From the NCBI GenBank assembly GCA_017468085.1, contig JAFUJR010000032.1, positions 1 through 64,000 of the forward strand: a DNA stretch of 64,000 nt, written 5' to 3'. Both the position numbers and the translations under genes were made by a program. This document shows, piece after piece, positions 1 to 64,000 of the stretch. The stretch is from Clostridia bacterium (GTDB lineage Bacteria; Bacillota; Clostridia; Christensenellales; Borkfalkiaceae). The stretch's first letter is position 1. Each line of letters starts with the position of its first letter. Under the pieces are notes generated by a model, which saw only the letters and a list, made by a program, of their open reading frames with translations, made no database searches and was not told the DNA's origin.

Positions 1-51
1 AGATAGAGCGTTTTAAAAAATACGCGCATTTTTTTATACAAAAAATGCAAA

Positions 52-97
52 AAAATACGGCAAATATGCATTTTTTTATGCATAAATGCCGTATTTT
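52..97 (-). terminator. Inverted repeat downstream of tRNA-Gln
   Basis: Two 20-base arms (52-71 and 78-97) are almost perfectly complementary around a T6 loop. The stem has A runs at its base on one side and T runs on the other, so it could work in both directions. It begins 4 bases after the 3' end of the minus-strand tRNA gene, which fits an intrinsic terminator. Confidence 0.6.
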
Positions 98-100
98 GGC

Positions 101-171
101 TGGGGCGAAGTGATTCGAACACCCGAATGACGGAGTCAGAGTCCGTTGCCTTACCGCTTGGCGACGCCCCA
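101..171 (-). tRNA. tRNA-Gln (anticodon CTG)
   Basis: Read on the minus strand, the 71-base sequence forms a cloverleaf. The acceptor stem TGGGGCG pairs with CGCCCCA. The anticodon arm is ACGGA-CTCTGAC-TCCGT, giving anticodon CTG, which reads CAG (Gln). The T arm contains the GTTCGAATC signature. The D arm is GCC-AAGCGGTAA-GGC. No CCA is encoded after the discriminator base. A TTGCCA/TAAAAT promoter lies upstream and an inverted repeat downstream, so it is probably transcribed alone. Confidence 0.95.
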
Positions 172-206
172 ATTATATGAGAACTCTCGTTCCTTGTACT
201 TGCGTT

Positions 207-235
207 ATTTTATCAAACTTTTCTGTATTTGGCAA
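207..235 (-). promoter_or_regulatory. Promoter of tRNA-Gln
   Basis: On the minus strand, TTGCCA (235-230) and TAAAAT (212-207) are separated by 17 bases. They lie about 36 bases upstream of the mature tRNA 5' end. Confidence 0.5.
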
Positions 236-354
236 GCGTTTTTATACCCTTTTCTAAACTTTTTTCAAAATTCGCCAAAAAAAGGCGACTATCCCCCTTT
301 TTCTCTTCCGCTCTTCCATTATAATATTCCCACAAAACAAAAAAGGTGAAATTT

Positions 355-915
355 ATGTTCTTATCCGATTACTTTAACAAACCCATCTTAGTAGGTAAGG
401 AGCAACGCGGCGTATGCGTCGGCGTTGGTTTTTCTCTTAAAAACCAAGCTTTAAAATGCTTACTCTGCGCACCTGCTTCCCACCAATCCCCCACCTTCGC
501 CGTGAGCATTTCCGCCGTGAAATCCGTAACGGAACACGTCGTCTTACACCGACTGCGCACCGTCCTGCCCACGGGTTGCGCGCGCTTGACCATCGGGACG
601 CCCGTCTACGCCCATGACGGCGGTTATCTCGGCAAAATTATCGACGTGGAAATACAAAACAACGCCCTTTTGCGCCTATTTACCGACGGAAATAAGTACT
701 TTCCGTCCACCGCAATTTTCGCTTGTAACGACGCGCTGATTTTACGCAAAAGCCTGCCCTATCCCCTTGGTCAACGCGTACCTGCCCCCATCATTTCTCA
801 AATAAACGACAAAACGGACGGGCTTGTTACCCGTCCCTTGCTCCGCGCGGCAATCGCAAAAGGCGCGCTGATAAAGCTCACCCTTTCCCTGCCCCCTTTT
901 CGTATCTTCGATTAA
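355..915 (+). CDS. PRC-barrel domain protein
   Basis: This 187-residue protein has no signal peptide or membrane segment. The central stretch (GTPVYAHDGGYLGKIIDVEI, about residues 82-101) has the pattern of the PRC-barrel fold, a small beta barrel found in RimM, photosynthetic reaction centre H subunits and YlmC/YmxH sporulation-linked proteins. The specific role cannot be told from sequence. The ATG at 355 is chosen because AAAGGTG ends about 7 bases upstream; the in-frame GTG at 346 lies inside that ribosome-binding site. A TATAAT at 320-325 could be its -10, but no good -35 is visible. The stop codon is only 2 bases from the stop of the convergent gene on the minus strand, so there is no room for a terminator between them. 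Confidence 0.6.
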   Translation: MFLSDYFNKPILVGKEQRGVCVGVGFSLKNQALKCLLCAPASHQSPTFAVSISAVKSVTEHVVLHRLRTVLPTGCARLTIGTPVYAHDGGYLGKIIDVEIQNNALLRLFTDGNKYFPSTAIFACNDALILRKSLPYPLGQRVPAPIISQINDKTDGLVTRPLLRAAIAKGALIKLTLSLPPFRIFD

Positions 916-917
916 AC

Positions 918-1559
918 TCAAACGCCAACCGAATATTTTGCGCATAGCTTCATCAATGCCGAAAAAGCGTCGTTTACCGCCTTTAAATCGGCAACGCTCC
1001 AATGCGGTTTTTGCAAATATGCGCCAAAACTTTTGCCAATGTCCTCCGCTTGCAATTTTTCGCCGACGGAAAGAGGCTTTTCCCGTAAAGCCGCCAACAG
1101 TTGCCGCGCATACCCAAAATCAATTTGCTCCGTTACGGGCAATCCGTCCTCGCCATAAGTCGTATTTAAAACGGTGTTAAGCCGCGCCTGTACGAAGGTA
1201 TTTTCTCTGTCGGGCAAGCAATATTGCAATTTACGTACCTGCTCCCTTCTGTGTGCGCGACGCGCCCACGCCTTTTCCCGTGCCACCAACCCGCAGACCG
1301 CCAAAAGGTAGATAATGCCATCGAAAACGCACAGCGCCGCCCCCGCGTACGCGCCGAGCCTAAACCTAATTTTAAAAGCAAGCGCAAACAGCGCAAAGCC
1401 CCCGCCTATCGCCACGGAAAACGCCAAATATATCCCCGATCTGCCCGTTTTGACCGTCAAGAGCGCCGCCACGCTCAACAAAACGAGCGCCGCTATGCAC
1501 GCAATTACCAACTCTCTGTTTTGCGCAACCAACTCTCTTATCTTCCAAAAAAATTCCAT
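918..1559 (-). CDS. Hypothetical membrane protein
   Basis: This protein is about 213 residues and I do not recognise its family. The N-terminal half has three hydrophobic stretches likely to cross the membrane: after RELVIACIAALVLL, around IYLAFSVAIGGGFALFALAF, and around ALCVFDGIIYLLAVCGLVA. A basic loop (ARRAHRREQVRK) and a soluble C-terminal half of about 110 residues follow. The ATG at 1559 is chosen because a GGGGGAG ribosome-binding site sits just upstream; the longer frame would start 8 codons earlier without such a site. It lies 90 bases downstream of addA on the same strand and may share its transcript. It converges with the PRC-barrel gene, the stops being 2 bases apart. Confidence 0.55.
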   Translation of the reverse strand: MEFFWKIRELVAQNRELVIACIAALVLLSVAALLTVKTGRSGIYLAFSVAIGGGFALFALAFKIRFRLGAYAGAALCVFDGIIYLLAVCGLVAREKAWARRAHRREQVRKLQYCLPDRENTFVQARLNTVLNTTYGEDGLPVTEQIDFGYARQLLAALREKPLSVGEKLQAEDIGKSFGAYLQKPHWSVADLKAVNDAFSALMKLCAKYSVGV

Positions 1560-1649
1560 AATGCTCCCCCCTTCTTCGCGCATTGGTTATGCCCGAAAAA
1601 GAGGGGAGTTTTTTGCCGAATTTTATTCCATTTTCACTTGTTTTGTCGT

Positions 1650-4600
1650 TTAATCCATATCCACTTGATAGCCTTGACGGATATTGACGATAACGCAATG
1701 CACTTTTCCCTCGTCGATTCCCAAAATTTTCGCCGCCGCCAAGCGGTACAAATCGAGTTGCGGCTTATAATGCGCGCGCAAGTATGCCGCACTACGCGAC
1801 GAATACTTATAATCGACGATCCGCACGCCGTCCGCCGAAACTGCCATCAGGTCGATTGCGCCTTGGAAAATCATTTCCTCGCCCTTGCCGAAAGACAGCT
1901 TGCTTTTATCAAAATCCGAGCGCTTTGCATACGTATCCAGCACGGGTAAGGACGCCAAAAATTGCCGTTCCTTATAAATCCGCGCCCCGTACACCTCTTT
2001 AAATATCGGGTTGGATAGAATTTCTTGCAATTTGGAAACGGAAAGCAGGCGATATCCGTCTACGCCCTTTGCAAGCTCCTCTTGGATCGCATTTTCTAAG
2101 TTCAACGCAGACATGGGTGCTCCATTTTCGTCAAACAACAAGGAAAAATCAAAATTCTCCAAGAAAGCGTGATAGGCGATACCCAGCTCTTTATCGCTTG
2201 CGGAAAGCCGCTCGCCGCCGTTCCCTTCCGCGTCGGCAACGTATTCCTCCCCGTCGAAAAGGTCGTTTTTCATATCAGCAGCCCCAAATCCTACCCTCGG
2301 CGTTTCGTCCACAACCGTGTTTTCGATAAGTCGCGTCGCCGAGCTTTTCACAGGCAAATTCTCATATCCCTCGTGCGCGTATTTCCAACGGAACGCGCCC
2401 ATGATTTCCTGTGCCAACTCCTCGTCAGGGTGGAAAACAATAGGCTGCCGTTCTTGCGTCTTGAGGTCAAGTTCTCCGCCGCCCTGCGCAAAATATTCCT
2501 CCCAAACGGAAAAATCGGTAAATTCCGCAAAGGACTTGGCGCACTGCACGTCCGCAATCGGCAATTTTTCCTCGAAAAGCATATGCAAGGTATGCTTTGC
2601 CCTCGTCATCGCCACGTAATATAAATTCAGCTCGTCCTTGATAGAGCTTTCCGTCTGCTTTACGATACATAACCGACGGAGCACCGTCTGACTTTTGCAC
2701 ATCTTCTTTTCATCAAACGCCCGCGGCGCAAGCCCGTATTTTTCCTCCGCGATCACCTCGTCGTGGTCTGCCGCGTGGAAATGCGCGCTCAAATTATCCA
2801 AAATGACCACGGGATATTCCAATCCCTTGGACGAGTGCATAGTAAGCACCTTGACCGCGTTTTCGCCGCCGCTTTCGCTGTACAAAATCTCGTAATCCAA
2901 ATCCCGAAGTCTATCCAAAAAGGCGTGGACGGACAAGGGCTCCGGCAAGGTCGCTTCTTCCAAAAAACGTTGCACCCTGCGTAAACTTGCGGACCCGTTT
3001 TCACGCGCCAAAATCCGCGCTTCCATACCCGTTTCGGACAAAATTTTTAAAAGTATCTCCCCTGCGTCCGCCACCCGCGAAAGGGTGCGGATGTTTTCGT
3101 AATAAGCAAAAAACGCCCGCAATTTTTCGGCAAGCCCGTCCGTCTTTTCTTCCGCGTACCGCTTACATACCTTGCGGAAAGGCTCGCGGCGCATATCGTG
3201 ATACGCCAAGCGCACCACCGAAAGCTCGTCCGCGCTCATCCCTCCCATTGCCGAAAGCAACGCGCTCGCCAAAGGTACGTCCTGCTCTGCATTGTCGATA
3301 AGGGATAAAATATCGATGAGCGTTTTGATTTCCGCAAACTCGCAAATATTCACCGACGAAGCCGTCGTTACGGGCAACCCCGCCGCCGCCAAAGCCGCCA
3401 CCGTCTCTCCGATCCGCCCTTGCTTATTGCGCGAAAGAACGGCTATGTCCTTATAGTCCACTCTGCGAAATTCCCCTGCCTCTACGTCGAAGAAATCGGA
3501 ATGCGTTTCCTCTTCGATGATACGGCGAATCGCCGTCGCAATACGGCTTTCTCCGCCTACTTCAACCTGCGCGTTATCGCGTACGGAATATACGCCGAGC
3601 CCCGTTTGCTCCCTTTCCTTTTCTTCTTTGCCGACAAAATGCACGCGCACCTTGCCGCTTCCCGCGGGGTACTTTTTATTCCCCTTATTCATCTGCTCGT
3701 CCACATAACGGATACCGCACGTCTTTTCCGTCATCGCAAGTTTAAACTGCGCGTTGACGGCGTCAAGTACCTTATCCGCGCTACGGAAATTTTTGGACAT
3801 TTTCAAAGGATGACCGATAGCGGCAAACTCTTTTTCCTTGTTGCCGAAAAGCTGAGAATTACTGCCGCGAAAGCCGTAAATCGCCTGCTTCATATCCCCA
3901 ACGAGGAAAAGCTCGTCCCCGCTGACCAAAGACATAATTTCGTCTTGCACGGAGTTGACGTCCTGGTATTCGTCGACGAATACGAAACGGTATTTTTTCC
4001 GCATTTCCGCGCGCACGTCCTCGTTTTTTAAAAGAGCCAACGCCTTATGCTCTAAATCGTTGTAATCGAGCACGCCCCGCTCCGCCTTTAATTGCGCGTA
4101 CTTTTCGTCGAATTTTATAAGATATTTTGCAAGCGCCGCCGCCGTTTTGCCCGATTGCAAAAAGCGTTCCAGCTCCGTTTTTCTATCCAACCGCTTGCCG
4201 AATTCCCCGTCGTAGGCGTCGAGAATCCTATCCTTCAAAAAGCCCAGAATTTCCGTGTTTTTCGTCTGTTCTTCCGTCTTTTTGCCGCCGCGGTTTCCCG
4301 TAAATTTCCGTTTACCCACCGCAAGCATTGCAAAGTAATCGGGCGCGGCGCACAAATCTTTAAGCCAGAGGCTTAACTCGTCGCAAAGCGCAAACTGATT
4401 GGGGCAGTCGCCCTCCGTTTCCACCAACTCTCCTTTGACTTTTTTCGTCTTTTTCGTCCTACGGTTTTCCTCAAAGTAAAAAGTCAACAGCCCGCCTATT
4501 TTTTCGCGATAATAAAGGAATTTTTCGCGGATACGCACATACAGATCCGCGCAGATACCGTCAAAAACCCGCTCGTCGTAAGCGCAGGATTTTTCCAAAT

Positions 4601-5207
4601 ATTCCAAATAGTCCGCGCGGCTTCGCAACGGGTCGTAAACGTCCAAAAAAATCTCGCGCAACGCCTTATCGCTCTTTTTGCGCCAATACACGGAAAGCAG
4701 ATGGAAAAATTCCCCGTCCTGCGCTTCGTAGCCCTCTTCCAACAAATCGTCCAACGCCTCGTTTTTTAACGCCTTGCCGTCCGCGTCGTCGCCGCCGATA
4801 ACGCGGAATGCGCTGTCCACGCCCGCCAAATAGAAATGGGAACGGATCAGCCTTGCGCAAAAGGAGTGAATGGTGGAAATATCCGCGCCGCCCACCTTGG
4901 GCAACTGCGCACGCAAGCTGTCCCGTTGCGCCCCGTCGGTGTCCTCCGCGTTGATTTTTTCAATCAGCTTTTTGCTGAGTTTTTCCTTCATCTGCGCCGC
5001 CGCCTTCTTGGTGAAAGTTACGGCAAGGATCTCGTCCACCCCCACGCCGCCGAGTACGAGCTGAATAATCCGCTCGATCATGACCGTCGTCTTGCCGCTC
5101 CCCGCGGAGGCGGAAACGATGATTTTTCCCCGCGCGTCGATTGCGGCGCGCTGTTCTTCGGTGAAGGGGTCTTTTTTTATTTCATTCGGCACTTTATTCT
5201 CTTCCAT
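1650..5207 (-). CDS. addA: AddAB helicase-exonuclease subunit AddA
   Basis: At 1185 residues this is within the usual AddA range. The N-terminus has the UvrD-type Walker A motif SASAGSGKTT (about residues 31-40). The Walker B/DEAD-like motif FVDEYQDVN is near residue 415, and superfamily 1 helicase motifs follow, including LTMHSSKGLEYPVV and LYYVAMTRA. The C-terminus carries the RecB-family nuclease motif RIVDYKYSS near residue 1136. AddA is the 3'-5' helicase and one of the two nucleases of the AddAB complex, which processes double-strand breaks for RecA. The start codon lies 6 bases after the addB stop, and its ribosome-binding site is inside the end of addB, so the pair is translationally coupled. 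Confidence 0.97.
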   Translation of the reverse strand: MEENKVPNEIKKDPFTEEQRAAIDARGKIIVSASAGSGKTTVMIERIIQLVLGGVGVDEILAVTFTKKAAAQMKEKLSKKLIEKINAEDTDGAQRDSLRAQLPKVGGADISTIHSFCARLIRSHFYLAGVDSAFRVIGGDDADGKALKNEALDDLLEEGYEAQDGEFFHLLSVYWRKKSDKALREIFLDVYDPLRSRADYLEYLEKSCAYDERVFDGICADLYVRIREKFLYYREKIGGLLTFYFEENRRTKKTKKVKGELVETEGDCPNQFALCDELSLWLKDLCAAPDYFAMLAVGKRKFTGNRGGKKTEEQTKNTEILGFLKDRILDAYDGEFGKRLDRKTELERFLQSGKTAAALAKYLIKFDEKYAQLKAERGVLDYNDLEHKALALLKNEDVRAEMRKKYRFVFVDEYQDVNSVQDEIMSLVSGDELFLVGDMKQAIYGFRGSNSQLFGNKEKEFAAIGHPLKMSKNFRSADKVLDAVNAQFKLAMTEKTCGIRYVDEQMNKGNKKYPAGSGKVRVHFVGKEEKEREQTGLGVYSVRDNAQVEVGGESRIATAIRRIIEEETHSDFFDVEAGEFRRVDYKDIAVLSRNKQGRIGETVAALAAAGLPVTTASSVNICEFAEIKTLIDILSLIDNAEQDVPLASALLSAMGGMSADELSVVRLAYHDMRREPFRKVCKRYAEEKTDGLAEKLRAFFAYYENIRTLSRVADAGEILLKILSETGMEARILARENGSASLRRVQRFLEEATLPEPLSVHAFLDRLRDLDYEILYSESGGENAVKVLTMHSSKGLEYPVVILDNLSAHFHAADHDEVIAEEKYGLAPRAFDEKKMCKSQTVLRRLCIVKQTESSIKDELNLYYVAMTRAKHTLHMLFEEKLPIADVQCAKSFAEFTDFSVWEEYFAQGGGELDLKTQERQPIVFHPDEELAQEIMGAFRWKYAHEGYENLPVKSSATRLIENTVVDETPRVGFGAADMKNDLFDGEEYVADAEGNGGERLSASDKELGIAYHAFLENFDFSLLFDENGAPMSALNLENAIQEELAKGVDGYRLLSVSKLQEILSNPIFKEVYGARIYKERQFLASLPVLDTYAKRSDFDKSKLSFGKGEEMIFQGAIDLMAVSADGVRIVDYKYSSRSAAYLRAHYKPQLDLYRLAAAKILGIDEGKVHCVIVNIRQGYQVDMD

Positions 5208-5213
5208 TATACC

Positions 5214-8200
5214 TTAGTCCTCCTCGCCCTCGCGCGCTTTTTTCGCTATTTTCGCAATCGTTTTGGGGTCGACGGTCCTTTCCTTTCGTTCACTCGGTAC
5301 GTCCTTTCTAAATCCGCACATACCGCCGTACTTACAATATTTACAATTCCCCGCGTAAGGGGTGGGCGCAATAAACCCGTCCTTTAATTCCGCCACGCCC
5401 TGCCTTGCCACCAACACGGAATAATCCAAAAAGTCGCGGAAGGTCTCCTCGTCCATCACACGCTTGGTCGAGCCGGTATTCTTCAATGCGGCGGGGAAAT
5501 ACTCACTCTTTTTATCCTCGGTGAGATTGACGTCGCCGCAGAGCAGCGCGTCCGAATCGCCGTTCAAAAATCCTTTCATTCTAAACCGTCCCTCGTCCTC
5601 CTCGACGTACTCGACGGAAGCGGGGAAATAGAACACGCCCGCAGGCACGCGCTCCCCTTTCAGCTCGGACATGTATAGCTGCATTTGAATTTTTTGACCC
5701 GTATAGTAGGCGTTCGCCGTATCGTCGATTTTACCCGTTTTATAATCGATAACGCGCACGTAGGTTTCCGTACCGTCCACGCGGTCTACCTTTCCACGGA
5801 ATATATCCGACTGTACGTCGCTTTCCGTCTGCTCGATGACGAACTTGGAGTTTTTCACCTGCCGATACGCCGCCGCCACGACGTCCACTCCCTCTTTGAG
5901 GAGCTTTTCGGTGAAATATTCCCCCGATTTCGTTTCTTGCTGCATCGCGTATACCGATTTTTGAAGCATCTCCCGCCCAAGCCGCATAGCAAACTCGCGC
6001 ATGGCATTCTCGTCGGGCATCTCGGCAATTTTCGCCGTCGATTGCTGTAATAAGTCGTGGATAAAGTTCCCCGTATCCACCGCCATAACCGCCGCTTCTT
6101 CCCGCTCTTGCAAGCGCAAGCCTCTATCCGCAAAATGACGGAACGGACAGCCGAAGTATTCTTCCAAAGCCGTGGGCGAAATTTTTCCGTCCTTAAAAAA
6201 CAGCTCTTCGCCGCGTTCAACGCATACCTGCCCCCCATCTTCCTGCAAATAATCCTTTCCCTCCTGCACGCCCAGCTTGTCCAAAGCAGTGTACAAAGAG
6301 GCGTATTTTCTGCGGGTAGAAATCTTCCCCGCGCGGTAGTCCTCATACTCGATTAAAAGCTGACGAACGGCAGGCGCCGGCGCGGCGCAACGGTAGATAA
6401 AATCCTCGTCCTCCACCTTATTTTTGCGCGGCAGCTTCCGCCCGTCCTCGCCGATAAAGAGGGCGTCGACGTCGCGGAAAATTTCACTCACCGCTGGCTC
6501 GCTCCCATCCGCCGCCAAGGGGTAGGAAAGGGACAATTTGTCCGTAAACGCGCAAAGATTTAAACACACGCTTTCTCTGCCGCGTAAATTGACCTCGGCA
6601 ACCGTCGGCTCTAACAGCGCCTGCACGTCGGCAAGCCGCTCGATTTCTTTGTCCGAAATAATAGCGGTGTCCGTCGCGCTCGAAGGCACGGCGTCCGTCA
6701 TTCCCATCGCAAACGTAACGCGCGTTTTTTCGATTCGGCTTTCGCTGATCGAGCCGATAAACACAGCGTCCGATTTCAAAGGGATAAGCGAAATTTCCGT
6801 CGCGTCCAAGCCGTCCGCCAAAATTGCTTCAAATTCCGCAACCGTCAATTCCTTGTTTGCCGTAAGCAGCTCCGCCTCGTTAAGTAAACCGTCAAGCGCG
6901 CGCATGATTTGCGCCAAATACCCTTTTTGCGAAAGGTCGTTGAGCGCCAAAGACAGCGTTTCCAATCCTTTTTCCGCCTCAAAATCTTCAAGGATTTTCC
7001 GCACCGCCGCGCAGTAATCGCGACCCTGCCCCCTTGATTTGATATTTTTCGTCGCCAAAAGCAGCCTTTCACGGCACTTTTCAAGCGCCTTTAAATCGTA
7101 CCCATTTACCGCGTCCCCGCTCTTGATCGCGCGCTTTGCGCCGCCGCGGTAATTGGCGAATTTGAGAAGATAATTTCGATATTCGTCGCTCTCGCCAAAG
7201 AAGAAATTTTGGGCAAGGGACTGTACCGACAACGGGGAAAACCGCTCGCGCACGACGCGGAAACAATCGAGTAAAAACCGCGCCAACGGATGGCGTTTAA
7301 GCGACTTTTTCTCGTCGATAAAATAGGGAATAGCGTATTCCGACAACACCTTTTTCAAGGGCAGAGAATACTCCTCCACGCTCGGCACGAGCACGGCGAA
7401 ATCCCGATAGCGCGCGGACGGATTTTCCGATACCTCCCTGCGGATTTTCGCGGCGACAAACTCCGCCTCCTCCGTCTTATTACGCGCCTCGTAAAGAGAA
7501 ATTTTGTCCGTTTTTTGCTTGGATCTGGCGCGAATGGGATTAAACAAGCCCTTGCGTAAAATCTCCGCCTCGCCGTTCAAGGGCACGCCAAGCTTGCGCA
7601 CCTCGTACCTGCCGTATTCCGCGCACACGCCCGCAAACGCGCTCGCCGCGCCGTTCGTATACAATTCTTCCTCGCCCGCACAGAAAATGCCTATCACGTT
7701 ATCCGCCGTTTCAAGCGCCGCGCGTATCGTCTCCCGCGCTTGCGCCGTAAAGGAATTATAGCAAAGGAAAAAGACGTTGCACCCTCGCAAGCACCCCTCC
7801 TTTCTGATGCGCTGAGGGAGGAGGGTCAAATATTTGCTCTCGTCTAAAAATCCGTTTTCCTGCAAAAACGCAGAATACCCCTCGTAAATCAAGGTCAAAT
7901 CGGAAATTTTCCGCTTTAAGCTATCCTCGGGCAACAGGGAAAGACTCTGCCGTAAAATTTCAGGCGTAACCTCGGACGCCGACATCTGCGCCAACGTTTC
8001 GTAAATACAAAGCGCGTTGTTGCCCACCCCCGAAAGGGTGGTAAAGCATTGCAGAGCGTTCTCTCGTTGCAGACGGGTCATCACCTCGCCCACCGCCATA
8101 ACCGAGCCTTGCTTGCTTATCGCCTTTTCGTCCGTTTTCAAAAAGCGCGCAAAGGTGGAAACGGACGTGTCGAACGTACCGCCCATCCGTCTAAGCAGCG

Positions 8201-8336
8201 CCCGTTCGGCAATCAAGGTCAGCCTATCCTCGCAGAATACGATATTTTTCCCGCCCGCGCGTTCGTACGCCTCGGCGTATTCCGCCATCACGTCCATACA
8301 CTCCGAAAGCGTATACGCTTTGATCAATGCCTTCAA
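5214..8336 (-). CDS. addB: AddAB subunit AddB (TTG start)
   Basis: About 1040 residues, the nuclease partner of AddA. The C-terminal RecB-type nuclease contains VRVIDYKTGK. One cysteine in FGCPFRHFADRG (near residue 730) and a distal cluster CKYCKYGGMC (near residue 1000) give the four cysteines expected for the AddB iron-sulfur staple. The N-terminal helicase-like part lacks a good Walker A motif; the ATPase lies in AddA. I place the start at TTG 8336 because GGAGG sits 9 bases upstream. The ATG at 8381 overlaps the -10 box TATAAT (8370-8375) and so cannot be translated from that promoter. The gene precedes addA in an addBA operon. Confidence 0.93.
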   Translation of the reverse strand: MKALIKAYTLSECMDVMAEYAEAYERAGGKNIVFCEDRLTLIAERALLRRMGGTFDTSVSTFARFLKTDEKAISKQGSVMAVGEVMTRLQRENALQCFTTLSGVGNNALCIYETLAQMSASEVTPEILRQSLSLLPEDSLKRKISDLTLIYEGYSAFLQENGFLDESKYLTLLPQRIRKEGCLRGCNVFFLCYNSFTAQARETIRAALETADNVIGIFCAGEEELYTNGAASAFAGVCAEYGRYEVRKLGVPLNGEAEILRKGLFNPIRARSKQKTDKISLYEARNKTEEAEFVAAKIRREVSENPSARYRDFAVLVPSVEEYSLPLKKVLSEYAIPYFIDEKKSLKRHPLARFLLDCFRVVRERFSPLSVQSLAQNFFFGESDEYRNYLLKFANYRGGAKRAIKSGDAVNGYDLKALEKCRERLLLATKNIKSRGQGRDYCAAVRKILEDFEAEKGLETLSLALNDLSQKGYLAQIMRALDGLLNEAELLTANKELTVAEFEAILADGLDATEISLIPLKSDAVFIGSISESRIEKTRVTFAMGMTDAVPSSATDTAIISDKEIERLADVQALLEPTVAEVNLRGRESVCLNLCAFTDKLSLSYPLAADGSEPAVSEIFRDVDALFIGEDGRKLPRKNKVEDEDFIYRCAAPAPAVRQLLIEYEDYRAGKISTRRKYASLYTALDKLGVQEGKDYLQEDGGQVCVERGEELFFKDGKISPTALEEYFGCPFRHFADRGLRLQEREEAAVMAVDTGNFIHDLLQQSTAKIAEMPDENAMREFAMRLGREMLQKSVYAMQQETKSGEYFTEKLLKEGVDVVAAAYRQVKNSKFVIEQTESDVQSDIFRGKVDRVDGTETYVRVIDYKTGKIDDTANAYYTGQKIQMQLYMSELKGERVPAGVFYFPASVEYVEEDEGRFRMKGFLNGDSDALLCGDVNLTEDKKSEYFPAALKNTGSTKRVMDEETFRDFLDYSVLVARQGVAELKDGFIAPTPYAGNCKYCKYGGMCGFRKDVPSERKERTVDPKTIAKIAKKAREGEED

Positions 8337-8369
8337 CGAATTTTCCCTCCGTTTTTCTTTTACCCTTTC

Positions 8370-8375
8370 ATTATA
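8370..8375 (-). promoter_or_regulatory. Extended -10 of addBA
   Basis: On the minus strand TGCTATAAT forms an extended -10, about 34 bases upstream of the TTG start of addB. No strong -35 is visible at 17 bases, which an extended -10 can tolerate. Confidence 0.5.
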
Positions 8376-8438
8376 GCACATCTTGCGGCAAATTTTAGCT
8401 ATTTTTCACAATAATTTTCAAGAAATCGATAATTTGTT

Positions 8439-8467
8439 TTTACAAATTTAAAATTATGTGCTATAAT
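8439..8467 (+). promoter_or_regulatory. Promoter of lipoprotein gene
   Basis: TTTACA (8439-8444) and TATAAT (8462-8467) are separated by 17 bases, with an upstream TGTGC giving an extended -10. The lipoprotein ATG is 41 bases after the -10. Confidence 0.7.
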
Positions 8468-8508
8468 AATACGGTAAAAAGTAAAAAAATCCTCACGGAG
8501 AACAGTAT

Positions 8509-9504
8509 ATGAAAGCAAAGAAATTCCTCCCCATCATCGCTTTGGCGCTTGCGGCAACCACCCTCACGGCGTGCGGAGATAAGTCGGTTACGTTCGGTCA
8601 TTATTGGTTTACCGACTCCCTTACCAAAGTAGAAAATTTTTATGAAGAAGCGACCTACGACGTTACGTCCGAATCCTTTACCAACAATTACGTAAATTAT
8701 AAGGTATCGTTTGACGGCACGTTTACAACCACGTTTGAATATAACCACACGGAAGGGTTTTACGAGTTTGCCACCAAACTCGACGTCAAGGCGACCTACG
8801 AGCTTGGCGACTCGACCACAACCGTGGACGACTATGCGGAAAGCTGGGTAAAATTCGACGCGAAAGGCAACGCCCTCCGCCCCATCGAATCAAGCAAGAA
8901 AATGCTCTGCCACACCCCTCTTAGCGGCGAATTTAAAACGGTGGAGCAGTGCTATGCAACCGTCGATTACGAATACGCCACCAAATACAGCTCGGACACA
9001 AACAAAGGCACGATTCAATCGACGAAGTGCAACGTAACGAACAACGAGGGCAAAACGACGGAATCGATTTTAAACGACACTTTCAGCTTTGTAAAAGACC
9101 ACACCTTTATCGACAACGAGCAGCTTCTCGTCGCCATCCGCGCATTCTCGGAGGACGCAAGCTCCGCTACTTTGGGCAGTTACAGCGCGTTTGCAAAAAA
9201 TACGCAAAAGATAAAATTGTCTTTCTCTAACGCGGAAGACAACGCAACCGAAACCTTCTCGTATAATTTGATCGACGCAAACGGAAACGAAACGCCTAAG
9301 CAGTTAAATCACCTTTGCCGCACGGCGAAAATCAGCCTCGACCAAGAAAATCCGGGCGTAACGCAGACGGTGAAATTTGTCAAGGCGGAAAGCCCGTCCA
9401 ACAACACCTACCGCAATTTGATTTTGGAAATGACCACTCCCCTCTCTTACAGCATGGGCGAAATCTATTACAAACTCAAAAGCGTTTCTTATAAAAAACC
9501 GTAA
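8509..9504 (+). CDS. Hypothetical lipoprotein
   Basis: 331 residues. The N-terminus is a lipoprotein signal: basic KAKK, a hydrophobic core, then the lipobox LTAC with the modified cysteine near residue 22. The mature part is rich in Thr, Asn, Tyr and Phe with alternating polar and hydrophobic residues, suggesting an extracellular beta-rich domain. I recognise no family. It has its own promoter with a 17-base spacer, a ribosome-binding site ACGGAGA, and a terminator hairpin right after the stop. It is therefore monocistronic. It is divergent from addBA; the two promoters are less than 100 bases apart. Confidence 0.75.
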   Translation: MKAKKFLPIIALALAATTLTACGDKSVTFGHYWFTDSLTKVENFYEEATYDVTSESFTNNYVNYKVSFDGTFTTTFEYNHTEGFYEFATKLDVKATYELGDSTTTVDDYAESWVKFDAKGNALRPIESSKKMLCHTPLSGEFKTVEQCYATVDYEYATKYSSDTNKGTIQSTKCNVTNNEGKTTESILNDTFSFVKDHTFIDNEQLLVAIRAFSEDASSATLGSYSAFAKNTQKIKLSFSNAEDNATETFSYNLIDANGNETPKQLNHLCRTAKISLDQENPGVTQTVKFVKAESPSNNTYRNLILEMTTPLSYSMGEIYYKLKSVSYKKP

Positions 9505-9521
9505 CGGCTATATATAAACAG

Positions 9522-9553
9522 AACGGCGAAGCTCACAAGCTCCGCCGTTTTTA
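9522..9553 (+). terminator. Terminator after lipoprotein gene
   Basis: ACGGCGAAGCT and AGCTCCGCCGT form a GC-rich stem followed by a T run. It lies 18 bases after the lipoprotein stop. The convergent ABC gene ends at 9568, so the hairpin could serve both strands. Confidence 0.75.
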
Positions 9554-9567
9554 TATTGCTTATCCGC

Positions 9568-11358
9568 TTATACAGGCGCGTATTGGCTGCGCCAAAGCTC
9601 GGCGTAGAACCCGCCCTTTTTCAACAAGTCCTCGTGTTTGCCAACGTCCACGATTTCACCCTTGTCGATTGCCAAAATCTTATCCGCGTGTACGATGGTA
9701 GAAAGTCTGTGCGCAATCACGAAACAAGTCTTTTTTCCTTGCAATCTGTTCATTGCCTTTTGGATATAAATTTCCGTACGCGTATCTACGTCCGAGGTCG
9801 CCTCGTCCAAAATCAGCACCGCCTTATCCGATAAAAAAGCGCGTGCAATCGTCAAAAGCTGTTTTTGCCCGCCCGAAAGCGCCGTCGCGTCCGAAAGCAC
9901 GGTATCGTAGCCGTTGGGAAGCAAGGAAATAAAACCGTCCGCATACGCCGCCTTTGCCGCGCGCACCACGTCCTCGCGCGTCGCGCCCGCCTTGCCGTAC
10001 GCAATATTTTCCGCCACCGTTCCCTCAAAAAGCCACGTATCCTGCAACACCATCGAAACGTTTTCCCGCAACTGTTCGCGGTTGATTTGCGAAATATCCT
10101 CGCCGTCTATGTATATCTTCCCTTTTTGCGGCTCGTAAAAGCGCATCAATAGGTTCACGAGCGTCGTCTTCCCGCCGCCCGTCGGCCCAACGATGGCAAT
10201 CTTTTCCCCTGCCGCCACCTGCAAGGATAACCCCTTGATGACGGGCTTGTTTTCCGTATATGCAAATTCTACGTCCTCAAAGCGCACCTCGCCGCGCACG
10301 GGCGCAGAAAAACCGCGCGTTTCCACCGACATTTCCCGTTCGTCCAAAAATTCGTATACCTTTTTCGCGGACGAACCCAAAAGCTGCACGGACGAAAATC
10401 CGTTTGCGATTTGCATAAGCGGCTGAGAAAAATTTTTGGAATATAACAGAAGGGTAACCACCGTTTCCACGTCCATTTTTCCCGTAATCGCCAAATACCC
10501 GCCCACAAGACACACCGCGATAAAGGACAGGTGGTTGACAAACCCCACCACGGGCTGCACCAAGGAGGAAAGGAAATTCGCCTTTTGGGAAATTTCCGTA
10601 AGCCTTGCGCTTATCTTCGTATATTCCTCCAACCGTCCGCTTTCCATGCCGAAATTCTTTACCGTCTCAATCCCGCCGTAGGTTTCCTCCGCATAGGCGT
10701 AAATGGCGTCGTATTCCTCCCAAAGTTTGTTGTATTCCTTTGCGCTTTTCTTGGCGATGACCGTCGCCAAAATTGCCGAAATCGGCGTGAGAAGGAGTAC
10801 CATGGCTGCGATGAGCGCATTTTCCAACAGCATCATCACCATCATAACGACCATCTGCAAGCCGCCCATAACGACGACGTCTATCGTTTCGTGAATGTTG
10901 CCGCCCATCGCTCCGACGTTGCTATGCACGCGCGAAAGCATCTCCCCCGTCGTCGTCTTATCGAGGTAGGAAAGGGGCAAGCGCGAAATTTTATCCGAAA
11001 GCTGAATACGCTTCCCCGCCGTGATTTTGTTCGTCATTGCGTTGTTGATAAAGAACGCCTTACCAAACGAAAATACCGCGTAAAACACGTAGGTGAGCAA
11101 TAAAAATAACATAGGCTTGGTCAGCCCCTGCAAAAACTCCTTTCCATCCCCTTGCAAGAGCGAAAAATCACTGATTGCACCCACCAACGAGCCGAGAAAG
11201 CTCGGCGCGAGCACGTTGCAAGCAATCACCCCTACGGCACAAAGCACGATTGCCAAAAGCCAAAGTTTTATGCCCGATAAATCGCGCGTCATCTTCCCGA
11301 GCGCCCAAAACACGCCCGTATTTTTGTTCTTATTTTTCTCTTTATTCTTCCCTTTCAT
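9568..11358 (-). CDS. ABC exporter half, consensus ATPase site
   Basis: 596 residues with an N-terminal six-helix exporter domain (about residues 30-310) and a C-terminal ATPase. Walker A is GPTGGGKTT, the signature is LSGGQKQ, Walker B ends LILDEATSD with the catalytic glutamate, and the switch is AHRLST. All key ATPase residues are present. The start overlaps the end of the upstream partner gene by 17 bases. The partner has a degenerate site, so the two should form a heterodimeric exporter of the LmrCD/BmrCD type that moves drugs or lipids out across the inner membrane. The substrate is not known. The gene ends close to the 9522-9553 terminator hairpin. Confidence 0.9.
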   Translation of the reverse strand: MKGKNKEKNKNKNTGVFWALGKMTRDLSGIKLWLLAIVLCAVGVIACNVLAPSFLGSLVGAISDFSLLQGDGKEFLQGLTKPMLFLLLTYVFYAVFSFGKAFFINNAMTNKITAGKRIQLSDKISRLPLSYLDKTTTGEMLSRVHSNVGAMGGNIHETIDVVVMGGLQMVVMMVMMLLENALIAAMVLLLTPISAILATVIAKKSAKEYNKLWEEYDAIYAYAEETYGGIETVKNFGMESGRLEEYTKISARLTEISQKANFLSSLVQPVVGFVNHLSFIAVCLVGGYLAITGKMDVETVVTLLLYSKNFSQPLMQIANGFSSVQLLGSSAKKVYEFLDEREMSVETRGFSAPVRGEVRFEDVEFAYTENKPVIKGLSLQVAAGEKIAIVGPTGGGKTTLVNLLMRFYEPQKGKIYIDGEDISQINREQLRENVSMVLQDTWLFEGTVAENIAYGKAGATREDVVRAAKAAYADGFISLLPNGYDTVLSDATALSGGQKQLLTIARAFLSDKAVLILDEATSDVDTRTEIYIQKAMNRLQGKKTCFVIAHRLSTIVHADKILAIDKGEIVDVGKHEDLLKKGGFYAELWRSQYAPV

Positions 11359-13102
11359 ATTCCGCCTCCGTTTCCTCTGCTTCCGTCAATCCCTCGCCCG
11401 ATTGCGAAAGATGGATTTCACGGTACAGGGCGCAGTTTTTTACCAGCTCCTCGTGCTTGCCCACCGCCGCCAATTTTCCGCCGTCAAACACCAAAATCTT
11501 ATCGCACGTACGCGCCGTAGACACCCGTTGCGTAACGATGAGCTGCGTTTTGCCTGCAAGCCGTTTTTTGAGCGCGCCGCGCAACCTTGATTCCGTCAAG
11601 AAATCCAAAGCCGAAAAGCTGTCGTCAAATATGTAAATAGGCGCGTCCTTTAACAGCGCGCGCGAAATGCAAACCCGCTGTTTTTGTCCGCCCGAAAGAT
11701 TGCTTCCGCGCTCTCCCAAGGCGTATTCCAGCCCCTCTTCTTTTTCCTCCAAAAAGCCCTGCATCTGCCCGTCCGCAAGCACGGAGCGCACCTCGTCCTC
11801 CGTATGCGCGCCCGCCCCGTCCACGCTATTTTTCAGCGTGCCCGAAAACACGGCGTCGCGCTGTCTTACGCAGGAAATATTCTTACGGATCTCCACGGGC
11901 GGATAGGCGGAAATATCCTTATCGCCGAAAAAGATTTTCCCCTCCGTCGGCGTATCCAGCCCGCATAAAAGCCGCACGAGCGTACTCTTGCCCGAGCCCG
12001 TACCGCCGATAAACGCCGCCGTTTCCCCTGCGCCTATCTCCGCCGTTACGCCCGACAGCGCCAAGCCGTCGCCCGTATACGAAAAGCCGACGTTTTCAAA
12101 ACGGATACTCCCGTCCGCCTTTAATTCCTCTCCCCTTACAAAGCCCTCGTTTTCGTCCTTCGCCGTCAACAGCTCTTTGACCCGTCGGCAGTTGGTACGG
12201 AAACGGGGAATTTCCGACAGAAAGTAAGAAACGTTCAAAATTCCCGTAGTGATCATACCCACGTACTCGATGACCGCCAACACGCCGCCCGCGGTGAGTA
12301 AGGTATTCGGCTTTGTCATTTGCTGTGCGCCGACGGCGACGATAAGCACGGTTGCCACGTTCAGCACGAACATGGATATCGGCGCAACCAGCTCCGAGCG
12401 CATATTTCCGCGCACGATACTCTTGGACATACGCCGCGTCGCACGCTCGATTTTCGCCTGCTCAGTTGGTTCTTGATTGAATGCGCGCACCACGCGTATC
12501 CCCGAAAGACGGGCGCGGATCAGCGTATTTTGCCTGTCGATTTCCTCGTCTGCAATATGCCAATGCTTATGCGTATTCCGTCCGCACAAAAACACCACCA
12601 ACACCACGATGGGCGTAAACGCCAACAAGATACCCGCAAGCAGCGGCGACTTACGGAAAGCAAGCACCGTGCCTGCAATAAGCGTGATGGGAATACTCGC
12701 CATCACCGACAGTACCGTCCCCGCCACGTCGCAAATGCGGTCTGCGTCGTCAAGCGAACGGGTCAACAAACCGCCTACGCCATACTTTTTCACCTCTTTG
12801 GCGGGCATTTTTAACACTTTTCCAAAAATGCGTACGCGCAAGTCGTGGTTAAAGGCTATTATCGCCTCGTTGCCCAGCTTATACGAAAAAACGATAAGCG
12901 CCACGTCCAAAACGGTAACCGCCGCCATTATCGCGCAAGCCTTGTATACGTATTGCATGTCCCCTGCGTTGATGCCGTTATCCACGACGCCCGTCATCAG
13001 CGTAGGCAACGCCACCGCGCAGAGCGTAGACAGTACTTCCAAGATATACGCCGCAATCAAGCGCGGTATATATTTTTTAATTCCTTTAAATATTTCTCTC
13101 AT
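11342..13102 (-). CDS. ABC exporter half, degenerate ATPase site
   Basis: 586 residues, same architecture as its downstream partner. Walker A (GGTGSGKST) and signature (LSGGQKQR) are normal. However, Walker B reads YIFDDSFSALD, with Asp in place of the catalytic Glu, and the switch histidine is replaced in TQRVST. These two changes mark the non-catalytic half of heterodimeric exporters such as BmrC/LmrC. The ribosome-binding site TTGAGGT stands before ATG 13102. It is the first gene of the operon and lies behind a strong promoter, a short leader ORF and a terminator-like hairpin. This suggests attenuation control like that of bmrCD in Bacillus. Confidence 0.9.
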   Translation of the reverse strand: MREIFKGIKKYIPRLIAAYILEVLSTLCAVALPTLMTGVVDNGINAGDMQYVYKACAIMAAVTVLDVALIVFSYKLGNEAIIAFNHDLRVRIFGKVLKMPAKEVKKYGVGGLLTRSLDDADRICDVAGTVLSVMASIPITLIAGTVLAFRKSPLLAGILLAFTPIVVLVVFLCGRNTHKHWHIADEEIDRQNTLIRARLSGIRVVRAFNQEPTEQAKIERATRRMSKSIVRGNMRSELVAPISMFVLNVATVLIVAVGAQQMTKPNTLLTAGGVLAVIEYVGMITTGILNVSYFLSEIPRFRTNCRRVKELLTAKDENEGFVRGEELKADGSIRFENVGFSYTGDGLALSGVTAEIGAGETAAFIGGTGSGKSTLVRLLCGLDTPTEGKIFFGDKDISAYPPVEIRKNISCVRQRDAVFSGTLKNSVDGAGAHTEDEVRSVLADGQMQGFLEEKEEGLEYALGERGSNLSGGQKQRVCISRALLKDAPIYIFDDSFSALDFLTESRLRGALKKRLAGKTQLIVTQRVSTARTCDKILVFDGGKLAAVGKHEELVKNCALYREIHLSQSGEGLTEAEETEAEYEREE

Positions 13103-13114
13103 TGTTTACCTCAA

Positions 13115-13156
13115 TAAAAAACGCGTGTACAGACTTGAAAAACGTCCATACACGCG
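13115..13156 (-). terminator. Attenuator hairpin before the ABC exporter operon
   Basis: On the minus strand CGCGTGTA (13156-13149) pairs with TACACGCG (13129-13122). GGAC/GTC extends the stem inward, and six T residues follow. It sits between the promoter at 13335-13363 and the ribosome-binding site of the first ABC gene, only about 15 bases before that site. A terminator in a 5' leader implies regulated read-through. Confidence 0.7.
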
Positions 13157-13270
13157 AAAAAGGCGCAACAATACTCCACCCATCGTCGCTTCAAGTAAAC
13201 ATTCGTCAAATCTGAAAAAATTGCAAGCCAAAATTGCCCTCGTCGGGCAAGTCAACTATTCCTTTTTTTC

Positions 13271-13291
13271 TCAAAGACGAATAATGCTCAT
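13271..13291 (-). CDS. Possible 6-codon leader peptide (MSIIRL)
   Basis: Minus-strand ATG at 13291 encodes MSIIRL and stops at 13271. AAGGAG lies 17 bases upstream, longer than ideal. The ORF is embedded in a potential stem: AGTAAAC (13298-13292) and ATTCGTC (13282-13276) are together complementary to 13207-13194, leaving the first three codons as a bulge. This arrangement fits a leader ORF whose translation controls folding of the downstream RNA. It is too short to judge as a gene by itself. Confidence 0.35.
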   Translation of the reverse strand: MSIIRL

Positions 13292-13334
13292 GTTTACTTT
13301 TACAATAACTCCTTGTGGATATTCAATTATTTAC

Positions 13335-13363
13335 AGTATAGCACCCAAAACGAGCGTTGTCAA
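13335..13363 (-). promoter_or_regulatory. Promoter of the ABC exporter operon
   Basis: TTGACA (13363-13358), 17 bases, then TATACT (13340-13335) with TGC before it. The -35 overlaps the stop codon of tilS. The transcript would have a 5' leader of more than 220 bases before the first ABC gene. Confidence 0.8.
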
Positions 13364-14685
13364 GCGTTTGACAGAATTTTCTTCAAATAAATATACGCCG
13401 TGTTTTTGGTGCTTTCGCATACCTTTACTTTCTCGGAAATCTCTACGCCGCAAACGACGAGCACCTCGTTTCCTTTGGCAATGAGCGGAATATACTCCCG
13501 CTCCTCGACGGGCACTTTTTCCTCGTTGAAAAACTTTTTCAAACTCTTCGTGCCGCCGCCAAACCGCTTGATTTCGTCCCCGTCTTGACGGAAACGGAAC
13601 TGCGCGCCGTCCAGCTTATCCCCATCCGCGCGCAATACCTGCCCCCACAAATCCGGGCAATCCATCGGCTCGTTGGACAAAATAACCTCGTACCTGCCCC
13701 CGTCAAATCCCAAAAAATCAAAGGTTTTCGGCTGGGGCTTTTGCACGGAAATTTTCTCGCGCTTGCGCCGTATAAACATACCAAGTTTTCCTTGCTCCGC
13801 CTCAATGCCGCGCGGTAAATCGATTTTTGCGCCCTTCTCGGAATTTTGCAAAGCAAATATCGCGTTCAGGTGGGCAGAGGTGTAGTCCTTCTCTACCCCC
13901 AACTCCTTTAAAGCAAGCAAACAAGCCCTGTTAAACAGCGGAGCTTTTTTACTAAACGCAATTAAAAATCCCTCGCCTATAATTTCGGGCAACGGCAAAA
14001 GCATTCCTTTTGCCAAATCGTATAAAACCTCGTCGTCCTCCGCCGCCCGACGGGCAAACGCCGCCAAATTACGGCTTGCGCCCGGAACGGCTTCGTTGAG
14101 CCTCGGCAATACCTCCAAACGCAATTTGTTGCGCGTAAATTCCCTTTCTAAATTGCTCTCGTCCACGCGGTAAGCAAGTCCGTTTTTTTCGGCATACGCC
14201 AAAATTTCCTCTTTCGACCAGCCAAGCAGAGGGCGAATGATACAGCCGTCCTGCTCCCCCATACCTTTTGCGCCCGTCAAAGAACAGCCGCGCGCTAATC
14301 GAAACAAAACGGTTTCCGCCTCGTCCAAAAGGTGGTGCGCCGTCGCAACGAAATCGGCTTTCCCGTCCGTGATAAGAGAGGCAAAGCACTCCCGCCTAAA
14401 CTCTCGCGCCGCCGTTTCAAGGCTGCACTTTTTCGCCTTGGCAAGCGCGGGACAATCGGCACGGAACACAACCAAAGGCACGCCCAATTCCTCGCAAAAA
14501 TCTTGCACGAACCGCATATCCGCAAGGCTGTTTTCGCCGCGAATACCGTGCTCGCAATGCGCCGCAAGCAGGTTAAAACCGCAAGCCGTCGCCTGCGATT
14601 TTAAATAGTGCAAAAGCACGACGGAATCCACGCCGCCGCTAATTGCCACGCATATTCTTTTTTCTGCGAAATTTTGTAAATCCAT
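13360..14685 (-). CDS. tilS: tRNA(Ile)-lysidine synthase TilS
   Basis: About 441 residues. The PP-loop SGGVDS (about residues 16-21) is the ATP pyrophosphatase motif. The N-terminal domain also has AAHCEHGIRG and ATAHHLLDEAET, characteristic of TilS. The C-terminal third (including FGGGTKSLKKFFNEEKVP) matches the TilS substrate-binding domain. The enzyme converts C34 of tRNA-Ile(CAU) to lysidine so that it reads AUA. I choose ATG 14685. An alternative start 15 codons upstream would lie within or before the promoter, whose TATACT ends only 6 bases from this ATG. The mRNA is therefore predicted to be leaderless. Confidence 0.93.
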   Translation of the reverse strand: MDLQNFAEKRICVAISGGVDSVVLLHYLKSQATACGFNLLAAHCEHGIRGENSLADMRFVQDFCEELGVPLVVFRADCPALAKAKKCSLETAAREFRRECFASLITDGKADFVATAHHLLDEAETVLFRLARGCSLTGAKGMGEQDGCIIRPLLGWSKEEILAYAEKNGLAYRVDESNLEREFTRNKLRLEVLPRLNEAVPGASRNLAAFARRAAEDDEVLYDLAKGMLLPLPEIIGEGFLIAFSKKAPLFNRACLLALKELGVEKDYTSAHLNAIFALQNSEKGAKIDLPRGIEAEQGKLGMFIRRKREKISVQKPQPKTFDFLGFDGGRYEVILSNEPMDCPDLWGQVLRADGDKLDGAQFRFRQDGDEIKRFGGGTKSLKKFFNEEKVPVEEREYIPLIAKGNEVLVVCGVEISEKVKVCESTKNTAYIYLKKILSNA

Positions 14686-14691
14686 ACTTTT

Positions 14692-14720
14692 AGTATAGCA
14701 CCCGCGCGCCCGTTTGTCAA
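14692..14720 (-). promoter_or_regulatory. Promoter of tilS (leaderless)
   Basis: TTGACA (14720-14715), 17 bases, TATACT (14697-14692). The tilS ATG starts 7 bases after the last base of the -10, where transcription normally begins. Confidence 0.75.
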
Positions 14721-14740
14721 TATATTTCACCCACGTTAAA

Positions 14741-14904
14741 ACATCTCACTTGCAACGCAAATACCACTTGCAATGCAAATACCACTTGCCGTCAGGCAAA
14801 TCTCACTTGCAACGCAAATATAACTTGCCGTCAGGCAAATCTCACTTGCAACGCAAATATAACTTGCCGTCAGGCAAATCTCACTTGCAACGCAAATACC
14901 ACTT
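14741..14904. repeat. Array of short palindromic modules
   Basis: About eight modules of 18-20 bases alternate between TTGCAACGCAA (or TTGCAATGCAA) and TTGCCGTCAGGCAA. Each is a tiny inverted repeat, joined by 7-8 base linkers such as ATCTCAC, ATACCAC and ATATAAC. The same modules recur at 19240-19340, and a variant (TTCCCGTAAGGGAA) occurs near 42190. There are no unique spacers, so this is not a CRISPR. The array ends at the terminator of the convergent lipoprotein gene. Confidence 0.85.
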
Positions 14905-14932
14905 AAAAAACGCCCCTTTCGGAGCGTTTTTT
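14905..14932 (-). terminator. Terminator of lipoprotein gene
   Basis: AAAAAACGC and GCGTTTTTT flank a short GC-rich hairpin (CCCC/GGAG core) right after the lipoprotein stop at 14935. It is symmetrical enough to act on both strands. Confidence 0.75.
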
Positions 14933-14934
14933 AC

Positions 14935-16278
14935 CTATTCATTTTCCGACGTATAGAAATGCAGATACAAAAGTGAAATCTCGCGATAGCCGTTAAAGGT
15001 ATAAAACTTTCCTTGATGATAAAACCGTCCCAAGCCAAATACACTTTCCTCAGCAATCACGCGATTATCCGCAAGCAAGCGATAAATCCGCACCGTTTCG
15101 TTTCCTACTTGCGTTTGCTCGAAATAAATAATATCGTCCAAAATCTCGTACCCGTCGATTTTTTCGCCGTTGTATTGACCGTCCGTTTCTTTTAAATTCT
15201 CGTATTGTTTATCTAACGCGATTATTTCGTCCGCGGTCAAGCAATCTTCTACGGTATTTTCACCCGCTATCGTCGAAAATTTTAAATCACGAACAAACGC
15301 TTCCGCAATCGACTCATCACCGCTATTGTGCACAATTTCAACAAGCAAGTTTTCACTGTACGCAAAATTCGGGTCTTGGTATTCCGTAACAAAACTTACC
15401 GTTGTATGCGCTTCGTTCCATACCTGCCTCCCATCTTTGTACTTATCCACCCAATCCTCGTCAAGTTCCTCCCAGTCTTTAGGAAGGTAGGTTAAGTTAA
15501 TATAATAAGACTTCCCCTCTACGACAAAACGGAAGCGAAAGCTCGGCAACCCGCGCGCATCTTTGACATACAATATCACGTTGTAATAGTTAGCGTTGTA
15601 TTCCCCGTCGGGATAGATAAACAACCGCTCTCTATCCACGAAGCCTTGATAAAAATCACGGAACGCCTGCGGATATCGATTGTCCTCGTAGGCATTCATA
15701 TCATTTACAATAACCGTGCCGAATAAAAGCTCGCCCATTTTCCTCGGTGTAGTTTCGTAAAGCTCCGCAAAATATCCTTCCCAATCCTCACCCGATTCAA
15801 GACGGAAGGAAATGCCCGCCCCCGAAAGCGTAATATACCGTTCACTTTTCCACATTCCACCGTGTTCCGTTTCCCCCTCGAAAACGTCGCCGTTTTCCAA
15901 GGTTACCGTCAACTTGGACGGCGTATATTCCCTATAGCTCTCATCCATAAAGCTCGTTACGCTTTTTCCTGCCGTATATTCAAACATACCGCCTATCACT
16001 TGCGTGTCGTCGTAGGATTTACAAACGACAACCGTCTTTTCCTCACTATCAAAGGTGAAGTGCGAAAAATCGTATAAATGCTCTTTTTTATACGTCTTGT
16101 AATAACTGCTTCCGCTATACTCGTTTCCCTCTTCGTCGATATTCACCTCGCGCACGTAGAACGTGCCGTTAGGCTCAAAACCAACCACCACGCTACACTT
16201 ACACGCACCGAACAAGACGCTAAAACACAGCGAAAAAAGCAAGCCTATCCGCATAAAATTTCTCGTCAATTTCGTCAT
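14935..16278 (-). CDS. Hypothetical lipoprotein
   Basis: About 447 residues from ATG 16278, chosen because GGGAG lies 6 bases upstream. The signal ends in the lipobox LFGAC, near residue 26. The mature protein is rich in Tyr, Glu and Asp and looks beta-rich; no family is recognised. A hallmark is repeated acidic/aromatic segments such as WEELDEDWVDKYKDGRQ. It lies just downstream of the YtrA-like ABC operon on the same strand (39 bases between genes), so it may be the last gene of that operon. Such operons sometimes carry a lipoprotein, but its role here is unknown. Confidence 0.7.
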   Translation of the reverse strand: MTKLTRNFMRIGLLFSLCFSVLFGACKCSVVVGFEPNGTFYVREVNIDEEGNEYSGSSYYKTYKKEHLYDFSHFTFDSEEKTVVVCKSYDDTQVIGGMFEYTAGKSVTSFMDESYREYTPSKLTVTLENGDVFEGETEHGGMWKSERYITLSGAGISFRLESGEDWEGYFAELYETTPRKMGELLFGTVIVNDMNAYEDNRYPQAFRDFYQGFVDRERLFIYPDGEYNANYYNVILYVKDARGLPSFRFRFVVEGKSYYINLTYLPKDWEELDEDWVDKYKDGRQVWNEAHTTVSFVTEYQDPNFAYSENLLVEIVHNSGDESIAEAFVRDLKFSTIAGENTVEDCLTADEIIALDKQYENLKETDGQYNGEKIDGYEILDDIIYFEQTQVGNETVRIYRLLADNRVIAEESVFGLGRFYHQGKFYTFNGYREISLLYLHFYTSENE

Positions 16279-16316
16279 ACTTTCTCCCAAACACCCGCAA
16301 GGAGCGTTTTTCTATC

Positions 16317-17408
16317 TTAATATACAGCACTCCAATTCTTAAACACCAGCCAAGTGATAATGGCAATCACTACCGCCGCGCCCAAAGCGATGCCGTACAC
16401 GATCCAGCCCGTCTTACCAAACGCAAACTTCCTGCGCCATACGATGCACAGCACGAACACCGCAATTGCAAACATAACGAACACCACAAGTGCAACGGAA
16501 AGGGAAAGCTCTAAAATCATACCCTCAATCAAGCCGATAATCGTCGCCGCAAAAATGGGGATAAGCGTTTTGTAAGCAAACCAAGAATCGCTGATTTGTT
16601 GCGAATCCTCCGCCTTGTCGTATTTTAAAAGATAGAACAGCAAGCCGTACCCCGCCGCCCCGCGAAGCGCAGGCATCAAAAAGGTCATGACGTTCATATC
16701 GAAGCCCAAATCTAAAGTCCCAAGCTCGTTTAACACCGTCGACCCGATAATCTTCGTTTCCATATGTAAGGTAAAGAACGACTGTCCCCACTCGGGCACA
16801 AAGTCCAATAAATACCGCCAAGAGAACAGCTCTCCTCGGCTCCACATCCAGGGCACGAGCACGATTAAAATCATCACCGCTTGATAGCCCATCATCAACG
16901 CAACGCCGTCCACCACGGAGTTACCGCGCGTAAACGCAAACGCGTTATACCCATACAGACATACGGCAAAGAAAACCAACCCGAAATAAGCAGGCACAAA
17001 CCAACCCATATTATAGGGATTGCCCGGCTTTATTAAAAAGATAAGGAAGGTTGCCCAATACGCCACCGTAAAGGGGATAAGTACGAGCAGCAATCCTATC
17101 AACGTTTTCACAAAATACAGCTTCCGCTTTTTCAAGGGCAACGCGTAGTAACAGTCCACGTTCCGCTTATTCATCTTAAACTGATATACCAGCACGGGCG
17201 CAACGAAACACATCAGACTCATCGCCCCTGCAATCAAGGAAACGAGGGGCGAGTTCGTTATCACGGTTACCGTCCCGTCGTAGCTTTCTATTTTCGTCTG
17301 CGTCTGCATCACCGCCGCAATCGTTCCGAAAAGGATGGTAAAAATAGCGGTAATGATTATCAGCTGCCAACGCGCTTTTTTCAACTCAAAAAGGAAATAT
17401 TTTTTCAT
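16317..17408 (-). CDS. ABC transporter permease (YtrC/D-like)
   Basis: 363 residues with about eight hydrophobic segments, beginning with MKKYFLFELKKARWQL. This is the usual ABC-2 style opening, a cytoplasmic amphipathic stretch before the first helix. A large extracytoplasmic loop after helix 1 carries the QTKIESYDGTVTV region. It overlaps the upstream ATPase gene by 4 bases, so translation is coupled. Context (GntR regulator, ATPase, permease) matches the ytr-type operons of Firmicutes, which respond to cell-envelope-active antibiotics. The substrate cannot be inferred. Confidence 0.8.
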   Translation of the reverse strand: MKKYFLFELKKARWQLIIITAIFTILFGTIAAVMQTQTKIESYDGTVTVITNSPLVSLIAGAMSLMCFVAPVLVYQFKMNKRNVDCYYALPLKKRKLYFVKTLIGLLLVLIPFTVAYWATFLIFLIKPGNPYNMGWFVPAYFGLVFFAVCLYGYNAFAFTRGNSVVDGVALMMGYQAVMILIVLVPWMWSRGELFSWRYLLDFVPEWGQSFFTLHMETKIIGSTVLNELGTLDLGFDMNVMTFLMPALRGAAGYGLLFYLLKYDKAEDSQQISDSWFAYKTLIPIFAATIIGLIEGMILELSLSVALVVFVMFAIAVFVLCIVWRRKFAFGKTGWIVYGIALGAAVVIAIITWLVFKNWSAVY

Positions 17409-18283
17409 TTCATATACCCCCTCGCCTGCACTTCGCCAATGAACATTTCTTCAAAGTCCATCGGAATTTCTTCCACGAACAACGGGTGAAGCGCTTGGAT
17501 TTTTTGCAAAATTTCTTCCTTATCGCCGCGCGCCGTCATTTGCACGACTCTGCCCGTCTGCACGACGGACATACAGAACAAAAGCTCCTCTCTCGCCACT
17601 TCTCTGTCAAACGCCGCTTGGAATTTATATACCTTTTGCATATCCCCTTCCAAATCGCCCGAGCAGGTCATCTTGCCGTGGTCGATAATGCCGTAGCTGT
17701 CGCAAAAATCCTCCAACTCGCGCAAGGAGTGGCTGGAAATAATAACCGTTCCGTTCTTTTCCTCCACCATACGCGCAAGCGAACGCTTCAAGCTCAAACG
17801 CGCCAAGGGATCGAGCCCGTCAAACGCCTCGTCAAGCAAAAGGTATTTGGGCTGTACGGCGAGCGCAAGCGAAACGAACACCTGCCGCTTCATACCCTTG
17901 GAAAAGTTGCGGATAGGCTTTTTCGCGTCCAAACGGAAACGCTCTAAATATTCACGGAAAATTTCCTCGCTGAAATCGTGCGTCGCGCGGTATAAATCGG
18001 CAAGCTCGTTCGCGCACACGTTCGCGGTATAATAAGGGTCGTCAGGCAGGAAAAATATCTGCTTTTTGATTTTCTCGTTCTCGTACACGTCCTCGCCGTC
18101 GATAAGGATTTGTCCGTGGTCGGCGCGCATAACGCCTGAAATCAAACGGAGCAGAGTAGACTTACCCGAGCCGTTGATACCCACCAAACCAAACACCGAC
18201 GAATCGGGAATGGTAACCGTCATTTCCTCTAAAACGTCCGTTTTGCCGTCGTAGCTTTTTCGTAAATTTTTAATTTCGATCAT
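17405..18283 (-). CDS. ABC transporter ATPase (YtrB-like)
   Basis: 292 residues. Walker A is GINGSGKST and Walker B ends YLLLDEAFDGLDP. The signature region reads NFSKGMKRQV, the variant seen in ABC-2 type and YtrB/BcrA ATPases, and the switch is SSHSLREL. A C-terminal extension of about 80 residues is present, also typical of this group. It overlaps the GntR gene upstream and the permease downstream by 4 bases each, so the three genes form one coupled operon. Confidence 0.9.
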   Translation of the reverse strand: MIEIKNLRKSYDGKTDVLEEMTVTIPDSSVFGLVGINGSGKSTLLRLISGVMRADHGQILIDGEDVYENEKIKKQIFFLPDDPYYTANVCANELADLYRATHDFSEEIFREYLERFRLDAKKPIRNFSKGMKRQVFVSLALAVQPKYLLLDEAFDGLDPLARLSLKRSLARMVEEKNGTVIISSHSLRELEDFCDSYGIIDHGKMTCSGDLEGDMQKVYKFQAAFDREVAREELLFCMSVVQTGRVVQMTARGDKEEILQKIQALHPLFVEEIPMDFEEMFIGEVQARGYMK

Positions 18284-18633
18284 ACTCTATCACCTCCGTA
18301 TACCCGCGTGAGTACGCATTCTATTTTTTCCTTCGCTATCCCCGCTTGTTTCCAAACGGAAATCTGTCTTTCAAGCTCGTCTTGCCCTTCCGTTTGCGTT
18401 TGTATGCCCTCGCCGTAGCACACGAACGCGCCCTGCTTTGGCTGTACGCGCAAATACCCGTCCGCTTCCAACGCCGTGTAGGCTTTCGCCACGGTATTGG
18501 GGTTCACGCGGTGCTCCACCGCATATAAACGCACGGACGGCAGCTTTTCGCCCTGCTTCAGCACGCCGAGCTCTATCAATCTTTTGATTTCGTTTACGAT
18601 ATTTTCATAAACGTTCGCCTTTCCAAAGCCCAT
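18280..18633 (-). CDS. GntR-family regulator, YtrA subfamily
   Basis: 117 residues: an N-terminal winged helix-turn-helix (about residues 8-75) with the GntR hallmark GEKLPSVRLYAVEHRVNPNTVAKAY, followed only by a short helical tail. The lack of a large effector domain defines the YtrA subfamily. AAAGGAGG stands upstream of the start. It leads the ABC operon and probably represses it. Two copies of a 19-base sequence flanking the promoter (18910-18928 and 18982-19000) are candidate operators. Confidence 0.9.
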   Translation of the reverse strand: MGFGKANVYENIVNEIKRLIELGVLKQGEKLPSVRLYAVEHRVNPNTVAKAYTALEADGYLRVQPKQGAFVCYGEGIQTQTEGQDELERQISVWKQAGIAKEKIECVLTRVYGGDRV

Positions 18634-18716
18634 CCATCGCTCCTCCTTTATTACTTATTCACTTTTCACTCTTACCTTACCCTGCCTCCACCTGACGGGA
18701 AAGAAAACCTTATAAC

Positions 18717-18908
18717 AAACCGCCAAGCCCCTACAATCAGTACGTCCAGTAAAGGAGCGTGCGGCAAGTAGTAAGACTGTGTCAAACTTCAAGTTTTCAA
18801 TTATGAAAACTTAAAAAAACATATATGAAACCGCCAAGCCCCCTACAATCAGTACGTCCAGTAAAGGAACGTACGGCAAGTAGTAAGACTGTGTCAAACT
18901 TCAAGTTT
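18717..18908 (+). repeat. Two direct copies of an ~80-base repeat
   Basis: Copies at 18717-18795 and 18828-18908 are nearly identical. They begin CCGCCAAGCCCC and end CTGTGTCAAACTTCAAGTTT. An AT-rich linker separates them. Their right half (CGGCAAGTAGTAAGACTG) resembles the 95-base repeat units at 19025-19243 (opposite strand) and at 40023-40143, so all belong to one dispersed family. Confidence 0.85.
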
Positions 18909-18909
18909 G

Positions 18910-19000
18910 TGTATTATCTGTATTATTTATATGCAGTATAACACGAATACTTATCCTTGTCAAGTACTTTTAAAAAATTTTTGTATTATCTGTATTATTT
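18910..19000. promoter_or_regulatory. Paired candidate operators of the YtrA-like operon
   Basis: TGTATTATCTGTATTATTT occurs exactly twice, at 18910-18928 and 18982-19000, on either side of the operon promoter (18935-18963). The left copy covers the predicted transcription start. The two are 72 bases apart, about seven helical turns. Binding by the GntR-type protein encoded downstream is inferred from position. Confidence 0.5.
18935..18963 (-). promoter_or_regulatory. Promoter of the YtrA-like operon
   Basis: TTGACA (18963-18958), 17 bases, TATACT (18940-18935) on the minus strand. This gives a 5' leader of about 290 bases that includes both copies of the 80-base repeat. Confidence 0.75.
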
Positions 19001-19024
19001 TTTTTATAGATAAAACGGCAACAA

Positions 19025-19243
19025 GGCTAAGCCTTGACTTAGTCTTACCACCTGCCGTCCGTTCTTTGCGTCACTGTGCGGACTGTATGGGCAAGTGGTT
19101 TTCACCAGCTTTTCTTTCTGGCTAAGCCTTGACTTAGTCTTACCACCTGCCGCCCGTTCTTTGCGTCACTGTGCGGACTGTATTGGCAAGTGGTTTTCAC
19201 CAGCTTTTCTTTCTGGCTAAGCCTTGACTTAGTCTTACCACTT
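19025..19243 (-). repeat. Tandem 95-base repeat, 2.3 copies
   Basis: Units start at 19025, 19120 and 19215, an exact 95-base period. Two are full copies differing at only a few positions, and the third is cut after about 29 bases. Each begins with GGCTAAGCCTTGACTTAG, part of the palindrome CAAGGCT-A-AGCCTTG. Related units occur at 18717-18908 and 40023-40143. The gap 18634-19527 shows no credible gene. Confidence 0.9.
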
Positions 19244-19340
19244 GCAACGCAAATCTCACTTGCCGTCAGGCAAATATAACTCGCCGCAAGCGAATATCAC
19301 TTGCAACGCAAATCTCACTTGCCGTCAGGCAAATATAACT
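19240..19340. repeat. Second array of short palindromic modules
   Basis: The same TTGCAACGCAA and TTGCCGTCAGGCAA modules as at 14741-14904, here about five in a row with one variant CTCGCCGCAAGCGAA. Beyond it (to 19527) lie a stretch with a GTCATACCGACTGAGG-type repeat and a simple CATTCCGCATTT-type repeat, with no gene. Confidence 0.85.
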
Positions 19341-19527
19341 CAAAAAAATTCGCGTGCGCGTATGCACACACGAATTTTTCATTAAACATATTCCGTGAAA
19401 TAAGAAGTTCACTTTTTTTCCAACCCACTGTCATACCGACTGAGGGCATAGCCCGAACGGAGCGTATCTCATATAAATCCAAGGCACAATTCCGCATTTA
19501 GCACTCCGCATTTCGCATTTGGAAAAG

Positions 19528-22191
19528 CTACGCCTTTCCATAATACGCACGCTTATACAGCTCCTCTATCTCTGCCACGAGCGGATATCTCGGGTTTGCG
19601 CCCGTACATTGGTCGTCGAACGCGTCGCGGCTCATCTTCGGCAAGGACTCCAAAAATTCCGCTTCCGTTACGCTATCCCCCAACGCCTCTTTGATGCTTT
19701 TCGGCAACTGCAAAACCTCCTTCACTTCTTCCAATTTCGCAATCAAGCCCTCAAAAAGCGCCTCGTCCGTATCCCCTTTCACACCCACGTACCGCGCCAC
19801 CTTGGCATACCTTGCCAAGCAATCGGGGTAGGCGTATTGCGGAAACGTGCCCATCTTCGTCGGCACGGGCTCTGCGTTAAACCGCATGACCTCGATTAAG
19901 AGCAGAGCGTTCGCCATACCGTGCGGCAAATGCCAACGCGCCCCCAATTTATGCGCCATGGAATGGCAAATGCCCAAAAACGCGTTTGCAAACGCCATGC
20001 CCGCCATCGTTGCGGCGTTCGCCACCTTCTCACGAGCCGTCAAATCCGCGCTTCCGTGCAAAAATGCAGGGGGCAGGTACGCGATGAGCAAGGAAATCGC
20101 CTCATATGCAAGCCCGTTTGTAAAATCGGACGCCAGCAACGAGCCCACCGCCTCTATCGCGTGCGAAAGGGCGTCGAACCCGGCGTTCGCGGTCAATTTC
20201 GGGGGAATATCCGTCATCAAATCGGGGTCGCAGATTGCCATCGTCGGCATCAACGCGTAATCGGCAAGCGGATACTTCTCCCCCGTCCGCTCGTCGGTGA
20301 TAACGGCAAAGGGCGTAACCTCGCTCCCCGTCCCCGCCGTCGTCGGCACGGCGACGAACATCGCCTTTTTCCCCATTTCGGGGAAGCCGTACACACGCTT
20401 ACGAATGTCCATAAACCGCATCGCCAAATCCTCAAACGCCGCCTCGGGGTGCTCGTACAGCACCCACATGATTTTCGCCGCGTCCATCGGCGAACCGCCG
20501 CCCACCGCCACGATAACGTCGGGCGCAAAATCCTGCATACGCCGCGCCCCCTCTTTCGCGCAAGCCAAGGTCGGGTCGGGCGTAACCTCAAAAAATTCCG
20601 TATGCAAAATCCCAAGCCCGTCCAAAATATCCGTTACTTGTTTGCAAACGCCGCTCTTATACAAAAAGCCGTCCGTTACGACAAACGCGCGCTTTCTTTT
20701 ATATTCCCGCTCGCCCAGCTCCTCAAGCGCCGTGTTAAGACAGCCGCGCTTGAAATATACCTTCTGCGGTGCGCGGAACCAAAGAGTATTCTCCCGACGG
20801 CTCGCCACCGTTTTTACGTTCAAAAGGGCGTCTATCCCCACGTTTTCACAGACGGAATTTCCGCCCCAAGACCCACAACCGAGGGTCAACGACGGCGTTA
20901 AACGGAAATTATATAAATCCCCGATACCGCCCTGCGCCGCGGGCGTATTCACCAAAATACGGCAGGCTTTCATCTTTTCACAGAACGCGGTAAGCCGCTC
21001 TCCGCCCCTCCGCTCGTCGATATAAATCGCCGCCGTATGCCCTAAGCCGCCGCCCTGCACAAGCGCGTCCGCTTTGTTCACGCCGTCCGCAAAATCCTCG
21101 GCTTTATATACGGCAAGGATAGGCGAAAGTTTCTCCCCCGAAAAGGGTTCTTTCGCACTCGTATCCGTTACCTCCACCGCCAAAACCTTGCATTCACCTC
21201 GTACCTGTATGCCGCAAAGCTCTAAAATCTTGGTTGCGGACTGCCCTACGATTTGCGCGTTCAGCTTACCCTCGGGGAAGGTGAGTTTCCGCAATTTATC
21301 CGCTTCCGCTTTCGTTAAAAACCGACAGCCCTGCGCCGCCATTTCCGCTTTCACCTGCCCGTAGATAGAGGCGGGTGCGATCACCGCCTGCTCAGACGCG
21401 CAAATCACGCCGTTGTCAAAGGTTTTGGAGTGGATAATAGACGAAACCGCCAAACGGATATCCGCGCTCTCATCAATCAGCGCAGGCGTATTCCCTGCCC
21501 CTACCCCGACGGCGGGTTTACCCGAAGAATACGCGGCTTTCACCATTTGCGGTCCACCCGTCGCCAAAATCAAATCGCACGCACGCATTACCGCCGCCGA
21601 AGCCGCCACGGAAGGCTCGTCCACCCAAGCGATAATGCCCTTGGGCGCGCCCGCCGCCACCGCCGCGTTCAAGACGGTTTTCGCCGCCTCGATAGTACAT
21701 TTTTTCGCACGCGGGTGCGGAGATAAAATCAGCCCGTTCCTCGTTTTTAAACAAATTAAGCACTTAAAAATAGCGGTAGAGGTCGGGTTGGTGGTCGGGA
21801 TGATCGCCGCCGCCACGCCGATAGGTTCTGCGATCCGCACGTAACCGCCCGCCTCGTCGCGAGAAAGCTCTCCGCAAGTCCGCTCCCCCTTATAGCGGTT
21901 AAAAATATATTCGGCGGCGTAATGATTTTTGATGACCTTGTCCTCGAATACGCCCATGCCCGTTTCTTCCACCGCCATTTGCGCTAAGTCTATCCGCGCC
22001 CCGTTCGCCGCCGTCGCCGCCGCGCGGAAAATTTCGTCCACCTGCGCTTGCGTGTAAGTCGCAAACTCTGCCTGCGCCGCGCGCACGCCCTTCACCAACT
22101 CCAAAATTTTCCTTTCTTCCAAAGAAACAGAGCCCACGGCACCCACCGCAGGCTCTGTTTTCGTCGTCATTTTCTTTTTTCCGTCCGTCAT
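19528..22191 (-). CDS. adhE: Bifunctional acetaldehyde/alcohol dehydrogenase AdhE
   Basis: 887 residues, the normal length for AdhE. The N-terminal half is an acetylating aldehyde dehydrogenase with the catalytic cysteine in NGVICASEQ (about residue 264). The C-terminal half is an iron-containing alcohol dehydrogenase with GGGSPMDAAK, VPTTAGTGSEV and the metal-binding HSMAHKLGARWHLPHG. It reduces acetyl-CoA to ethanol with two NADH and re-oxidises NADH during fermentation; such enzymes form spirosomes. AAGGAG precedes ATG 22191. It lies 60 bases downstream of rex on the same strand, so the redox repressor and its classic target appear to be co-transcribed. Confidence 0.97.
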   Translation of the reverse strand: MTDGKKKMTTKTEPAVGAVGSVSLEERKILELVKGVRAAQAEFATYTQAQVDEIFRAAATAANGARIDLAQMAVEETGMGVFEDKVIKNHYAAEYIFNRYKGERTCGELSRDEAGGYVRIAEPIGVAAAIIPTTNPTSTAIFKCLICLKTRNGLILSPHPRAKKCTIEAAKTVLNAAVAAGAPKGIIAWVDEPSVAASAAVMRACDLILATGGPQMVKAAYSSGKPAVGVGAGNTPALIDESADIRLAVSSIIHSKTFDNGVICASEQAVIAPASIYGQVKAEMAAQGCRFLTKAEADKLRKLTFPEGKLNAQIVGQSATKILELCGIQVRGECKVLAVEVTDTSAKEPFSGEKLSPILAVYKAEDFADGVNKADALVQGGGLGHTAAIYIDERRGGERLTAFCEKMKACRILVNTPAAQGGIGDLYNFRLTPSLTLGCGSWGGNSVCENVGIDALLNVKTVASRRENTLWFRAPQKVYFKRGCLNTALEELGEREYKRKRAFVVTDGFLYKSGVCKQVTDILDGLGILHTEFFEVTPDPTLACAKEGARRMQDFAPDVIVAVGGGSPMDAAKIMWVLYEHPEAAFEDLAMRFMDIRKRVYGFPEMGKKAMFVAVPTTAGTGSEVTPFAVITDERTGEKYPLADYALMPTMAICDPDLMTDIPPKLTANAGFDALSHAIEAVGSLLASDFTNGLAYEAISLLIAYLPPAFLHGSADLTAREKVANAATMAGMAFANAFLGICHSMAHKLGARWHLPHGMANALLLIEVMRFNAEPVPTKMGTFPQYAYPDCLARYAKVARYVGVKGDTDEALFEGLIAKLEEVKEVLQLPKSIKEALGDSVTEAEFLESLPKMSRDAFDDQCTGANPRYPLVAEIEELYKRAYYGKA

Positions 22192-22250
22192 ACTTCTCTC
22201 CTTTTCTACCGCGTCGCCGCGCCGAAAAGCAGAAAAAGACGAGCGGTTTT

Positions 22251-22910
22251 TTACTCGTCGTGCAGCTTGTACAGCTTGCCTGCCAGCATCGCAAGCGACG
22301 CCGCCAAGTCCTCGGTTTTGAGTACGATATCCTTAGGCACACGCAAGGGCGCGGGCGCAAAATTCCAAATTGCTTTGATACCTGCCCCCACCATTTTATT
22401 CAAAACCTCTTGCGCCGCTACTTTGGGCACGGTGATGATCCCAATGCTGATTTTGTGCTCCTGTACAAAACTTTCCAGCTCCGAAAGGGGCAGAATTTTC
22501 TTTCCCGCCACCGTCGTGCCGATCAGCTTTTCCGAAATATCAAACGCCGCCACAATGCTAAGCCCGTTGCTCTTAAATCCCTCGTATCCAAGGAAGGCTC
22601 TGCCCAATCCGCCCGCGCCAACGATGATGGCGTCGGAAAGGTTGTCGTATCCCAAAAATTTTTCAATATCCACGATAAGGCGGCTGATGGCAAACCCCAA
22701 TCGCGGTCTGCCCGCCTCCGAGGACACGAACGCCAAATCCTTGCGTACAAGCACCGACGATACGGAAATATTTTGCGCGATAACCGTCGAGGATATGTAT
22801 TGCGCGCCCTTGGAACTTTCTTCCTGCAAGAAATGCAAATACAAGGGCATACGCGCAAGCGTCGCCTTAGAAATTTTCTGCGTTTCCTTTTCGCCGAATT
22901 CGTTTCTCAT
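22251..22910 (-). CDS. rex: Redox-sensing transcriptional repressor Rex
   Basis: About 219 residues. The N-terminal winged helix includes the recognition segment VSSVLVRKDLAFV. A Rossmann domain follows with the NAD-binding VGAGGLGRAFL, and the C-terminus carries the domain-swap helix of Rex dimers. Rex senses the NADH/NAD ratio and represses fermentation genes when NAD dominates. I prefer ATG 22910, with GAGAGGGG 8 bases upstream, over the TTG ten codons earlier. The gene has its own promoter (22994-23022) and precedes adhE. Half-sites TTAACAA near the promoter suggest autoregulation. Confidence 0.95.
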   Translation of the reverse strand: MRNEFGEKETQKISKATLARMPLYLHFLQEESSKGAQYISSTVIAQNISVSSVLVRKDLAFVSSEAGRPRLGFAISRLIVDIEKFLGYDNLSDAIIVGAGGLGRAFLGYEGFKSNGLSIVAAFDISEKLIGTTVAGKKILPLSELESFVQEHKISIGIITVPKVAAQEVLNKMVGAGIKAIWNFAPAPLRVPKDIVLKTEDLAASLAMLAGKLYKLHDE

Positions 22911-22993
22911 AACCAAACCCCTCTCTTCCTTTCTCCGCAAAGTCCCGCGCTTTTTATCGGAACGGAATGGCTCCGCGCCGCACTCGCCTTATC

Positions 22994-23022
22994 ATTATAC
23001 ACCAAATTATCGATAAAATCAA
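22994..23022 (-). promoter_or_regulatory. Promoter of rex-adhE
   Basis: TTGATT (23022-23017), 17 bases, TATAAT (22999-22994). Confidence 0.75.
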
Positions 23023-23039
23023 GCGATAATGGCAACGTC

Positions 23040-23118
23040 TTAACAAAATATTCCTACCAACCGCCCCTGTACAAAGCAAGCAACCGTTTAATCGCAGAAT
23101 ATATTATTGTTAACACAA
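23040..23118. promoter_or_regulatory. Possible Rex-binding sites
   Basis: TTAACAA at 23040-23046 lies 17 bases upstream of the rex -35. TTGTTAACACAA lies at 23107-23118. Both resemble halves of the Rex consensus (TTGTTAA, four bases, TTAACAA), but neither is a full palindrome. Confidence 0.3.
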
Positions 23119-23146
23119 TTCAGCGTTTACAGAACGTATTTTGCAC

Positions 23147-23893
23147 TTAATATTGCGCTTTCTCCGCCAACGCCGTCATGATAAGCTCTAACGCCAGCCC
23201 CAAAATAAAGGTCAGCGTTACCAACGCGAACAGCTGCGGAATTTCCCCCCACGCTTTCGCGTCCTGCATCATATACCCCAGGCTTTGCGCCGTCATCGCC
23301 ACGACCTCTGCCGAAACGACGAGCTTTAACGAAAAGGAAATCGCGCCGCCCGCCTCGCGCAATACGGACGGAGCGGACAAGGGCAAGTACACCCGCCAGA
23401 TCCGCACCCACCTCGACGCACCGTATACCTTACTTACCTCGATCACGTGCTTATCGATTGCAAGCAGAGCCGTCAATATCCCCGTGTACAACATCGGAAA
23501 CAAGGACAAAAACGCCACCGCAACGGGGGTTGCGCCCGCCCCTAAAATAGAGAGCAAAATCAGCACGATTGCCAGCACGGGCAAGGAGCGGAAAGCCGAC
23601 GCGATTGGCGTGAATATTCCCGCAAACGAGGGGTACAGGTATGCGACGACGGCAAAAATCACCGCTAACACAAAGGAAATTCCAAACGCCAAAAACACCC
23701 TTGCCATCGTCGTGGCAAACCCGCGCCAAAACTCGCCGCTCGAAAACAGAACGCCAAACTCCTTCGCGCTCGCCCACGGCGCAGGCATAAGGGACGGATT
23801 GCCTATACAAAAATAGGCAATCAGCCACGCCGCAAATAATACGCCAAGCGCCACCCCCGTCTGTATTAAGTTTTTGAGTAACGCTTTTTTCAT
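23147..23893 (-). CDS. ABC permease, SsuC/TauC-like
   Basis: 248 residues with about six membrane helices and the binding-protein-dependent permease loop (EVSKVYGASRWVRIWRVYLP) that contacts an ATPase. This loop and the length place it with the nitrate/sulfonate/taurine/thiamine-precursor permeases. The upstream gene, 4 bases away, encodes the matching binding lipoprotein. No ATPase gene is adjacent: the next gene is rex. It must borrow an ATPase encoded elsewhere or be non-functional. The substrate is unknown. Confidence 0.85.
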   Translation of the reverse strand: MKKALLKNLIQTGVALGVLFAAWLIAYFCIGNPSLMPAPWASAKEFGVLFSSGEFWRGFATTMARVFLAFGISFVLAVIFAVVAYLYPSFAGIFTPIASAFRSLPVLAIVLILLSILGAGATPVAVAFLSLFPMLYTGILTALLAIDKHVIEVSKVYGASRWVRIWRVYLPLSAPSVLREAGGAISFSLKLVVSAEVVAMTAQSLGYMMQDAKAWGEIPQLFALVTLTFILGLALELIMTALAEKAQY

Positions 23894-23897
23894 AAAC

Positions 23898-24947
23898 TTA
23901 AACCGCTTTCACCTCTTCAAAAGGAATATCGTACTTATTCAAAACCGCTTTTAACGTCAACCCCGGCACTTGGCTGATATTCAAAACGCCAATCGTTTTT
24001 CCTTTTAAGCTCGCCAAATTTTCCGCCGTCAACGCCTCGCCGTCTTTGGAAATAAGGAACAGATTGCCGTGCGTTACCACGCCCACCATTTTATATCTGT
24101 CCCCTTTGCCGAGCAGCTTGCTCGCCGCCGTTACGGGCAAAACGCACATATCCGCGTTTTTGCTTTCATCCTCGTAGGTCAACACGGACGAAATCAAGCT
24201 CGGGTCGACCACTTTATACGTTACGCCGTCCTCTGCCGTATCCTCGCTCATTATCTTTGCAAGCGCAAGCGCGGGCGCGCCGTCGGGCATATACACCGTT
24301 ACCTCGTTTTCGGGCGGATAAGCAGAGGAAACGAACGCTCCTCCCCCCCAGAAAAATTCGTCCGTGGGCATAGCCGCCGCCTTATCGTTCACCGTAAGCA
24401 TCTCGGAAAGAAAGGTCTTTACCTCCGTCTGCACAGAGGATGTCCAAGCATGCGCAAACCAAACGCCGCACCGCGCCATCACGTCCGCCGTCAAAAGGGG
24501 CGCCTTCAAGGTCGTCGCATAATCCTCGTCCGCCATGTGCGAAGAAACAGCCGAAACCACCTCCGCGCCGCTCGCCGTTTCCAACCACGCCGCGCTTTTC
24601 GTAATTTGGTTGATAAAATAGTGTTCCACCCAACCGGGATAGCTCGTCAATAATTCCGTTTTTGCCACCAGAACCGCCTGCGGATAGCCGTTTTCGCCGC
24701 CGTACAAGGCTTGCAGATCCCCCTTAATAAAAAATCCGTTTTTACTTTGCGCCGTTACGGCAGGCTCGGCAAGCAAGAAATAATCCGCTTCCATCGTCCC
24801 CACCGCTTGCGGTCCCGTCATCGCCTTTAAATATACCTTGTCCGCACTCAAATTATCCTCTTTTCCGCATGCAGAAAATCCCGCCGCCGCGCTGAAAACC
24901 AACGCGCCGCAAAGTCCAACAGCCAATGTTTTTACACTCTTTTTCAT
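23898..24947 (-). CDS. ABC substrate-binding lipoprotein, SsuA/NMT1-like
   Basis: About 349 residues from ATG 24947, which has AAAGAGGT upstream; a longer frame adds nine codons without a site. The lipobox is FSAC near residue 25. The mature part has the two-lobe binding-protein pattern: YLKAMTGPQAVG near the start, periplasmic-domain segments such as AVLVAKTELLTSYPGW, and LKGKTIGVLN near the end. It pairs with the permease gene. The family includes sulfonate, taurine and pyrimidine-precursor binders, so the ligand cannot be given. Confidence 0.8.
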   Translation of the reverse strand: MKKSVKTLAVGLCGALVFSAAAGFSACGKEDNLSADKVYLKAMTGPQAVGTMEADYFLLAEPAVTAQSKNGFFIKGDLQALYGGENGYPQAVLVAKTELLTSYPGWVEHYFINQITKSAAWLETASGAEVVSAVSSHMADEDYATTLKAPLLTADVMARCGVWFAHAWTSSVQTEVKTFLSEMLTVNDKAAAMPTDEFFWGGGAFVSSAYPPENEVTVYMPDGAPALALAKIMSEDTAEDGVTYKVVDPSLISSVLTYEDESKNADMCVLPVTAASKLLGKGDRYKMVGVVTHGNLFLISKDGEALTAENLASLKGKTIGVLNISQVPGLTLKAVLNKYDIPFEEVKAV

Positions 24948-24986
24948 AATTATACCTCTTTCAAATTTTATCATTTTTTTATATAC

Positions 24987-25009
24987 GGAACGCCCTACGG
25001 GCTTGTTCC
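24987..25009 (-). terminator. Terminator after the TM1266-type regulator gene
   Basis: Minus-strand GGAAC-AA-GCCC and GGGC-GTTCC form a hairpin just before the binding-protein gene. It is followed by an AT-rich stretch containing several T residues. Confidence 0.45.
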
Positions 25010-25046
25010 ACCCCGCCCCTTTCGCTTGGGCGAGCTTTTTTCAACC

Positions 25047-25316
25047 TTACATTTTTCCAAACAACGCCTTGACGGACACACCGCTTAATCTGCCGATTTT
25101 CCCCGTCAACGCATTCGTAATTTCCACGGGCGCGTCCAAAACGACGGATAAAACGGACACCCCTTTTTCCTTGTACGGGATACCCATACGCCCCAAAAAC
25201 CAATCTCCGTATTCCGAGAGTATGCCGTTGAGCTTTTCTGCTTCCGACCTATCGGAAACGAGCACGCTCACCACCGCAATTCGATTGTTGTTTTTCTCTA
25301 AATTTCCCTTGTCCAT
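25047..25316 (-). CDS. TM1266-type iron-only hydrogenase system regulator
   Basis: 89 residues. The body (RIAVVSVLVSDRSEAEKLN, GDWFLGRMGIPYKEKGVSV, VEITNALTGKIGRLSGVSVK) matches the small ACT/NikR-C-like proteins annotated as regulators of the iron-only hydrogenase system, often found beside hydEFG genes. None of those maturation genes is near here. The protein lacks an obvious DNA-binding part, so its action may be through a partner. Assigned from remembered family pattern, not a search. Confidence 0.75.
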   Translation of the reverse strand: MDKGNLEKNNNRIAVVSVLVSDRSEAEKLNGILSEYGDWFLGRMGIPYKEKGVSVLSVVLDAPVEITNALTGKIGRLSGVSVKALFGKM

Positions 25317-25376
25317 AAAATACTCCTATACTTTTCTTTGGAACTTCGCATTCAGCGCTCCGCGCTCAGTATTTAT

Positions 25377-25434
25377 TTTTCCGCAGAGCGGAAAAACAAA
25401 AACGCCCTCTCGCCGCACGGCAAAAGAGCGCTGC
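25377..25434 (-). terminator. Two tandem hairpins upstream of the TM1266-type gene
   Basis: One stem is TTTTCCGC-AGA-GCGGAAAA (25377-25396). The second, about 25402-25434, is formed on the minus strand by CGCTCTTTTGCCG and CGGCGAGAGGGCG and is followed by TTTTTG. The second has the form of an intrinsic terminator. It could end trmB transcription or attenuate the regulator gene, whose start is about 60-90 bases further on. The rest of the gap 25435-25704 shows repeats but no gene. Confidence 0.55.
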
Positions 25435-25610
25435 TGTTCTCACAAAACAAAAATGCAAAAACGCAAAGTTCCGCGCGTTGAGGTAGGCGTAGCCGACCCC
25501 TTCGGACGTCCTTTTTTATCTCTTTTCACCGTTAGAAATTTCTTTCGGCTCAAATTCGTTGTTTATATTAAAATAATGTAACGCTTAATTCCCCATTTCG
25601 CACCTAACTC

Positions 25611-25695
25611 ACTTGTCATACCGACCAAAGGAGCAAAGCGACTGCGCGGAGCGTATCTCGCAAAATCCGCCCGCAATTTCGCATTTCGCATTTAC
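25611..25695. repeat. Dispersed GTCATACCGAC-type and CATTTCGCATTT repeats
   Basis: TTGTCATACCGACC followed by GCGGAGCGTATCTCGC recurs in diverged form at about 19427-19470. The adjacent TTTCGCATTTCGCATTT recurs near 19487-19520, and a related CATTCCGC form lies at 37402-37460. They lie just downstream of trmB and carry no ORF. Confidence 0.6.
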
Positions 25696-25704
25696 GAAAC
25701 GCAC

Positions 25705-26400
25705 TTACTCAAGTTTGGCTTCCACCCTATGTATGGGCAAACCGCGCTCCACCCACTTCGCCTCGTATTCCGTAACCACGTTCCAATCGGGATTTCCGTT
25801 TTCGTGCAAATCATACGTCTTGTTTTCAAGCGTAAACCCACACACCTCGTATTCCTCTAACGAAAACTCAAAAAAGTCCCTATCGTCCGTCTTTTGAATG
25901 ATTTTTCCGCCCTTTTTTAAAAGTTTTTTATACGTCGTTAAAAAGTTGCGGTGGGTCAAACGCTGCGTCGCGTATCCAAGTTTGGGCAAGGGCGTGGAAA
26001 AATTCAAATAAATAACGTCCAAACTCCCCTCGGGGATATAACAAGGCAAGCACTCCGCGCGGATATTCAAAAACCGAATATTCGTCATCCCCTGCTTTTT
26101 CACCTCTTCTAAAGGAGTCAAAATAACGTTGCTCATCTTTTCCAACGCGATATAATTGACGGACGGCTCGCGCTTCGCCAATTCGATAACGAAACCGCCC
26201 TTTCCGCACCCGATTTCCAGCGCCACGGGAAAATTTGCGCGCTCCTCGCCGAACGCCGTTTTAAAATCGATCAGCGCGCGGTAATGCTCCGCCGCCTCTT
26301 TCATATTCAAAATTCCGTTCGCGCCCTGCGCAAGGAGCAAATCCCCGCACGCCTCCATACGCGCCTCAAAATTCCTCTTTTTCCTCATTCTCATCGACAT
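25705..26400 (-). CDS. trmB: tRNA (guanine46-N7)-methyltransferase TrmB
   Basis: 231 residues. The SAM-binding motif LEIGCGKGGFV (about residues 61-71) is diagnostic. VNYIALEKMSNVI, DVIYLNFSTPLPKLGYATQR and the C-terminal VVTEYEAKWVERGLPIHRVEA all match TrmB. The N-terminal RMRKK is also typical. It methylates G46 in the variable loop of tRNAs. TGAGGTAG precedes the first ATG. It follows dut by 11 bases on the same strand and shares its promoter. Confidence 0.95.
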   Translation of the reverse strand: MSMRMRKKRNFEARMEACGDLLLAQGANGILNMKEAAEHYRALIDFKTAFGEERANFPVALEIGCGKGGFVIELAKREPSVNYIALEKMSNVILTPLEEVKKQGMTNIRFLNIRAECLPCYIPEGSLDVIYLNFSTPLPKLGYATQRLTHRNFLTTYKKLLKKGGKIIQKTDDRDFFEFSLEEYEVCGFTLENKTYDLHENGNPDWNVVTEYEAKWVERGLPIHRVEAKLE

Positions 26401-26411
26401 AATTTACTACC

Positions 26412-26852
26412 TCAATTCTTGCCGGTGCTCCCAAATCCGCCCGCGCCGCGTACGGTATCGCTGAGCGCCTCCGCTTCTTCAAAACTCACTTTCAAAAAAG
26501 GCGCAACCACCAACTGCGCAATGCGTTCGCCCGCGGAGATTTTTTGTTCTACGGCGGAATGGTTATGCAACGCCACCATCACTTCCCCGCGATAGTCCGC
26601 GTCCACCACGCCCACTTTATTTGCAGGCGCAAGCCCGCGCTTGCTCGCCAAGCCGCTCCGCGCGTAAATAAGTCCTGCATACCCTTCGGGGATTTCCATC
26701 GCCAAGCCCGTTTTGATAAGCTTGGTTTCCCCGGGCGCAAACGTAACCTCGCCGTCGCAAACGGCGTACAGATCCGCTCCCGCGGAAAATTCCGAGCCAT
26801 ACGTAGGCAAAACCGCTCTTTCGTCCAATTTTTTTACAGCAATTTTCGGCAT
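26412..26852 (-). CDS. dut: dUTP diphosphatase
   Basis: 146 residues, the normal trimeric dUTPase length. The conserved motifs are in order: SAGADLYA, ARSGLASKRGL, GVVDADYRGEV, ERIAQLVV and the C-terminal arm RGAGGFGSTG. It hydrolyses dUTP to dUMP, lowering uracil in DNA and feeding thymidylate synthesis. Although phages often carry dut, this one is coupled to trmB, has its own promoter and is separated from the virion cassette by a terminator, so it is read as a host gene. Confidence 0.96.
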   Translation of the reverse strand: MPKIAVKKLDERAVLPTYGSEFSAGADLYAVCDGEVTFAPGETKLIKTGLAMEIPEGYAGLIYARSGLASKRGLAPANKVGVVDADYRGEVMVALHNHSAVEQKISAGERIAQLVVAPFLKVSFEEAEALSDTVRGAGGFGSTGKN

Positions 26853-26881
26853 AAAGCACCTCTATTCGTCTTTTCGCTTGT

Positions 26882-26911
26882 ATTATAACCCATTTTCCGC
26901 CCCTTTGTCAA
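26882..26911 (-). promoter_or_regulatory. Promoter of dut-trmB
   Basis: TTGACA (26911-26906), 18 bases, TATAAT (26887-26882), about 30 bases before the dut start. Confidence 0.75.
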
Positions 26912-26936
26912 GCCGTCGCGCGCATAAAATAAAAAA

Positions 26937-26963
26937 GGCGAAGCCTTTCCGCAAAGCTCCGCC
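26937..26963 (-). terminator. Terminator at the end of the virion cassette
   Basis: Minus-strand GGCGGAGC and GCTTCGCC form a stem, followed by TTTTTTATTTT. It lies about 60 bases after the last virion-cassette gene and just before the dut promoter. It insulates host genes from cassette transcription. Confidence 0.85.
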
Positions 26964-27021
26964 CCCCATATTTCCCTATACGCGAAAGGTCAAACTCCCG
27001 CATTTTGCCGTAAACGGAAAG

Positions 27022-27504
27022 TCAAACCTCTTTTTTTGCCTGCTCCAAAAAGTAATCCAACAGCGATTTATATCCCTCGCATAAATAATGCGCCGCCGCC
27101 TCGTCCTTTTTCAGCTCGTAAGCCCTCTCCGTATAAGTGGAATACGCGCTCATATAATATCCCTCTACGGCATCCCGTCTATCCGCAAGCGACAACGAAA
27201 AATCCAGTTCGTAAGGCACGCCCTCAAAATCAATCGGCGTATATTGCAACTGAAAGAGCACCCCGTCGCGCACCCAACCGATTTCCTCCTCAAACACACG
27301 CGTCCAATACGCCTTCGTCCAATCCCACGTATACGACAAAAACAGCCCGTTATTGATAAGCCTGCGTTTTTCTTGCTGCAATTTCTCTGCAAGCTCGCGC
27401 AACAGCCTGTTTTTCTTTATCTGCGCAGACTTCACCTCCAACAGCTGCGCCTCCGTCAACTGCGCCAACTGCATCTCCGTGTAATCAATTACGTCAATTT
27501 CCAT
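27022..27504 (-). CDS. Small protein, last gene of the virion cassette
   Basis: 160 residues, unknown family. The first 60 residues are heptad-like and charged (MQLAQLTEAQLLEVKSAQ, LLRELAEKLQQEKRR), suggesting a coiled coil. A compact middle part contains YTWDWTKAYWTRVFEEEIGW, and the C-terminus is helical and acidic. There is no signal peptide or membrane segment. It starts 27 bases after the tail-hub-like gene. Its place at the 3' end suggests a small tail or chaperone role, which is inference only. Confidence 0.6.
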   Translation of the reverse strand: MEIDVIDYTEMQLAQLTEAQLLEVKSAQIKKNRLLRELAEKLQQEKRRLINNGLFLSYTWDWTKAYWTRVFEEEIGWVRDGVLFQLQYTPIDFEGVPYELDFSLSLADRRDAVEGYYMSAYSTYTERAYELKKDEAAAHYLCEGYKSLLDYFLEQAKKEV

Positions 27505-27531
27505 ATTTCTTCCTCCTTACCAACAGACCGC

Positions 27532-28911
27532 TCAATCCAGCCGCTCGTATTCCAATACCACGCGCCGTACCTTCGCTCCTTGCTCCAATACAAAGCGTAA
27601 ACTGAAATCCTCGCCGCGCATACCCACGCGCAGTTTTAGCTTATAAGGCAAATCTTCCACCTCAAAGTGCTCCTCGTCCTCGTCGCAAAGCACGGAAAAG
27701 GTCATGCACCCCTCGCCGTATAAAGTAACGGATTTTAAATGCTTCCGTCCCACGCCGCCAAGCTCTAAAAATCCGCTTTCAAACACAAATTCTTCCCCCG
27801 TCGGCAATTTTCCACCCAACCGCAAGGTCGCAAGCGCGTTATCTACCGAACAGATCGGCATACGGTTACACTCGTTCAAGCCCACGTAATCGCTCAAAAA
27901 ATATCCGTCCTTGCCGTCCGCACGGAGCGCTATCGTCCGCTCCGTCCCAAACGAATTTTCAGGATATTTCAGCACGTAATAATCCCCAACCGTCGCATGC
28001 GTACACACGCCGCCCTCTTTCGAGGGCGTCACCCCGTATTGCTTGCCCACGCGTTCTACGTTCCTGCCGTCAAACCGACAAATCCCGTTTTCGGACAAAA
28101 AGAATATCCAATTCTCGCAAATACCTACCGACCCGCCGAAAATCTCGCCGCCGAAATAGGACACTTCTTCCACTTGAAAATTCCTAGCCAGCCCATCGGG
28201 CTTAACGCGCATGATACCGCGTTGAAAAAACACGTAAACCCATTCGCCGTACTCCAACATATCTACGATATTCCCTTTATTCAAAGGCAGATATACGTAT
28301 CCGCCCTCGTCGTAGCTATGCGTAAAATCCCACGGCAGTTCGGGGTTGCTGTATAAAAGTTTACACGGCTTTTCACCGAGGAATACGCGGTTTTTACTAA
28401 AACAAATCGCCGCCGTCCCCTGCGCCTCGTCCACGTCCTCAATCTTCGTCCAATCCTCGCCGTCCACGCAATACGCCCCGCCGTCCCCGCAAATTACGAT
28501 GCGCGTCGTACCGTCAGGCGCGCTCACCGCGGCCATATTCGCGTTCTTCCCCAAATTCGCTTTCGTGATATACCCATCGGACAAACTTACGTACTGCATC
28601 GCCTCGCCCTTGTCGGTACGGATAAAATAATAAGGCTGCAATTCCGTCCCGCCTCCGTCCGACCAAGCCTCCATCACGTAGACGGCGCGTATCCCTTCCG
28701 CAGCCCCCGTCGCAACCTCTTCTCCGTTGCGGTCATGATAGCGTTCATACCCGATCCCGCACTGCAACTTCCCGTCCGCAAAACTGCAATTCAAGCTGTA
28801 CGCCGCCGCCAATTTCCCCTTTTCTTCCGTCGGAAACAGGCAAAAGGTATCGTAGCTCGCCTTCTCCGTTTTGCCCTTCCCTTCCGTCTTGTCAAAATCC
28901 GTCATACCCAT
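27532..28911 (-). CDS. Tail-hub/stabilisation-like protein, possible beta-propeller
   Basis: 459 residues with many repeated hydrophobic-aromatic strands separated by Gly/Asp turns, e.g. IVICGDGGAYCVDGED, WVYVFFQRGIMRVKPDG and WIFFLSENGICRFDGRN. These resemble propeller blades. Length, fold pattern and position after the adaptor match podovirus hub proteins such as P22 gp10, which close the portal channel after packaging. Sequence identity to gp10 is not claimed. The start overlaps the end of the adaptor gene by 10 bases. No needle, tailspike or fibre gene follows, which is unusual for a complete phage. Confidence 0.6.
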   Translation of the reverse strand: MGMTDFDKTEGKGKTEKASYDTFCLFPTEEKGKLAAAYSLNCSFADGKLQCGIGYERYHDRNGEEVATGAAEGIRAVYVMEAWSDGGGTELQPYYFIRTDKGEAMQYVSLSDGYITKANLGKNANMAAVSAPDGTTRIVICGDGGAYCVDGEDWTKIEDVDEAQGTAAICFSKNRVFLGEKPCKLLYSNPELPWDFTHSYDEGGYVYLPLNKGNIVDMLEYGEWVYVFFQRGIMRVKPDGLARNFQVEEVSYFGGEIFGGSVGICENWIFFLSENGICRFDGRNVERVGKQYGVTPSKEGGVCTHATVGDYYVLKYPENSFGTERTIALRADGKDGYFLSDYVGLNECNRMPICSVDNALATLRLGGKLPTGEEFVFESGFLELGGVGRKHLKSVTLYGEGCMTFSVLCDEDEEHFEVEDLPYKLKLRVGMRGEDFSLRFVLEQGAKVRRVVLEYERLD

Positions 28912-29459
28912 TTCCGCGATTGCATTCTGCCGCCCCGTTTCAACGCGTGCGACTTTGCAATACTCTCCTTATATTTATTCCCCCAAAACGCCGCCTCCGT
29001 ATACAGCCCTCGCGTCGCGCAATATTCCGCCGCTACGCCGTACGCCATCAACGCAACGCTTACGCAGGCTTGATAATCCGAATCGCTCAACAACCCCTTC
29101 TCTTCGGGCAGATAAGCGTAGTTCACCCAAACCTCTTGCTCCCCCGTATCGACGTGAATTTCCGTGGGAAATAACTGAAAGGGCAATCGCTCCCCTTTCT
29201 TGTCCGTTACCGAAATCACGCGCAGGGGATTTTGCGGAAAATTCTCGTAAAAAATCTTCCCGTCCTCAACGGAAAAAAGCGTCTTTTCAAACAGGGACAC
29301 GTAATTAAGCGCCAAATCGTTCTCTATTAAATTAAAGCAAGAAACCAGCTTCTCTGCATCTTCTTTCCCTCGCCCTGCTCCCTCGTTTACGTACGCGCTT
29401 ACCTCTTCGTCGATCTCCAACAGCTTCGCCGCCGCCAAAACGACCTCTTTAACTTTCAT
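28902..29459 (-). CDS. Head-tail connector (adaptor-like) protein
   Basis: 185 residues. It opens with helical MKVKEVVLAAAKLLEI and contains ENDLALNYVSL. A beta-rich middle (KIFYENFPQNPLRVISV) and a helical end (LMAYGVAAEYCATRGLYTEAAFW) follow. This helix-strand-helix layout is typical of gp4/gp6-type connectors that bind under the portal. It lies between the capsid and hub genes, where such adaptors are found. A hairpin (29504-29542) separates it from the capsid gene. Confidence 0.6.
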   Translation of the reverse strand: MKVKEVVLAAAKLLEIDEEVSAYVNEGAGRGKEDAEKLVSCFNLIENDLALNYVSLFEKTLFSVEDGKIFYENFPQNPLRVISVTDKKGERLPFQLFPTEIHVDTGEQEVWVNYAYLPEEKGLLSDSDYQACVSVALMAYGVAAEYCATRGLYTEAAFWGNKYKESIAKSHALKRGGRMQSRKWV

Positions 29460-29503
29460 TTCTCCTCCTTTTTCGGGTATCCGACCCGTAAAAACCTTTT
29501 AAA

Positions 29504-29542
29504 AGCACCCGTGAAATTACGTTCAACGCGTACACGGGTGCT
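29504..29542 (-). terminator. Hairpin between major capsid and connector genes
   Basis: AGCACCCGTG and CACGGGTGCT form a perfect 10-base stem with a 19-base loop. On the minus strand it is followed by TTTTAAAAGGTTTTT. It could be a partial terminator that keeps capsid mRNA more abundant than downstream mRNA, or an mRNA-stabilising 3' end. Confidence 0.55.
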
Positions 29543-29581
29543 CCAAACGGCTATTTTACGCCAATTTCTTTACGTAACGGC

Positions 29582-30730
29582 TTAAAGTTCGCTAACCCCC
29601 GTCAGCATACCCTGCGCCGAGGGCTTTTCGCAAAGCAACTCTGCGTATTTTACAAGCGTAGCCGTGTACACGGGCTTGCCGGGTACTTGCTTTAAAATTT
29701 TGCCGTCCTCCGCTTCCAACCACTGCCAATCGCAAAGCTGGCAAAGTTTGAAGTAATCGGTGTTGAGCAAATACATCGTATTCGCGGGGCAGAATTTATC
29801 CACGACAACGGGAATACCCAACACCTCAATCGCCGTAAAACCGCCTTCGATTTGGATGGTCTTGACGGGAATACTATGCACTTTGTAATATTCCCTGATC
29901 GCACGGCGTACCCCCCAAGAACAGATGATAAAGTTTACACGGTCCCCCGAAGTCGCCTCGATGTTGTCGATAGCCTGCTCCAACGCTTCTTCGCTAAAAT
30001 TCCCGAAATCCTGGTCAAGATAGGGTTTCATTCCCATCTCGTCTCTGGTTAAGCCGTAAAGAGGTTCCGAGCCGAAAATCGCGCCCAAGCCGGTAATCTC
30101 ACTTTGCGACGAACCGTGAAGCGCAATTTCCAACCCCATGATATTTTCGTCAAATATCTTCCCCTCGATACGAATACGCTTATTGGGGTAATCCACCTCG
30201 ATAACTCTCATATTTACCCACTCGGCATCGCCGTCTACCACGTCTACGTACATACCGATTGCAAAATTCTGAACGTTGTCCACGTAAACCCAATAGCCTT
30301 CAACGTCGTCAACGCAGCTAAGGGAGCCGTAACCCGTGCCGTAAAGCATTCTGCCAAAATTGAAGGACGCGCTCTTGATAAGAGACTGCATTTCTTCGTT
30401 GACAAGGTTGACAAACGCGCCTTCGTTATTTGCGGACGCGCGAATGGCTTTATCCGAAATTTCAATCGTGCCGTATAAATTTTTAAGTCCCGTTCGCATT
30501 TGGATATATTTAGGATCTCTCGCGACGGGCAAATCCCCCGTTTCCTCGCCCGCGCCGATGCCGCCGTTAATACCCACGCGTACCGTCTTGCACACTTCCT
30601 TACCCGTAACGTAATTGCTGGTACGTTCGATTTTCGCTAAGAAAGGGTTTATCTTCAAATTCAAAGACTCCGTCATCGCGTCCAAATAAAAGCTCTTCAA
30701 TGCGCTATCTGCGCTACTCAATGTTACCAT
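29582..30730 (-). CDS. Major capsid protein
   Basis: 382 residues. N-terminal KSFYLDAMTESLNLKINPFLAKIERTS leads into beta-rich segments (VRVGINGGIGAGEETGDLP, YGTIEISDKAIRAS) and the long spine helix FVNLVNEEMQSLIKSASFNFGRMLYG, as in HK97-fold shells. GGFTAIEVLGIPVVVDKFC and the late CDWQWLEAEDG also fit this family. It lies directly after the scaffold gene. The frame is intact and no proteolytic maturation signal is evident. Assignment rests on pattern and gene order. Confidence 0.85.
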   Translation of the reverse strand: MVTLSSADSALKSFYLDAMTESLNLKINPFLAKIERTSNYVTGKEVCKTVRVGINGGIGAGEETGDLPVARDPKYIQMRTGLKNLYGTIEISDKAIRASANNEGAFVNLVNEEMQSLIKSASFNFGRMLYGTGYGSLSCVDDVEGYWVYVDNVQNFAIGMYVDVVDGDAEWVNMRVIEVDYPNKRIRIEGKIFDENIMGLEIALHGSSQSEITGLGAIFGSEPLYGLTRDEMGMKPYLDQDFGNFSEEALEQAIDNIEATSGDRVNFIICSWGVRRAIREYYKVHSIPVKTIQIEGGFTAIEVLGIPVVVDKFCPANTMYLLNTDYFKLCQLCDWQWLEAEDGKILKQVPGKPVYTATLVKYAELLCEKPSAQGMLTGVSEL

Positions 30731-30798
30731 ATATAATTCTCCTTACTTGATTTTTTAAGGGCTTCGCCGCAACGGACCGTCGCGACAGCCCGCATTTT

Positions 30799-31662
30799 TT
30801 ACGGCTGCTTAAAATATTGCAACGCCATCACGCCCGCGTCCCCGATATTTTTTGCTTTTAAGGGCGGCGTAACGGGCGTCCCCGCGCCGTTCGCCGTCAA
30901 CGGCGCGCCCGTTTTTCCAATCGAGGCGAGATATTCCCCAATAATCTTTAATCTCACACCCTCGTTACGGCTCGCCTGTCGGTAAAGCTCCTCCGACGAA
31001 AACGCCGTATTTCCGTGTTCCGCGACGGCAGGAAACGCCTTTTCCCCCTTAACTCCTTCCTCGTGCACGTCCCCGTTCTCTTTCAAAAACGGAGCTTCGC
31101 TACGCGCAGGCTCTACGTCATATTCCGCCGCATTCCCCTCGCCGTCAGGCTTCACCGCAAGGGTGTTTTCCTCCTTCAACGCGTACACGCCCCCTTCCTT
31201 TGCCCCATTTTCAAGGCAGAGCTCCTGCGTTTGGAGCGCCGCAGTACTCCCTGCGGCAACCGAGTCCTCTACGGTTTTCCCTTCGTCGTCCGTGTCTGCG
31301 GGTTCGCCGCGTCCGTCAAGGTCGTCGGTATGCGCTTTACCAACCAAGGCAAGAAAATCGTCAAACGCTCTCGCCTCCTCCCTTCTCGCCTTAGCGTGTT
31401 TACGGAGCTTTTCCGCCCCAACCGCCGCCGCGCCGTCGCCCTGCAAATTATCCGCCAACCTTTCCAACTCTTTCAAGCGTTGGCTACGTCTTGTAAATTC
31501 CGCCTCCAACGCCCCGTAAGCCCTCGCAAGGGCGTTTACGTCCTTAAACTTCCCCAAAACCGCCGAGGCGTTTTCACTCTCTTGCGCCACCGCGCCGCTC
31601 GCCGTTGCGATTGCCTCCGCTTTAGTCGTTTCTTCGTAAACGTTATCCTCTTTCTTTTCCAT
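30799..31662 (-). CDS. Scaffold protein
   Basis: 287 residues, acidic and Ala/Glu-rich. The motif GKFKDVNALARAYGALEAEFTRRSQRLKEL is the characteristic opening of many scaffolds upstream of the capsid gene. The middle is low in complexity and probably disordered. The C-terminus has a short basic/hydrophobic segment (LKAKNIGDAGVMALQYFKQP), the usual capsid-docking end. Scaffolds guide procapsid assembly and leave before or during packaging. Confidence 0.75.
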   Translation of the reverse strand: MEKKEDNVYEETTKAEAIATASGAVAQESENASAVLGKFKDVNALARAYGALEAEFTRRSQRLKELERLADNLQGDGAAAVGAEKLRKHAKARREEARAFDDFLALVGKAHTDDLDGRGEPADTDDEGKTVEDSVAAGSTAALQTQELCLENGAKEGGVYALKEENTLAVKPDGEGNAAEYDVEPARSEAPFLKENGDVHEEGVKGEKAFPAVAEHGNTAFSSEELYRQASRNEGVRLKIIGEYLASIGKTGAPLTANGAGTPVTPPLKAKNIGDAGVMALQYFKQP

Positions 31663-31683
31663 CTATCTCCTTTCCTCCGTTAA

Positions 31684-31718
31684 AAATTTATTCACTCTTC
31701 ACTTTTCACTTTTCACTT
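31684..31718. repeat. Simple TTCACTTTTCAC repeat inside the virion cassette
   Basis: TTCACTCTTCACTTTTCAC and further TTTTCACTTT units fill the gap between portal and scaffold genes. A similar TTATTCACTTTTCACTC stretch stands upstream of the host GntR gene at about 18655-18675. This suggests that host-type intergenic repeats have accumulated inside the cassette. Confidence 0.6.
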
Positions 31719-33599
31719 TTACTTTCTCGCCTCCGTCCCCCGCTTCGCCTTATGCGCCTCAATATGCGCCTCGAACCTCTTCTTCATCTCGCCCCCGTCC
31801 GCAGCACGTTTAAATTCTGCCGACAAAAGGAAACGGATATGCTCGGTGATATGCAGCTCGTGGTCGTCGTAGAAATCCACCTCTGTCGCCTCCGTTTTTA
31901 AGGTCAAATTTTCTTCTCCCGCCTTTGCAATATGCAAAGAGGATATATCCCTCGCATTCTCATAACCGCCAAACCCAAACGCGTCCAAAATACGCTGTTT
32001 ATTTTCCTGCGTCAAATTGCCGTCCTTATCCGTCAAAAGCCCCGCCTCGTACAGCTTCAAAAGGGTCGCTTTTTTCTCCTCAGGCGTCGTTACGTCCTGC
32101 GATTCAAAACGAATGTCGCTCACGTCCAGCTTGGAAGCGTTGAAATAATAAACCTGCGTTTTTTTATTCTCGCCCGTTAGGGTCATCAAGCGCGCGTTCC
32201 CCGCAAATTGGCGGTACAACCGCAAAATCTGCCTGCCGATCCCTTTCATCGCCTTATGTATACACGCCACCGACGCCGCCAAGCGCGATTCGTCCTGCGA
32301 AATGAGCAACTGCAACCCCGTCGCGGACGTTACGCGCACCGCCGTCGAGCTCTGCGCCACGTCGCTTACGCCCCCAATCACGGAAAATTCCTTTTCCAAC
32401 CATTCTTCTTCGTCCTTGAACTCGCTTGGCACTTTCCCGCAATCCAGCATTTCCGGCGCTTTCCCGCCTTGACGGTAAACGAGCACTTTTCCGGGCAGCA
32501 ACCCTTCTTCCGCAAGCTCGTCCGTATCCACAGACCCGTCCTCCACCGTCAAAACGCCCATCGAAAGTCTGTTCAAAAATTCGTGTTTGCGGTTGCGAAC
32601 GGCGTTGTAAGCGCGCTGAACGGGGATAAGTCTGTCTACGATGCTCGTCGCAAAAAACGCTCCGGGCAAGCGCAAGCTGTCCTGCTTGATAAACGGAAAG
32701 GTTCTCTCGCCGCGCTCGCCGTTTTTATAGGGCAAAGGCCCCTCGTATAAAAGTTTCCCCGCCGCCACGATTTCCAAAGCGCCGTCCGGTCTTTCTGCCG
32801 TCGGCTTGGTGTATCGCTCCAAAAGCAACACTCCGTCCTCCAACTTCGCCGCTTGCATACCCAAAGTGTTTTTCGGCAATTTTGCCGCCGACGCCTCCGA
32901 GTATCCAAACAAGTCGGTCATCTCCGTACCCGAAACAGCCACGCCGAATTTCTCTAAAATATACCCCGCCGAAACCGCTTGCGCATGGATAACGCTCTGC
33001 ACGCCGTCAAGATCCTCCGCGTCCAAACGGTTAGGAAAAATCTCAAACGGAGGCACGATAGACACCTGCACTTCCCCCTCGTAAACGGGTCTGTTTTCCC
33101 CGTCAACGGCTACCTGCCTGCCTCCTTCCTCGTTCCAAAGCACTTTATAAAAGACGCTTCCGCACACTTCCGACCAAGCCGTCGCTTTGGACAAGCTCTC
33201 CTCCAAGCCGATACGTTCCTGCACGTACTGTAAAATCCCCGTCGCCAACTGCGCCGCCTTCAAATCTCCGTCCTCGTCCGAAAAAGCGCGTACTCGCAAC
33301 ACGGGTTTCAACTTTTCCAGCTTTGCCACACGCGAATCCACCGCAGGCGCAATGTGGTTGAATACGCGGCGAGACTGCCAATAATACTGCTTGTCCTCCT
33401 CTACCAATCCGCCGAGCGGGGACACGTCGCAATACTGATTTCCGCTGAAAAAATTCATATTCAAACGCCAACCGTTTTCAATGCTCCGCCTTGCCTCTCT
33501 GCGTTTTTCAAAGTCCGCCGTAATTTCGGCGGCCAAACGCTCCGCCTCCAACTCCTTCGCCCTTTCCTCCGCTTGTTTATCAAACGTTTTTTGCTCCAT
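31719..33599 (-). CDS. Portal protein, P22-type
   Basis: 626 residues, close to podovirus P22-like portals. The N-terminus (AEITADFEKRREARRSIENGWRLNMNFFSGNQYCDV) and RVFNHIAPAVDSRVAKLEKLKPVL match the P22-portal family. The helical stem/channel region is around FSVIGGVSDVAQSSTAVRVTSATGLQLL, followed by a helical crown. It forms the dodecameric ring through which DNA enters the head. The frame is intact. It follows the Lys-rich TerS-like gene and precedes the scaffold, the usual order. Confidence 0.88.
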   Translation of the reverse strand: MEQKTFDKQAEERAKELEAERLAAEITADFEKRREARRSIENGWRLNMNFFSGNQYCDVSPLGGLVEEDKQYYWQSRRVFNHIAPAVDSRVAKLEKLKPVLRVRAFSDEDGDLKAAQLATGILQYVQERIGLEESLSKATAWSEVCGSVFYKVLWNEEGGRQVAVDGENRPVYEGEVQVSIVPPFEIFPNRLDAEDLDGVQSVIHAQAVSAGYILEKFGVAVSGTEMTDLFGYSEASAAKLPKNTLGMQAAKLEDGVLLLERYTKPTAERPDGALEIVAAGKLLYEGPLPYKNGERGERTFPFIKQDSLRLPGAFFATSIVDRLIPVQRAYNAVRNRKHEFLNRLSMGVLTVEDGSVDTDELAEEGLLPGKVLVYRQGGKAPEMLDCGKVPSEFKDEEEWLEKEFSVIGGVSDVAQSSTAVRVTSATGLQLLISQDESRLAASVACIHKAMKGIGRQILRLYRQFAGNARLMTLTGENKKTQVYYFNASKLDVSDIRFESQDVTTPEEKKATLLKLYEAGLLTDKDGNLTQENKQRILDAFGFGGYENARDISSLHIAKAGEENLTLKTEATEVDFYDDHELHITEHIRFLLSAEFKRAADGGEMKKRFEAHIEAHKAKRGTEARK

Positions 33600-33683
33600 C
33601 TATCTTTATTCCTCCTTTTTACTTTTTTAGTTTTACACCCCTCGCCTTCCTTCAAGAAAGCCGCAAACCGTGTATGCAATTTC

Positions 33684-34211
33684 TTATTTTGCCGACTTCT
33701 TCACGGCAGACTTTTTCGCCACAGCCGTTTTCTTCGCAGCCGTTTTCTTCGCAGCCCCCTTTTTCTTCGCGCCGCTTTTTTTCGCCACGGAACGCTTCGC
33801 GCTCGTCTGCGCTTGCTCTTTTCCCTCCTCGACTTGCCCCGCAACGATAGCCGCCTGCTCTTTCAATTCGGCAAGCAGTTTCGCCTTTTCCGCCTGCAAC
33901 GCCTCGTCCGTCCAACCGCCGTAATCGGCGCTCTCCCCCGAGGTAAGCAAGAGCTGCACCGCCTTCAAATCGGGCGGCACGTCCTTCTTCGTCTTTTTTC
34001 GCTTGGTCAGCTTAAGCTCGCCGTTCACCTCCGCGTATTCTTCCGTTACTTCGGCAATTTGATATCCGAGCGCCACCTTCATCAGCGCGTCCCCAATCTT
34101 TTCTTCCTTTTTCTTCGTCGTTTTTTTCACCGTTTTCTTGGGCTCGCTTTCCCCCGTGCCGCCCGCTTCCACGACGTTATTTTCCACAGTTTCCTCTATC
34201 TTCTTTTCCAC
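33684..34211 (-). CDS. Lys-rich TerS-like DNA-binding protein (GTG start)
   Basis: About 175 residues from GTG 34211, chosen because AAGGAG lies 4 bases upstream; the longer frame reads into a CATTCAGCGC-type intergenic repeat. The middle (IGDALMKVALGYQIAEVTEEYAEV, then KDVPPDLKAVQLLL) resembles small-terminase proteins that carry a V/Y-PPD-x-A segment. The last 45 residues are Ala/Lys repeats (KKTAAKKTAVAKKSAVKKS), like the tail of histone H1. Such a tail should bind DNA without sequence preference. Gene order is large terminase first, then this gene, the reverse of most phages. Confidence 0.55.
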   Translation of the reverse strand: MEKKIEETVENNVVEAGGTGESEPKKTVKKTTKKKEEKIGDALMKVALGYQIAEVTEEYAEVNGELKLTKRKKTKKDVPPDLKAVQLLLTSGESADYGGWTDEALQAEKAKLLAELKEQAAIVAGQVEEGKEQAQTSAKRSVAKKSGAKKKGAAKKTAAKKTAVAKKSAVKKSAK

Positions 34212-34278
34212 TTCTCTCTCCTTACGATCCACCTTTTCGATCTTCCCATTTCCCATCGCAATCCACAATTTCGCGCTC

Positions 34279-34315
34279 GGCATTCAGCGCTTGCGGAACA
34301 CACTCCGCATTTACA
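34279..34315. repeat. CATTCAGCGC/CTCCGCATTTAC repeat
   Basis: CATTCAGCGC, then CTCCGCATTTAC in the gap between the TerS-like and large-terminase genes. Related text occurs at 25350-25372, 19487-19520 and 37402-37460. It is a host-type intergenic repeat lying inside the cassette. Confidence 0.55.
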
Positions 34316-35747
34316 AAAAGCTTCGCTTATTCTTCAACGCCCTTATCCGCCTTTCCTTATCCTTTTGAATGGAAGTGAGCGCAGTCTTGGGCGCGCTTTT
34401 TTGCGGTCTCGACATCAAATAATACCGCATCTCGTCCAAGGCGTGGTCGGCTGTCTTTCTCGGCAAGTCCCCGCTCCCCCAATAATACCCTTTCAACTCG
34501 CTGATCAGTCGAACGCAGTTTTTAAAGATGTAAATATTCGGCAACCCGTTTTTTCGGCTCAAATAGCTCTTCACCCTCGCTATGCCCGAAAACATATCTT
34601 TTTCCACGTTCGGATTGACCAAAATCCCCCGCTCGTAAAAGAGCTCCACCACGCTCTTTACCCCGCCCAAGGTTCGTTGCTTCGCCGCGCTGTCGATCAG
34701 CGAACATATCCTCCCCTTGCCGTCCGTATGCCAGCCCAGCTCGCGGCAAATGCGTTTTATCTGCTCGGCGTGATAATCGATATCCCGCCCCGCCTCGTAA
34801 TGCTCTGCCATAACGTAAACGTTATCGTCAAAATCCACCGCGTACCAATGCGCCGAAAGCGGATTGTTCAAACCGGGGTCGATAGAAATATTATCCTGCC
34901 ACTCTTTCGGCACGGAAAAGGGCTCGATGACGTGTACGTTCTCGTCGAATTCGGGATAGACAAGCCCCGCCCCGTCCGAGATAAACCGCCCGTACCGCCT
35001 CGACTGCAAAGTGCGTTCGTCCAAGCTCGCTTCAAGCGCCGCCACCTCGTCCTTATCCAAATACGGATTGTCGCTCCACTCGACAAATTCATACCAAACC
35101 TCGGGGTCGGCGCGCTCGTTCAAATAAATATCTTTGTACACGAACGTCAAGCCCTTGAGCGGCGTCATCGTCCCAAACATCTCCCCGCGCCTGTCTAAAA
35201 GCCGCATCTTGCATTCCATATAAATATCCTGCGGCGGTTCTTCGTCAAACCAAACGAAATCGAGGGACGCCCCTTGGAATTTTTCCCTGCCTTGATCGCA
35301 ACTCTTAAATCCGATCACGGAAACCCCGCCCAACACGTTTTTGACGCGGATAAAATCGATGATCCCGTTTTCAGGCGAGTCCTTCCGCCCGCTCAGCATC
35401 ACAACGTCCTCTATCCAATCCTTGCGCAAATAATGCAATATCTTCTTTTGCGCGACGTCTCTCTGTACCTGTGCCGAAACGGAAACCACCCACCCTTGCA
35501 CCTCCGCCCGATTTTGACGGTAAGGGTGAATCCCTCTTGCAAGGTATACGCACTCCACCGCGCCGCACTCCGTCTTTCCTGACCGATTGCCGCCAAACAC
35601 CCACCTATTCCGTTTTAAACACTTGTGAAAGGCAATCTGCTTCTCGTGCTTTTTCTCCCCCGCGTTGTACGCCGCCAAATGATCGCGCGACCTACGGTTT
35701 TTTAATTCCCTTTCAATCTTAATCAGCTTTTCTACAATCTCTTCCAT
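34311..35747 (-). CDS. Terminase large subunit
   Basis: 478 residues. Walker A is GGNRSGKT (52-59) and Walker B is LDFVWFDEEP (162-171), including the catalytic glutamate. The RNase H-like nuclease has acidic residues in SIDPGLNNP (Asp290), SLIDSAA (Asp352) and TADHALDEM (Asp434/438). All catalytic positions are present, so it should be an active packaging motor and headful-type nuclease of the podovirus (Terminase_6) kind. It is preceded by an apparent minus-strand start region near 35750-35800. The opposite-strand gene at 35893 separates it from the first cassette gene. Confidence 0.92.
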   Translation of the reverse strand: MEEIVEKLIKIERELKNRRSRDHLAAYNAGEKKHEKQIAFHKCLKRNRWVFGGNRSGKTECGAVECVYLARGIHPYRQNRAEVQGWVVSVSAQVQRDVAQKKILHYLRKDWIEDVVMLSGRKDSPENGIIDFIRVKNVLGGVSVIGFKSCDQGREKFQGASLDFVWFDEEPPQDIYMECKMRLLDRRGEMFGTMTPLKGLTFVYKDIYLNERADPEVWYEFVEWSDNPYLDKDEVAALEASLDERTLQSRRYGRFISDGAGLVYPEFDENVHVIEPFSVPKEWQDNISIDPGLNNPLSAHWYAVDFDDNVYVMAEHYEAGRDIDYHAEQIKRICRELGWHTDGKGRICSLIDSAAKQRTLGGVKSVVELFYERGILVNPNVEKDMFSGIARVKSYLSRKNGLPNIYIFKNCVRLISELKGYYWGSGDLPRKTADHALDEMRYYLMSRPQKSAPKTALTSIQKDKERRIRALKNKRSFL

Positions 35748-35892
35748 AATCCCTAAAAAACTCTCAAAACCCGACTGCGCTCTCCCTAATATACTATAAA
35801 ATAGCCTCGTCTGAAAATCGAGTGCGTTTTATCCTATTACAGTATACTTTGCAAGCACCGCGCGCAACAAACGGCGACGATATAGGTCTTTT

Positions 35893-36612
35893 ATGCGAAA
35901 AATCCTCACGAAGGCGCTCTCGCCCCTCCTCATCTTCATATTCCTTTGTATGTCCTTCACCTCGTACATGGGTGGGGTGTTTTGGGCAAAAGCGGAAACT
36001 TCCCTCCCGCAAAACGGGGATTACGCCTACGTGCAAACGGACGACGTTTTTTTCTACGCCACCGCCAACGCACAGAACGGCTTATTTCGGCTTCCGCCCA
36101 CCTATTACGTCCGATTGCTCGATTACACCCCCACCTTTTGCAGAGTGGAATACCAAACGGACGGCACGCACACCCAGCGCCTCGTCGGCTACGTCAAAAC
36201 GGAACAGCTCACCTTCGTACCCTACGTTCCAAAACGCCCTTACTTAACTTACATATTCGACGTCGAATACAAAATCGACGACGACGCCAAAACGTCCGAC
36301 GGATTTTTAACGCAAATTATTATGACCTGCGCCTACTACGGCGACTATAACGTCGGCTCGAACACCTATTGCTACGTCCTCCGCGAGGGGGAATTCGGCT
36401 ATATTCCTAAGCCCGACGACCTATACTTTGACGAGAATACGGAATACGCCGAATACTTATCCTCCCTCACCTCGCCGTCAACGGACAGCGCAACCCCTAA
36501 GGCAAAAAACAACACCCCGGCGCAAATCGCCATTTTGATTGCTCTTTGTCTGCTCGTCCCCCTACTCGCCGCCCTCATTTTAAAACCAAAATCCACCCAC
36601 GACCCTGAGTAA
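35893..36612 (+). CDS. Secreted SH3-like protein with C-terminal anchor
   Basis: 239 residues. An N-terminal signal-like segment (LSPLLIFIFLCMSF) is followed by about 180 extracytoplasmic residues and a C-terminal membrane helix (IAILIALCLLVPLLAALIL) with a short basic tail. The middle (DDVFFYATANAQNGLFRLP, FCRVEYQ, RLVGYVKTEQLTFVPYVP) looks like a bacterial SH3 domain. A very similar pattern (VFLYKFPYLNSLL, TGFIPKAYVTDF, final anchor) closes the 809-residue protein at 37559. The two are likely related. It is the only plus-strand gene inside the virion region. TATACT stands about 40 bases upstream as a possible -10. Function unknown. Confidence 0.7.
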   Translation: MRKILTKALSPLLIFIFLCMSFTSYMGGVFWAKAETSLPQNGDYAYVQTDDVFFYATANAQNGLFRLPPTYYVRLLDYTPTFCRVEYQTDGTHTQRLVGYVKTEQLTFVPYVPKRPYLTYIFDVEYKIDDDAKTSDGFLTQIIMTCAYYGDYNVGSNTYCYVLREGEFGYIPKPDDLYFDENTEYAEYLSSLTSPSTDSATPKAKNNTPAQIAILIALCLLVPLLAALILKPKSTHDPE

Positions 36613-36651
36613 CGTTCTCCCCATCACGCCGCAAGGCTTGTATATCTCGCC

Positions 36652-37164
36652 TCACTTCGCCGCGCAAGCCAACCGTCCTTCTTCTAAGCACACTTTCTCG
36701 TCCCGTCCTTCCGCTACGAAGCGGGCAATCCGCCGAAAAATATCCAAGTGCGCAAACTCCGCCTCGTACCGTTCCTCGGTCAAACCGACGGAGCGCATCA
36801 TCGCGCTCACCTTTTCGCCCAACCGTTTCTGTTCCCGAAAATACTTTCGTTCGCTCCAACCCGACTTCGCGCTTTCGTTTTTCAAAAATTCGCGAAGTTG
36901 TTTTCGTTTCCCAAAATACCGAAAGGACAAAAGCCGGTTTTCCCGCTCTTGCAACCGCCCGAAAACCTTTTCCAAATCCTCTTTCAGCCCCTCCAAACTT
37001 CTCTTTACGATAATTTCACTTGCTATGTATTCCGCCAAGCGCTCTGCCGTCATGCCGCTGCCGTGCGAGAGTATCGCCCTGTTGCGGATATGTCCCTCAT
37101 AATCCTTTTGCACCGTCTTTAAAAACGGATAAACGTATAACATTACTTTCGCGTAATTTTCCAA
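36652..37164 (-). CDS. Sigma-like/ArpU-type regulator at the head of the cassette (TTG start)
   Basis: 170 residues from TTG 37164, with a perfect AGGAGGT 9 bases upstream. It is helical and charged throughout. The segment LLSFRYFGKRKQLREFL then WSERKYFREQKRLGEKV resembles sigma region 4 or ArpU/RinA-type late regulators: an LRYFG-like helix followed by a helix-turn-helix containing SERTYFR. I infer a transcription factor for the cassette. It has a promoter at 37204-37231 and an SOS box at 37262-37275. An opposite-strand gene lies between it and the terminase. It could instead be an unrelated host gene. Confidence 0.5.
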   Translation of the reverse strand: MENYAKVMLYVYPFLKTVQKDYEGHIRNRAILSHGSGMTAERLAEYIASEIIVKRSLEGLKEDLEKVFGRLQERENRLLSFRYFGKRKQLREFLKNESAKSGWSERKYFREQKRLGEKVSAMMRSVGLTEERYEAEFAHLDIFRRIARFVAEGRDEKVCLEEGRLACAAK

Positions 37165-37203
37165 AAACTTTTCACCTCCTTGCCGCCAAGTTGCGACGGG
37201 GCT

Positions 37204-37231
37204 ATTATGCCATTTATTTTGTTTTTATCAA
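37204..37231 (-). promoter_or_regulatory. Promoter at the head of the virion cassette
   Basis: TTGATA (37231-37226), 16 bases, CATAAT (37209-37204) on the minus strand. It is about 25 bases ahead of the strong AGGAGGT at 37174-37180. Confidence 0.5.
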
Positions 37232-37261
37232 GTATCTACTGCCACTTTTTTGGTTAAAATC

Positions 37262-37275
37262 CGAACATTTGTTCG
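37262..37275. promoter_or_regulatory. SOS (LexA/DinR) box
   Basis: CGAACATTTGTTCG matches the Gram-positive LexA operator CGAAC-N4-GTTCG exactly. It lies 31 bases upstream of the -35 of the cassette promoter. The ten fixed positions would be expected by chance about 0.06 times in 64 kb. Confidence 0.55.
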
Positions 37276-37401
37276 TTTTTGCAGGTGATTTGAATGGTAA
37301 AACTTGCCAAATGTATGCCTGTTAAAGTGTATTTTCGCTAAAAAGCAACTCATTTTCCTCACTTTTGCAAGAAAAACACGAACAGCCTTATTTTCCACGA
37401 T

Positions 37402-37460
37402 CCCGCACTCCGCATGCAACCTTCCGCATTCCGCATGCAACCTTCCGCATTCCGCATTTA
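37402..37460. repeat. CCTTCCGCATTCCGCATGCAA tandem repeat
   Basis: A 21-base unit built on CTTCCGCATTCCGCATG is repeated about 2.5 times. It belongs to the same simple intergenic family as at 19487-19520, 34279-34315 and 58232-58245. The rest of the gap 37165-37558 holds the two promoters and the SOS box, with no gene. Confidence 0.7.
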
Positions 37461-37521
37461 CAATGTATTTCGTCTTTCTTATTTTGGGATTTTGAAATTA
37501 AAAAAAACTTATCTTCATTCC

Positions 37522-37550
37522 TTGCTTTTTTACAAAAAGCATGTTATAAT
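37522..37550 (+). promoter_or_regulatory. Promoter of the 37559 gene (leaderless)
   Basis: TTGCTT (37522-37527), 17 bases, TGT-TATAAT (37545-37550). The ATG at 37559 is 9 bases after the -10, at the expected transcription start, and no ribosome-binding site is present. Confidence 0.65.
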
Positions 37551-37558
37551 AAAACCGT

Positions 37559-39988
37559 ATGAAGAATTTTAAGACGACGATGATTTGTATACTTTCTTTG
37601 GCAGCGTGCTCCATTTCGGGCGCGGCGCTTTCGCTTGTCCAAAAAAATCTAACGGCAAACGCGTTCGAGCCTATCCCCGCCGCCTCTCTGTTTTTGCCTG
37701 ATTCCTACAAGCAGTACCTCGACCTCAACGCCCCCACCGACGTTGCCGTTAACGAGGACTACACGGCGATTGCAGACGGAAACGTCATCTACGTCTACGA
37801 CCAAGCAGACGGGGTATATCGCGAATACGTCCACAACGTAAACTCCGACCCCTTAAAAAACAACGTTACCAAATTACAATTTGACGAAACGGGAAATTTA
37901 TATTTCCTCGACGCGACTTATCTTTATATCCTCGCGCCGAATACCTTGGACGAGCCTACCCCGACGGTGAAGAACACAAGTTTCCCTTGCACGACCTTCT
38001 ACCTGCACGGCGATATGCTGTATTTCACGGACACGAAAGCCTCCACCACTCAGCTTTCGCAGTTAGATTTACTCGCTTACGATATTGACGTAACCCACGC
38101 CAAAACCTTAAAGAGCGACCTTTCGGGCAAACCCACCATCGCCGTATACGAAAACGAGTTGTACTATACGTCCGGCAATAATTTGCGGAAAATCGATTTA
38201 CAAGCGCAATCCGCCCAAGACGCGTCGTCCACCGTCGCCGTATTCGACAACTTCTCCGCTTTTTCCTCTATCCGTATCGTAAACGGCGTATTCTGTTGCA
38301 CGAGCACGAACGACCCTGCAACCTTCTACGCCTACGATTTGACCGAGCTTGCGACGACAAGCATCATCAACGAAAATTCCCTCGCGCCGCTCAACAAAAC
38401 GGACGGCAAATTTTCCGCCCTCACCGTATTTGACGGCGCCGTATACGCCGTGGACGGCAATTCGGTGCGTGAATTCAACTTAACCGACTGCGATTTCACT
38501 GACCGTGAAATCGGCAACCGCTCCTCTTCCGTTAACCGTATAAACGACGCGGCGGACGTCTGCCTTGCAGATAATCTGTTGCTCATTGCCGACAACGGAA
38601 ACAAGCGCATTTCCGTCCTCGACACCGCTACGGACAATTTCCAAACCCCTATCGAAAACGAATTGATTGCCGAAAGGCTCGTTTCCGACGGCAACACTTT
38701 ACTCGTTGCCAACCAAGACCAAGCGATTTTGTACAGTCTGCAATCGGAAACGTACGGCGAAAAACTTGCGGAATTTGACGATTTTATCGGCAATATCGTC
38801 GGCGCGGCAAGCGTGTACGGTAAGTATTATTTGGCTTTGGACAATTACTCGCACTACCTTATCGGCACGGACGAAAACGGCGAATGGCAATATGCGGAAA
38901 CCAAGCGCGCCGCCACCCGTATCCCCTCACTTTTGACCGCTGACGCTTACGGAAATCTGTACGTCGCAAGCGGCGCAAAAATCCATCGTTACACCGAGGC
39001 GCAGTTTCTTTCCGAAAACGAGGACGGCGTGGAGGTGTACGGCAATCTGCCCCAAAACGCAAAGAAAATTTCCGTCGATTACGAGGGCAACCTCTACGCT
39101 TTGATAGAGGGAAAACTTTATAAACTTGACGGGGAAACGCCCACGCAGTACGGGCTGAACGACCCCCTCGTTTATACGGCTTCCGCCCAAACGACGGTAA
39201 CCGCTTTCACTTTCGGCATTGAAGAAAACAAAACCTACGTTTTGTACGCCGAAAATTATATGGCGCAGACCGCGCTTTTAAATCTGCCCACCGTAAAAAC
39301 GATAGCGGTAAACGGCGCGGACGAAAGTATTTTCGCCAAAGAGAGCGCGACTTTCTCCGTCGTGCAGACCCAACCCGACGCGTTGACCGTCTACTTCGAT
39401 ATTAACGCCTTAGAGGGCGCAACGGAATTCCCTTACCTTTCCTTTGAACGCAGAGCAATGCCCTTCACCGCCTTAAAAATCGGGGAAACGGAAAAGCACA
39501 ACGCCCTTGCGATTTTCAACGAGGAAACGCACGAATATCAAACCTGCCTCGTCCTCAAAACGCAGTGTAACGAGCTTCCCGCCGAAGAATACCGCTCTGA
39601 CTACGACAGCGAAAAAACGGGCTATCTCACTAACGCGGTTTTCCTTTATAAGTTCCCTTATTTAAATTCCCTGCTCACCGCGTCGAGGTTGAATGCGGAT
39701 ATGCAAATCACCTTGCTCGGCGAAATCGATAAGCTCGACCACCCCTATTACCACGTCGCTTACGTGGACGAAAACGGCGTGCGCCAAACGGGCTTTATCC
39801 CCAAGGCGTACGTAACCGATTTCAGCGCAACGACGCCCATTCCCGAGCAGCTCACCTATGGTAGCCTCACCTCGAACAACGACAGTATTTTCCGCCTTGT
39901 TTACCTCATTTTGGGTACGGCGGTCATTTGCATCCTCGTCGATATATTGATTTTGAAAAAGCGCAAGAACGACGAAACGCAAAACTGA
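37559..39988 (+). CDS. Secreted propeller-like protein with SH3-like and membrane-anchor C-terminus
   Basis: 809 residues. It has an N-terminal signal-like helix (TMICILSLAACSISGAALSL). About 550 residues follow of repeated strand-turn units with YWTD/NHL-like phrases: GNLYFLDATYLYI, NLRKIDLQ, AVYAVDGNSVREFNL and NLLLIADNGNKRISVLD. These suggest one or two beta-propellers. An SH3-like region (VFLYKFPYLNSLL ... TGFIPKAYVTDF) and a single C-terminal helix with basic tail KKRKN end it. It is probably displayed outside the membrane. The end resembles that of the gene at 35893. ATG 37559 lies at the predicted transcription start with no ribosome-binding site. Confidence 0.75.
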   Translation: MKNFKTTMICILSLAACSISGAALSLVQKNLTANAFEPIPAASLFLPDSYKQYLDLNAPTDVAVNEDYTAIADGNVIYVYDQADGVYREYVHNVNSDPLKNNVTKLQFDETGNLYFLDATYLYILAPNTLDEPTPTVKNTSFPCTTFYLHGDMLYFTDTKASTTQLSQLDLLAYDIDVTHAKTLKSDLSGKPTIAVYENELYYTSGNNLRKIDLQAQSAQDASSTVAVFDNFSAFSSIRIVNGVFCCTSTNDPATFYAYDLTELATTSIINENSLAPLNKTDGKFSALTVFDGAVYAVDGNSVREFNLTDCDFTDREIGNRSSSVNRINDAADVCLADNLLLIADNGNKRISVLDTATDNFQTPIENELIAERLVSDGNTLLVANQDQAILYSLQSETYGEKLAEFDDFIGNIVGAASVYGKYYLALDNYSHYLIGTDENGEWQYAETKRAATRIPSLLTADAYGNLYVASGAKIHRYTEAQFLSENEDGVEVYGNLPQNAKKISVDYEGNLYALIEGKLYKLDGETPTQYGLNDPLVYTASAQTTVTAFTFGIEENKTYVLYAENYMAQTALLNLPTVKTIAVNGADESIFAKESATFSVVQTQPDALTVYFDINALEGATEFPYLSFERRAMPFTALKIGETEKHNALAIFNEETHEYQTCLVLKTQCNELPAEEYRSDYDSEKTGYLTNAVFLYKFPYLNSLLTASRLNADMQITLLGEIDKLDHPYYHVAYVDENGVRQTGFIPKAYVTDFSATTPIPEQLTYGSLTSNNDSIFRLVYLILGTAVICILVDILILKKRKNDETQN

Positions 39989-40022
39989 TTTTTGCTTATA
40001 ATAATTATAGGGCGAAAAAAGC

Positions 40023-40200
40023 GCGGTAAAACTGGGTCAAACCTCAGCCACATAAAACTTGTTTGAAACCAACCGCCCATACCGCCCGCTCGCCCCGTAA
40101 AAGAACGGGCGGCAAGCGGTAAAACTGGGTCAAGGCTCAGCCTTGCCGTACGTGAGCAAGGGGCGCGGAGCGACAACGAAGTATTGCGAAGTATATACGT
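40023..40200 (+). repeat. 95-base repeat family and GTATTGCGA element upstream of mgtE
   Basis: GCGGTAAAACTGGGTCAA occurs at 40023 and again at 40117, 94 bases apart. The second runs into CAAGGCTCAGCCTTG, the palindrome also found at 19025. GTATTGCGAAGTATATACGT at 40181-40200 is a second family with copies at 56465-56484 and 58365-58384. The 39989-40240 stretch has no gene. Confidence 0.8.
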
Positions 40201-40240
40201 ATTTCTAAAAAAAAAAATAAAAGGAGGAACGGTTTTTATT

Positions 40241-40324
40241 ATGACAGCAGACTATCACCCAAGCGTAGACCCGCTAAGCAACGCGCCGTCTTTGCGCCGT
40301 TTCTTCTTACGACGTAAACGGTAA
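40241..40324 (+). CDS. 27-residue leader ORF upstream of mgtE
   Basis: ATG 40241 is preceded by AAGGAGG (13 bases away) and the ORF ends at 40324, 60 bases before mgtE. The peptide has an acidic/proline-rich first half (ADYHPSVDP, NAPS) and a basic-hydrophobic end RRFFLRRKR. This is the same plan as enterobacterial MgtL: acidic and proline residues first, then Arg/Phe/Leu. In MgtL, low magnesium destabilises the translating ribosome and switches on the transporter gene. The similarity is of pattern only. A CCGTTT/AAACGG stem (40297-40321) covers the end of the ORF. Confidence 0.5.
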   Translation: MTADYHPSVDPLSNAPSLRRFFLRRKR

Positions 40325-40384
40325 TTGCTCCACGAGGATACGCTACCCGCAGTTTCAGTCAAAAAAAATAAGAGGTAGAGTATT

Positions 40385-42052
40385 ATGCAAAAGGAATTAT
40401 CAGAGCTTTTAGAAGCTCAAAATTATCAAGCCGCGGCAGAGTTCGTAGAAAAGTATGAAAACGAACGGCTTGCCGCGCTCATCAACGAGGTAGAAGAAGC
40501 CTATCTTCTTCCTTTTTGTCATGCGCTCGACAGCGAACAGCTTGCCGACGCGCTTTTGCTTTTAGACAGCGACCTACAAGAAAAAATTATCGGCGGGCTT
40601 CGCGACGAAGAGCTGGAAAAGGTGATGGACGAGATTTCCGTCGACGACACCGTAGAAATCATCGAAGATATGCCGCAGGAAATCGTCAGACGTATCGCCG
40701 AAGTAGACGACATTTTAAAGCTGCTTGAAGAACGCAACTACGCCGTATTAAAGCCCCTGCTCGCCGATATGAACGCCATCGACCTTGCCGAGGTTTTCGA
40801 GGGGACGGAAAAAGACGCCGATTTGCTGATTTTGTTCCGCATACTCCCTAAGGATCTGGCGGCGGAAACCTTTGTCGAAATGGATAGCGACGTACAGCAA
40901 AAACTCATCCATAAATTAAACGACAGAGAATTGAAGGACGTCCTTGACGAACTGTTTTTGGACGATACGGTTGACCTCATCGAAGAAATGCCGGCAAGCG
41001 TGGTCAAGCGCGTCTTGGCGCAAAGCGACGCCGAAACCCGTGCATACATCAACCAAATTTTGAAATACCCCAAGGATAGCGCGGGCAGTATTATGACGAT
41101 AGAATTCGTTTCCCTGCGCCCCACCATGACGGTAGACGACGCGTTTGAGCGTATTCGCCGCACCGCCATCGACAAGGAAACCATCTATACCTGCTACGTC
41201 GTAGACGAGAAAAACAAAATCCTCGGCCTTGTAACGGCAAAGGATTTGATGTTGGCGCAAAAGACGGCGCTCGTTTCCGACATCATGGAAGAAAACGTCA
41301 TTTACGCCTACACCGAGGACGATAAGGAAGAGGTCGCAAACAAGATTTCCGATTACGGCTTTTTGGCTCTGCCTATCGTAGATAGAGAAATGCGGCTTGT
41401 CGGTATCGTTACCATCGACGACGCTATCGACGTCCTGCAAGAAGAAAACACCGAGGATATCGCCAAAATGGCGGCTATCACGCCGACGGATAGACCCTAC
41501 TTAAAAACGGGGGTGTTCACTCTTTGGAAAACGCGCGTTTTGTGGCTGTTGATCTTGATGCTCGGCTCGACGTTTACGGGGCTTATCTTAAACCATTTCG
41601 AACAGATTTTGGTGGCTTGCCTCGTCGCTTGCGTACCCATGATCATGGGTACGGGCGGTAATTCTGGCTCACAGGCGTCCGTTACCGTCATCCGCGCCCT
41701 CTCCCTTGGCGAAGTGGAAATCCGCGACGTGTGGAAGGTGCTTTGGAAGGAATTCCGCACGGCGATTTTACTTGGTTTGACCTTGGCGGCGGCGTGCTTC
41801 TTAAAACTCAGATTTTTAGACGGAATGCTGTTGCAAATGGAAGGCTACACTTGGGACGTTTGCGCCGTCGTTTCCCTCGCCCTTTTCTGCACGGTGATCG
41901 TAGCGAAATTGGTGGGCGCACTCTTACCCCTCTTGGCAAAACTTTGCAGACTTGACCCCGCCGTCGTTGCAAATCCGTTTATCACGACGATTGTCGACGC
42001 TGTTTCGGTCATCTTATTCTGCGGTTTATCCGTCGCAATTTTAGGCTTATAA
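40385..42052 (+). CDS. mgtE: Magnesium transporter MgtE with duplicated N domain
   Basis: 555 residues, about 100 more than usual. Two successive copies of the MgtE N-domain are visible. Copy 1 is around LPFCHALDSEQLADALLLLD ... VDDTVEIIEDMPQEIVRRI. Copy 2 is around LFRILPKDLAAETFVEMD ... LDDTVDLIEEMPASVVKRVL. Two CBS domains (about residues 235-355) follow, then five membrane helices with the pore motif MGTGGNSGSQASVTVIRAL. MgtE is a Mg-gated Mg channel, closed when the cytosolic N and CBS domains bind Mg. AGAGGTAG lies before ATG 40385, and a strong terminator follows at 42226-42272. No M-box riboswitch is seen upstream. Confidence 0.95.
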   Translation: MQKELSELLEAQNYQAAAEFVEKYENERLAALINEVEEAYLLPFCHALDSEQLADALLLLDSDLQEKIIGGLRDEELEKVMDEISVDDTVEIIEDMPQEIVRRIAEVDDILKLLEERNYAVLKPLLADMNAIDLAEVFEGTEKDADLLILFRILPKDLAAETFVEMDSDVQQKLIHKLNDRELKDVLDELFLDDTVDLIEEMPASVVKRVLAQSDAETRAYINQILKYPKDSAGSIMTIEFVSLRPTMTVDDAFERIRRTAIDKETIYTCYVVDEKNKILGLVTAKDLMLAQKTALVSDIMEENVIYAYTEDDKEEVANKISDYGFLALPIVDREMRLVGIVTIDDAIDVLQEENTEDIAKMAAITPTDRPYLKTGVFTLWKTRVLWLLILMLGSTFTGLILNHFEQILVACLVACVPMIMGTGGNSGSQASVTVIRALSLGEVEIRDVWKVLWKEFRTAILLGLTLAAACFLKLRFLDGMLLQMEGYTWDVCAVVSLALFCTVIVAKLVGALLPLLAKLCRLDPAVVANPFITTIVDAVSVILFCGLSVAILGL

Positions 42053-42074
42053 TCCCAAAAGAGCGTTGAAATCA

Positions 42075-42102
42075 GCGTGATACTCTTAACGGAGTATCAC
42101 GC
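42075..42102. repeat. Perfect 11-base hairpin after mgtE
   Basis: GCGTGATACTC-TTAACG-GAGTATCACGC, 22 bases after the mgtE stop. No T run follows. Further small palindromes (TTCGCCTTCGGCGA, TTCCCGTAAGGGAA) fill 42110-42205. It may be a 3' mRNA structure. Confidence 0.6.
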
Positions 42103-42225
42103 AACTCTATTCGCCTTCGGCGAGTTTTATTGCCTCGCAAGTTAAGGACGAATAGAATAGAACTGCAAGGCTTTGCTTTGCAAGCGCACTTCCCGTAAGG
42201 GAAATATCACTCGCTTTATACCAAT

Positions 42226-42272
42226 AAAAGAGAGGACGTTTCGGCTATAAAACCGATTCGTCCTCTCTTTTT
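42226..42272 (+). terminator. Terminator of mgtE
   Basis: AAAAGAGAGGACG and CGTCCTCTCTTTTT form a 13-base stem with a T run. An inner CGG/CCG extends it. Confidence 0.9.
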
Positions 42273-42342
42273 GCTTGTAATATGGTTTGCGCTTACCCCA
42301 ATTACCTATTTTATATTCAACGCGTACCTGCCCCTTCCTTTT

Positions 42343-42996
42343 TTAAATAATCTTGCAATATTTTAAAATCGCGTCGGGGGTATCGATTAAAACTTTTGCA
42401 CCGTGGGTAAGCAAAAACTTTCTGTCTTTAAAGCCCCAAGTAACGCTGATACAAGCCACGCCCGCATTTTGCGCCGTTTGAATATCCACTTCGGAATCCC
42501 CGACGTACACGGCGTCCTCCTTTTTCGCGTTCAATTTTTCCATTACGGCAAAGAGAGAATCGGGCGCAGGCTTTTTACGCACGCCCGCCGCCTCGTTTTC
42601 GCCCACTGCGTATAGAAGCAAGCCCGAAAAATATTCCTCCGCCAGCAACTTTACGGCAAAATCGGCTTTATTGGAAACGACTGCCGTTTTCACGCCCGCC
42701 GCCTGCAATTTTTTCAGCAACTCTAAAATACCGCCGTAGGGTTTGGTTTTGTCCTTGCAATGCGCGCCGTAATGTTCTTTAAACGCTGAAAGCACTCCCT
42801 CGAAGTCGGGACAGTTCTTATCCCCTATCGCCCGCTCGATAAGTTTGGCGATTCCGTTCCCGACAAAGGCGCGCACCTCCTCCACGCTGCGGCTGGGCAA
42901 ACCGTAGGCGGCAAGGGCGGCGTTTACGGACGCGTGTAAATCCGCTAAGGTATCTAAAAGTGTTCCGTCTAAATCAAAAATGACCGTCTTATACAT
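42343..42996 (-). CDS. HAD-family phosphatase (phosphoglycolate phosphatase-like)
   Basis: About 217 residues with all HAD motifs: FDLDGTLLDT, VVSNK, KPAPD and GDSEVDIQTAQNAG. The cap domain and length match Gph/PpaX-type enzymes that dephosphorylate 2-phosphoglycolate or pyrophosphate. The substrate cannot be decided. I prefer ATG 42996, with GGAG 10 bases upstream, over GTG 43005, which overlaps that site. It follows the response regulator by 18 bases and is probably the last gene of the radC/two-component operon. Confidence 0.85.
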   Translation of the reverse strand: MYKTVIFDLDGTLLDTLADLHASVNAALAAYGLPSRSVEEVRAFVGNGIAKLIERAIGDKNCPDFEGVLSAFKEHYGAHCKDKTKPYGGILELLKKLQAAGVKTAVVSNKADFAVKLLAEEYFSGLLLYAVGENEAAGVRKKPAPDSLFAVMEKLNAKKEDAVYVGDSEVDIQTAQNAGVACISVTWGFKDRKFLLTHGAKVLIDTPDAILKYCKII

Positions 42997-43014
42997 TTTA
43001 TGCACGCTCCGCGT

Positions 43015-43668
43015 TTAATGTAACGCGTCTTTGATCGCCGCGATAGCTTGGGCGCGGTTTTCGCATTTGGTCTTAATGTAAATGGCGGAAACGTAATTCC
43101 TCGTCGTGCCCTCGGAAAGTTTGAGCGCGGCGGAAATTTGACGGTTGGTAAAGCCCTCGTACATCATCAAGGCAATTTCTATTTCACGCTCGGACAAATT
43201 GAAAGCGCGCATTAAACGGATTTCTCTATCCGCCGCCACGTGCTTTGCCGCGTCCGCTATTCTGCGGGCAATTTTAGCGGGCAGAATGGTGTCGCCTGCG
43301 TGGGCGTTTTTCACCGCGTCGATCAGCGCGTCGCCGCCGATATCTTTCAAAAGATAACCGCTCGCGCCGTTGTTGATGGCGTTGAGGATATAATCGCTGT
43401 CGTCAAAGGTCGTCAAAATGAGCACCTTGACCTGCGGATAGTCCGCCTTGATACGCTGTGTGGCGACTACGCCGTTCATGTTCGGCATGCGGATATCGAG
43501 CAAGACGACGTCGGGGTGTTTCAACGCCGTTTTTTCGAGCGCGTCAAAGCCGTCCGCCGCCGTACCGACGACCTCTAATCCCTCGTCCGTTTTTAAAATT
43601 TGAGCAATTTCTTCCGCAAGCTCCGCTTGGTCGTCCACGACCAACACCTTAATTTTTTCCACACTCAA
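43015..43668 (-). CDS. NarL/LuxR-type response regulator
   Basis: 217 residues: a receiver domain with the phosphorylation site in VVLLDIRMPN (about residue 57) and VLILTTFDD. A C-terminal LuxR-type helix-turn-helix follows (NLSEREIEIALMMYEGFTN, LKLSEGTTRNYVSAIYIK). It overlaps the kinase gene by 4 bases. Together they form a LiaRS/DesKR-type two-component system whose stimulus and targets are unknown. Confidence 0.92.
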   Translation of the reverse strand: MSVEKIKVLVVDDQAELAEEIAQILKTDEGLEVVGTAADGFDALEKTALKHPDVVLLDIRMPNMNGVVATQRIKADYPQVKVLILTTFDDSDYILNAINNGASGYLLKDIGGDALIDAVKNAHAGDTILPAKIARRIADAAKHVAADREIRLMRAFNLSEREIEIALMMYEGFTNRQISAALKLSEGTTRNYVSAIYIKTKCENRAQAIAAIKDALH

Positions 43669-44984
43669 TCTTCCTCCTTATCTAAGGGTAAAGTAAGGCG
43701 AATTTCAAAGCCCTCGCCCTCCTCCGTTTTAAATTCTACGCCGCCGCCCAACGCTTTTGCACGGTCTTGCATCGTCGTCAAGCCAAAGCCTTTTTTGAGG
43801 TTCACCTCGTACATGCCCCTGCCGTTATCCGAAAGCAGGAAGGAAATTTCTTCGCCTACGGAGAGTTCAAACCAAAACGCCGTCGCGCCGCCGTGGCGCA
43901 GTCCGTTGGATATCCCCTCCTTTAAGCTGTTGCAAAGAAAGCGGAATTTCGCCGCGGAAACACAGACGTCTTGAATGGACGAGCGAATGACGATGCCCGT
44001 GCCGTCCGTCGATTCGTTGACGATATTTTGCAGGGCGGATCGCAGGGTTTGATTTTCCGTTCTGCCCGATAACAAATGCACGCTGTCGCGAAGCTCTTCC
44101 AAGGCGTGTTTGGCTTGTAAATTTGCCGCGACGAGCTTGTTTTTCGCTTCGTCGGGGTTGCTGTCGACGATGCGCTTTGCCGCCTCCGTCTGCATAATGA
44201 CGGTGGTGATAGAATGCCCCGCCGTGTCGTGAATTTCTTTGGCGATACGCTGTCTTTCTTCCAACGCCGTAACCTCGGCAACCGCCTCGTAGGCTTTTTG
44301 CAGCTTTTGCTGACTTTCGTTAAGGTCGCGCACCGCTTTATCGAGTTTGAGGTATTGACGGTAGAACGCCAATGCGATTTGGACGGCAAGGAAATGGAAG
44401 GTGATGGCGATCACCGAGCCAAGTCCGTACCAAAGCACTTCCAAAAATCCGTTGCCGATTTTTGTAAAATCGCCGCGCATACCGTAAATGACGGCATACA
44501 GGGGCATACTCACGCCAAACACGATACCGGAAAAGCGGAATTTTTCCGCGCCGATATAAAACTGCGTCAAGACGAGGATATACAAAACCAAGGGATAAAC
44601 ACCGTAGGCAAAGAACAGACAGCCGCACGCTGCGACGGTGTCAATGGCATAAAAGACGAACTTTGCTTTGCCTCGTACGGCAAAGAGTTGTATCGCCTCC
44701 GACGCCGCCAATATCACGACGAGGGATATCAAAACGACTGCGTTTATCCAGCCCTTTTCCCCCTTAAAATCGCCCACGTGTTGTAAAATCATCAAGATTT
44801 CTACAGCCAGTAGGGCAAGAAAAACCAGCCACTTCCCAAAATAGAGGAATTGCGCCTCGTTTTTGAAATTGATTTTACCGAACAAACGAACGAAATAGTT
44901 GCGAATGGGATTTTCTTCCCGCCGCTCTACCCGTTTTGAGGTAGCGTCGTCCGTTTTGGTTGGTTCTTGCTTATTCTTCGCCAT
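43665..44984 (-). CDS. Sensor histidine kinase, HisKA_3 type
   Basis: About 440 residues. Six or so membrane helices fill residues 35-215, then a coiled linker leads to the phosphoacceptor EERQRIAKEIHDTAGHS (His near residue 252). The ATPase is compact, with LSDNGRGM and GFGLTTMQDRAKALGG. Lack of an extracytoplasmic domain suggests it senses the membrane or a membrane partner. ATG 44984 is chosen because GGAGGTG lies 9 bases upstream. It overlaps the end of radC by 14 bases. Confidence 0.9.
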   Translation of the reverse strand: MAKNKQEPTKTDDATSKRVERREENPIRNYFVRLFGKINFKNEAQFLYFGKWLVFLALLAVEILMILQHVGDFKGEKGWINAVVLISLVVILAASEAIQLFAVRGKAKFVFYAIDTVAACGCLFFAYGVYPLVLYILVLTQFYIGAEKFRFSGIVFGVSMPLYAVIYGMRGDFTKIGNGFLEVLWYGLGSVIAITFHFLAVQIALAFYRQYLKLDKAVRDLNESQQKLQKAYEAVAEVTALEERQRIAKEIHDTAGHSITTVIMQTEAAKRIVDSNPDEAKNKLVAANLQAKHALEELRDSVHLLSGRTENQTLRSALQNIVNESTDGTGIVIRSSIQDVCVSAAKFRFLCNSLKEGISNGLRHGGATAFWFELSVGEEISFLLSDNGRGMYEVNLKKGFGLTTMQDRAKALGGGVEFKTEEGEGFEIRLTLPLDKEED

Positions 44985-45741
44985 GCGTTTTCCCACCTCC
45001 GCCGACGATATTCTCGATGGAATAACGTTTGCTTATCGATTGCAAATTGCCCGAATCGTAATAGCTGTATCTATGCCCCTTCGCGTAAATAACGTGGTCG
45101 CAGAACATTACGTTGTGCAAGCTGCAAAGCACTTGGCATTTCTCCGTCATTTCCTTATCCGCAACCGACGGTTCCGCCGTGCTTTGCGGGTGGTTGTGGA
45201 CGATCACAAGCCCAGCGGGCGGCGTTTCAACAAGAATTTTAGAGAGTGCGGGCGGATGGAATTGCACACTGCAATTATCCCCCTTCGCCAAACGGCAACT
45301 GCTGTAGATACGGGATTCGGAATCGAGGAAATACGCGTCTACGACCTCGTAATCTACGGTTGCGTAAATGCCGTCGAGGTACTTCCAAAATTCGTCGTAT
45401 TTCGTTTTGACCATCAAGGGCGTAGGCTTTGGCGCGTCCTCGCGGCAACGGAGGAAAAGTTCGTTCAATGCAGAAAAGAAAGCCGTTACGTTTTCTCCCA
45501 CCCCTTTTACTCTCGCAAGCGCGGTAGGGCCGGCTTGGAGCACGTTGCGCAGAGAGCCGTAGGCGGAAAGCAAATCGTGCGCCACGTCGCGGGTGTCGCG
45601 GCGGGGAACGGCGTAAAAAAGCAAGAGCTCCAAAAGTTCGCTGTCGCAAAGACGCTCGTTTTTCGCTTTTTCAAATATACGGGCGCGATGACCTGCGTGG
45701 GAGGGCTTTTTCGCTTTTTCCGTGTTTTGCTGTTCCTTCAT
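44971..45741 (-). CDS. radC: RadC family JAB1/MPN domain protein
   Basis: 256 residues. The N-terminal helix-hairpin-helix region (GSLRNVLQAGPTALARVKGVG) is followed by the JAMM-like domain with VIVHNHPQSTAEPSVAD. The His-x-His and Asp expected for zinc binding are present. The biochemical role of RadC is still debated; it was once linked to DNA repair. It is the first gene of an operon with the two-component system and HAD phosphatase, from a TTGACA/TACAAT promoter. Confidence 0.92.
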   Translation of the reverse strand: MKEQQNTEKAKKPSHAGHRARIFEKAKNERLCDSELLELLLFYAVPRRDTRDVAHDLLSAYGSLRNVLQAGPTALARVKGVGENVTAFFSALNELFLRCREDAPKPTPLMVKTKYDEFWKYLDGIYATVDYEVVDAYFLDSESRIYSSCRLAKGDNCSVQFHPPALSKILVETPPAGLVIVHNHPQSTAEPSVADKEMTEKCQVLCSLHNVMFCDHVIYAKGHRYSYYDSGNLQSISKRYSIENIVGGGGKTHGEE

Positions 45742-45813
45742 AATCCTTCATCCTTTAACGCGGTAGGCGCACCCGTAAGGGCATTCCGTTAATTATAAAA
45801 TACTGTCTTGATA

Positions 45814-45842
45814 ATTGTAGCATACTTTTGTAAAAATGTCAA
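45814..45842 (-). promoter_or_regulatory. Promoter of radC operon
   Basis: TTGACA (45842-45837), 17 bases, TACAAT (45819-45814). Confidence 0.8.
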
Positions 45843-45891
45843 AGCGGAGCTTGTTAAAAAATTATTTTTTTACACATACCCCCTTATTTTG

Positions 45892-45920
45892 TTTACCTAA
45901 GCCGAAAAAATGTGTATAAT
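45892..45920 (+). promoter_or_regulatory. Promoter of PepV-type dipeptidase gene
   Basis: TTTACC (45892-45897), 17 bases with TGTG, TATAAT (45915-45920). Confidence 0.7.
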
Positions 45921-45987
45921 ATATAGTGTAACCATGCTTTTGGGGCGTTTGCCCAAGGCGACGGAATTTATGCGTATGGAGATTGGT

Positions 45988-47601
45988 ATGGAAAAATATT
46001 TCAACGATATCGTTGCTTCCACCGTGGAAATTTTAAAGTTTGATTCCTCTTTGAAAGAGGCGGTTGCAGATTGCCCGTTTGGGAAAGAAGCGGCTGATTG
46101 TCTGCAATTCTTTTTAAACCTCGCCTCGGAGATGGGATTTGAAACCCGCAATTATGACAACTACGTTGGCGAAGTCGTTTTTGGCGAGGGCAAGGAATTT
46201 GCTATTTTGGCGCATTTGGACGTCGTCCCCGCGGGAAGCGGTTGGAAATATCCCCCCTTCGGCGGCGTTATCAACGACGACGTATCCGACGGTGGCGTAG
46301 GCGGCAGAAAAATTTGGGGCAGAGGCGCGATGGACGACAAGACGCCCGCCGTCGTTTGCCTGTACGCCTTAAAGGCTTTGAAGGACGAGGGTATTACCCC
46401 GTCGAGAAAAATCAAGTTGATCGTCGGTTGCAACGAAGAAGCGGGTTGGAAATGCATCGAGCATTACAACGAGGTCGCGCAAATGCCCGAAGAAGGTTTT
46501 ACGCCCGACGCAGATTTCCCCGTCATCTACGCAGAGAAGGGCATTTTGCATTTTTCCGTACTTTGCCCTATAAACGAGGCGCCCATGTCCGCGTTGAACG
46601 CAGGCGAAAGGGTGAATATGGTGTGCGACAGCGCCGCCGCGATTTTGACGAGAAAGGCAGCCGAAGGCTTGGTTGGGTATGAAAATCCCGTGGCAGGCAC
46701 TCGCCTTTCCTACGACAATACGACGAATATTTTACGCGCGGAAGGCAAGTCGGCGCACGGTTCTACGCCGCAGATGGGCGCGAACGCTTTGCAGGCGTTG
46801 CTCCTTTTCTTATCCAAAAACAACGAGGATATTCAGCGCGTTTACGAATGCTTATTCGACGACGTAACGGGTTTAAAGACGCTCGTAGACGAAACGGGCA
46901 AGCTGACCATGTCGCCCGACGTAGCGGAATTTAAAAACGGCGTTTTGAAAATCACGACGGACATTCGGTTCCCCGCCACCCTCCCCTTGGAAACGGTAAA
47001 GGAAAAATTGGATAGCTTCGGGTTGGAATACGTCGTCGAAAACTACCAAGCTCCCCTTTACAACGACCCGAACGGCAAGTTGATTTCTACGTTGACCGCC
47101 GTATACAACGAAGTAACGGGCGAGAACGCAAAGCCCATCGCCATCGGCGGCGGTACGTATGCAAGAGCTTTGAAGTGCGGTTGCGCATTCGGTCCTGAAA
47201 TGATGGGCGACGAGGCAACCATTCACCAAGCCAACGAATACGTAACCTTTAAGCAGATTGAACGCATGAGCGAAATTTATTATAAAGCGATCAAGGCGGT
47301 TTGCGCGCCTAACGCCGCAAGCCAAACGCAAGAAACGGCGGCGGTGTGCGATACGCACGTAGAACGCCCGACGGAAAGCTGCGGCGCGTGTACGGAAAAC
47401 GAAAGGGATACAACGTGCGAGCAATCCGTTTCCACGACGGAAAACGACGCGGAAAGGGTATGCGAAGCGGCTACCCCCGCGGGGCAAACGACGCGCGTTG
47501 CCGTGATCACACATAGATACGTTGACGCTCGACCCGCGCCCGTCGAAGAAGAAACGAACAAAAAAATCAAGCTTTGCTCCATCACGAGAAAAAGCAACTG
47601 A
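45988..47601 (+). CDS. pepV: M20 dipeptidase (Sapep/PepV type) with a Cys-rich tail
   Basis: About 537 residues from ATG 45988 (GGAG 6 bases upstream); longer frames lack a site. The M20 zinc motifs are present: AHLDVVPAG, GRGAMDDK and GCNEEAGW. The last conserved part is YVTFKQIERMSEIYYKAI. PepV-type enzymes cleave dipeptides and are usually about 470 residues. Here some 100 extra residues follow, rich in Thr, Glu and Cys (CDTHVERPTESCGACTEN, TTCEQ, VCEAATP) and ending in a basic KKIKLCSITRKSN. The extension looks disordered; its role is unknown. Confidence 0.9.
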   Translation: MEKYFNDIVASTVEILKFDSSLKEAVADCPFGKEAADCLQFFLNLASEMGFETRNYDNYVGEVVFGEGKEFAILAHLDVVPAGSGWKYPPFGGVINDDVSDGGVGGRKIWGRGAMDDKTPAVVCLYALKALKDEGITPSRKIKLIVGCNEEAGWKCIEHYNEVAQMPEEGFTPDADFPVIYAEKGILHFSVLCPINEAPMSALNAGERVNMVCDSAAAILTRKAAEGLVGYENPVAGTRLSYDNTTNILRAEGKSAHGSTPQMGANALQALLLFLSKNNEDIQRVYECLFDDVTGLKTLVDETGKLTMSPDVAEFKNGVLKITTDIRFPATLPLETVKEKLDSFGLEYVVENYQAPLYNDPNGKLISTLTAVYNEVTGENAKPIAIGGGTYARALKCGCAFGPEMMGDEATIHQANEYVTFKQIERMSEIYYKAIKAVCAPNAASQTQETAAVCDTHVERPTESCGACTENERDTTCEQSVSTTENDAERVCEAATPAGQTTRVAVITHRYVDARPAPVEEETNKKIKLCSITRKSN

Positions 47602-47630
47602 TAACGTTAAACGATAACGGTATAAATGAT

Positions 47631-47660
47631 ATGCGGCACGCGTAAACACGCGTGCCGCAT
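47631..47660. terminator. Long hairpin after the dipeptidase gene
   Basis: ATGCGGCACGCGT-AAAC-ACGCGTGCCGCAT is a perfect 13-base stem, with further partial pairing outside (AAATG.. with ..CATTT). It begins 30 bases after the stop. No T tract follows, so termination is only likely. Confidence 0.55.
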
Positions 47661-47835
47661 ACCATTTAGTGAGAGAATATGAAAAAAGTTAGTATAGTTG
47701 GATTAAATTGTAGCGATAACCTTATTGCAATTGGAAAAACTTTTCCGCCCTTCCATTGCCGCCCAAATACGAGCGGTTATCTCCCTTACACAAAAGCTTT
47801 TTTCTTCTTTCGCACCTTTAATTTTAATTTTAGTT

Positions 47836-47873
47836 TGTGATAATATTGTGAAAACTATGTGATAGTTTTGTGA
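47836..47873. repeat. Four TGTGA elements at exact 11-base spacing
   Basis: TGTGA occurs at 47836, 47847, 47858 and 47869, in AT-rich surroundings. The outer sequence is also nearly palindromic (ATAATATT ... AATATTAT; AAAACTAT ... ATAGTTTT). It lies between two convergent gene ends. The remainder of 47661-47830 shows nothing convincing. Confidence 0.6.
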
Positions 47874-47898
47874 ATATTATAATTACTAACAAAAAATG

Positions 47899-49479
47899 TT
47901 AATTATTATCGCCGCTTTCACTGAAGCGGGCAAATATCGCCTCGGCAACGCGAAGTCCGTCTGCCGCAGAGGACGTGATACCGCCCGCATAACCCGCTCC
48001 CTCGCCGCAGGGATACAAGCCTTTTATACTGACCGATTGCAAGGTTTCGTCTCGCTCGATACGGACGGGGGAACTGGTTCGGCTTTCCACCGCCGTCAAA
48101 ATTGCCTCGCTTGCCGCAAAGCCGCGGAGCTTTTTATCCATATCCGTCAACGCAAATTGCAGAGTTTCGGTAACCGCCTGCGGAAGGACTTCGCGGAGGT
48201 TGGCAAACGCCGTACCCGCCGCATAGGTGGGTTGCACTTCGCCGAAACGGGTACTCGTTCTGTTCTGCATAAAATCGCCGACAAGTTGGGTGGGCGCGGC
48301 GTACGTTTCGCCGCCCGCACGGTAAGCCGCACGCTCTAATTTGCGCTGAAATTCCACGCCGCCAAGGGGCGCGTCCGTGCCGAAATCCGCTTGCGTAACC
48401 TGCACGATAAGGGCGCTGTTGGCGTTTTCACCGTCGCGCGCGTAATTGCTCATACCGTTGGTAACAACGCCGCCCTCCTCGCTTGCCGAGGGCATGACGT
48501 ACCCGCCCGGACACATACAAAAGGTGAACGCCGCCCTGTCCTTTGCGTGGGAAACGAGCTTGTAATCCGCAGGGGGAAGCCGGGTGTACGCCTTTCCGTA
48601 CTGCGCCATGCCGATTTTGCTTTGCAAATGCTCGATACGCACGCCGACTGCAAAGTTTTTGGCGTGCATTGTCACCCCTTTGCTAAGCAATTTTTCAAAA
48701 GTATCCCTTGCGCTATGCCCAATGGCAAGAATGAGCGCGGAAACGGGTATTTTTTCGGGATTACCCCCACCCATGTATGCGTTGAGTTTACGAACGACGG
48801 CGTGCGTGAGTTTTCCGTCTTGGACGACGATATCCTCCAAACGGGTGTTAAAATGCACCTCGCCGCCCTGCGCTAAGATATATTCGCGCATGTTTTTGAC
48901 GACCTTTTTTAAGTTATCGCTGCCGATATGCGGCTTAGATAAATACAATATTTCCTCTGGCGCGCCAAAGCGGACGAAGACGCTAAGTACCTCTTTGTTC
49001 AAAGGGCTGTGCGTTTGGGTGTTGAGCTTTCCGTCCGAAAACGTGCCCGCACCTCCCTCACCGAATTGGATATTCGTCTGCGTATCCAATAGCTTGGCGG
49101 TGAAAAAGGCGTTGATTTTCGCCTCGCGCTCCTCTACGCTGCCGCCCCGTTCGATAAGGATAGGTTGGATACCGCGGTCAATCAAGCGAATGGCGCAGAA
49201 CAAGCCCGCAGGGCCGCCGCCCACGATAAGCACCCTTTCCCCGGGCTGTTTCGCCTTGGGGAGTTGAGCGTAAGCCGTTTCCGTTTTGGGTTGGGGCGCG
49301 TCGGCGCATTCTATCGTATAGATATAGCGGATATTGTTTTTATCGCGCGCGTCCAAAGATTTTTTCTTAATAACGAAATGCACGGGTTGCGCGCCAAGTT
49401 TTTTCCGCGCGATGGCAAGGAGCTGTTTTTCGTTTGTGCCGACGGGTAATTTTACGTCGGAAATGGTGAGTAAACGCAT
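47899..49479 (-). CDS. FAD-dependent oxidoreductase (COG2509 type)
   Basis: 526 residues. A short N-terminal domain (TISDVKLPVGTNEKQLLAIARKKLG) typical of this group precedes the dinucleotide motif VLIVGGGPAGLFCAIRL. Further conserved parts are FGEGGAGTFSDGKLNTQ and the C-terminal GLYPCGEGAGYAGGI. These proteins are widespread but have no agreed reaction. It lies just downstream (12 bases) of another flavoprotein gene on the same strand, probably one operon. Confidence 0.88.
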   Translation of the reverse strand: MRLLTISDVKLPVGTNEKQLLAIARKKLGAQPVHFVIKKKSLDARDKNNIRYIYTIECADAPQPKTETAYAQLPKAKQPGERVLIVGGGPAGLFCAIRLIDRGIQPILIERGGSVEEREAKINAFFTAKLLDTQTNIQFGEGGAGTFSDGKLNTQTHSPLNKEVLSVFVRFGAPEEILYLSKPHIGSDNLKKVVKNMREYILAQGGEVHFNTRLEDIVVQDGKLTHAVVRKLNAYMGGGNPEKIPVSALILAIGHSARDTFEKLLSKGVTMHAKNFAVGVRIEHLQSKIGMAQYGKAYTRLPPADYKLVSHAKDRAAFTFCMCPGGYVMPSASEEGGVVTNGMSNYARDGENANSALIVQVTQADFGTDAPLGGVEFQRKLERAAYRAGGETYAAPTQLVGDFMQNRTSTRFGEVQPTYAAGTAFANLREVLPQAVTETLQFALTDMDKKLRGFAASEAILTAVESRTSSPVRIERDETLQSVSIKGLYPCGEGAGYAGGITSSAADGLRVAEAIFARFSESGDNN

Positions 49480-49490
49480 ACCTGCCCCCG

Positions 49491-50714
49491 TTATTTTGTA
49501 TATTTTTTGTCAATCGCCGCCGCGACGGTGCAAGCGGACGAAAACGCCCACTGCAAATTATAGCCGCCGCATTCCCCGTCTACGTCCAGAATTTCGCCCG
49601 TAAAATACAAGCCTTCCGCCAAGCGGCTTTGCAGATCTTCGTCCGTTTCGGAAAGAGGTATCCCCCCTTTGGTAACCTGCGCGTAATCAAAGCCCAAGCT
49701 ACCCGTAACCGTCAGGGTAAAACGCTTTACAAGACTTGCCGCCTTCGTCAAATCTCCTCCCGCGCGGCGCATAACCGCCCTGCCGATTTGATTGTTGACA
49801 ACGCCGAACAGCAACTCCGTTTTCTCCATGTTCGGATAGGTGTTTTGCTTGGCTTTTAAAAGGGAAAGCACCGTTTTTTCGTCCGTGCTCCGCAAAAAGT
49901 CGATACAAAGCTCCACCTTACCGCTTGGAATTTGGTCGACGATAAACGCGGACATACGGAAAACCGCGTCCCCCGAAACGCCGTAGTCGGTGAAGATAAT
50001 ATCCCCCTGCAACGCGTGTTCGCCGCGGGGCGTACGCGCCGTCAAAACGCCGTCGTTTACGCGTATACCTTTCAGCGTTTTAATGTGGTCGGCGTTCGTT
50101 TTGAGTTGGACGAGGGAGGGCTGCAACGGAGTAACGGTGTGTCCGAACGACTTTGCCAAAGGATAACCCGAGCCGTCCGTGCCGAAATTCTTTGCCGCGT
50201 TGCCTCCCGTGCATAATACGACGATATCGGCGTAGTCGTAACAGTCATTCGAATCGCCGTCCTTTTTGTAACGGATAGAAAAACCTTCGTTCCTCTTTTC
50301 TATGCCCGTAACAAGACTGCCCGTACACGTTTTTATCCCTTTGTGCTGGATATAATAACGCAATCCGTCGGTGAGGGAGGAGGCTTGTCGGCTAGCAGGA
50401 TATACTCTGCCCCTATCGTCTGCCGTTAGAATAATTCCCAGTTTTTCGAAAAAGGCTTGGAGTTTGGTATTGTCATAGGCGCGAACTATCTCTTTTGCAC
50501 GCGCCGCGGCGGCAGGCTCGGAGGAAAAATATCCCCCGTCTTTCACGTGGAGGTTAGTGATATTCCCTTGTCCGTTGCCCGTAGCGGAAAGTTTGCGTCC
50601 CACCCGTTCGCCGCGTTCAAAAACGACGATTTCGTGGTCTACGCGATCTAAGCATAAGTTTGCGGCAAGCATCAAGCCCGCTGCGCCGCCGCCGATAATT
50701 GCAATTTTAGACAT
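49491..50714 (-). CDS. FAD-dependent oxidoreductase (HI0933/BaiN-like)
   Basis: About 407 residues from ATG 50714, preceded by GGAGGTAAGGAA. The open frame continues a further 124 codons upstream, but that part crosses the promoter and is not translated. The motif IAIIGGGAAGLMLAANL binds FAD. GRVYPASRQASSLTDGLR and the end FTGEILDVDGECGGYNLQWAFSSA are diagnostic of the HI0933 family. BaiN-type members reduce bile-acid intermediates, but that function cannot be assumed here. Confidence 0.9.
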   Translation of the reverse strand: MSKIAIIGGGAAGLMLAANLCLDRVDHEIVVFERGERVGRKLSATGNGQGNITNLHVKDGGYFSSEPAAAARAKEIVRAYDNTKLQAFFEKLGIILTADDRGRVYPASRQASSLTDGLRYYIQHKGIKTCTGSLVTGIEKRNEGFSIRYKKDGDSNDCYDYADIVVLCTGGNAAKNFGTDGSGYPLAKSFGHTVTPLQPSLVQLKTNADHIKTLKGIRVNDGVLTARTPRGEHALQGDIIFTDYGVSGDAVFRMSAFIVDQIPSGKVELCIDFLRSTDEKTVLSLLKAKQNTYPNMEKTELLFGVVNNQIGRAVMRRAGGDLTKAASLVKRFTLTVTGSLGFDYAQVTKGGIPLSETDEDLQSRLAEGLYFTGEILDVDGECGGYNLQWAFSSACTVAAAIDKKYTK

Positions 50715-50735
50715 TTCCTTACCTCCTACGTTACT

Positions 50736-50764
50736 ATTGTAAACGATTTTACACGCATTGTCAA
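50736..50764 (-). promoter_or_regulatory. Promoter of flavoprotein genes
   Basis: TTGACA (50764-50759), 17 bases, TACAAT (50741-50736). Confidence 0.8.
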
Positions 50765-50802
50765 TTTTTTTAGAAAAGTGGGGGAATTTTTTTTGCTTTA
50801 AC

Positions 50803-50831
50803 TTGACTTTTTCGGCTTTTTGTATTAAAAT
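50803..50831 (+). promoter_or_regulatory. Promoter of DUF1508 protein gene
   Basis: TTGACT (50803-50808), 17 bases, TAAAAT (50826-50831). It is divergent from the flavoprotein promoter. Confidence 0.65.
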
Positions 50832-50891
50832 ATACACGTAACTTGCGTTTAAAGTGGCGTTGCGCCACAGCGCGTGAAAAAGGAGAGAATT

Positions 50892-52283
50892 GTGCTGTAT
50901 AATTTGTTGAGCGTAACTTCTTTTATACAAAAGGCTGTCCGCGTATGTTGGGATTATTGCGTGGAAAACCCCGCCTTGGCGGTGATTGCCGCCGCGCTTT
51001 GCCTTGCCCTGATCGGGTTGGCGATTGCGATCCCCTGCGTAGCCGCCCATCGAAAGAAGAAAAAGGCGGCTTGGGAAGCGGAGCAAGCAAGATTAAAAGC
51101 GGAAGAAGAAGCAAAAGCGAAGGCAGAAGCAGAAGCAAAAGAAGCGGAACAAGCGGCAGAAACGCCCGCGCCCGTAGCGGAATCCGCTCCCATTCAGGAA
51201 GAACCCGCTCAGCCTACTACGGAAGCTACGCAACCCACGGAAAGCGCGCTCGTTGCAGAGCCTGCGCCCGTCGTGGAAGAAACAGCGCCCGTTGCGGAAA
51301 CGCAACCCACGGAAAGCGTACCCGTTGCAGAGCCTGCGCCCGTCGTGGAAGCGACGACTAAAACGGAAGAAAAGATAAGCGAAACGCCTATTCAACCCGC
51401 ACCTGCCCCCGTCGAATTGAAAAATTCGGCTGTGCAAGCAGAGGCGGAACCCGCGGAGCGTTCGGTTGTGGCAGAGCCCAAAAACGGAGAAGCTAAGCAA
51501 AAGAAATACACGGGAAAATGGGTGATTTTCCACGTCGTTACCGACGAGGAAAACGACGAGAATAAAAATGAAGATCTGTACTTCTTCGAGTTGCACGCCT
51601 CCAACGGCGAGAAGCTGCTTTCGAGTGAAGAATACACCTCCTACGCAGGTGCGGTACGCGGCATTGAAACGCATAAAAAGAATATTTTGGCGGGCAATTT
51701 CCGTATCACCCTCTCGAAAAAAGGACATTATATCTTCAAACTTTTGAACGGCAAAAACACCTTGCTTTGCACGGGCGAAAATTATCCGAGCAAAGCGCGT
51801 TGCGAAAAGGCGCTTGAATCTGCAAAACGGTTTGCGGAAACGGCTGTTTTGGACGAAAACACGAGAGAGTTATTCATCAAATTGCCTCCCGAAGAAGATA
51901 CGCCCGTCGCGGCGTTACCCGACGGTTGTATGGGAAAATGGATTATTTCCGGCAATACGGACGCGGACGGAGAAACGGTGTATTATTTCGATTTGCTTGC
52001 AAACAACGGAGAAAAGTTGCTTTCGAGTGAGGAATATTCCTCTTATATCGGCGCGGTGAACGGCATTGAAACGCACAAGAAAAATATCTCGGCGGGGAAT
52101 TTCCGTATCGTATTGACCAAACGCGGCGATTATATTTACAAACTTTTGAACGGAAACGGGCAGCTTTTGTGCCTTGGGGAGCATTATCAGACGAGAAAAC
52201 GTTGCCAAAACGCCGTAGAATCGGTGAAGCGGTTTGCGTTTAGTTCGCCCGTGTTGACGAGTGAAAAGATAAAGAAAAACTAA
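50892..52283 (+). CDS. Membrane-anchored protein with two DUF1508 domains
   Basis: About 463 residues from GTG 50892, with GGAG 6 bases upstream; the GTG at 50874 precedes that site. One membrane helix (PALAVIAAALCLALIGLAIAI) is followed by a charged Ala/Glu/Lys stretch and a Pro/Glu/Ala-rich linker with a repeated unit (VAEPAPVVE twice). Two copies of a YegP-like domain come next: FFELHASNGEKLLSSEEYTS ... GIETHKKN, then YYFDLLANNGEKLLSSEEYS ... GIETHKKN. DUF1508 domains usually occur as small soluble tandem repeats of unknown function, so a membrane-anchored form is unusual. A terminator follows. Confidence 0.85.
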   Translation: MLYNLLSVTSFIQKAVRVCWDYCVENPALAVIAAALCLALIGLAIAIPCVAAHRKKKKAAWEAEQARLKAEEEAKAKAEAEAKEAEQAAETPAPVAESAPIQEEPAQPTTEATQPTESALVAEPAPVVEETAPVAETQPTESVPVAEPAPVVEATTKTEEKISETPIQPAPAPVELKNSAVQAEAEPAERSVVAEPKNGEAKQKKYTGKWVIFHVVTDEENDENKNEDLYFFELHASNGEKLLSSEEYTSYAGAVRGIETHKKNILAGNFRITLSKKGHYIFKLLNGKNTLLCTGENYPSKARCEKALESAKRFAETAVLDENTRELFIKLPPEEDTPVAALPDGCMGKWIISGNTDADGETVYYFDLLANNGEKLLSSEEYSSYIGAVNGIETHKKNISAGNFRIVLTKRGDYIYKLLNGNGQLLCLGEHYQTRKRCQNAVESVKRFAFSSPVLTSEKIKKN

Positions 52284-52303
52284 AAATGCAATTTAGCCAA
52301 ATA

Positions 52304-52338
52304 AAAAACGCGCGCTTGCCTACGCAAGTACGCGTTTT
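52304..52338 (+). terminator. Terminator of DUF1508 gene
   Basis: AAAAACGCG-CGC-TTGC and GCAA-GTA-CGCGTTTTT form a long stem followed by TTTTATTTTTTC. Confidence 0.8.
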
Positions 52339-52364
52339 TATTTTTTCGTTGCTTATAATGCGGA

Positions 52365-52592
52365 TCAATCTGCGCGCTTCTTTCTAAACAAAAGCACGCC
52401 GCCCGTGATGAAGGGCGAAAGAATGAGCCAAAGCGCCGCGATTGCGATAATGGTGTAAACGATAATCGAACCGACGGCACGCGCGCCCGAAAAAATCGTG
52501 GATACGAGGTTGAAATCGAACAAGCCGAACAAACCCCAATTTACCGCGCCGACAATCACCAAAATATAAGCAATAATGTTTACAATACGCAT
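52365..52592 (-). CDS. DUF378 family small membrane protein
   Basis: About 75 residues from ATG 52592 (TAGGAGGA upstream). Two membrane helices are visible: IIAYILVIVGAVNWGLFGL and VGSIIVYTIIAIAALWLIL. The GAVNWGLFGLFDFNLV phrase is the hallmark of DUF378 (YuzA-like) proteins. Function unknown. Confidence 0.85.
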   Translation of the reverse strand: MRIVNIIAYILVIVGAVNWGLFGLFDFNLVSTIFSGARAVGSIIVYTIIAIAALWLILSPFITGGVLLFRKKRAD

Positions 52593-52642
52593 AAAATTCG
52601 TTCCTCCTACTCCCATTATGCGCGAATATTCCGCTTTTATAC

Positions 52643-52670
52643 AAAAAACAGCCGCATAGCGACTGTTTTT
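52643..52670 (-). terminator. Terminator of MarR gene
   Basis: Minus-strand AACAGTCGC-TAT-GCGGCTGTT followed by TTTT. It lies just after the MarR-type gene stop. Confidence 0.7.
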
Positions 52671-52687
52671 CTCCGTTTTGTATATTC

Positions 52688-53170
52688 TTATTTTTTAGAA
52701 AGCGCGGTTTTCTCTTCTTGTACCAAATCGATAAACTCGTTGGTCAAAGCGCACATTTCATAAAATCTATCTCTCCCAAATTTTTTGATGAGTTTGCCGA
52801 AGAATTTCTGGCAGTAAGCCCAATCCTTTTTATAGAGCGCGAAGGTTTCGTCTGTGAGCTCTATGTACGCGATTTTTCTGTCGACGGCGTCGGGAACGCG
52901 GTTTACGATCCCGTTTTCTTCCAAGCGGTTGACGATTTGGGAAATAGCGGAGCGCGTAATACCAAGTCTGTCGGCAAGCTGTGTGGAAATCAAACGTTCG
53001 CCCTTGTTGTTTGCTTGCACGATTTCGGCGAGAAGACGGAGCTCTGTGTCTTTAAAGTGGTTGTTTTTCGTTCCAATTGTAAGAACCTCCCTTCTTTTGC
53101 TCAACTCGTAAAGCATTTGCAAATGTTTTTCGTCCGCGCTAAGTTTTTTTACACTCTTTTTCGTTTCCAT
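52688..53170 (-). CDS. MarR-family transcriptional regulator
   Basis: 160 residues. The winged helix reads TELRLLAEIVQANNKGERL, then STQLADRLGITRSAISQIVNRLEENGIV and the wing DAVDRKIAYIELT. The flanking helices form the dimer region. The first 35 residues (KKSVKKLSADEKHLQML) are an unusual charged extension. It is divergent from the M18 aminopeptidase gene across a 222-base AT-rich gap, so it may control that gene and itself. A TGT-TATAAT box stands upstream. Confidence 0.88.
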   Translation of the reverse strand: METKKSVKKLSADEKHLQMLYELSKRREVLTIGTKNNHFKDTELRLLAEIVQANNKGERLISTQLADRLGITRSAISQIVNRLEENGIVNRVPDAVDRKIAYIELTDETFALYKKDWAYCQKFFGKLIKKFGRDRFYEMCALTNEFIDLVQEEKTALSKK

Positions 53171-53331
53171 ATTTTACCTCATATACTGATTTTGTTTATA
53201 TTATAACATTAGATTGTGAAAAGTATATTAAATTTTTGTTAAAAAATTTGACAAGCATGCAAATTTTTTCTAATTTATTTAACTTTTTTTAGTTGTAGAC
53301 GGTGAAAATATCGTTTTTTTTGTGGAAAGAC

Positions 53332-53360
53332 TTGTCAAATAAAGGGAAAGATGATACAAT
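53332..53360 (+). promoter_or_regulatory. Promoter of M18 aminopeptidase gene
   Basis: TTGTCA (53332-53337), 17 bases, TACAAT (53355-53360). Confidence 0.7.
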
Positions 53361-53392
53361 AATGAGTGAAAATTTGTGAGTGAGGTTCGTCT

Positions 53393-54676
53393 ATGCCTGA
53401 AAATTTGATAAACTTTTTAGAACAGTCTTACACCGCTTACCACGCCTGTGAAAACGTAAAACAGGCATTGGAAGAAAACGGGTTCGTTCAGCTTTTTGAA
53501 AACCGTGATTGGTCGCTTGGCGAGGGCGGGAAATATTTCGTTATGCGGGGCGGTAGCAGCCTGATTGCGTTTACCGTCGGCGCGTTGGACGAATTTGCCT
53601 ACAAAATCGTTGCGACGCATACCGATTCGCCTGCGCTTAAATTAAAGGAAAATCCCGTCGTGAAAAAGGCGGGTGATTGCGCGACGCTAAACGTGGAAAA
53701 ATACGGCGGCGGGATTTGGTATTCCTTCTTTGACCGTCCGCTGAAAATTGCGGGGCGGGTCGTCCGCGGGGGCGGCAGAAGCCTGCACGCGGAAACCGTG
53801 GTTTCCCCTTTCAACGTGCAAATTCCCTCCGTTGCCGTACATCAAAACCGTGAGGTAAACGAAAAATTTGCCGTCAATGCGCAGGTAGATTTACAGCCCC
53901 TCTGCGCGTTGTTGAACGAGCAGTTTACCGCCGAGGACGTGATAAAAAAGGTGGTTGGCGAAAAGGCGCTTTCTTACGATTTATTCCTCGTCAACGCAGA
54001 CATGCCCTATCGGTTTGGGGTAAATAACGAGTTTTTAGCCGCGCCGCGCATCGACAATTTGGCTTGCACTTTTGCCGGCTTGCAGGCTTTGCTTTCCGCA
54101 ACGGAAACGAGCGGTATCTGCACGCTTGCCGTGATGGACAACGAAGAGATCGGCAGTCTTTCGCCGCAGGGCGCGGACGGGGACTTTTTGGAAACGACCC
54201 TCCGCCGCATAGCGTATGCCCTCCGTTTTGACGACAACGAATTTTATAAGGCGATTGCCGGTTCTTTCCTCCTTTCGGCGGATAACGCGCACGCCGCACA
54301 TCCCAACCATCCCGAAAAAGCCGATCCGACGAACGCGCCCAAACTTGGCGGCGGGATCGTCATTAAATCGCATGCGGGTAAGGCGTACGTAACGGACGCC
54401 CTTTCGTCCGCTGTGTTAAAGACGGTTTTTGAAAACGCGGACGTGCCTCATCAAAGTTTTTTCAACCGTTCGGACGCAAGAAGCGGCAGTACGCTCGGCG
54501 CGTTGGTAACGCGGCACGTAAGTATGCCGGGCGCGGACGTTGGTATTGCGCAGCTTGCGATGCATTCCGCGTGTGAAAGTATTGCGATTGCCGATTACGA
54601 GGTTATGACGAAGGGTCTGTCGGCGTTCTTTGCGACGACGTTGAAATTTAACGACGAAAACGTGTACGTAGAATAA
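53393..54676 (+). CDS. M18 family aminopeptidase (ApeB/DNPEP-like)
   Basis: 427 residues. The metal ligands occur in ATHTDSPALKLK, VMDNEEIGS, DNAHAAHPNHP and the late AQLAMHSACE. These and the start (NFLEQSYTAYHACENVKQALEENGF) are typical of M18 aspartyl-type aminopeptidases, dodecameric cytosolic enzymes that remove N-terminal acidic or other residues from peptides. It stands divergent from a MarR regulator and convergent with a second M18 gene. Confidence 0.95.
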   Translation: MPENLINFLEQSYTAYHACENVKQALEENGFVQLFENRDWSLGEGGKYFVMRGGSSLIAFTVGALDEFAYKIVATHTDSPALKLKENPVVKKAGDCATLNVEKYGGGIWYSFFDRPLKIAGRVVRGGGRSLHAETVVSPFNVQIPSVAVHQNREVNEKFAVNAQVDLQPLCALLNEQFTAEDVIKKVVGEKALSYDLFLVNADMPYRFGVNNEFLAAPRIDNLACTFAGLQALLSATETSGICTLAVMDNEEIGSLSPQGADGDFLETTLRRIAYALRFDDNEFYKAIAGSFLLSADNAHAAHPNHPEKADPTNAPKLGGGIVIKSHAGKAYVTDALSSAVLKTVFENADVPHQSFFNRSDARSGSTLGALVTRHVSMPGADVGIAQLAMHSACESIAIADYEVMTKGLSAFFATTLKFNDENVYVE

Positions 54677-54762
54677 TTTTTAAATATGCGCCGCGCACTT
54701 CGCTTGGTCTGTATGACAAAAATACTGCGTGCAAAATGCCTTAATTACGGCTAAAATACATG

Positions 54763-54796
54763 AAAAGCGTTCCGCTTCGTGCGGAACGCTTTTTCC
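54763..54796. terminator. Shared terminator of two M18 genes
   Basis: AAAAGCGTTCCGC-TTCGT-GCGGAACGCTTTTT is a perfect 13-14 base stem lying between the convergent genes. It carries A and T runs on both sides. Confidence 0.9.
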
Positions 54797-54812
54797 GTTT
54801 ACTATAAAAATC

Positions 54813-56189
54813 TTATTTAATGAACGCGCGGAAAGCAAGATAATTTTCGTACAAGTCCGCCTTGGAAACGACTTCGTAAGGCGCGTGCATGGAAATTACG
54901 GGCACGCCGATGTCGATGGTGCTGACGTTCATGTTTGCGATGTACTTTGCAACCGTACCGCCGCCGCCTTGGTCCACTTTGCCAAGCTCGCCCGTCTGCC
55001 AAATCACGCCGTTGTCGTCGAACAGCTTGCGGAGGTAGCCGATGAATTCTGCGTCTGCGTCGTTAGAACCGCTCTTACCTCTCGAACCCGTGAATTTGGT
55101 TACGCCTGCGCCGTGGGAGATATACGCGGAGTTATGTTTTTCGCAAACGTCGGGGAAGTTGGGGTCGAAGCCTGCGTTAACGTCCGCGGAAAGGCACATG
55201 GACTTCGCGCGGATCGCCGCGGAGCTTACGCCGAAAGAGGTTGCGATTTCGTCAATCAAGTCGGCAAACAACGCGCATTGCAAGCCCGTCGTACCCTCGC
55301 TGCCGATTTCTTCCTTGTCCGCCAAAATGACCATAACGGTATGTTCGTTGGAGGGTTCGTCGAAAAGCGCGGTGTATGCAGGGTAGGAGCAAACTCTGTC
55401 GTCGTGGCCGTAAGCGCCGATAAGACCACGGTCAAAGCCGACGTCCTTTGCCTTAAACGCAGGCACGAGGGAAAGCTCTGCGGAGAGGAAATCCGCTTCG
55501 TCCATGCCGTATTTTTCGTTGAGGATACGAAGAAGATTCTCTTTGACCGTCTTGTCCTTGTCGTCCTCTGCCGCCGTGTAAGGGACGTTGCCAAACCAAA
55601 TGTTAAGGTCTTCGCCGCCGATTGCTTCGCCAAGGGGACGCACGTTCTGTTTCGCCGCCAAGTGCGGGAGCAAGTCGCTTACGTAGAAGATGGGATCGTT
55701 TTCGTCCTCGCCCACCTTTACGTTGAGAACGGAACCGTCTTTAAGGGCAACTACGCCGTGCAAGGCGAGAGGGATAGCCGTCCATTGATATTTACGAACG
55801 CCGCCGTAGTAGTGCGTTTTGCCAAACGCGATACCCTCCGATTCGTAGATGGGCACTTGCTTCAAGTCCAATCTGGGGCTGTCGATGTGGGACGCGATGA
55901 TACGCACGCCGTCTTTCGCCACGTCAGCCGTACCGATTTTGAGAAGGTAAAGATTTTTGCCGCGGTTGTTGTAGTAAACCTTGTCGCCCGCTTTGAGCTT
56001 CATGCCAAACTCAAAAGGCTTATAGCCTGCTTTTTTTGCCGCTTCTACTGCGTACGCGCATGCTTCGCGTTCGGTTTTGCCTTCGTCGAGGAAGGTCTTA
56101 TAACCCTCGGCATAGTCGAAAATCTCTTTCATGAGCTTTTCGTCTGCTACCTCGTACACGTTGGTTCTCTTGTAGGATAATTGACTCAT
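54813..56189 (-). CDS. M18 family aminopeptidase (ApeA/LAP4-like)
   Basis: 458 residues. SHIDSPRLDLKQ, ADKEEIGSEG and the late ISMHAPYEV carry the two-metal site. The middle has the long inserts of the second M18 branch (YGHDDRVCSYPAYTALFD). It is only distantly similar to the neighbouring M18 gene, so this is a pair of subfamilies rather than a recent duplication. Upstream (56190-56488) is a repeat-rich gap. Confidence 0.94.
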   Translation of the reverse strand: MSQLSYKRTNVYEVADEKLMKEIFDYAEGYKTFLDEGKTEREACAYAVEAAKKAGYKPFEFGMKLKAGDKVYYNNRGKNLYLLKIGTADVAKDGVRIIASHIDSPRLDLKQVPIYESEGIAFGKTHYYGGVRKYQWTAIPLALHGVVALKDGSVLNVKVGEDENDPIFYVSDLLPHLAAKQNVRPLGEAIGGEDLNIWFGNVPYTAAEDDKDKTVKENLLRILNEKYGMDEADFLSAELSLVPAFKAKDVGFDRGLIGAYGHDDRVCSYPAYTALFDEPSNEHTVMVILADKEEIGSEGTTGLQCALFADLIDEIATSFGVSSAAIRAKSMCLSADVNAGFDPNFPDVCEKHNSAYISHGAGVTKFTGSRGKSGSNDADAEFIGYLRKLFDDNGVIWQTGELGKVDQGGGGTVAKYIANMNVSTIDIGVPVISMHAPYEVVSKADLYENYLAFRAFIK

Positions 56190-56229
56190 TTTTTATATTC
56201 TCCTTTGATTTTTTTCGTTTGTTGAAATT

Positions 56230-56484
56230 TGCGCCGTATTACGGCTTGAATTTATACGCTCGCCGTTACAACGGGTAAAGCGGGGAAGGGTTGCAGATTC
56301 GCGCCCACCCGTCGAAGCCGATAAAACGGCGAAGGGTTGTAGATTTTGCTCGCCCGTCGAAGCTGGTAAAACGGCGGAGATGCGAGCAAGACGCGAAAGG
56401 CGCGGCTTTGCCGACGGGAGCGTACAAGTAGTACGTAAGCGAGGCAAAACGTAAGCCTGACAAAGTATTGCGACGTATATACGT
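56230..56484. repeat. 46-base tandem repeat and GTATTGCGA element
   Basis: GAAGGGTTGCAGATT at 56285 and GAAGGGTTGTAGATT at 56331 mark a 46-base period with about 2.3 copies. The interior is CCCGTCGAAGC..TAAAACGGCG. GTATTGCGACGTATATACGT lies at 56465-56484. It is related to 40181-40200 and, as GTATTGCGACGCATATACGC, 58365-58384. The gap 56190-56488 contains no gene. Confidence 0.75.
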
Positions 56485-56488
56485 CGTT

Positions 56489-57415
56489 TTAATGAAGGAA
56501 GCCTTTAATAATTTGCTCCTCCGCCTCCTGCTCCGTCATCCCTAAGGTCATCAGCTTGATAAGCTGTTCGCCTGCAATTTTACCGATTGCCGCTTCGTGG
56601 ATAAGCTCTGCGTCGACGTTGTTCGCCGTCAAACAAGGCGCGGCTGTAACGGAGGCGTTGTCCATAATGATAGCGTCGCACTCAGTATGACCGTGGCAAG
56701 CCGCGTTTCCGTTCATCGTCGAAACAAAATTTTGGCGGGAATTTTCCGCCGCAACCGAACGGGAAACGACGTCGGCGCGACAGCCCTCTCCGTTCATATC
56801 AATCACGAAATCGGTATCGGCGGTCTGCTGTCCGTGGGTGTACAATTTTTCCTTGACGATAAAGTTTGCGCCCGCCGCCATCGTCGCTTTGGTGAGGCGT
56901 TTGGTGGAGTCTACGCCCTTGATTTGCGTGGTTTCCATTTCCATATAAGCGCCTTCGGCAAGGTGTACCACCGTCGTGGGGTTCATCACGTTTTTGCCGT
57001 TTCCGTCGCCGTCGCCGTAATGCTTTTCCACGTATTTCACACGCGCGTTTTTACCGACGTAGAAGGTGTGTTCGCCGTCGTGTCGAGAGGTTGCGCCGTC
57101 GCCGCCGTGGTTGTGTATGCCACAGCCCGCAACGATAACGACGTCCGCTTCGTCCCCGATATAAAAATCGTTGTAAACGACCTCTTGCAATCCCGCCTTG
57201 CTGATGATGACGGGAATATGCACGCTTTCCTTTTTCGTACCCGGTTTAATGATGATATCAATACCCGATTTACCGTCCGTTTTGGTGAGGATATCGACGT
57301 TTGCCGTACTGCTTCTGCCCTGCGTTTCACCGTTGGCGCGGAGGTTGTACGCACCCTCGGGTACGCCGTGCAGATCTGCTATCTGTAAAAGTAAGTCTTT
57401 TTGAATTGAATCCAT
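56489..57415 (-). CDS. sufB: Minimal SufB-like scaffold
   Basis: 308 residues, much shorter than the 460-470 of classical SufB. The core beta-helix is recognisable: VVIVAGCGIHNHGGDGATSRHDGEHTF, MEMETTQIKGVDSTKRLT, RADVVSRSVAAENSRQNFVSTMNG, then AELIHEAAIGKIAGEQLIKLMTLGMTEQEAEEQIIKGFL, the conserved end. It follows sufC by 15 bases. No sufS, sufU or sufD is adjacent. The pair matches the two-gene minimal SUF-like (SmsCB) system of anaerobes, thought to be ancestral for Fe-S assembly. Confidence 0.88.
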   Translation of the reverse strand: MDSIQKDLLLQIADLHGVPEGAYNLRANGETQGRSSTANVDILTKTDGKSGIDIIIKPGTKKESVHIPVIISKAGLQEVVYNDFYIGDEADVVIVAGCGIHNHGGDGATSRHDGEHTFYVGKNARVKYVEKHYGDGDGNGKNVMNPTTVVHLAEGAYMEMETTQIKGVDSTKRLTKATMAAGANFIVKEKLYTHGQQTADTDFVIDMNGEGCRADVVSRSVAAENSRQNFVSTMNGNAACHGHTECDAIIMDNASVTAAPCLTANNVDAELIHEAAIGKIAGEQLIKLMTLGMTEQEAEEQIIKGFLH

Positions 57416-57430
57416 ACCTGCCCCCTCCTT

Positions 57431-58150
57431 TTAAAGTTTGTCCGTCAAAGTTTTGCAGGTTTCACTGCGCAAAAGACGAGGTAAAATTTCCTCTTTTTTG
57501 CCTTGGTTTTGGATTTGTCCGTCGGCAATGACGACGATTTTGTCCGCGATATTTAAAATGCGTTCTTGGTGGGAGATTATAAGAATACTGCCCTGCGTTT
57601 TTTCGTGCATTTTTTCAAAGACTTTGATAAGACTGCCAAAGCTCCAAAGGTCGATACCCGCCTCGGGCTCGTCGAATACGGAGAGCTTTGTGCCGCGCGC
57701 CAAAATCGTTGCGATTTCGATACGCTTTAACTCGCCGCCCGAAAGGGAAGCGTTTACTTCTCTGTCGATATAATCCCTCGCGCACATACCCACCTCGGAT
57801 AAATATGCGCAAGCCTCCGAAATTTTGATGGGCTTGCCCGCCGCGATGTTGATAAGATCGCGGACGGTGATACCCTTGAAGCGGACGGGTTGCTGGAAGG
57901 CGTAAGAAATACCCCTTTGCGCGCGCTCGGTGATCGAAAGGTCGGTGATGTCCTCGCCGTCGAAGTAAATTCTACCCTCCGTAGGTTGATAAATACCCGC
58001 GATAACTTTGGCGAGGGTGGATTTGCCGCCGCCGTTGGGGCCCGTGAACGCAACGAAACGCTCGTCCAAGGCGAGATTTATATTTTTGAGGATTTGCTTC
58101 GCGCCGTTTTCATTCTCAACGGCATAGCTTACGTTTTTAAGTTCTAACAT
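57431..58150 (-). CDS. sufC: SufC ATPase
   Basis: 239 residues. Walker A GPNGGGKSTLAK, the signature LSGGELKRIEIA and Walker B SVFDEPEAGIDLW are SufC-type. The phrase YAFQQPVRFKGITVRDL between them is also characteristic. It powers the SufB scaffold during Fe-S cluster assembly in the cytosol. AAAAGGA precedes ATG 58150. It is the first of the two-gene operon. Confidence 0.95.
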   Translation of the reverse strand: MLELKNVSYAVENENGAKQILKNINLALDERFVAFTGPNGGGKSTLAKVIAGIYQPTEGRIYFDGEDITDLSITERAQRGISYAFQQPVRFKGITVRDLINIAAGKPIKISEACAYLSEVGMCARDYIDREVNASLSGGELKRIEIATILARGTKLSVFDEPEAGIDLWSFGSLIKVFEKMHEKTQGSILIISHQERILNIADKIVVIADGQIQNQGKKEEILPRLLRSETCKTLTDKL

Positions 58151-58231
58151 AGTTTCCTTTTCGTTTGTTTTTCTTCTTAATTATTTATAACGCAATTTAC
58201 AACCGATTAAACGGAAGGCGTAGCCTTTTTT

Positions 58232-58384
58232 AATGCGGAATGCCGCGTGCGAAAGGGTGAATTATTGCCGGAATTTTTTTGAGATATGCTCGACTTCGCT
58301 CGGTTCGACAGGGCGAATACCGCTAAGGCGTGAAAACGTGCTTTTATGCGTAGCGACTTATGCCGTATTGCGACGCATATACGC
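58232..58384. repeat. AATGCGGAATGC and GTATTGCGA elements upstream of sufC
   Basis: AATGCGGAATGCCGCGTGCG (58232-) belongs to the CATTCCGCATT family in the other orientation. GCTCGACTTCGCTCGGTTCG is a common palindromic intergenic motif. GTATTGCGACGCATATACGC is at 58365-58384. The gap 58151-58388 has no gene. Confidence 0.6.
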
Positions 58385-58388
58385 CTTT

Positions 58389-59051
58389 TTAAAAAATTTC
58401 CATTAAAATGCCGTGCCGTTTCAGCCAATCCCTATGCGTTTTCCAAGCGGGGCAATAGGTTGCCACCTCCGCCCAAAAACGGGGAGAGTGATTTTTGTGG
58501 CGGACGTGCGAAAGCTCGTGCACGACCACGTACTCTATCACCTCTTTGGGGGCGTAAAGTAAGCGGAAGCTATAACGAACGGCATTCTCCGCCGAACAGC
58601 TCCCCCATCTCGTTTTTGCGGAGGTAACGGTAACGCTTTTAAAACTTACCCCCATTTCCTGCGCCTTGGTTTGGGTAACGCCCGTCAAAATTCTTTTTGC
58701 GTTTTCTTTCAGCCATTTCACCAGCCGCGTTTTTGCATTCGCTTGAGGCAAATACAGACGGTGATTTTGCGTATCGTACCGTACGAATTTCTCGTCCGTC
58801 AAAGAAATACGGCAATCTTTGCCGAGCAAAAGCAGGGTATAGCCGTCCAAATTTTCGGGCGGTAAACGCATACCTGCCCCCTGCATTTGCGCTTTTTTGC
58901 GCAATATCCAAGTTTCTTTTTCGCGTATGAAAGCAAAAATCCGTTCCTCACTGTACCGCCTCGGCGCGCGGACGATTAATCTTCCGAAAAAATCGATTGA
59001 CAGCGACAAGGTTTTGCGGTTGGAACGGATAATTTCGTCAGGTTTGATCAT
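58389..59051 (-). CDS. YgjP-like zinc metallopeptidase (M48/DUF45)
   Basis: About 220 residues from ATG 59051, 13 bases after the galE stop; longer frames read back into galE. The zinc motif is VVHELSHVRHKNHSPRFW (HExxH-like). The C-terminus is YCPAWKTHRDWLKRHG. The N-terminal half (SLSIDFFGRLIVRAPRRYSEERIFAFI) is typical of the YgjP family. Function is not established. It is coupled to galE. Confidence 0.88.
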   Translation of the reverse strand: MIKPDEIIRSNRKTLSLSIDFFGRLIVRAPRRYSEERIFAFIREKETWILRKKAQMQGAGMRLPPENLDGYTLLLLGKDCRISLTDEKFVRYDTQNHRLYLPQANAKTRLVKWLKENAKRILTGVTQTKAQEMGVSFKSVTVTSAKTRWGSCSAENAVRYSFRLLYAPKEVIEYVVVHELSHVRHKNHSPRFWAEVATYCPAWKTHRDWLKRHGILMEIF

Positions 59052-59064
59052 CGTTGACGACGGA

Positions 59065-60078
59065 TCAGTTTTCGTAGCCGTTGGGATTGCCGCTCTGCCA
59101 TTTCCATTGCGAAGCGCACATTTCCTCAATGCCGAATTTTGCCTCCCAGCCCAGCTCGTTTTTCGCTTTATCGGGCGCGGCGTAGCAGGAAGCGATATCG
59201 CCGTCGCGGCGAGGACCGATTTTGTAGGGCAGGGTCTTTCCGCAAGCCTTTTCGAAGGCGTGAATCATTTCCAAAACGCTGTACCCTCTGCCCGTGCCGA
59301 GGTTGTAGATATGCACGCCGCTCTCGTTGCAAGCCTCGATTGCCGCGATATGACCAAGCGCCAAATCGACTACGTGAATGTAATCGCGTACGCCCGTGCC
59401 GTCAGGGGTGTCGTAATCGTTGCCGAATACGTTGATACAAGCGAGCTTACCGCTTGCAACCTGCGCAACGAAAGGCATTAAGTTGTTGGGAATACCCTTC
59501 GGGTCTTCGCCGATCAAGCCGCTTTCGTGCGCGCCGACGGGATTGAAATAACGGAGCAGAATGATATTCCAAGCCTTATCCGCTTTGTACAGATCCTGCA
59601 TGATCATTTCCATCATCAGCTTGGTACTGCCGTAGGGGTTGGTGGTGGAAAGGCGGCAGGTTTCGTCTAAGGGCAGACGTTCGGGGTCGCCGTAAACGGT
59701 TGCGGACGAGGAGAAGATGATTTTCTTCACGTTATGTTTTTCCATAATCTGCAACAAAGATACCGTGCCGCTGATGTTATTTTCGTAATATTTCAAAGGC
59801 AATTTACAGCTTTCGCCAACCGCCTTGAACGCCGCAAAGTGGATAACGGCATCGAAGTTATGCGCAGAGAAAATTTCGTCCATCGCCTTCGCGTCGCGAA
59901 TGTCCGCCTCGTAGAAAGTTACCTCTTTGCCCGTGATTTTTTGGACGCGGCGCAAACTTTCGGGGTTGGAATTGCTGAAATTGTCCACCACGACGACGTC
60001 GTAATTTTTGTTTAAAAGTTCTAAGACCGTGTGCGAACCAATATAACCGCAACCACCCGTTACTAAAATCGTAACCAT
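59065..60078 (-). CDS. galE: UDP-glucose 4-epimerase
   Basis: 337 residues. [13 protein letters not shown] is the NAD site, and the catalytic [10 protein letters not shown] and [10 protein letters not shown] (Tyr-x-x-x-Lys) are present. [14 protein letters not shown] and [11 protein letters not shown] are diagnostic of GalE. It interconverts UDP-glucose and UDP-galactose. GAGGTG precedes ATG 60078. Lies between the YgjP-like gene and the CNNM-type gene. Confidence 0.96.
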
Positions 60079-60114
60079 AATTACACCTCGTTTATGATTT
60101 TTTAATGATTTAGA

Positions 60115-61437
60115 TTATTTATCCTCTTTTTCGTCCTCGTCTTCCTTTTCGCCGACGATGCGGGTGCGGACTTTAAGGACTTTTTGTTTGCTTGCTTTTA
60201 CGATACGGATCTCCAAATCTTCAAAGCGAAAGACCTCGCCGATGGAGGGTATGATACCGAATTGCTCGGTAACCCAGCCGCCGACGGTATTGGACTCAAA
60301 TTGCTCGTAATCCACCTCTTTTTCGTACAATTCAAAGAAAGGCTCTAATTCGCACTTGCCGTCCACCCAGAATTCGCCTTCGGCTATCTTGCCGAAAAGC
60401 ACCTCCTCCTCGTCGTGTTCGTCCCAAATTTCGCCGACGAGCTCTTCCAAGATATCCTCCAAGGTAACGATACCCACCAAGCCGCCGTATTCGTCGGAGA
60501 CCGCCGCCATGTGGATCTTCTGTTTTTGGAGCTGTTTTAACAGCGTGGAAATGCGGGTGTATTCGGACGTAAATACGACGTCCTGTACGACGTGAGAAAT
60601 ATTCTTTTCGCCACGAAGGTAGGCAAGGAAAAAGTCGCGCTCGTGCACCAAACCGATTACGTTATCGATAGTATCTTTATATACGGGCAAACGGGAATAT
60701 CCGCAATTTTCAAACACGGCGCGGATCTCGTCCATCGTAGAATCCTCCGCGACGGCAAATACGTCTACGCGAGGCACGAGAATGTCCTCCACCTTCAAAT
60801 CGTCAAATTCAAGCGCGGAACGGAGAAGTTCGGATTCTTCCTCTTTGAGCGTGCCGCTCTCTTCCGCTTCGTCCACGAGGGTCATGAGTTCTTCGTCGGT
60901 AACCGTTTCGTCCTTTTTCAGCTTAAAAATCTTACTCAAAACAAACTTGTAGCCGTCGAAAATTTTGCAAATCGGCCAGAGCAACCAATAAAAAAGTTGC
61001 ATCAACGGGTAAACGAAGAAACACATTTTTTCGGGATACACGCTGGCAATATATTTGGGCGTGATTTCGCCGCATAACAGCACGGCAACCGTCATAACCG
61101 CCGTAGAAATAACGTCGGAATAAGCGTTGCCCATCAAGAGCTCCACAAACAGATTTGCACCGAGCGCAGACGCGGACAGGTTTACGATGTTATTCCCCAC
61201 GAGAATCGAAGTAACGAGCTTATCGTAGTGCGAATCCGCAAATTTGAATACGGCTTTCGCATTCTTTTTACCCGTAGTAACAAGCGATTTCAGCTTGATT
61301 TTGTTCGCGCAGGAAAACGCGGTTTCCGTGCTTGAAAAGAAGCCGGAAAGAAGTACCAATACGATGATGGCGACGGTGAGCCACGTAACTTTCGTTGTGT
61401 CGACGCTAGTCGCCAGCAGGGATAGACTTGGGTCCAT
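60115..61437 (-). CDS. CNNM/CorC-type DUF21-CBS transporter
   Basis: 440 residues. The DUF21 domain (about 15-195) has [20 protein letters not shown] and [15 protein letters not shown]. Two CBS domains (about 210-335) include [14 protein letters not shown] and [22 protein letters not shown]. The C-terminal transporter-associated domain (about 345-430) is present. These proteins export or sense magnesium and other divalent metals. GGAGG lies 16 bases before the ATG, longer than normal, so translation initiation may be weak. A TTGACA/TATAAT promoter stands at 61524-61553. Confidence 0.93.
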
Positions 61438-61523
61438 AGTAGTTGTTGAATATCCTCCGATATGTAAAAAAATTTTTTGCGGAATAGGCGCGCCGAGCTT
61501 TTGCGCATATTCTCACATTTATC

Positions 61524-61553
61524 ATTATAATACTTTTTTCAAGCGTTTGTCAA
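61524..61553 (-). promoter_or_regulatory. Promoter of the CNNM-type gene
   Basis: TTGACA (61553-61548), 18 bases, TATAAT (61529-61524). The resulting 5' leader is about 85 bases. Confidence 0.8.
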
Positions 61554-61647
61554 CACAACTTAGCGTATGCGCGCACTTTTTTAATAAATTTTCAAAGTTT
61601 TTACGCGATTTTTTCACTTTTCTTTTCCTTTGGAAAAGCAGAAAGGA

Positions 61648-61669
61648 GCGCCGCGGCTTTCCGCGGCGC
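61648..61669 (-). terminator. Hairpin after the oligopeptide operon
   Basis: GCGCCGCGG-CTTT-CCGCGGCGC, a 9-base GC-only stem 15 bases after the last ABC gene. It is followed on the minus strand by CTCCTTTCTGCTTTTCC, a poor T run. Confidence 0.6.
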
Positions 61670-61683
61670 TTGCGTGGGACAAA

Positions 61684-62748
61684 TCATTCCGTTTTTACGT
61701 TTCCGTTTTTCAGGGCGATTTTGCGTTTTTCCTCGGTAGAGATTTCGGCGAAATGGCAAGCGACAAAACGGCCCGGTTCTACCTCTTTGAGGGGTACAGG
61801 TACGCGTTGACAGCATTCTTGCGCCATAAAACAGCGGGTGTGGAAAGGACAGCCCGTCGGCGGATTTGCCGCGCTTGGCATATTGCCCGAAAGCAGAATT
61901 TTTTGCGGCGGTTGTTCCCCCTTTTCCGTTTCCATAGAGGGAATTGCGCTGATAAGCGCGACGGTGTAGGGGTGAAGAGGACGGGAAAATACTTCTTCCG
62001 CTTCCCCCATTTCGACAATTTTACCAAGATACATCACCGCCAAGCGCTGAGAAATATAGCGGACGACGGACAAATCGTGCGAGATGAAAAGGTAGGTGAG
62101 CCCCTCCTTTTCCTTTAAATCGTTTAATAGGTTTAAAATCTGCGACTGAACGGACAGATCGAGGGCGGAAACGCACTCGTCGCAGACGACGAATTTCGGC
62201 TTGACCGCGAGGGCGCGCGCAATGCAAACGCGTTGGCGCTGACCGCCCGAAAATTGGTGAGGATAGCGATTGAGCATATACGGTTGCAAACCGCATTTTT
62301 GCATGATTTCCGCAAGGTAAGCCTGCATTTGCGGCGAGCCCTTTTTGTAAAATTTATGCGCGGCAACCCCCTCCTCGATGATCTGCCCCACCGTCATACG
62401 CGGATTGAGGGAGGAATAGGGGTCCTGAAAAATAATTTGCAATTCTCGGCGCAGAGCGCGCAAATCCTTGCCTTTCAACGCGGTAATATCAATTTCTTCC
62501 CCCTCTCTGCCGTGGTAGACGACGCTCCCCGAGGTGGGTTTATATAGTTGCAAAATCGTCCTGCCAAAGGTAGATTTTCCGCAGCCGCTTTCCCCGACGA
62601 GCCCGAAGGTTTCCCCCTTCTTTATATCCAGACTGACTTCCTCGACGGCGCGAAGGTAAGGGCGATGGCGGCTAAACAAGGATTTTTTAGGGAGCGGAAA
62701 ATGCTTTTTAAGGGATTTTATGGAGAGCAAGGTTTGCGTGCTCGGCAC
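61684..62748 (-). CDS. oppF: Oligopeptide ABC ATPase, OppF/DppF
   Basis: 354 residues from GTG 62748, GGAGG 9 bases upstream. Walker A is GESGCGKST, the signature [15 protein letters not shown], Walker [16 protein letters not shown]. The C-terminal cysteine-containing motif [15 protein letters not shown] is present, as in OppF/DppF. It overlaps the OppD gene by 41 bases. Together they drive peptide uptake. Specificity (dipeptide, oligopeptide or nickel) cannot be determined. Confidence 0.92.
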
Positions 62749-63745
62749 TTTTTCTTTCCTCCTTTTTGGGATAAAAACAGCGGATAAAATGATTTTCTCC
62801 GTCGGGGACTTGGGCGAGAGACGGCTCTTCCTCTTGGCAACGCTTGGTACAGTATTTGCAGCGGGGTGAAAATTTACAGCCCTTGGGCAAATCGAGAGGG
62901 TGCGGCACGTTGCCCGCTATCGTTTCCAACCGTTTTTGGGGATTTTGCGCGCTGGGGGCAGAGTTCATCAACCCCTCCGTGTACGGGTGGGAATAGGCAG
63001 AATTTGAAAAAAGGACGGGGGCAGGTACGCGTTCAACGATTTGTCCGCAGTACATTACGGCGACGTCGTCCGCCATTTCGTTGACTACGCCTAAGTCGTG
63101 CGTGATAAACAAAATTGCCGTTTGATTTTCCCGTTGCAATTCGCGCATGAGCTGTAAAATCTGCGCCTGTATCGTAACGTCGAGCGCCGTCGTCGGTTCG
63201 TCCGCGATCAGAACGTCCGGCTTACAAGCAAGCGCCATAGCGATCACCACCCGTTGGCGCATACCGCCCGAAAGCTGATGCGCGTATTGTTTGGCAACCC
63301 GTTCGGGGTTGGGTATGCGTACCTTTTCCAGCATTTTTACTCCTGCTTGCCACGCCTCTTTTTTGGACATTCCGCGGTGGATTTGGTAGGGTTCGCCTAC
63401 CTGTCTGCCAATGGTAAAAACGGGGTTGAGGGCGGTCATCGGTTCTTGAAAAATAACGGAGATTCTGTCGCCGCGGACGGCGTTCATCTGCTTTTCGTTA
63501 AGCTTGGTGAGGTCGGTGATTTTTTCCCCGTCTTCAAACAAAATTTCCCCCTTTTCGATATAGCCGTTTTCGTCGAGCAGACGGAGGACGCTCATTGCCG
63601 AAACGCTTTTTCCCGAGCCGCTTTCCCCCACGAGCGCAAGCGTTTTTGCCCTTTCGAGAGAAAAGGTTACGTCGTTGACGGCGCGGATGGTCCCCCTCCG
63701 CGTTTTGAAGCAGGTATGCAGTTGGTTGACTTGCAATAAAGGCAT
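62708..63745 (-). CDS. oppD: Oligopeptide ABC ATPase, OppD/DppD
   Basis: About 345 residues from ATG 63745, preceded by GGGGGGAAC; the frame remains open to the window end but that part overlaps the permease gene. Walker A GESGSGKS, signature [15 protein letters not shown], Walker [13 protein letters not shown]. The C-terminal [14 protein letters not shown] motif matches the Cys-rich, Fe-S-linked tail of OppD/DppD. It lies between the permease gene and oppF. Confidence 0.93.
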
Positions 63746-63773
63746 AAGTTCCCCCCAATTTGTTTCAAATAAT

Positions 63774-64000
63774 TTATTCGCGTTTGGCGTCAAAGCAATC
63801 GCGCAAGGCGTCGCCGATGACGTTGATACAAATGACGGCGAGGGACAAAAATAGGGCGGGAAAAAGCCATTGCCACCAATAATTTTGTATGACCGTGCTG
63901 TTGTTGCTGCCCGAGAGCATATTCCCCCACGTCGGACGGGGAGGTTGGACGCCGAAGCCGAGGTAGGAAAGAGAGCTTTCCGTGAGCAAACAGCTTGCAA
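63774..64000 (-). CDS. oppC: Oligopeptide ABC permease, OppC/DppC (partial)
   Basis: Only the last 75 residues lie in the window; the gene runs off the right end. ESSLSYLGFGVQPPRPTWGNML is the conserved C-terminal loop of OppC/DppC permeases, followed by the last membrane helix (LFPALFLSLAVICINVIGDAL) and the usual end RDCFDAK. It precedes oppD, the normal order of such operons. Confidence 0.9.
   Translation of the reverse strand, partial: ASCLLTESSLSYLGFGVQPPRPTWGNMLSGSNNSTVIQNYWWQWLFPALFLSLAVICINVIGDALRDCFDAKRE

Follow-up and report, generated by a model that had tools for sequence, protein, structure and literature searches.

RcGTA, the gene transfer agent of the Alphaproteobacteria, is inherited vertically at the scale of an order, is owned by its host, and has a small terminase subunit (TerS) that does not direct packaging from a pac site. 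It is siphovirus-like, carries tail and baseplate genes, and its host phylum is unrelated to that of the locus described here. Beyond the Alphaproteobacteria, only a handful of such agents is known. FpGTA of Faecalibacterium was called the first gene transfer agent from the human gut by its authors in January 2026 (PMC12946183). FpGTA I spans 10.5 kb and encodes a TerS without an obvious DNA-binding domain, the large terminase (TerL), portal, scaffold and capsid; it occurs in all twelve Faecalibacterium genomes its authors examined, and FpGTA particles of about 40 nm contain about 9 kb of DNA (PMC12946183). The same source reports GTA-like packaging in Christensenellaceae, in 3 of 25 events (PMC12946183).

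The window analysed here, a stretch of 64,000 nucleotides from a member of the Borkfalkiaceae (order Christensenellales), holds a cassette of nine open minus-strand reading frames at 27022..37164 (Table 1). We conclude that this cassette probably belongs to its host, is passed on vertically and encodes a podovirus-like gene transfer agent that resembles FpGTA in gene content and is spread across much of the Christensenellales. The nine open frames lie where the first-pass annotation had placed them, with one correction: the plus-strand gene for an SH3-like protein, which has no Pfam match, sits inside the span and separates TerL from the sigma-like regulator. The window comes from a draft genome of 2.06 Mb (81.67% complete) that contains the cassette region in two assembled versions: an identical cassette on contig C29 was rejected as a true second copy, being a redundant assembly of 93 kb.

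Table 1. Features of the cassette and its immediate surroundings in the window.
Feature	Coordinates	Strand	Length	Basis
Intrinsic-terminator-like hairpin, 3' of last gene	26933..26967	-		long stem and position
Small protein, last gene	27022..27504	-	160 aa	role by position
Tail hub or nozzle-like protein	27532..28911	-	459 aa	phrog_3287 1e-4, weak
Head-tail adaptor-like protein	28902..29459	-	185 aa	by position
Major capsid protein	29582..30730	-	382 aa	phrog_14242 2.4e-44
Scaffold-like protein	30799..31662	-	287 aa	position and profile across loci
Portal, P22/SU10 type	31719..33599	-	626 aa	P22_portal 3e-14; phrog_156 1.5e-33
Small-terminase core with Lys-rich tails, no recognisable DNA-binding domain	33684..34283	-	199 aa	phrog_309, sequence
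TerL (terminase large subunit)	34311..35747	-	478 aa	Terminase_6N/6C; phrog_2 6e-28
SH3-like protein, secreted or membrane-anchored	35893..36612	+	239 aa	SH3, signal and TM segments judged by eye
Sigma-70 region-4-like regulator, TTG start	36652..37164	-	170 aa	profile comparison
NHL-like-repeat secreted/membrane protein, divergent from regulator	37559..39988	+	809 aa	NHL match below cut-off

The motifs that we take to be Walker A, Walker B and the acidic nuclease residues are invariant across 28 aligned TerLs, which bears out the earlier statement that every catalytic residue of the motor is present. The regulator is of the sigma-like type also proposed before: Sigma70_r4_2 is matched by 10 of 33 aligned members (the window's own is not among them), and the profile of the group matches SigF in the PDB at 3e-5. 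Of 32 hub members, 20 match phrog_3287; downstream of the hub, other lineages have a protein of 271-359 aa, and the two of these that were scanned match DUF7934. A terminator had been noted at the left end beside dut, and a hairpin does follow the last gene, although it was picked from 17 such sites in the region, where shuffled sequences lead one to expect 13.6. A consensus promoter is predicted for dut at 26911-26882, from the consensus match alone. An enriched-word search upstream of TerL brought out nothing promoter-like; the most enriched words resemble the beginning of the SH3 gene that diverges from TerL.

Codon use in the cassette is close to that of its minus-strand neighbours (RSCU r 0.935, versus 0.615 for plus-strand neighbours; GC3 0.64 versus 0.65 in the minus-strand flank), as a long-resident locus would have it. 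The claim that cassette and host intergenic DNA share the same simple repeats proved weak: the array at 31691-31725 has the unit TTCACTT, whereas those at 14.7 and 19.2 kb are built from a different one. A Pfam scan of twenty ORFs, ten within the span and ten flanking it, reveals no integrase, repressor, replication or lysis gene, in agreement with the first reading, nor was any phage gene seen in the flanks scanned. As expected of a gene transfer agent, then, no replication or integration genes accompany the cassette in these 20 ORFs; searches in the remainder of the window genome covered TerL, portal and capsid and two families of holins.

How widely is the cassette distributed? Of 301 genomes from the window's family, 283 have a portal match, representing 17 of 18 genera; among the 173 good genomes it is present in 164 and missing from nine. 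Two portal matches occur in 15 of the 283 (one being the redundantly assembled window genome), a point against the gene transfer agent reading. TerL is present in all 20 portal-positive family genomes examined (12 genera, 64-70% identity), and the TerL of one family member (G076) is identical to that of Candidatus Borkfalkia stercoripullorum, a genus that NCBI assigns to Christensenellales. Across the order, TerL matches were obtained in 310 of 396 genomes, 243 at E<=1e-60 and 67 weaker; among the matches listed with an identity this is at least 60%, with 54-58% in families f13 and f33. Matches are weak or lacking in families f2, f4, f5, f11, f17, f21, f23 and f31, which also counts against that reading. 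The capsid profile reaches E<=1e-60 in 234 of the 396. At this threshold 231 genomes have both genes, 12 TerL only (four of them with cut TerL genes), three capsid only and 150 neither.

Outside the order, the TerL of six genomes in a class sample of 391 matches at E<=1e-60; one is in a prophage-like locus and the other five belong to family f76. Capsid matches at E<=1e-20 occur in 12 of the 391, from six families. Eight of these loci were opened: five (L257 and L259-L262) are phage-like by their neighbours, two (L258 in G996 and L263 in G817) consist of capsid and scaffold amid host genes, and L256 is on a contig too short for placement.

Genes for motor, portal, scaffold, capsid and connector keep their order, occur mostly in single copy and evolve under purifying selection. 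The complete set of seven core genes was recovered at 38 of the 41 loci from the window's family and at 21 of the 28 from other families, in a set selected for holding TerL or portal and with profiles built from the same loci. The three incomplete family loci (L081, L088, L089) stop at contig ends; five of the seven others are split loci of family f28. In our reading, L064 and L178 miss the automatic collinearity count only because open frames extend past gene starts. The first-pass annotation had pointed to the site between dut and the SH3-like gene as the place to look in relatives: the gene set recurs, and the SH3-like gene is TerL's immediate, oppositely oriented neighbour in 62 of 63 loci holding both, but the dut flank is confined to 4 of 80 mapped loci, all from the window's genus. 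The sigma-like gene was detected by profile in 61 of 69 mapped order loci. The NHL-like neighbour characterises the window's family (35 of 41 loci, versus 1 of 28 others), and other families have an extra gene of 78-144 aa between capsid and adaptor (32 loci) and a small cysteine-rich gene (21 loci).

Purifying selection on capsid and packaging genes, expected of a gene transfer agent, is evident from median dN/dS values of 0.099 for TerL (30 pairs), 0.114 for portal (25) and 0.118 for capsid (20), drawn from a set of 122 loci by way of the 30 closest of the 630 pairs left once ten loci identical to others had been dropped; the pairs have loci in common and are not independent. Between the window and its closest relative found, the values are 0.038 for TerL and 0.030 for portal. 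The adaptor has a median of 0.24, and the hub, at 0.323 (14 pairs), is the fastest-evolving core gene. A decaying prophage remnant, the alternative offered with the first reading, would account for the 18 of 301 family genomes that have no portal match, four of which have a TerL interrupted near residue 279 by inserted sequence. The purifying dN/dS leads us to reject this explanation as extremely improbable, since the median lies at 0.10-0.12 for these genes, the highest single pair among core genes reaches 0.33, and of the capsid frames listed only that of G573 contains a stop. Together, spread, purifying selection and host-like codon use uphold the earlier view of a long-resident, domesticated cassette.

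The cassette is encoded on the host chromosome and vertically inherited, as is a gene transfer agent. For 30 genomes, the rpoB tree and a tree of TerL, capsid and portal have 13 of 27 splits in common (shuffles: mean 0.24, maximum 2), with a Mantel r of 0.715 (0 of 2000 permutations), and in both the window's family forms one clade with full support. Taken singly, TerL (r 0.708) and portal (0.629) follow rpoB closely, capsid (0.463) and hub (0.111, with 352 of 2000 permutations equally high) less so. The concatenated tree contains seven supported conflicts with rpoB, and in the capsid and hub trees the window's family is not a single clade; these discrepancies count against reading the locus as a gene transfer agent.

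Family f28 shows that the cassette can be divided. In all nine of its genomes in which a capsid locus was read, the TerS-portal-scaffold-capsid-adaptor-hub block is kept intact away from TerL, on a different contig or about 23-103 kb distant, and SH3-like and sigma-like genes remain beside TerL in the five f28 TerL loci mapped. The genomes with a split locus measure 0.8-1.3 Mb; three further f28 genomes (L174, L206, L207) have a single joint locus. A capsid check of 22 genomes found a full-length capsid elsewhere in 13 with an intact TerL (nine of f28, G319 and three of f76). No capsid was found in four TerL-less genomes (G028, G327, G315, G357) or in G688, whose TerL sits in a prophage-like locus; of four genomes with a cut TerL, two retain a C-terminal capsid scrap alone and two none. 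The splits in G319 and G857 are less certain because their contigs are short or ending.

Could these loci be active temperate phages or satellites that are merely very common in such hosts? Related modules do lie in prophage-looking loci, judged by eye from their neighbours, in G688 (L191), G817 (L194) and one copy in G332 (L197). Spread, the host-like tree and the division of the f28 locus into two places argue against ordinary prophages, as does the mostly single copy; moreover, the genes that recur around the cassette in 82 loci are of structural, holin-like or host type, and among the clusters listed no integrase or replication gene stood out. We regard this explanation as very unlikely. 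That G332 has a phage-like locus with related genes in addition is an observation that counts against a gene transfer agent.

The Lys-rich protein downstream of TerL had been called TerS-like, and this identification stands: its core of 137 aa matches phrog_309, a small-terminase family (7e-5), and so do 35 of 38 TerS cores. With its Lys-rich tails included, the whole window protein has no phrog_309 match at the cut-offs used, which is a point against the gene transfer agent reading, and the TerS profile finds nothing credible in the PDB. The cassette TerS are shortened. Phage-type and TerS-first proteins (L191, L198, L199, L197) align to phrog_309 from position 125-135 on; whole cassette TerS align only from 188-199 on (five of six), and the window's core alone over 195-243. 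In the part that the cassette TerS lack, helix-turn-helix families find a match in the G688 prophage TerS (L191, 4e-5) and, weakly, in the f13 TerS (L199); they match neither the longer f33 TerS, nor that of L197, nor any of six cassette TerS. At most 11 residues precede the core in 53 of 64 loci, 20-62 in nine (including the window, with 55) and 74-79 in two; the unassigned stretches of the nine count against a gene transfer agent. The TerS core alignment matches the G688 prophage TerS by hhalign over residues 66-170 of 178 (E 0.002, probability only 13.8). TerS is encoded downstream of TerL in the window and most mapped loci; it lies upstream in L198 and L199, as well as in L185, where the SH3 gene comes between the two. 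In families f33 and f13 the TerS preceding TerL is longer, a further point against. Judged by these alignments, the cassette TerS retains a small terminase's C-terminal core and lacks a recognisable DNA-binding part. Such shortening is consistent with random packaging of host DNA.

As a gene transfer agent, the cassette might operate as follows. The sigma-like protein would turn the operon on in some cells, and capsids would assemble from the cassette proteins. TerL, freed from guidance by TerS to a pac site, would load these capsids with host DNA, and the window TerS may, through its Lys-rich tails, bind DNA of any sequence. Adaptor and hub, forming a short tail, would then pass the DNA to related cells, completing a transfer of genes.

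Release may proceed via holins in several sister families, where the locus contains holin-like genes in two clusters (19 and 18 of 82 clustered loci); two members scanned per cluster match PF10960 (9e-16, 5e-18) and phrog_297 (3e-10, 9e-8). Neither cluster has a member from loci of the window's family. Two holin families were also looked for across window-family genomes: a first search matched none of 20, Bacillus subtilis being its sole matching named control, with no genome of another family as control; a second matched none of 16, while both other-family genomes matched. Nor was a lysis gene seen beside the window's cassette, and these absences count against a gene transfer agent.

Alternatively, the DNA-filled particle of a domesticated locus may serve another purpose than gene transfer, such as DNA export or the killing of relatives. 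PBSX of Bacillus subtilis, as the source describes it, is likewise domesticated and packages DNA, and differs in being a tailocin-like killer particle whose packaged DNA is not injected (PMC12946183). The rapid evolution of the hub is what a target-binding part might show. Set against this, packaging motor and portal are strongly constrained and long-tail families find no match among the cassette proteins, and we consider such a purpose unlikely.

For the gene transfer agent itself, a more far-reaching history is possible, if doubtful. The cassette may be one of the oldest and widest of its kind, acquired before most Christensenellales families split, with the DNA-binding part of TerS cut off, and retained even by genomes smaller than 1 Mb. 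Its release in Borkfalkia and its kin, the window's family, would be independent of holins, perhaps by way of the conserved SH3-like and NHL-like membrane proteins encoded next to it.

If the gene transfer agent reading is true, a large hidden channel of gene exchange extends across much of an order of mostly uncultured gut bacteria, and the cassette is a candidate operon for the GTA-like packaging that the FpGTA report mentions in Christensenellaceae (PMC12946183). The split loci, TerS with and without an N-terminal part and the loss of holins offer natural experiments on the taming of phages. Virus catalogues are affected as well: the eight IMG/VR contigs that a search with the window's TerL brought up all carry cassette genes. 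The open-licence PMC literature yielded no description of this locus, which is weak evidence of novelty given that scope.

Among known phages, Microbacterium phage Shocker and Arthrobacter phage Jasmine have a capsid homologous to that of the cassette, as does Shocker a TerL. Phages with this capsid family are 21-28% identical to the cassette capsid in 13 of 13 records found, and the TerL of phage isolates reaches about 29% identity or less among the best 20 of 552. RcGTA is similar in its vertical inheritance, order-scale spread and ownership by the host; it is siphovirus-like, whereas the cassette is podovirus-like. FpGTA is described from Faecalibacterium, the cassette from many families of one order, and the two are likened here by description, not by sequence (PMC12946183). 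The TerS of FpGTA I is upstream of TerL, in contrast to the downstream position in the cassette, and some strains have a second locus for lysis and tail fibres, none of which was found for the window cassette when two holin families were searched (PMC12946183). In other respects FpGTA I, as given in the same source, is similar: both loci have about 10 kb, podovirus-like parts and no replication genes; both have a TerS without a recognisable DNA-binding domain, by sequence in the cassette; and, in our own reading of the accession numbers of portal and capsid, one gene lies between these two in FpGTA I, as it does in the cassette (PMC12946183).

Four genomes, which belong to two genera, have a gene for the terminase large subunit (TerL) that is broken near residue 279 (loci L202-L205, in G123, G007, G075 and G053), and the interrupting sequence has a similar end in all four. 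For G007, the insert lies at the position expected for the remainder of TerL, the genes after it and the greater part of the capsid gene, and it holds a DNA-methyltransferase-like gene, as judged by eye. It looks as if the cassette had been replaced here by a defence island. At two loci of family f28 in which the cassette is split (L171 and L172), a secreted-looking protein of ~790 aa is encoded immediately downstream of TerL.

Cassette genes are present on all eight IMG/VR contigs found with the window's TerL (L043-L050), which are catalogued as viral; two of these carry both the sigma-like regulator and SH3-like genes, and one further contig carries the SH3-like gene.

In the window's own genome, contigs C23 and C29 represent a duplicate assembly of 93,114 bases (99.998% identity). 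Repeat arrays and a tandem pair of capsid genes are located below.

Coordinates of repeated features
Feature	Location	Description
Tandem repeat arrays	window 14743-14904 and 19025-19340	units 39-bp, 95-bp and CACTTGC-type
Tandem capsid genes	G388 C2:8035-10370	two full-length genes, single small genome

A capsid and scaffold pair of the same family stands isolated amid host genes, with a serC-like gene close by. It occurs in two other families within the class (L258 in G996; L263 in G817) and is possibly another domesticated capsid.
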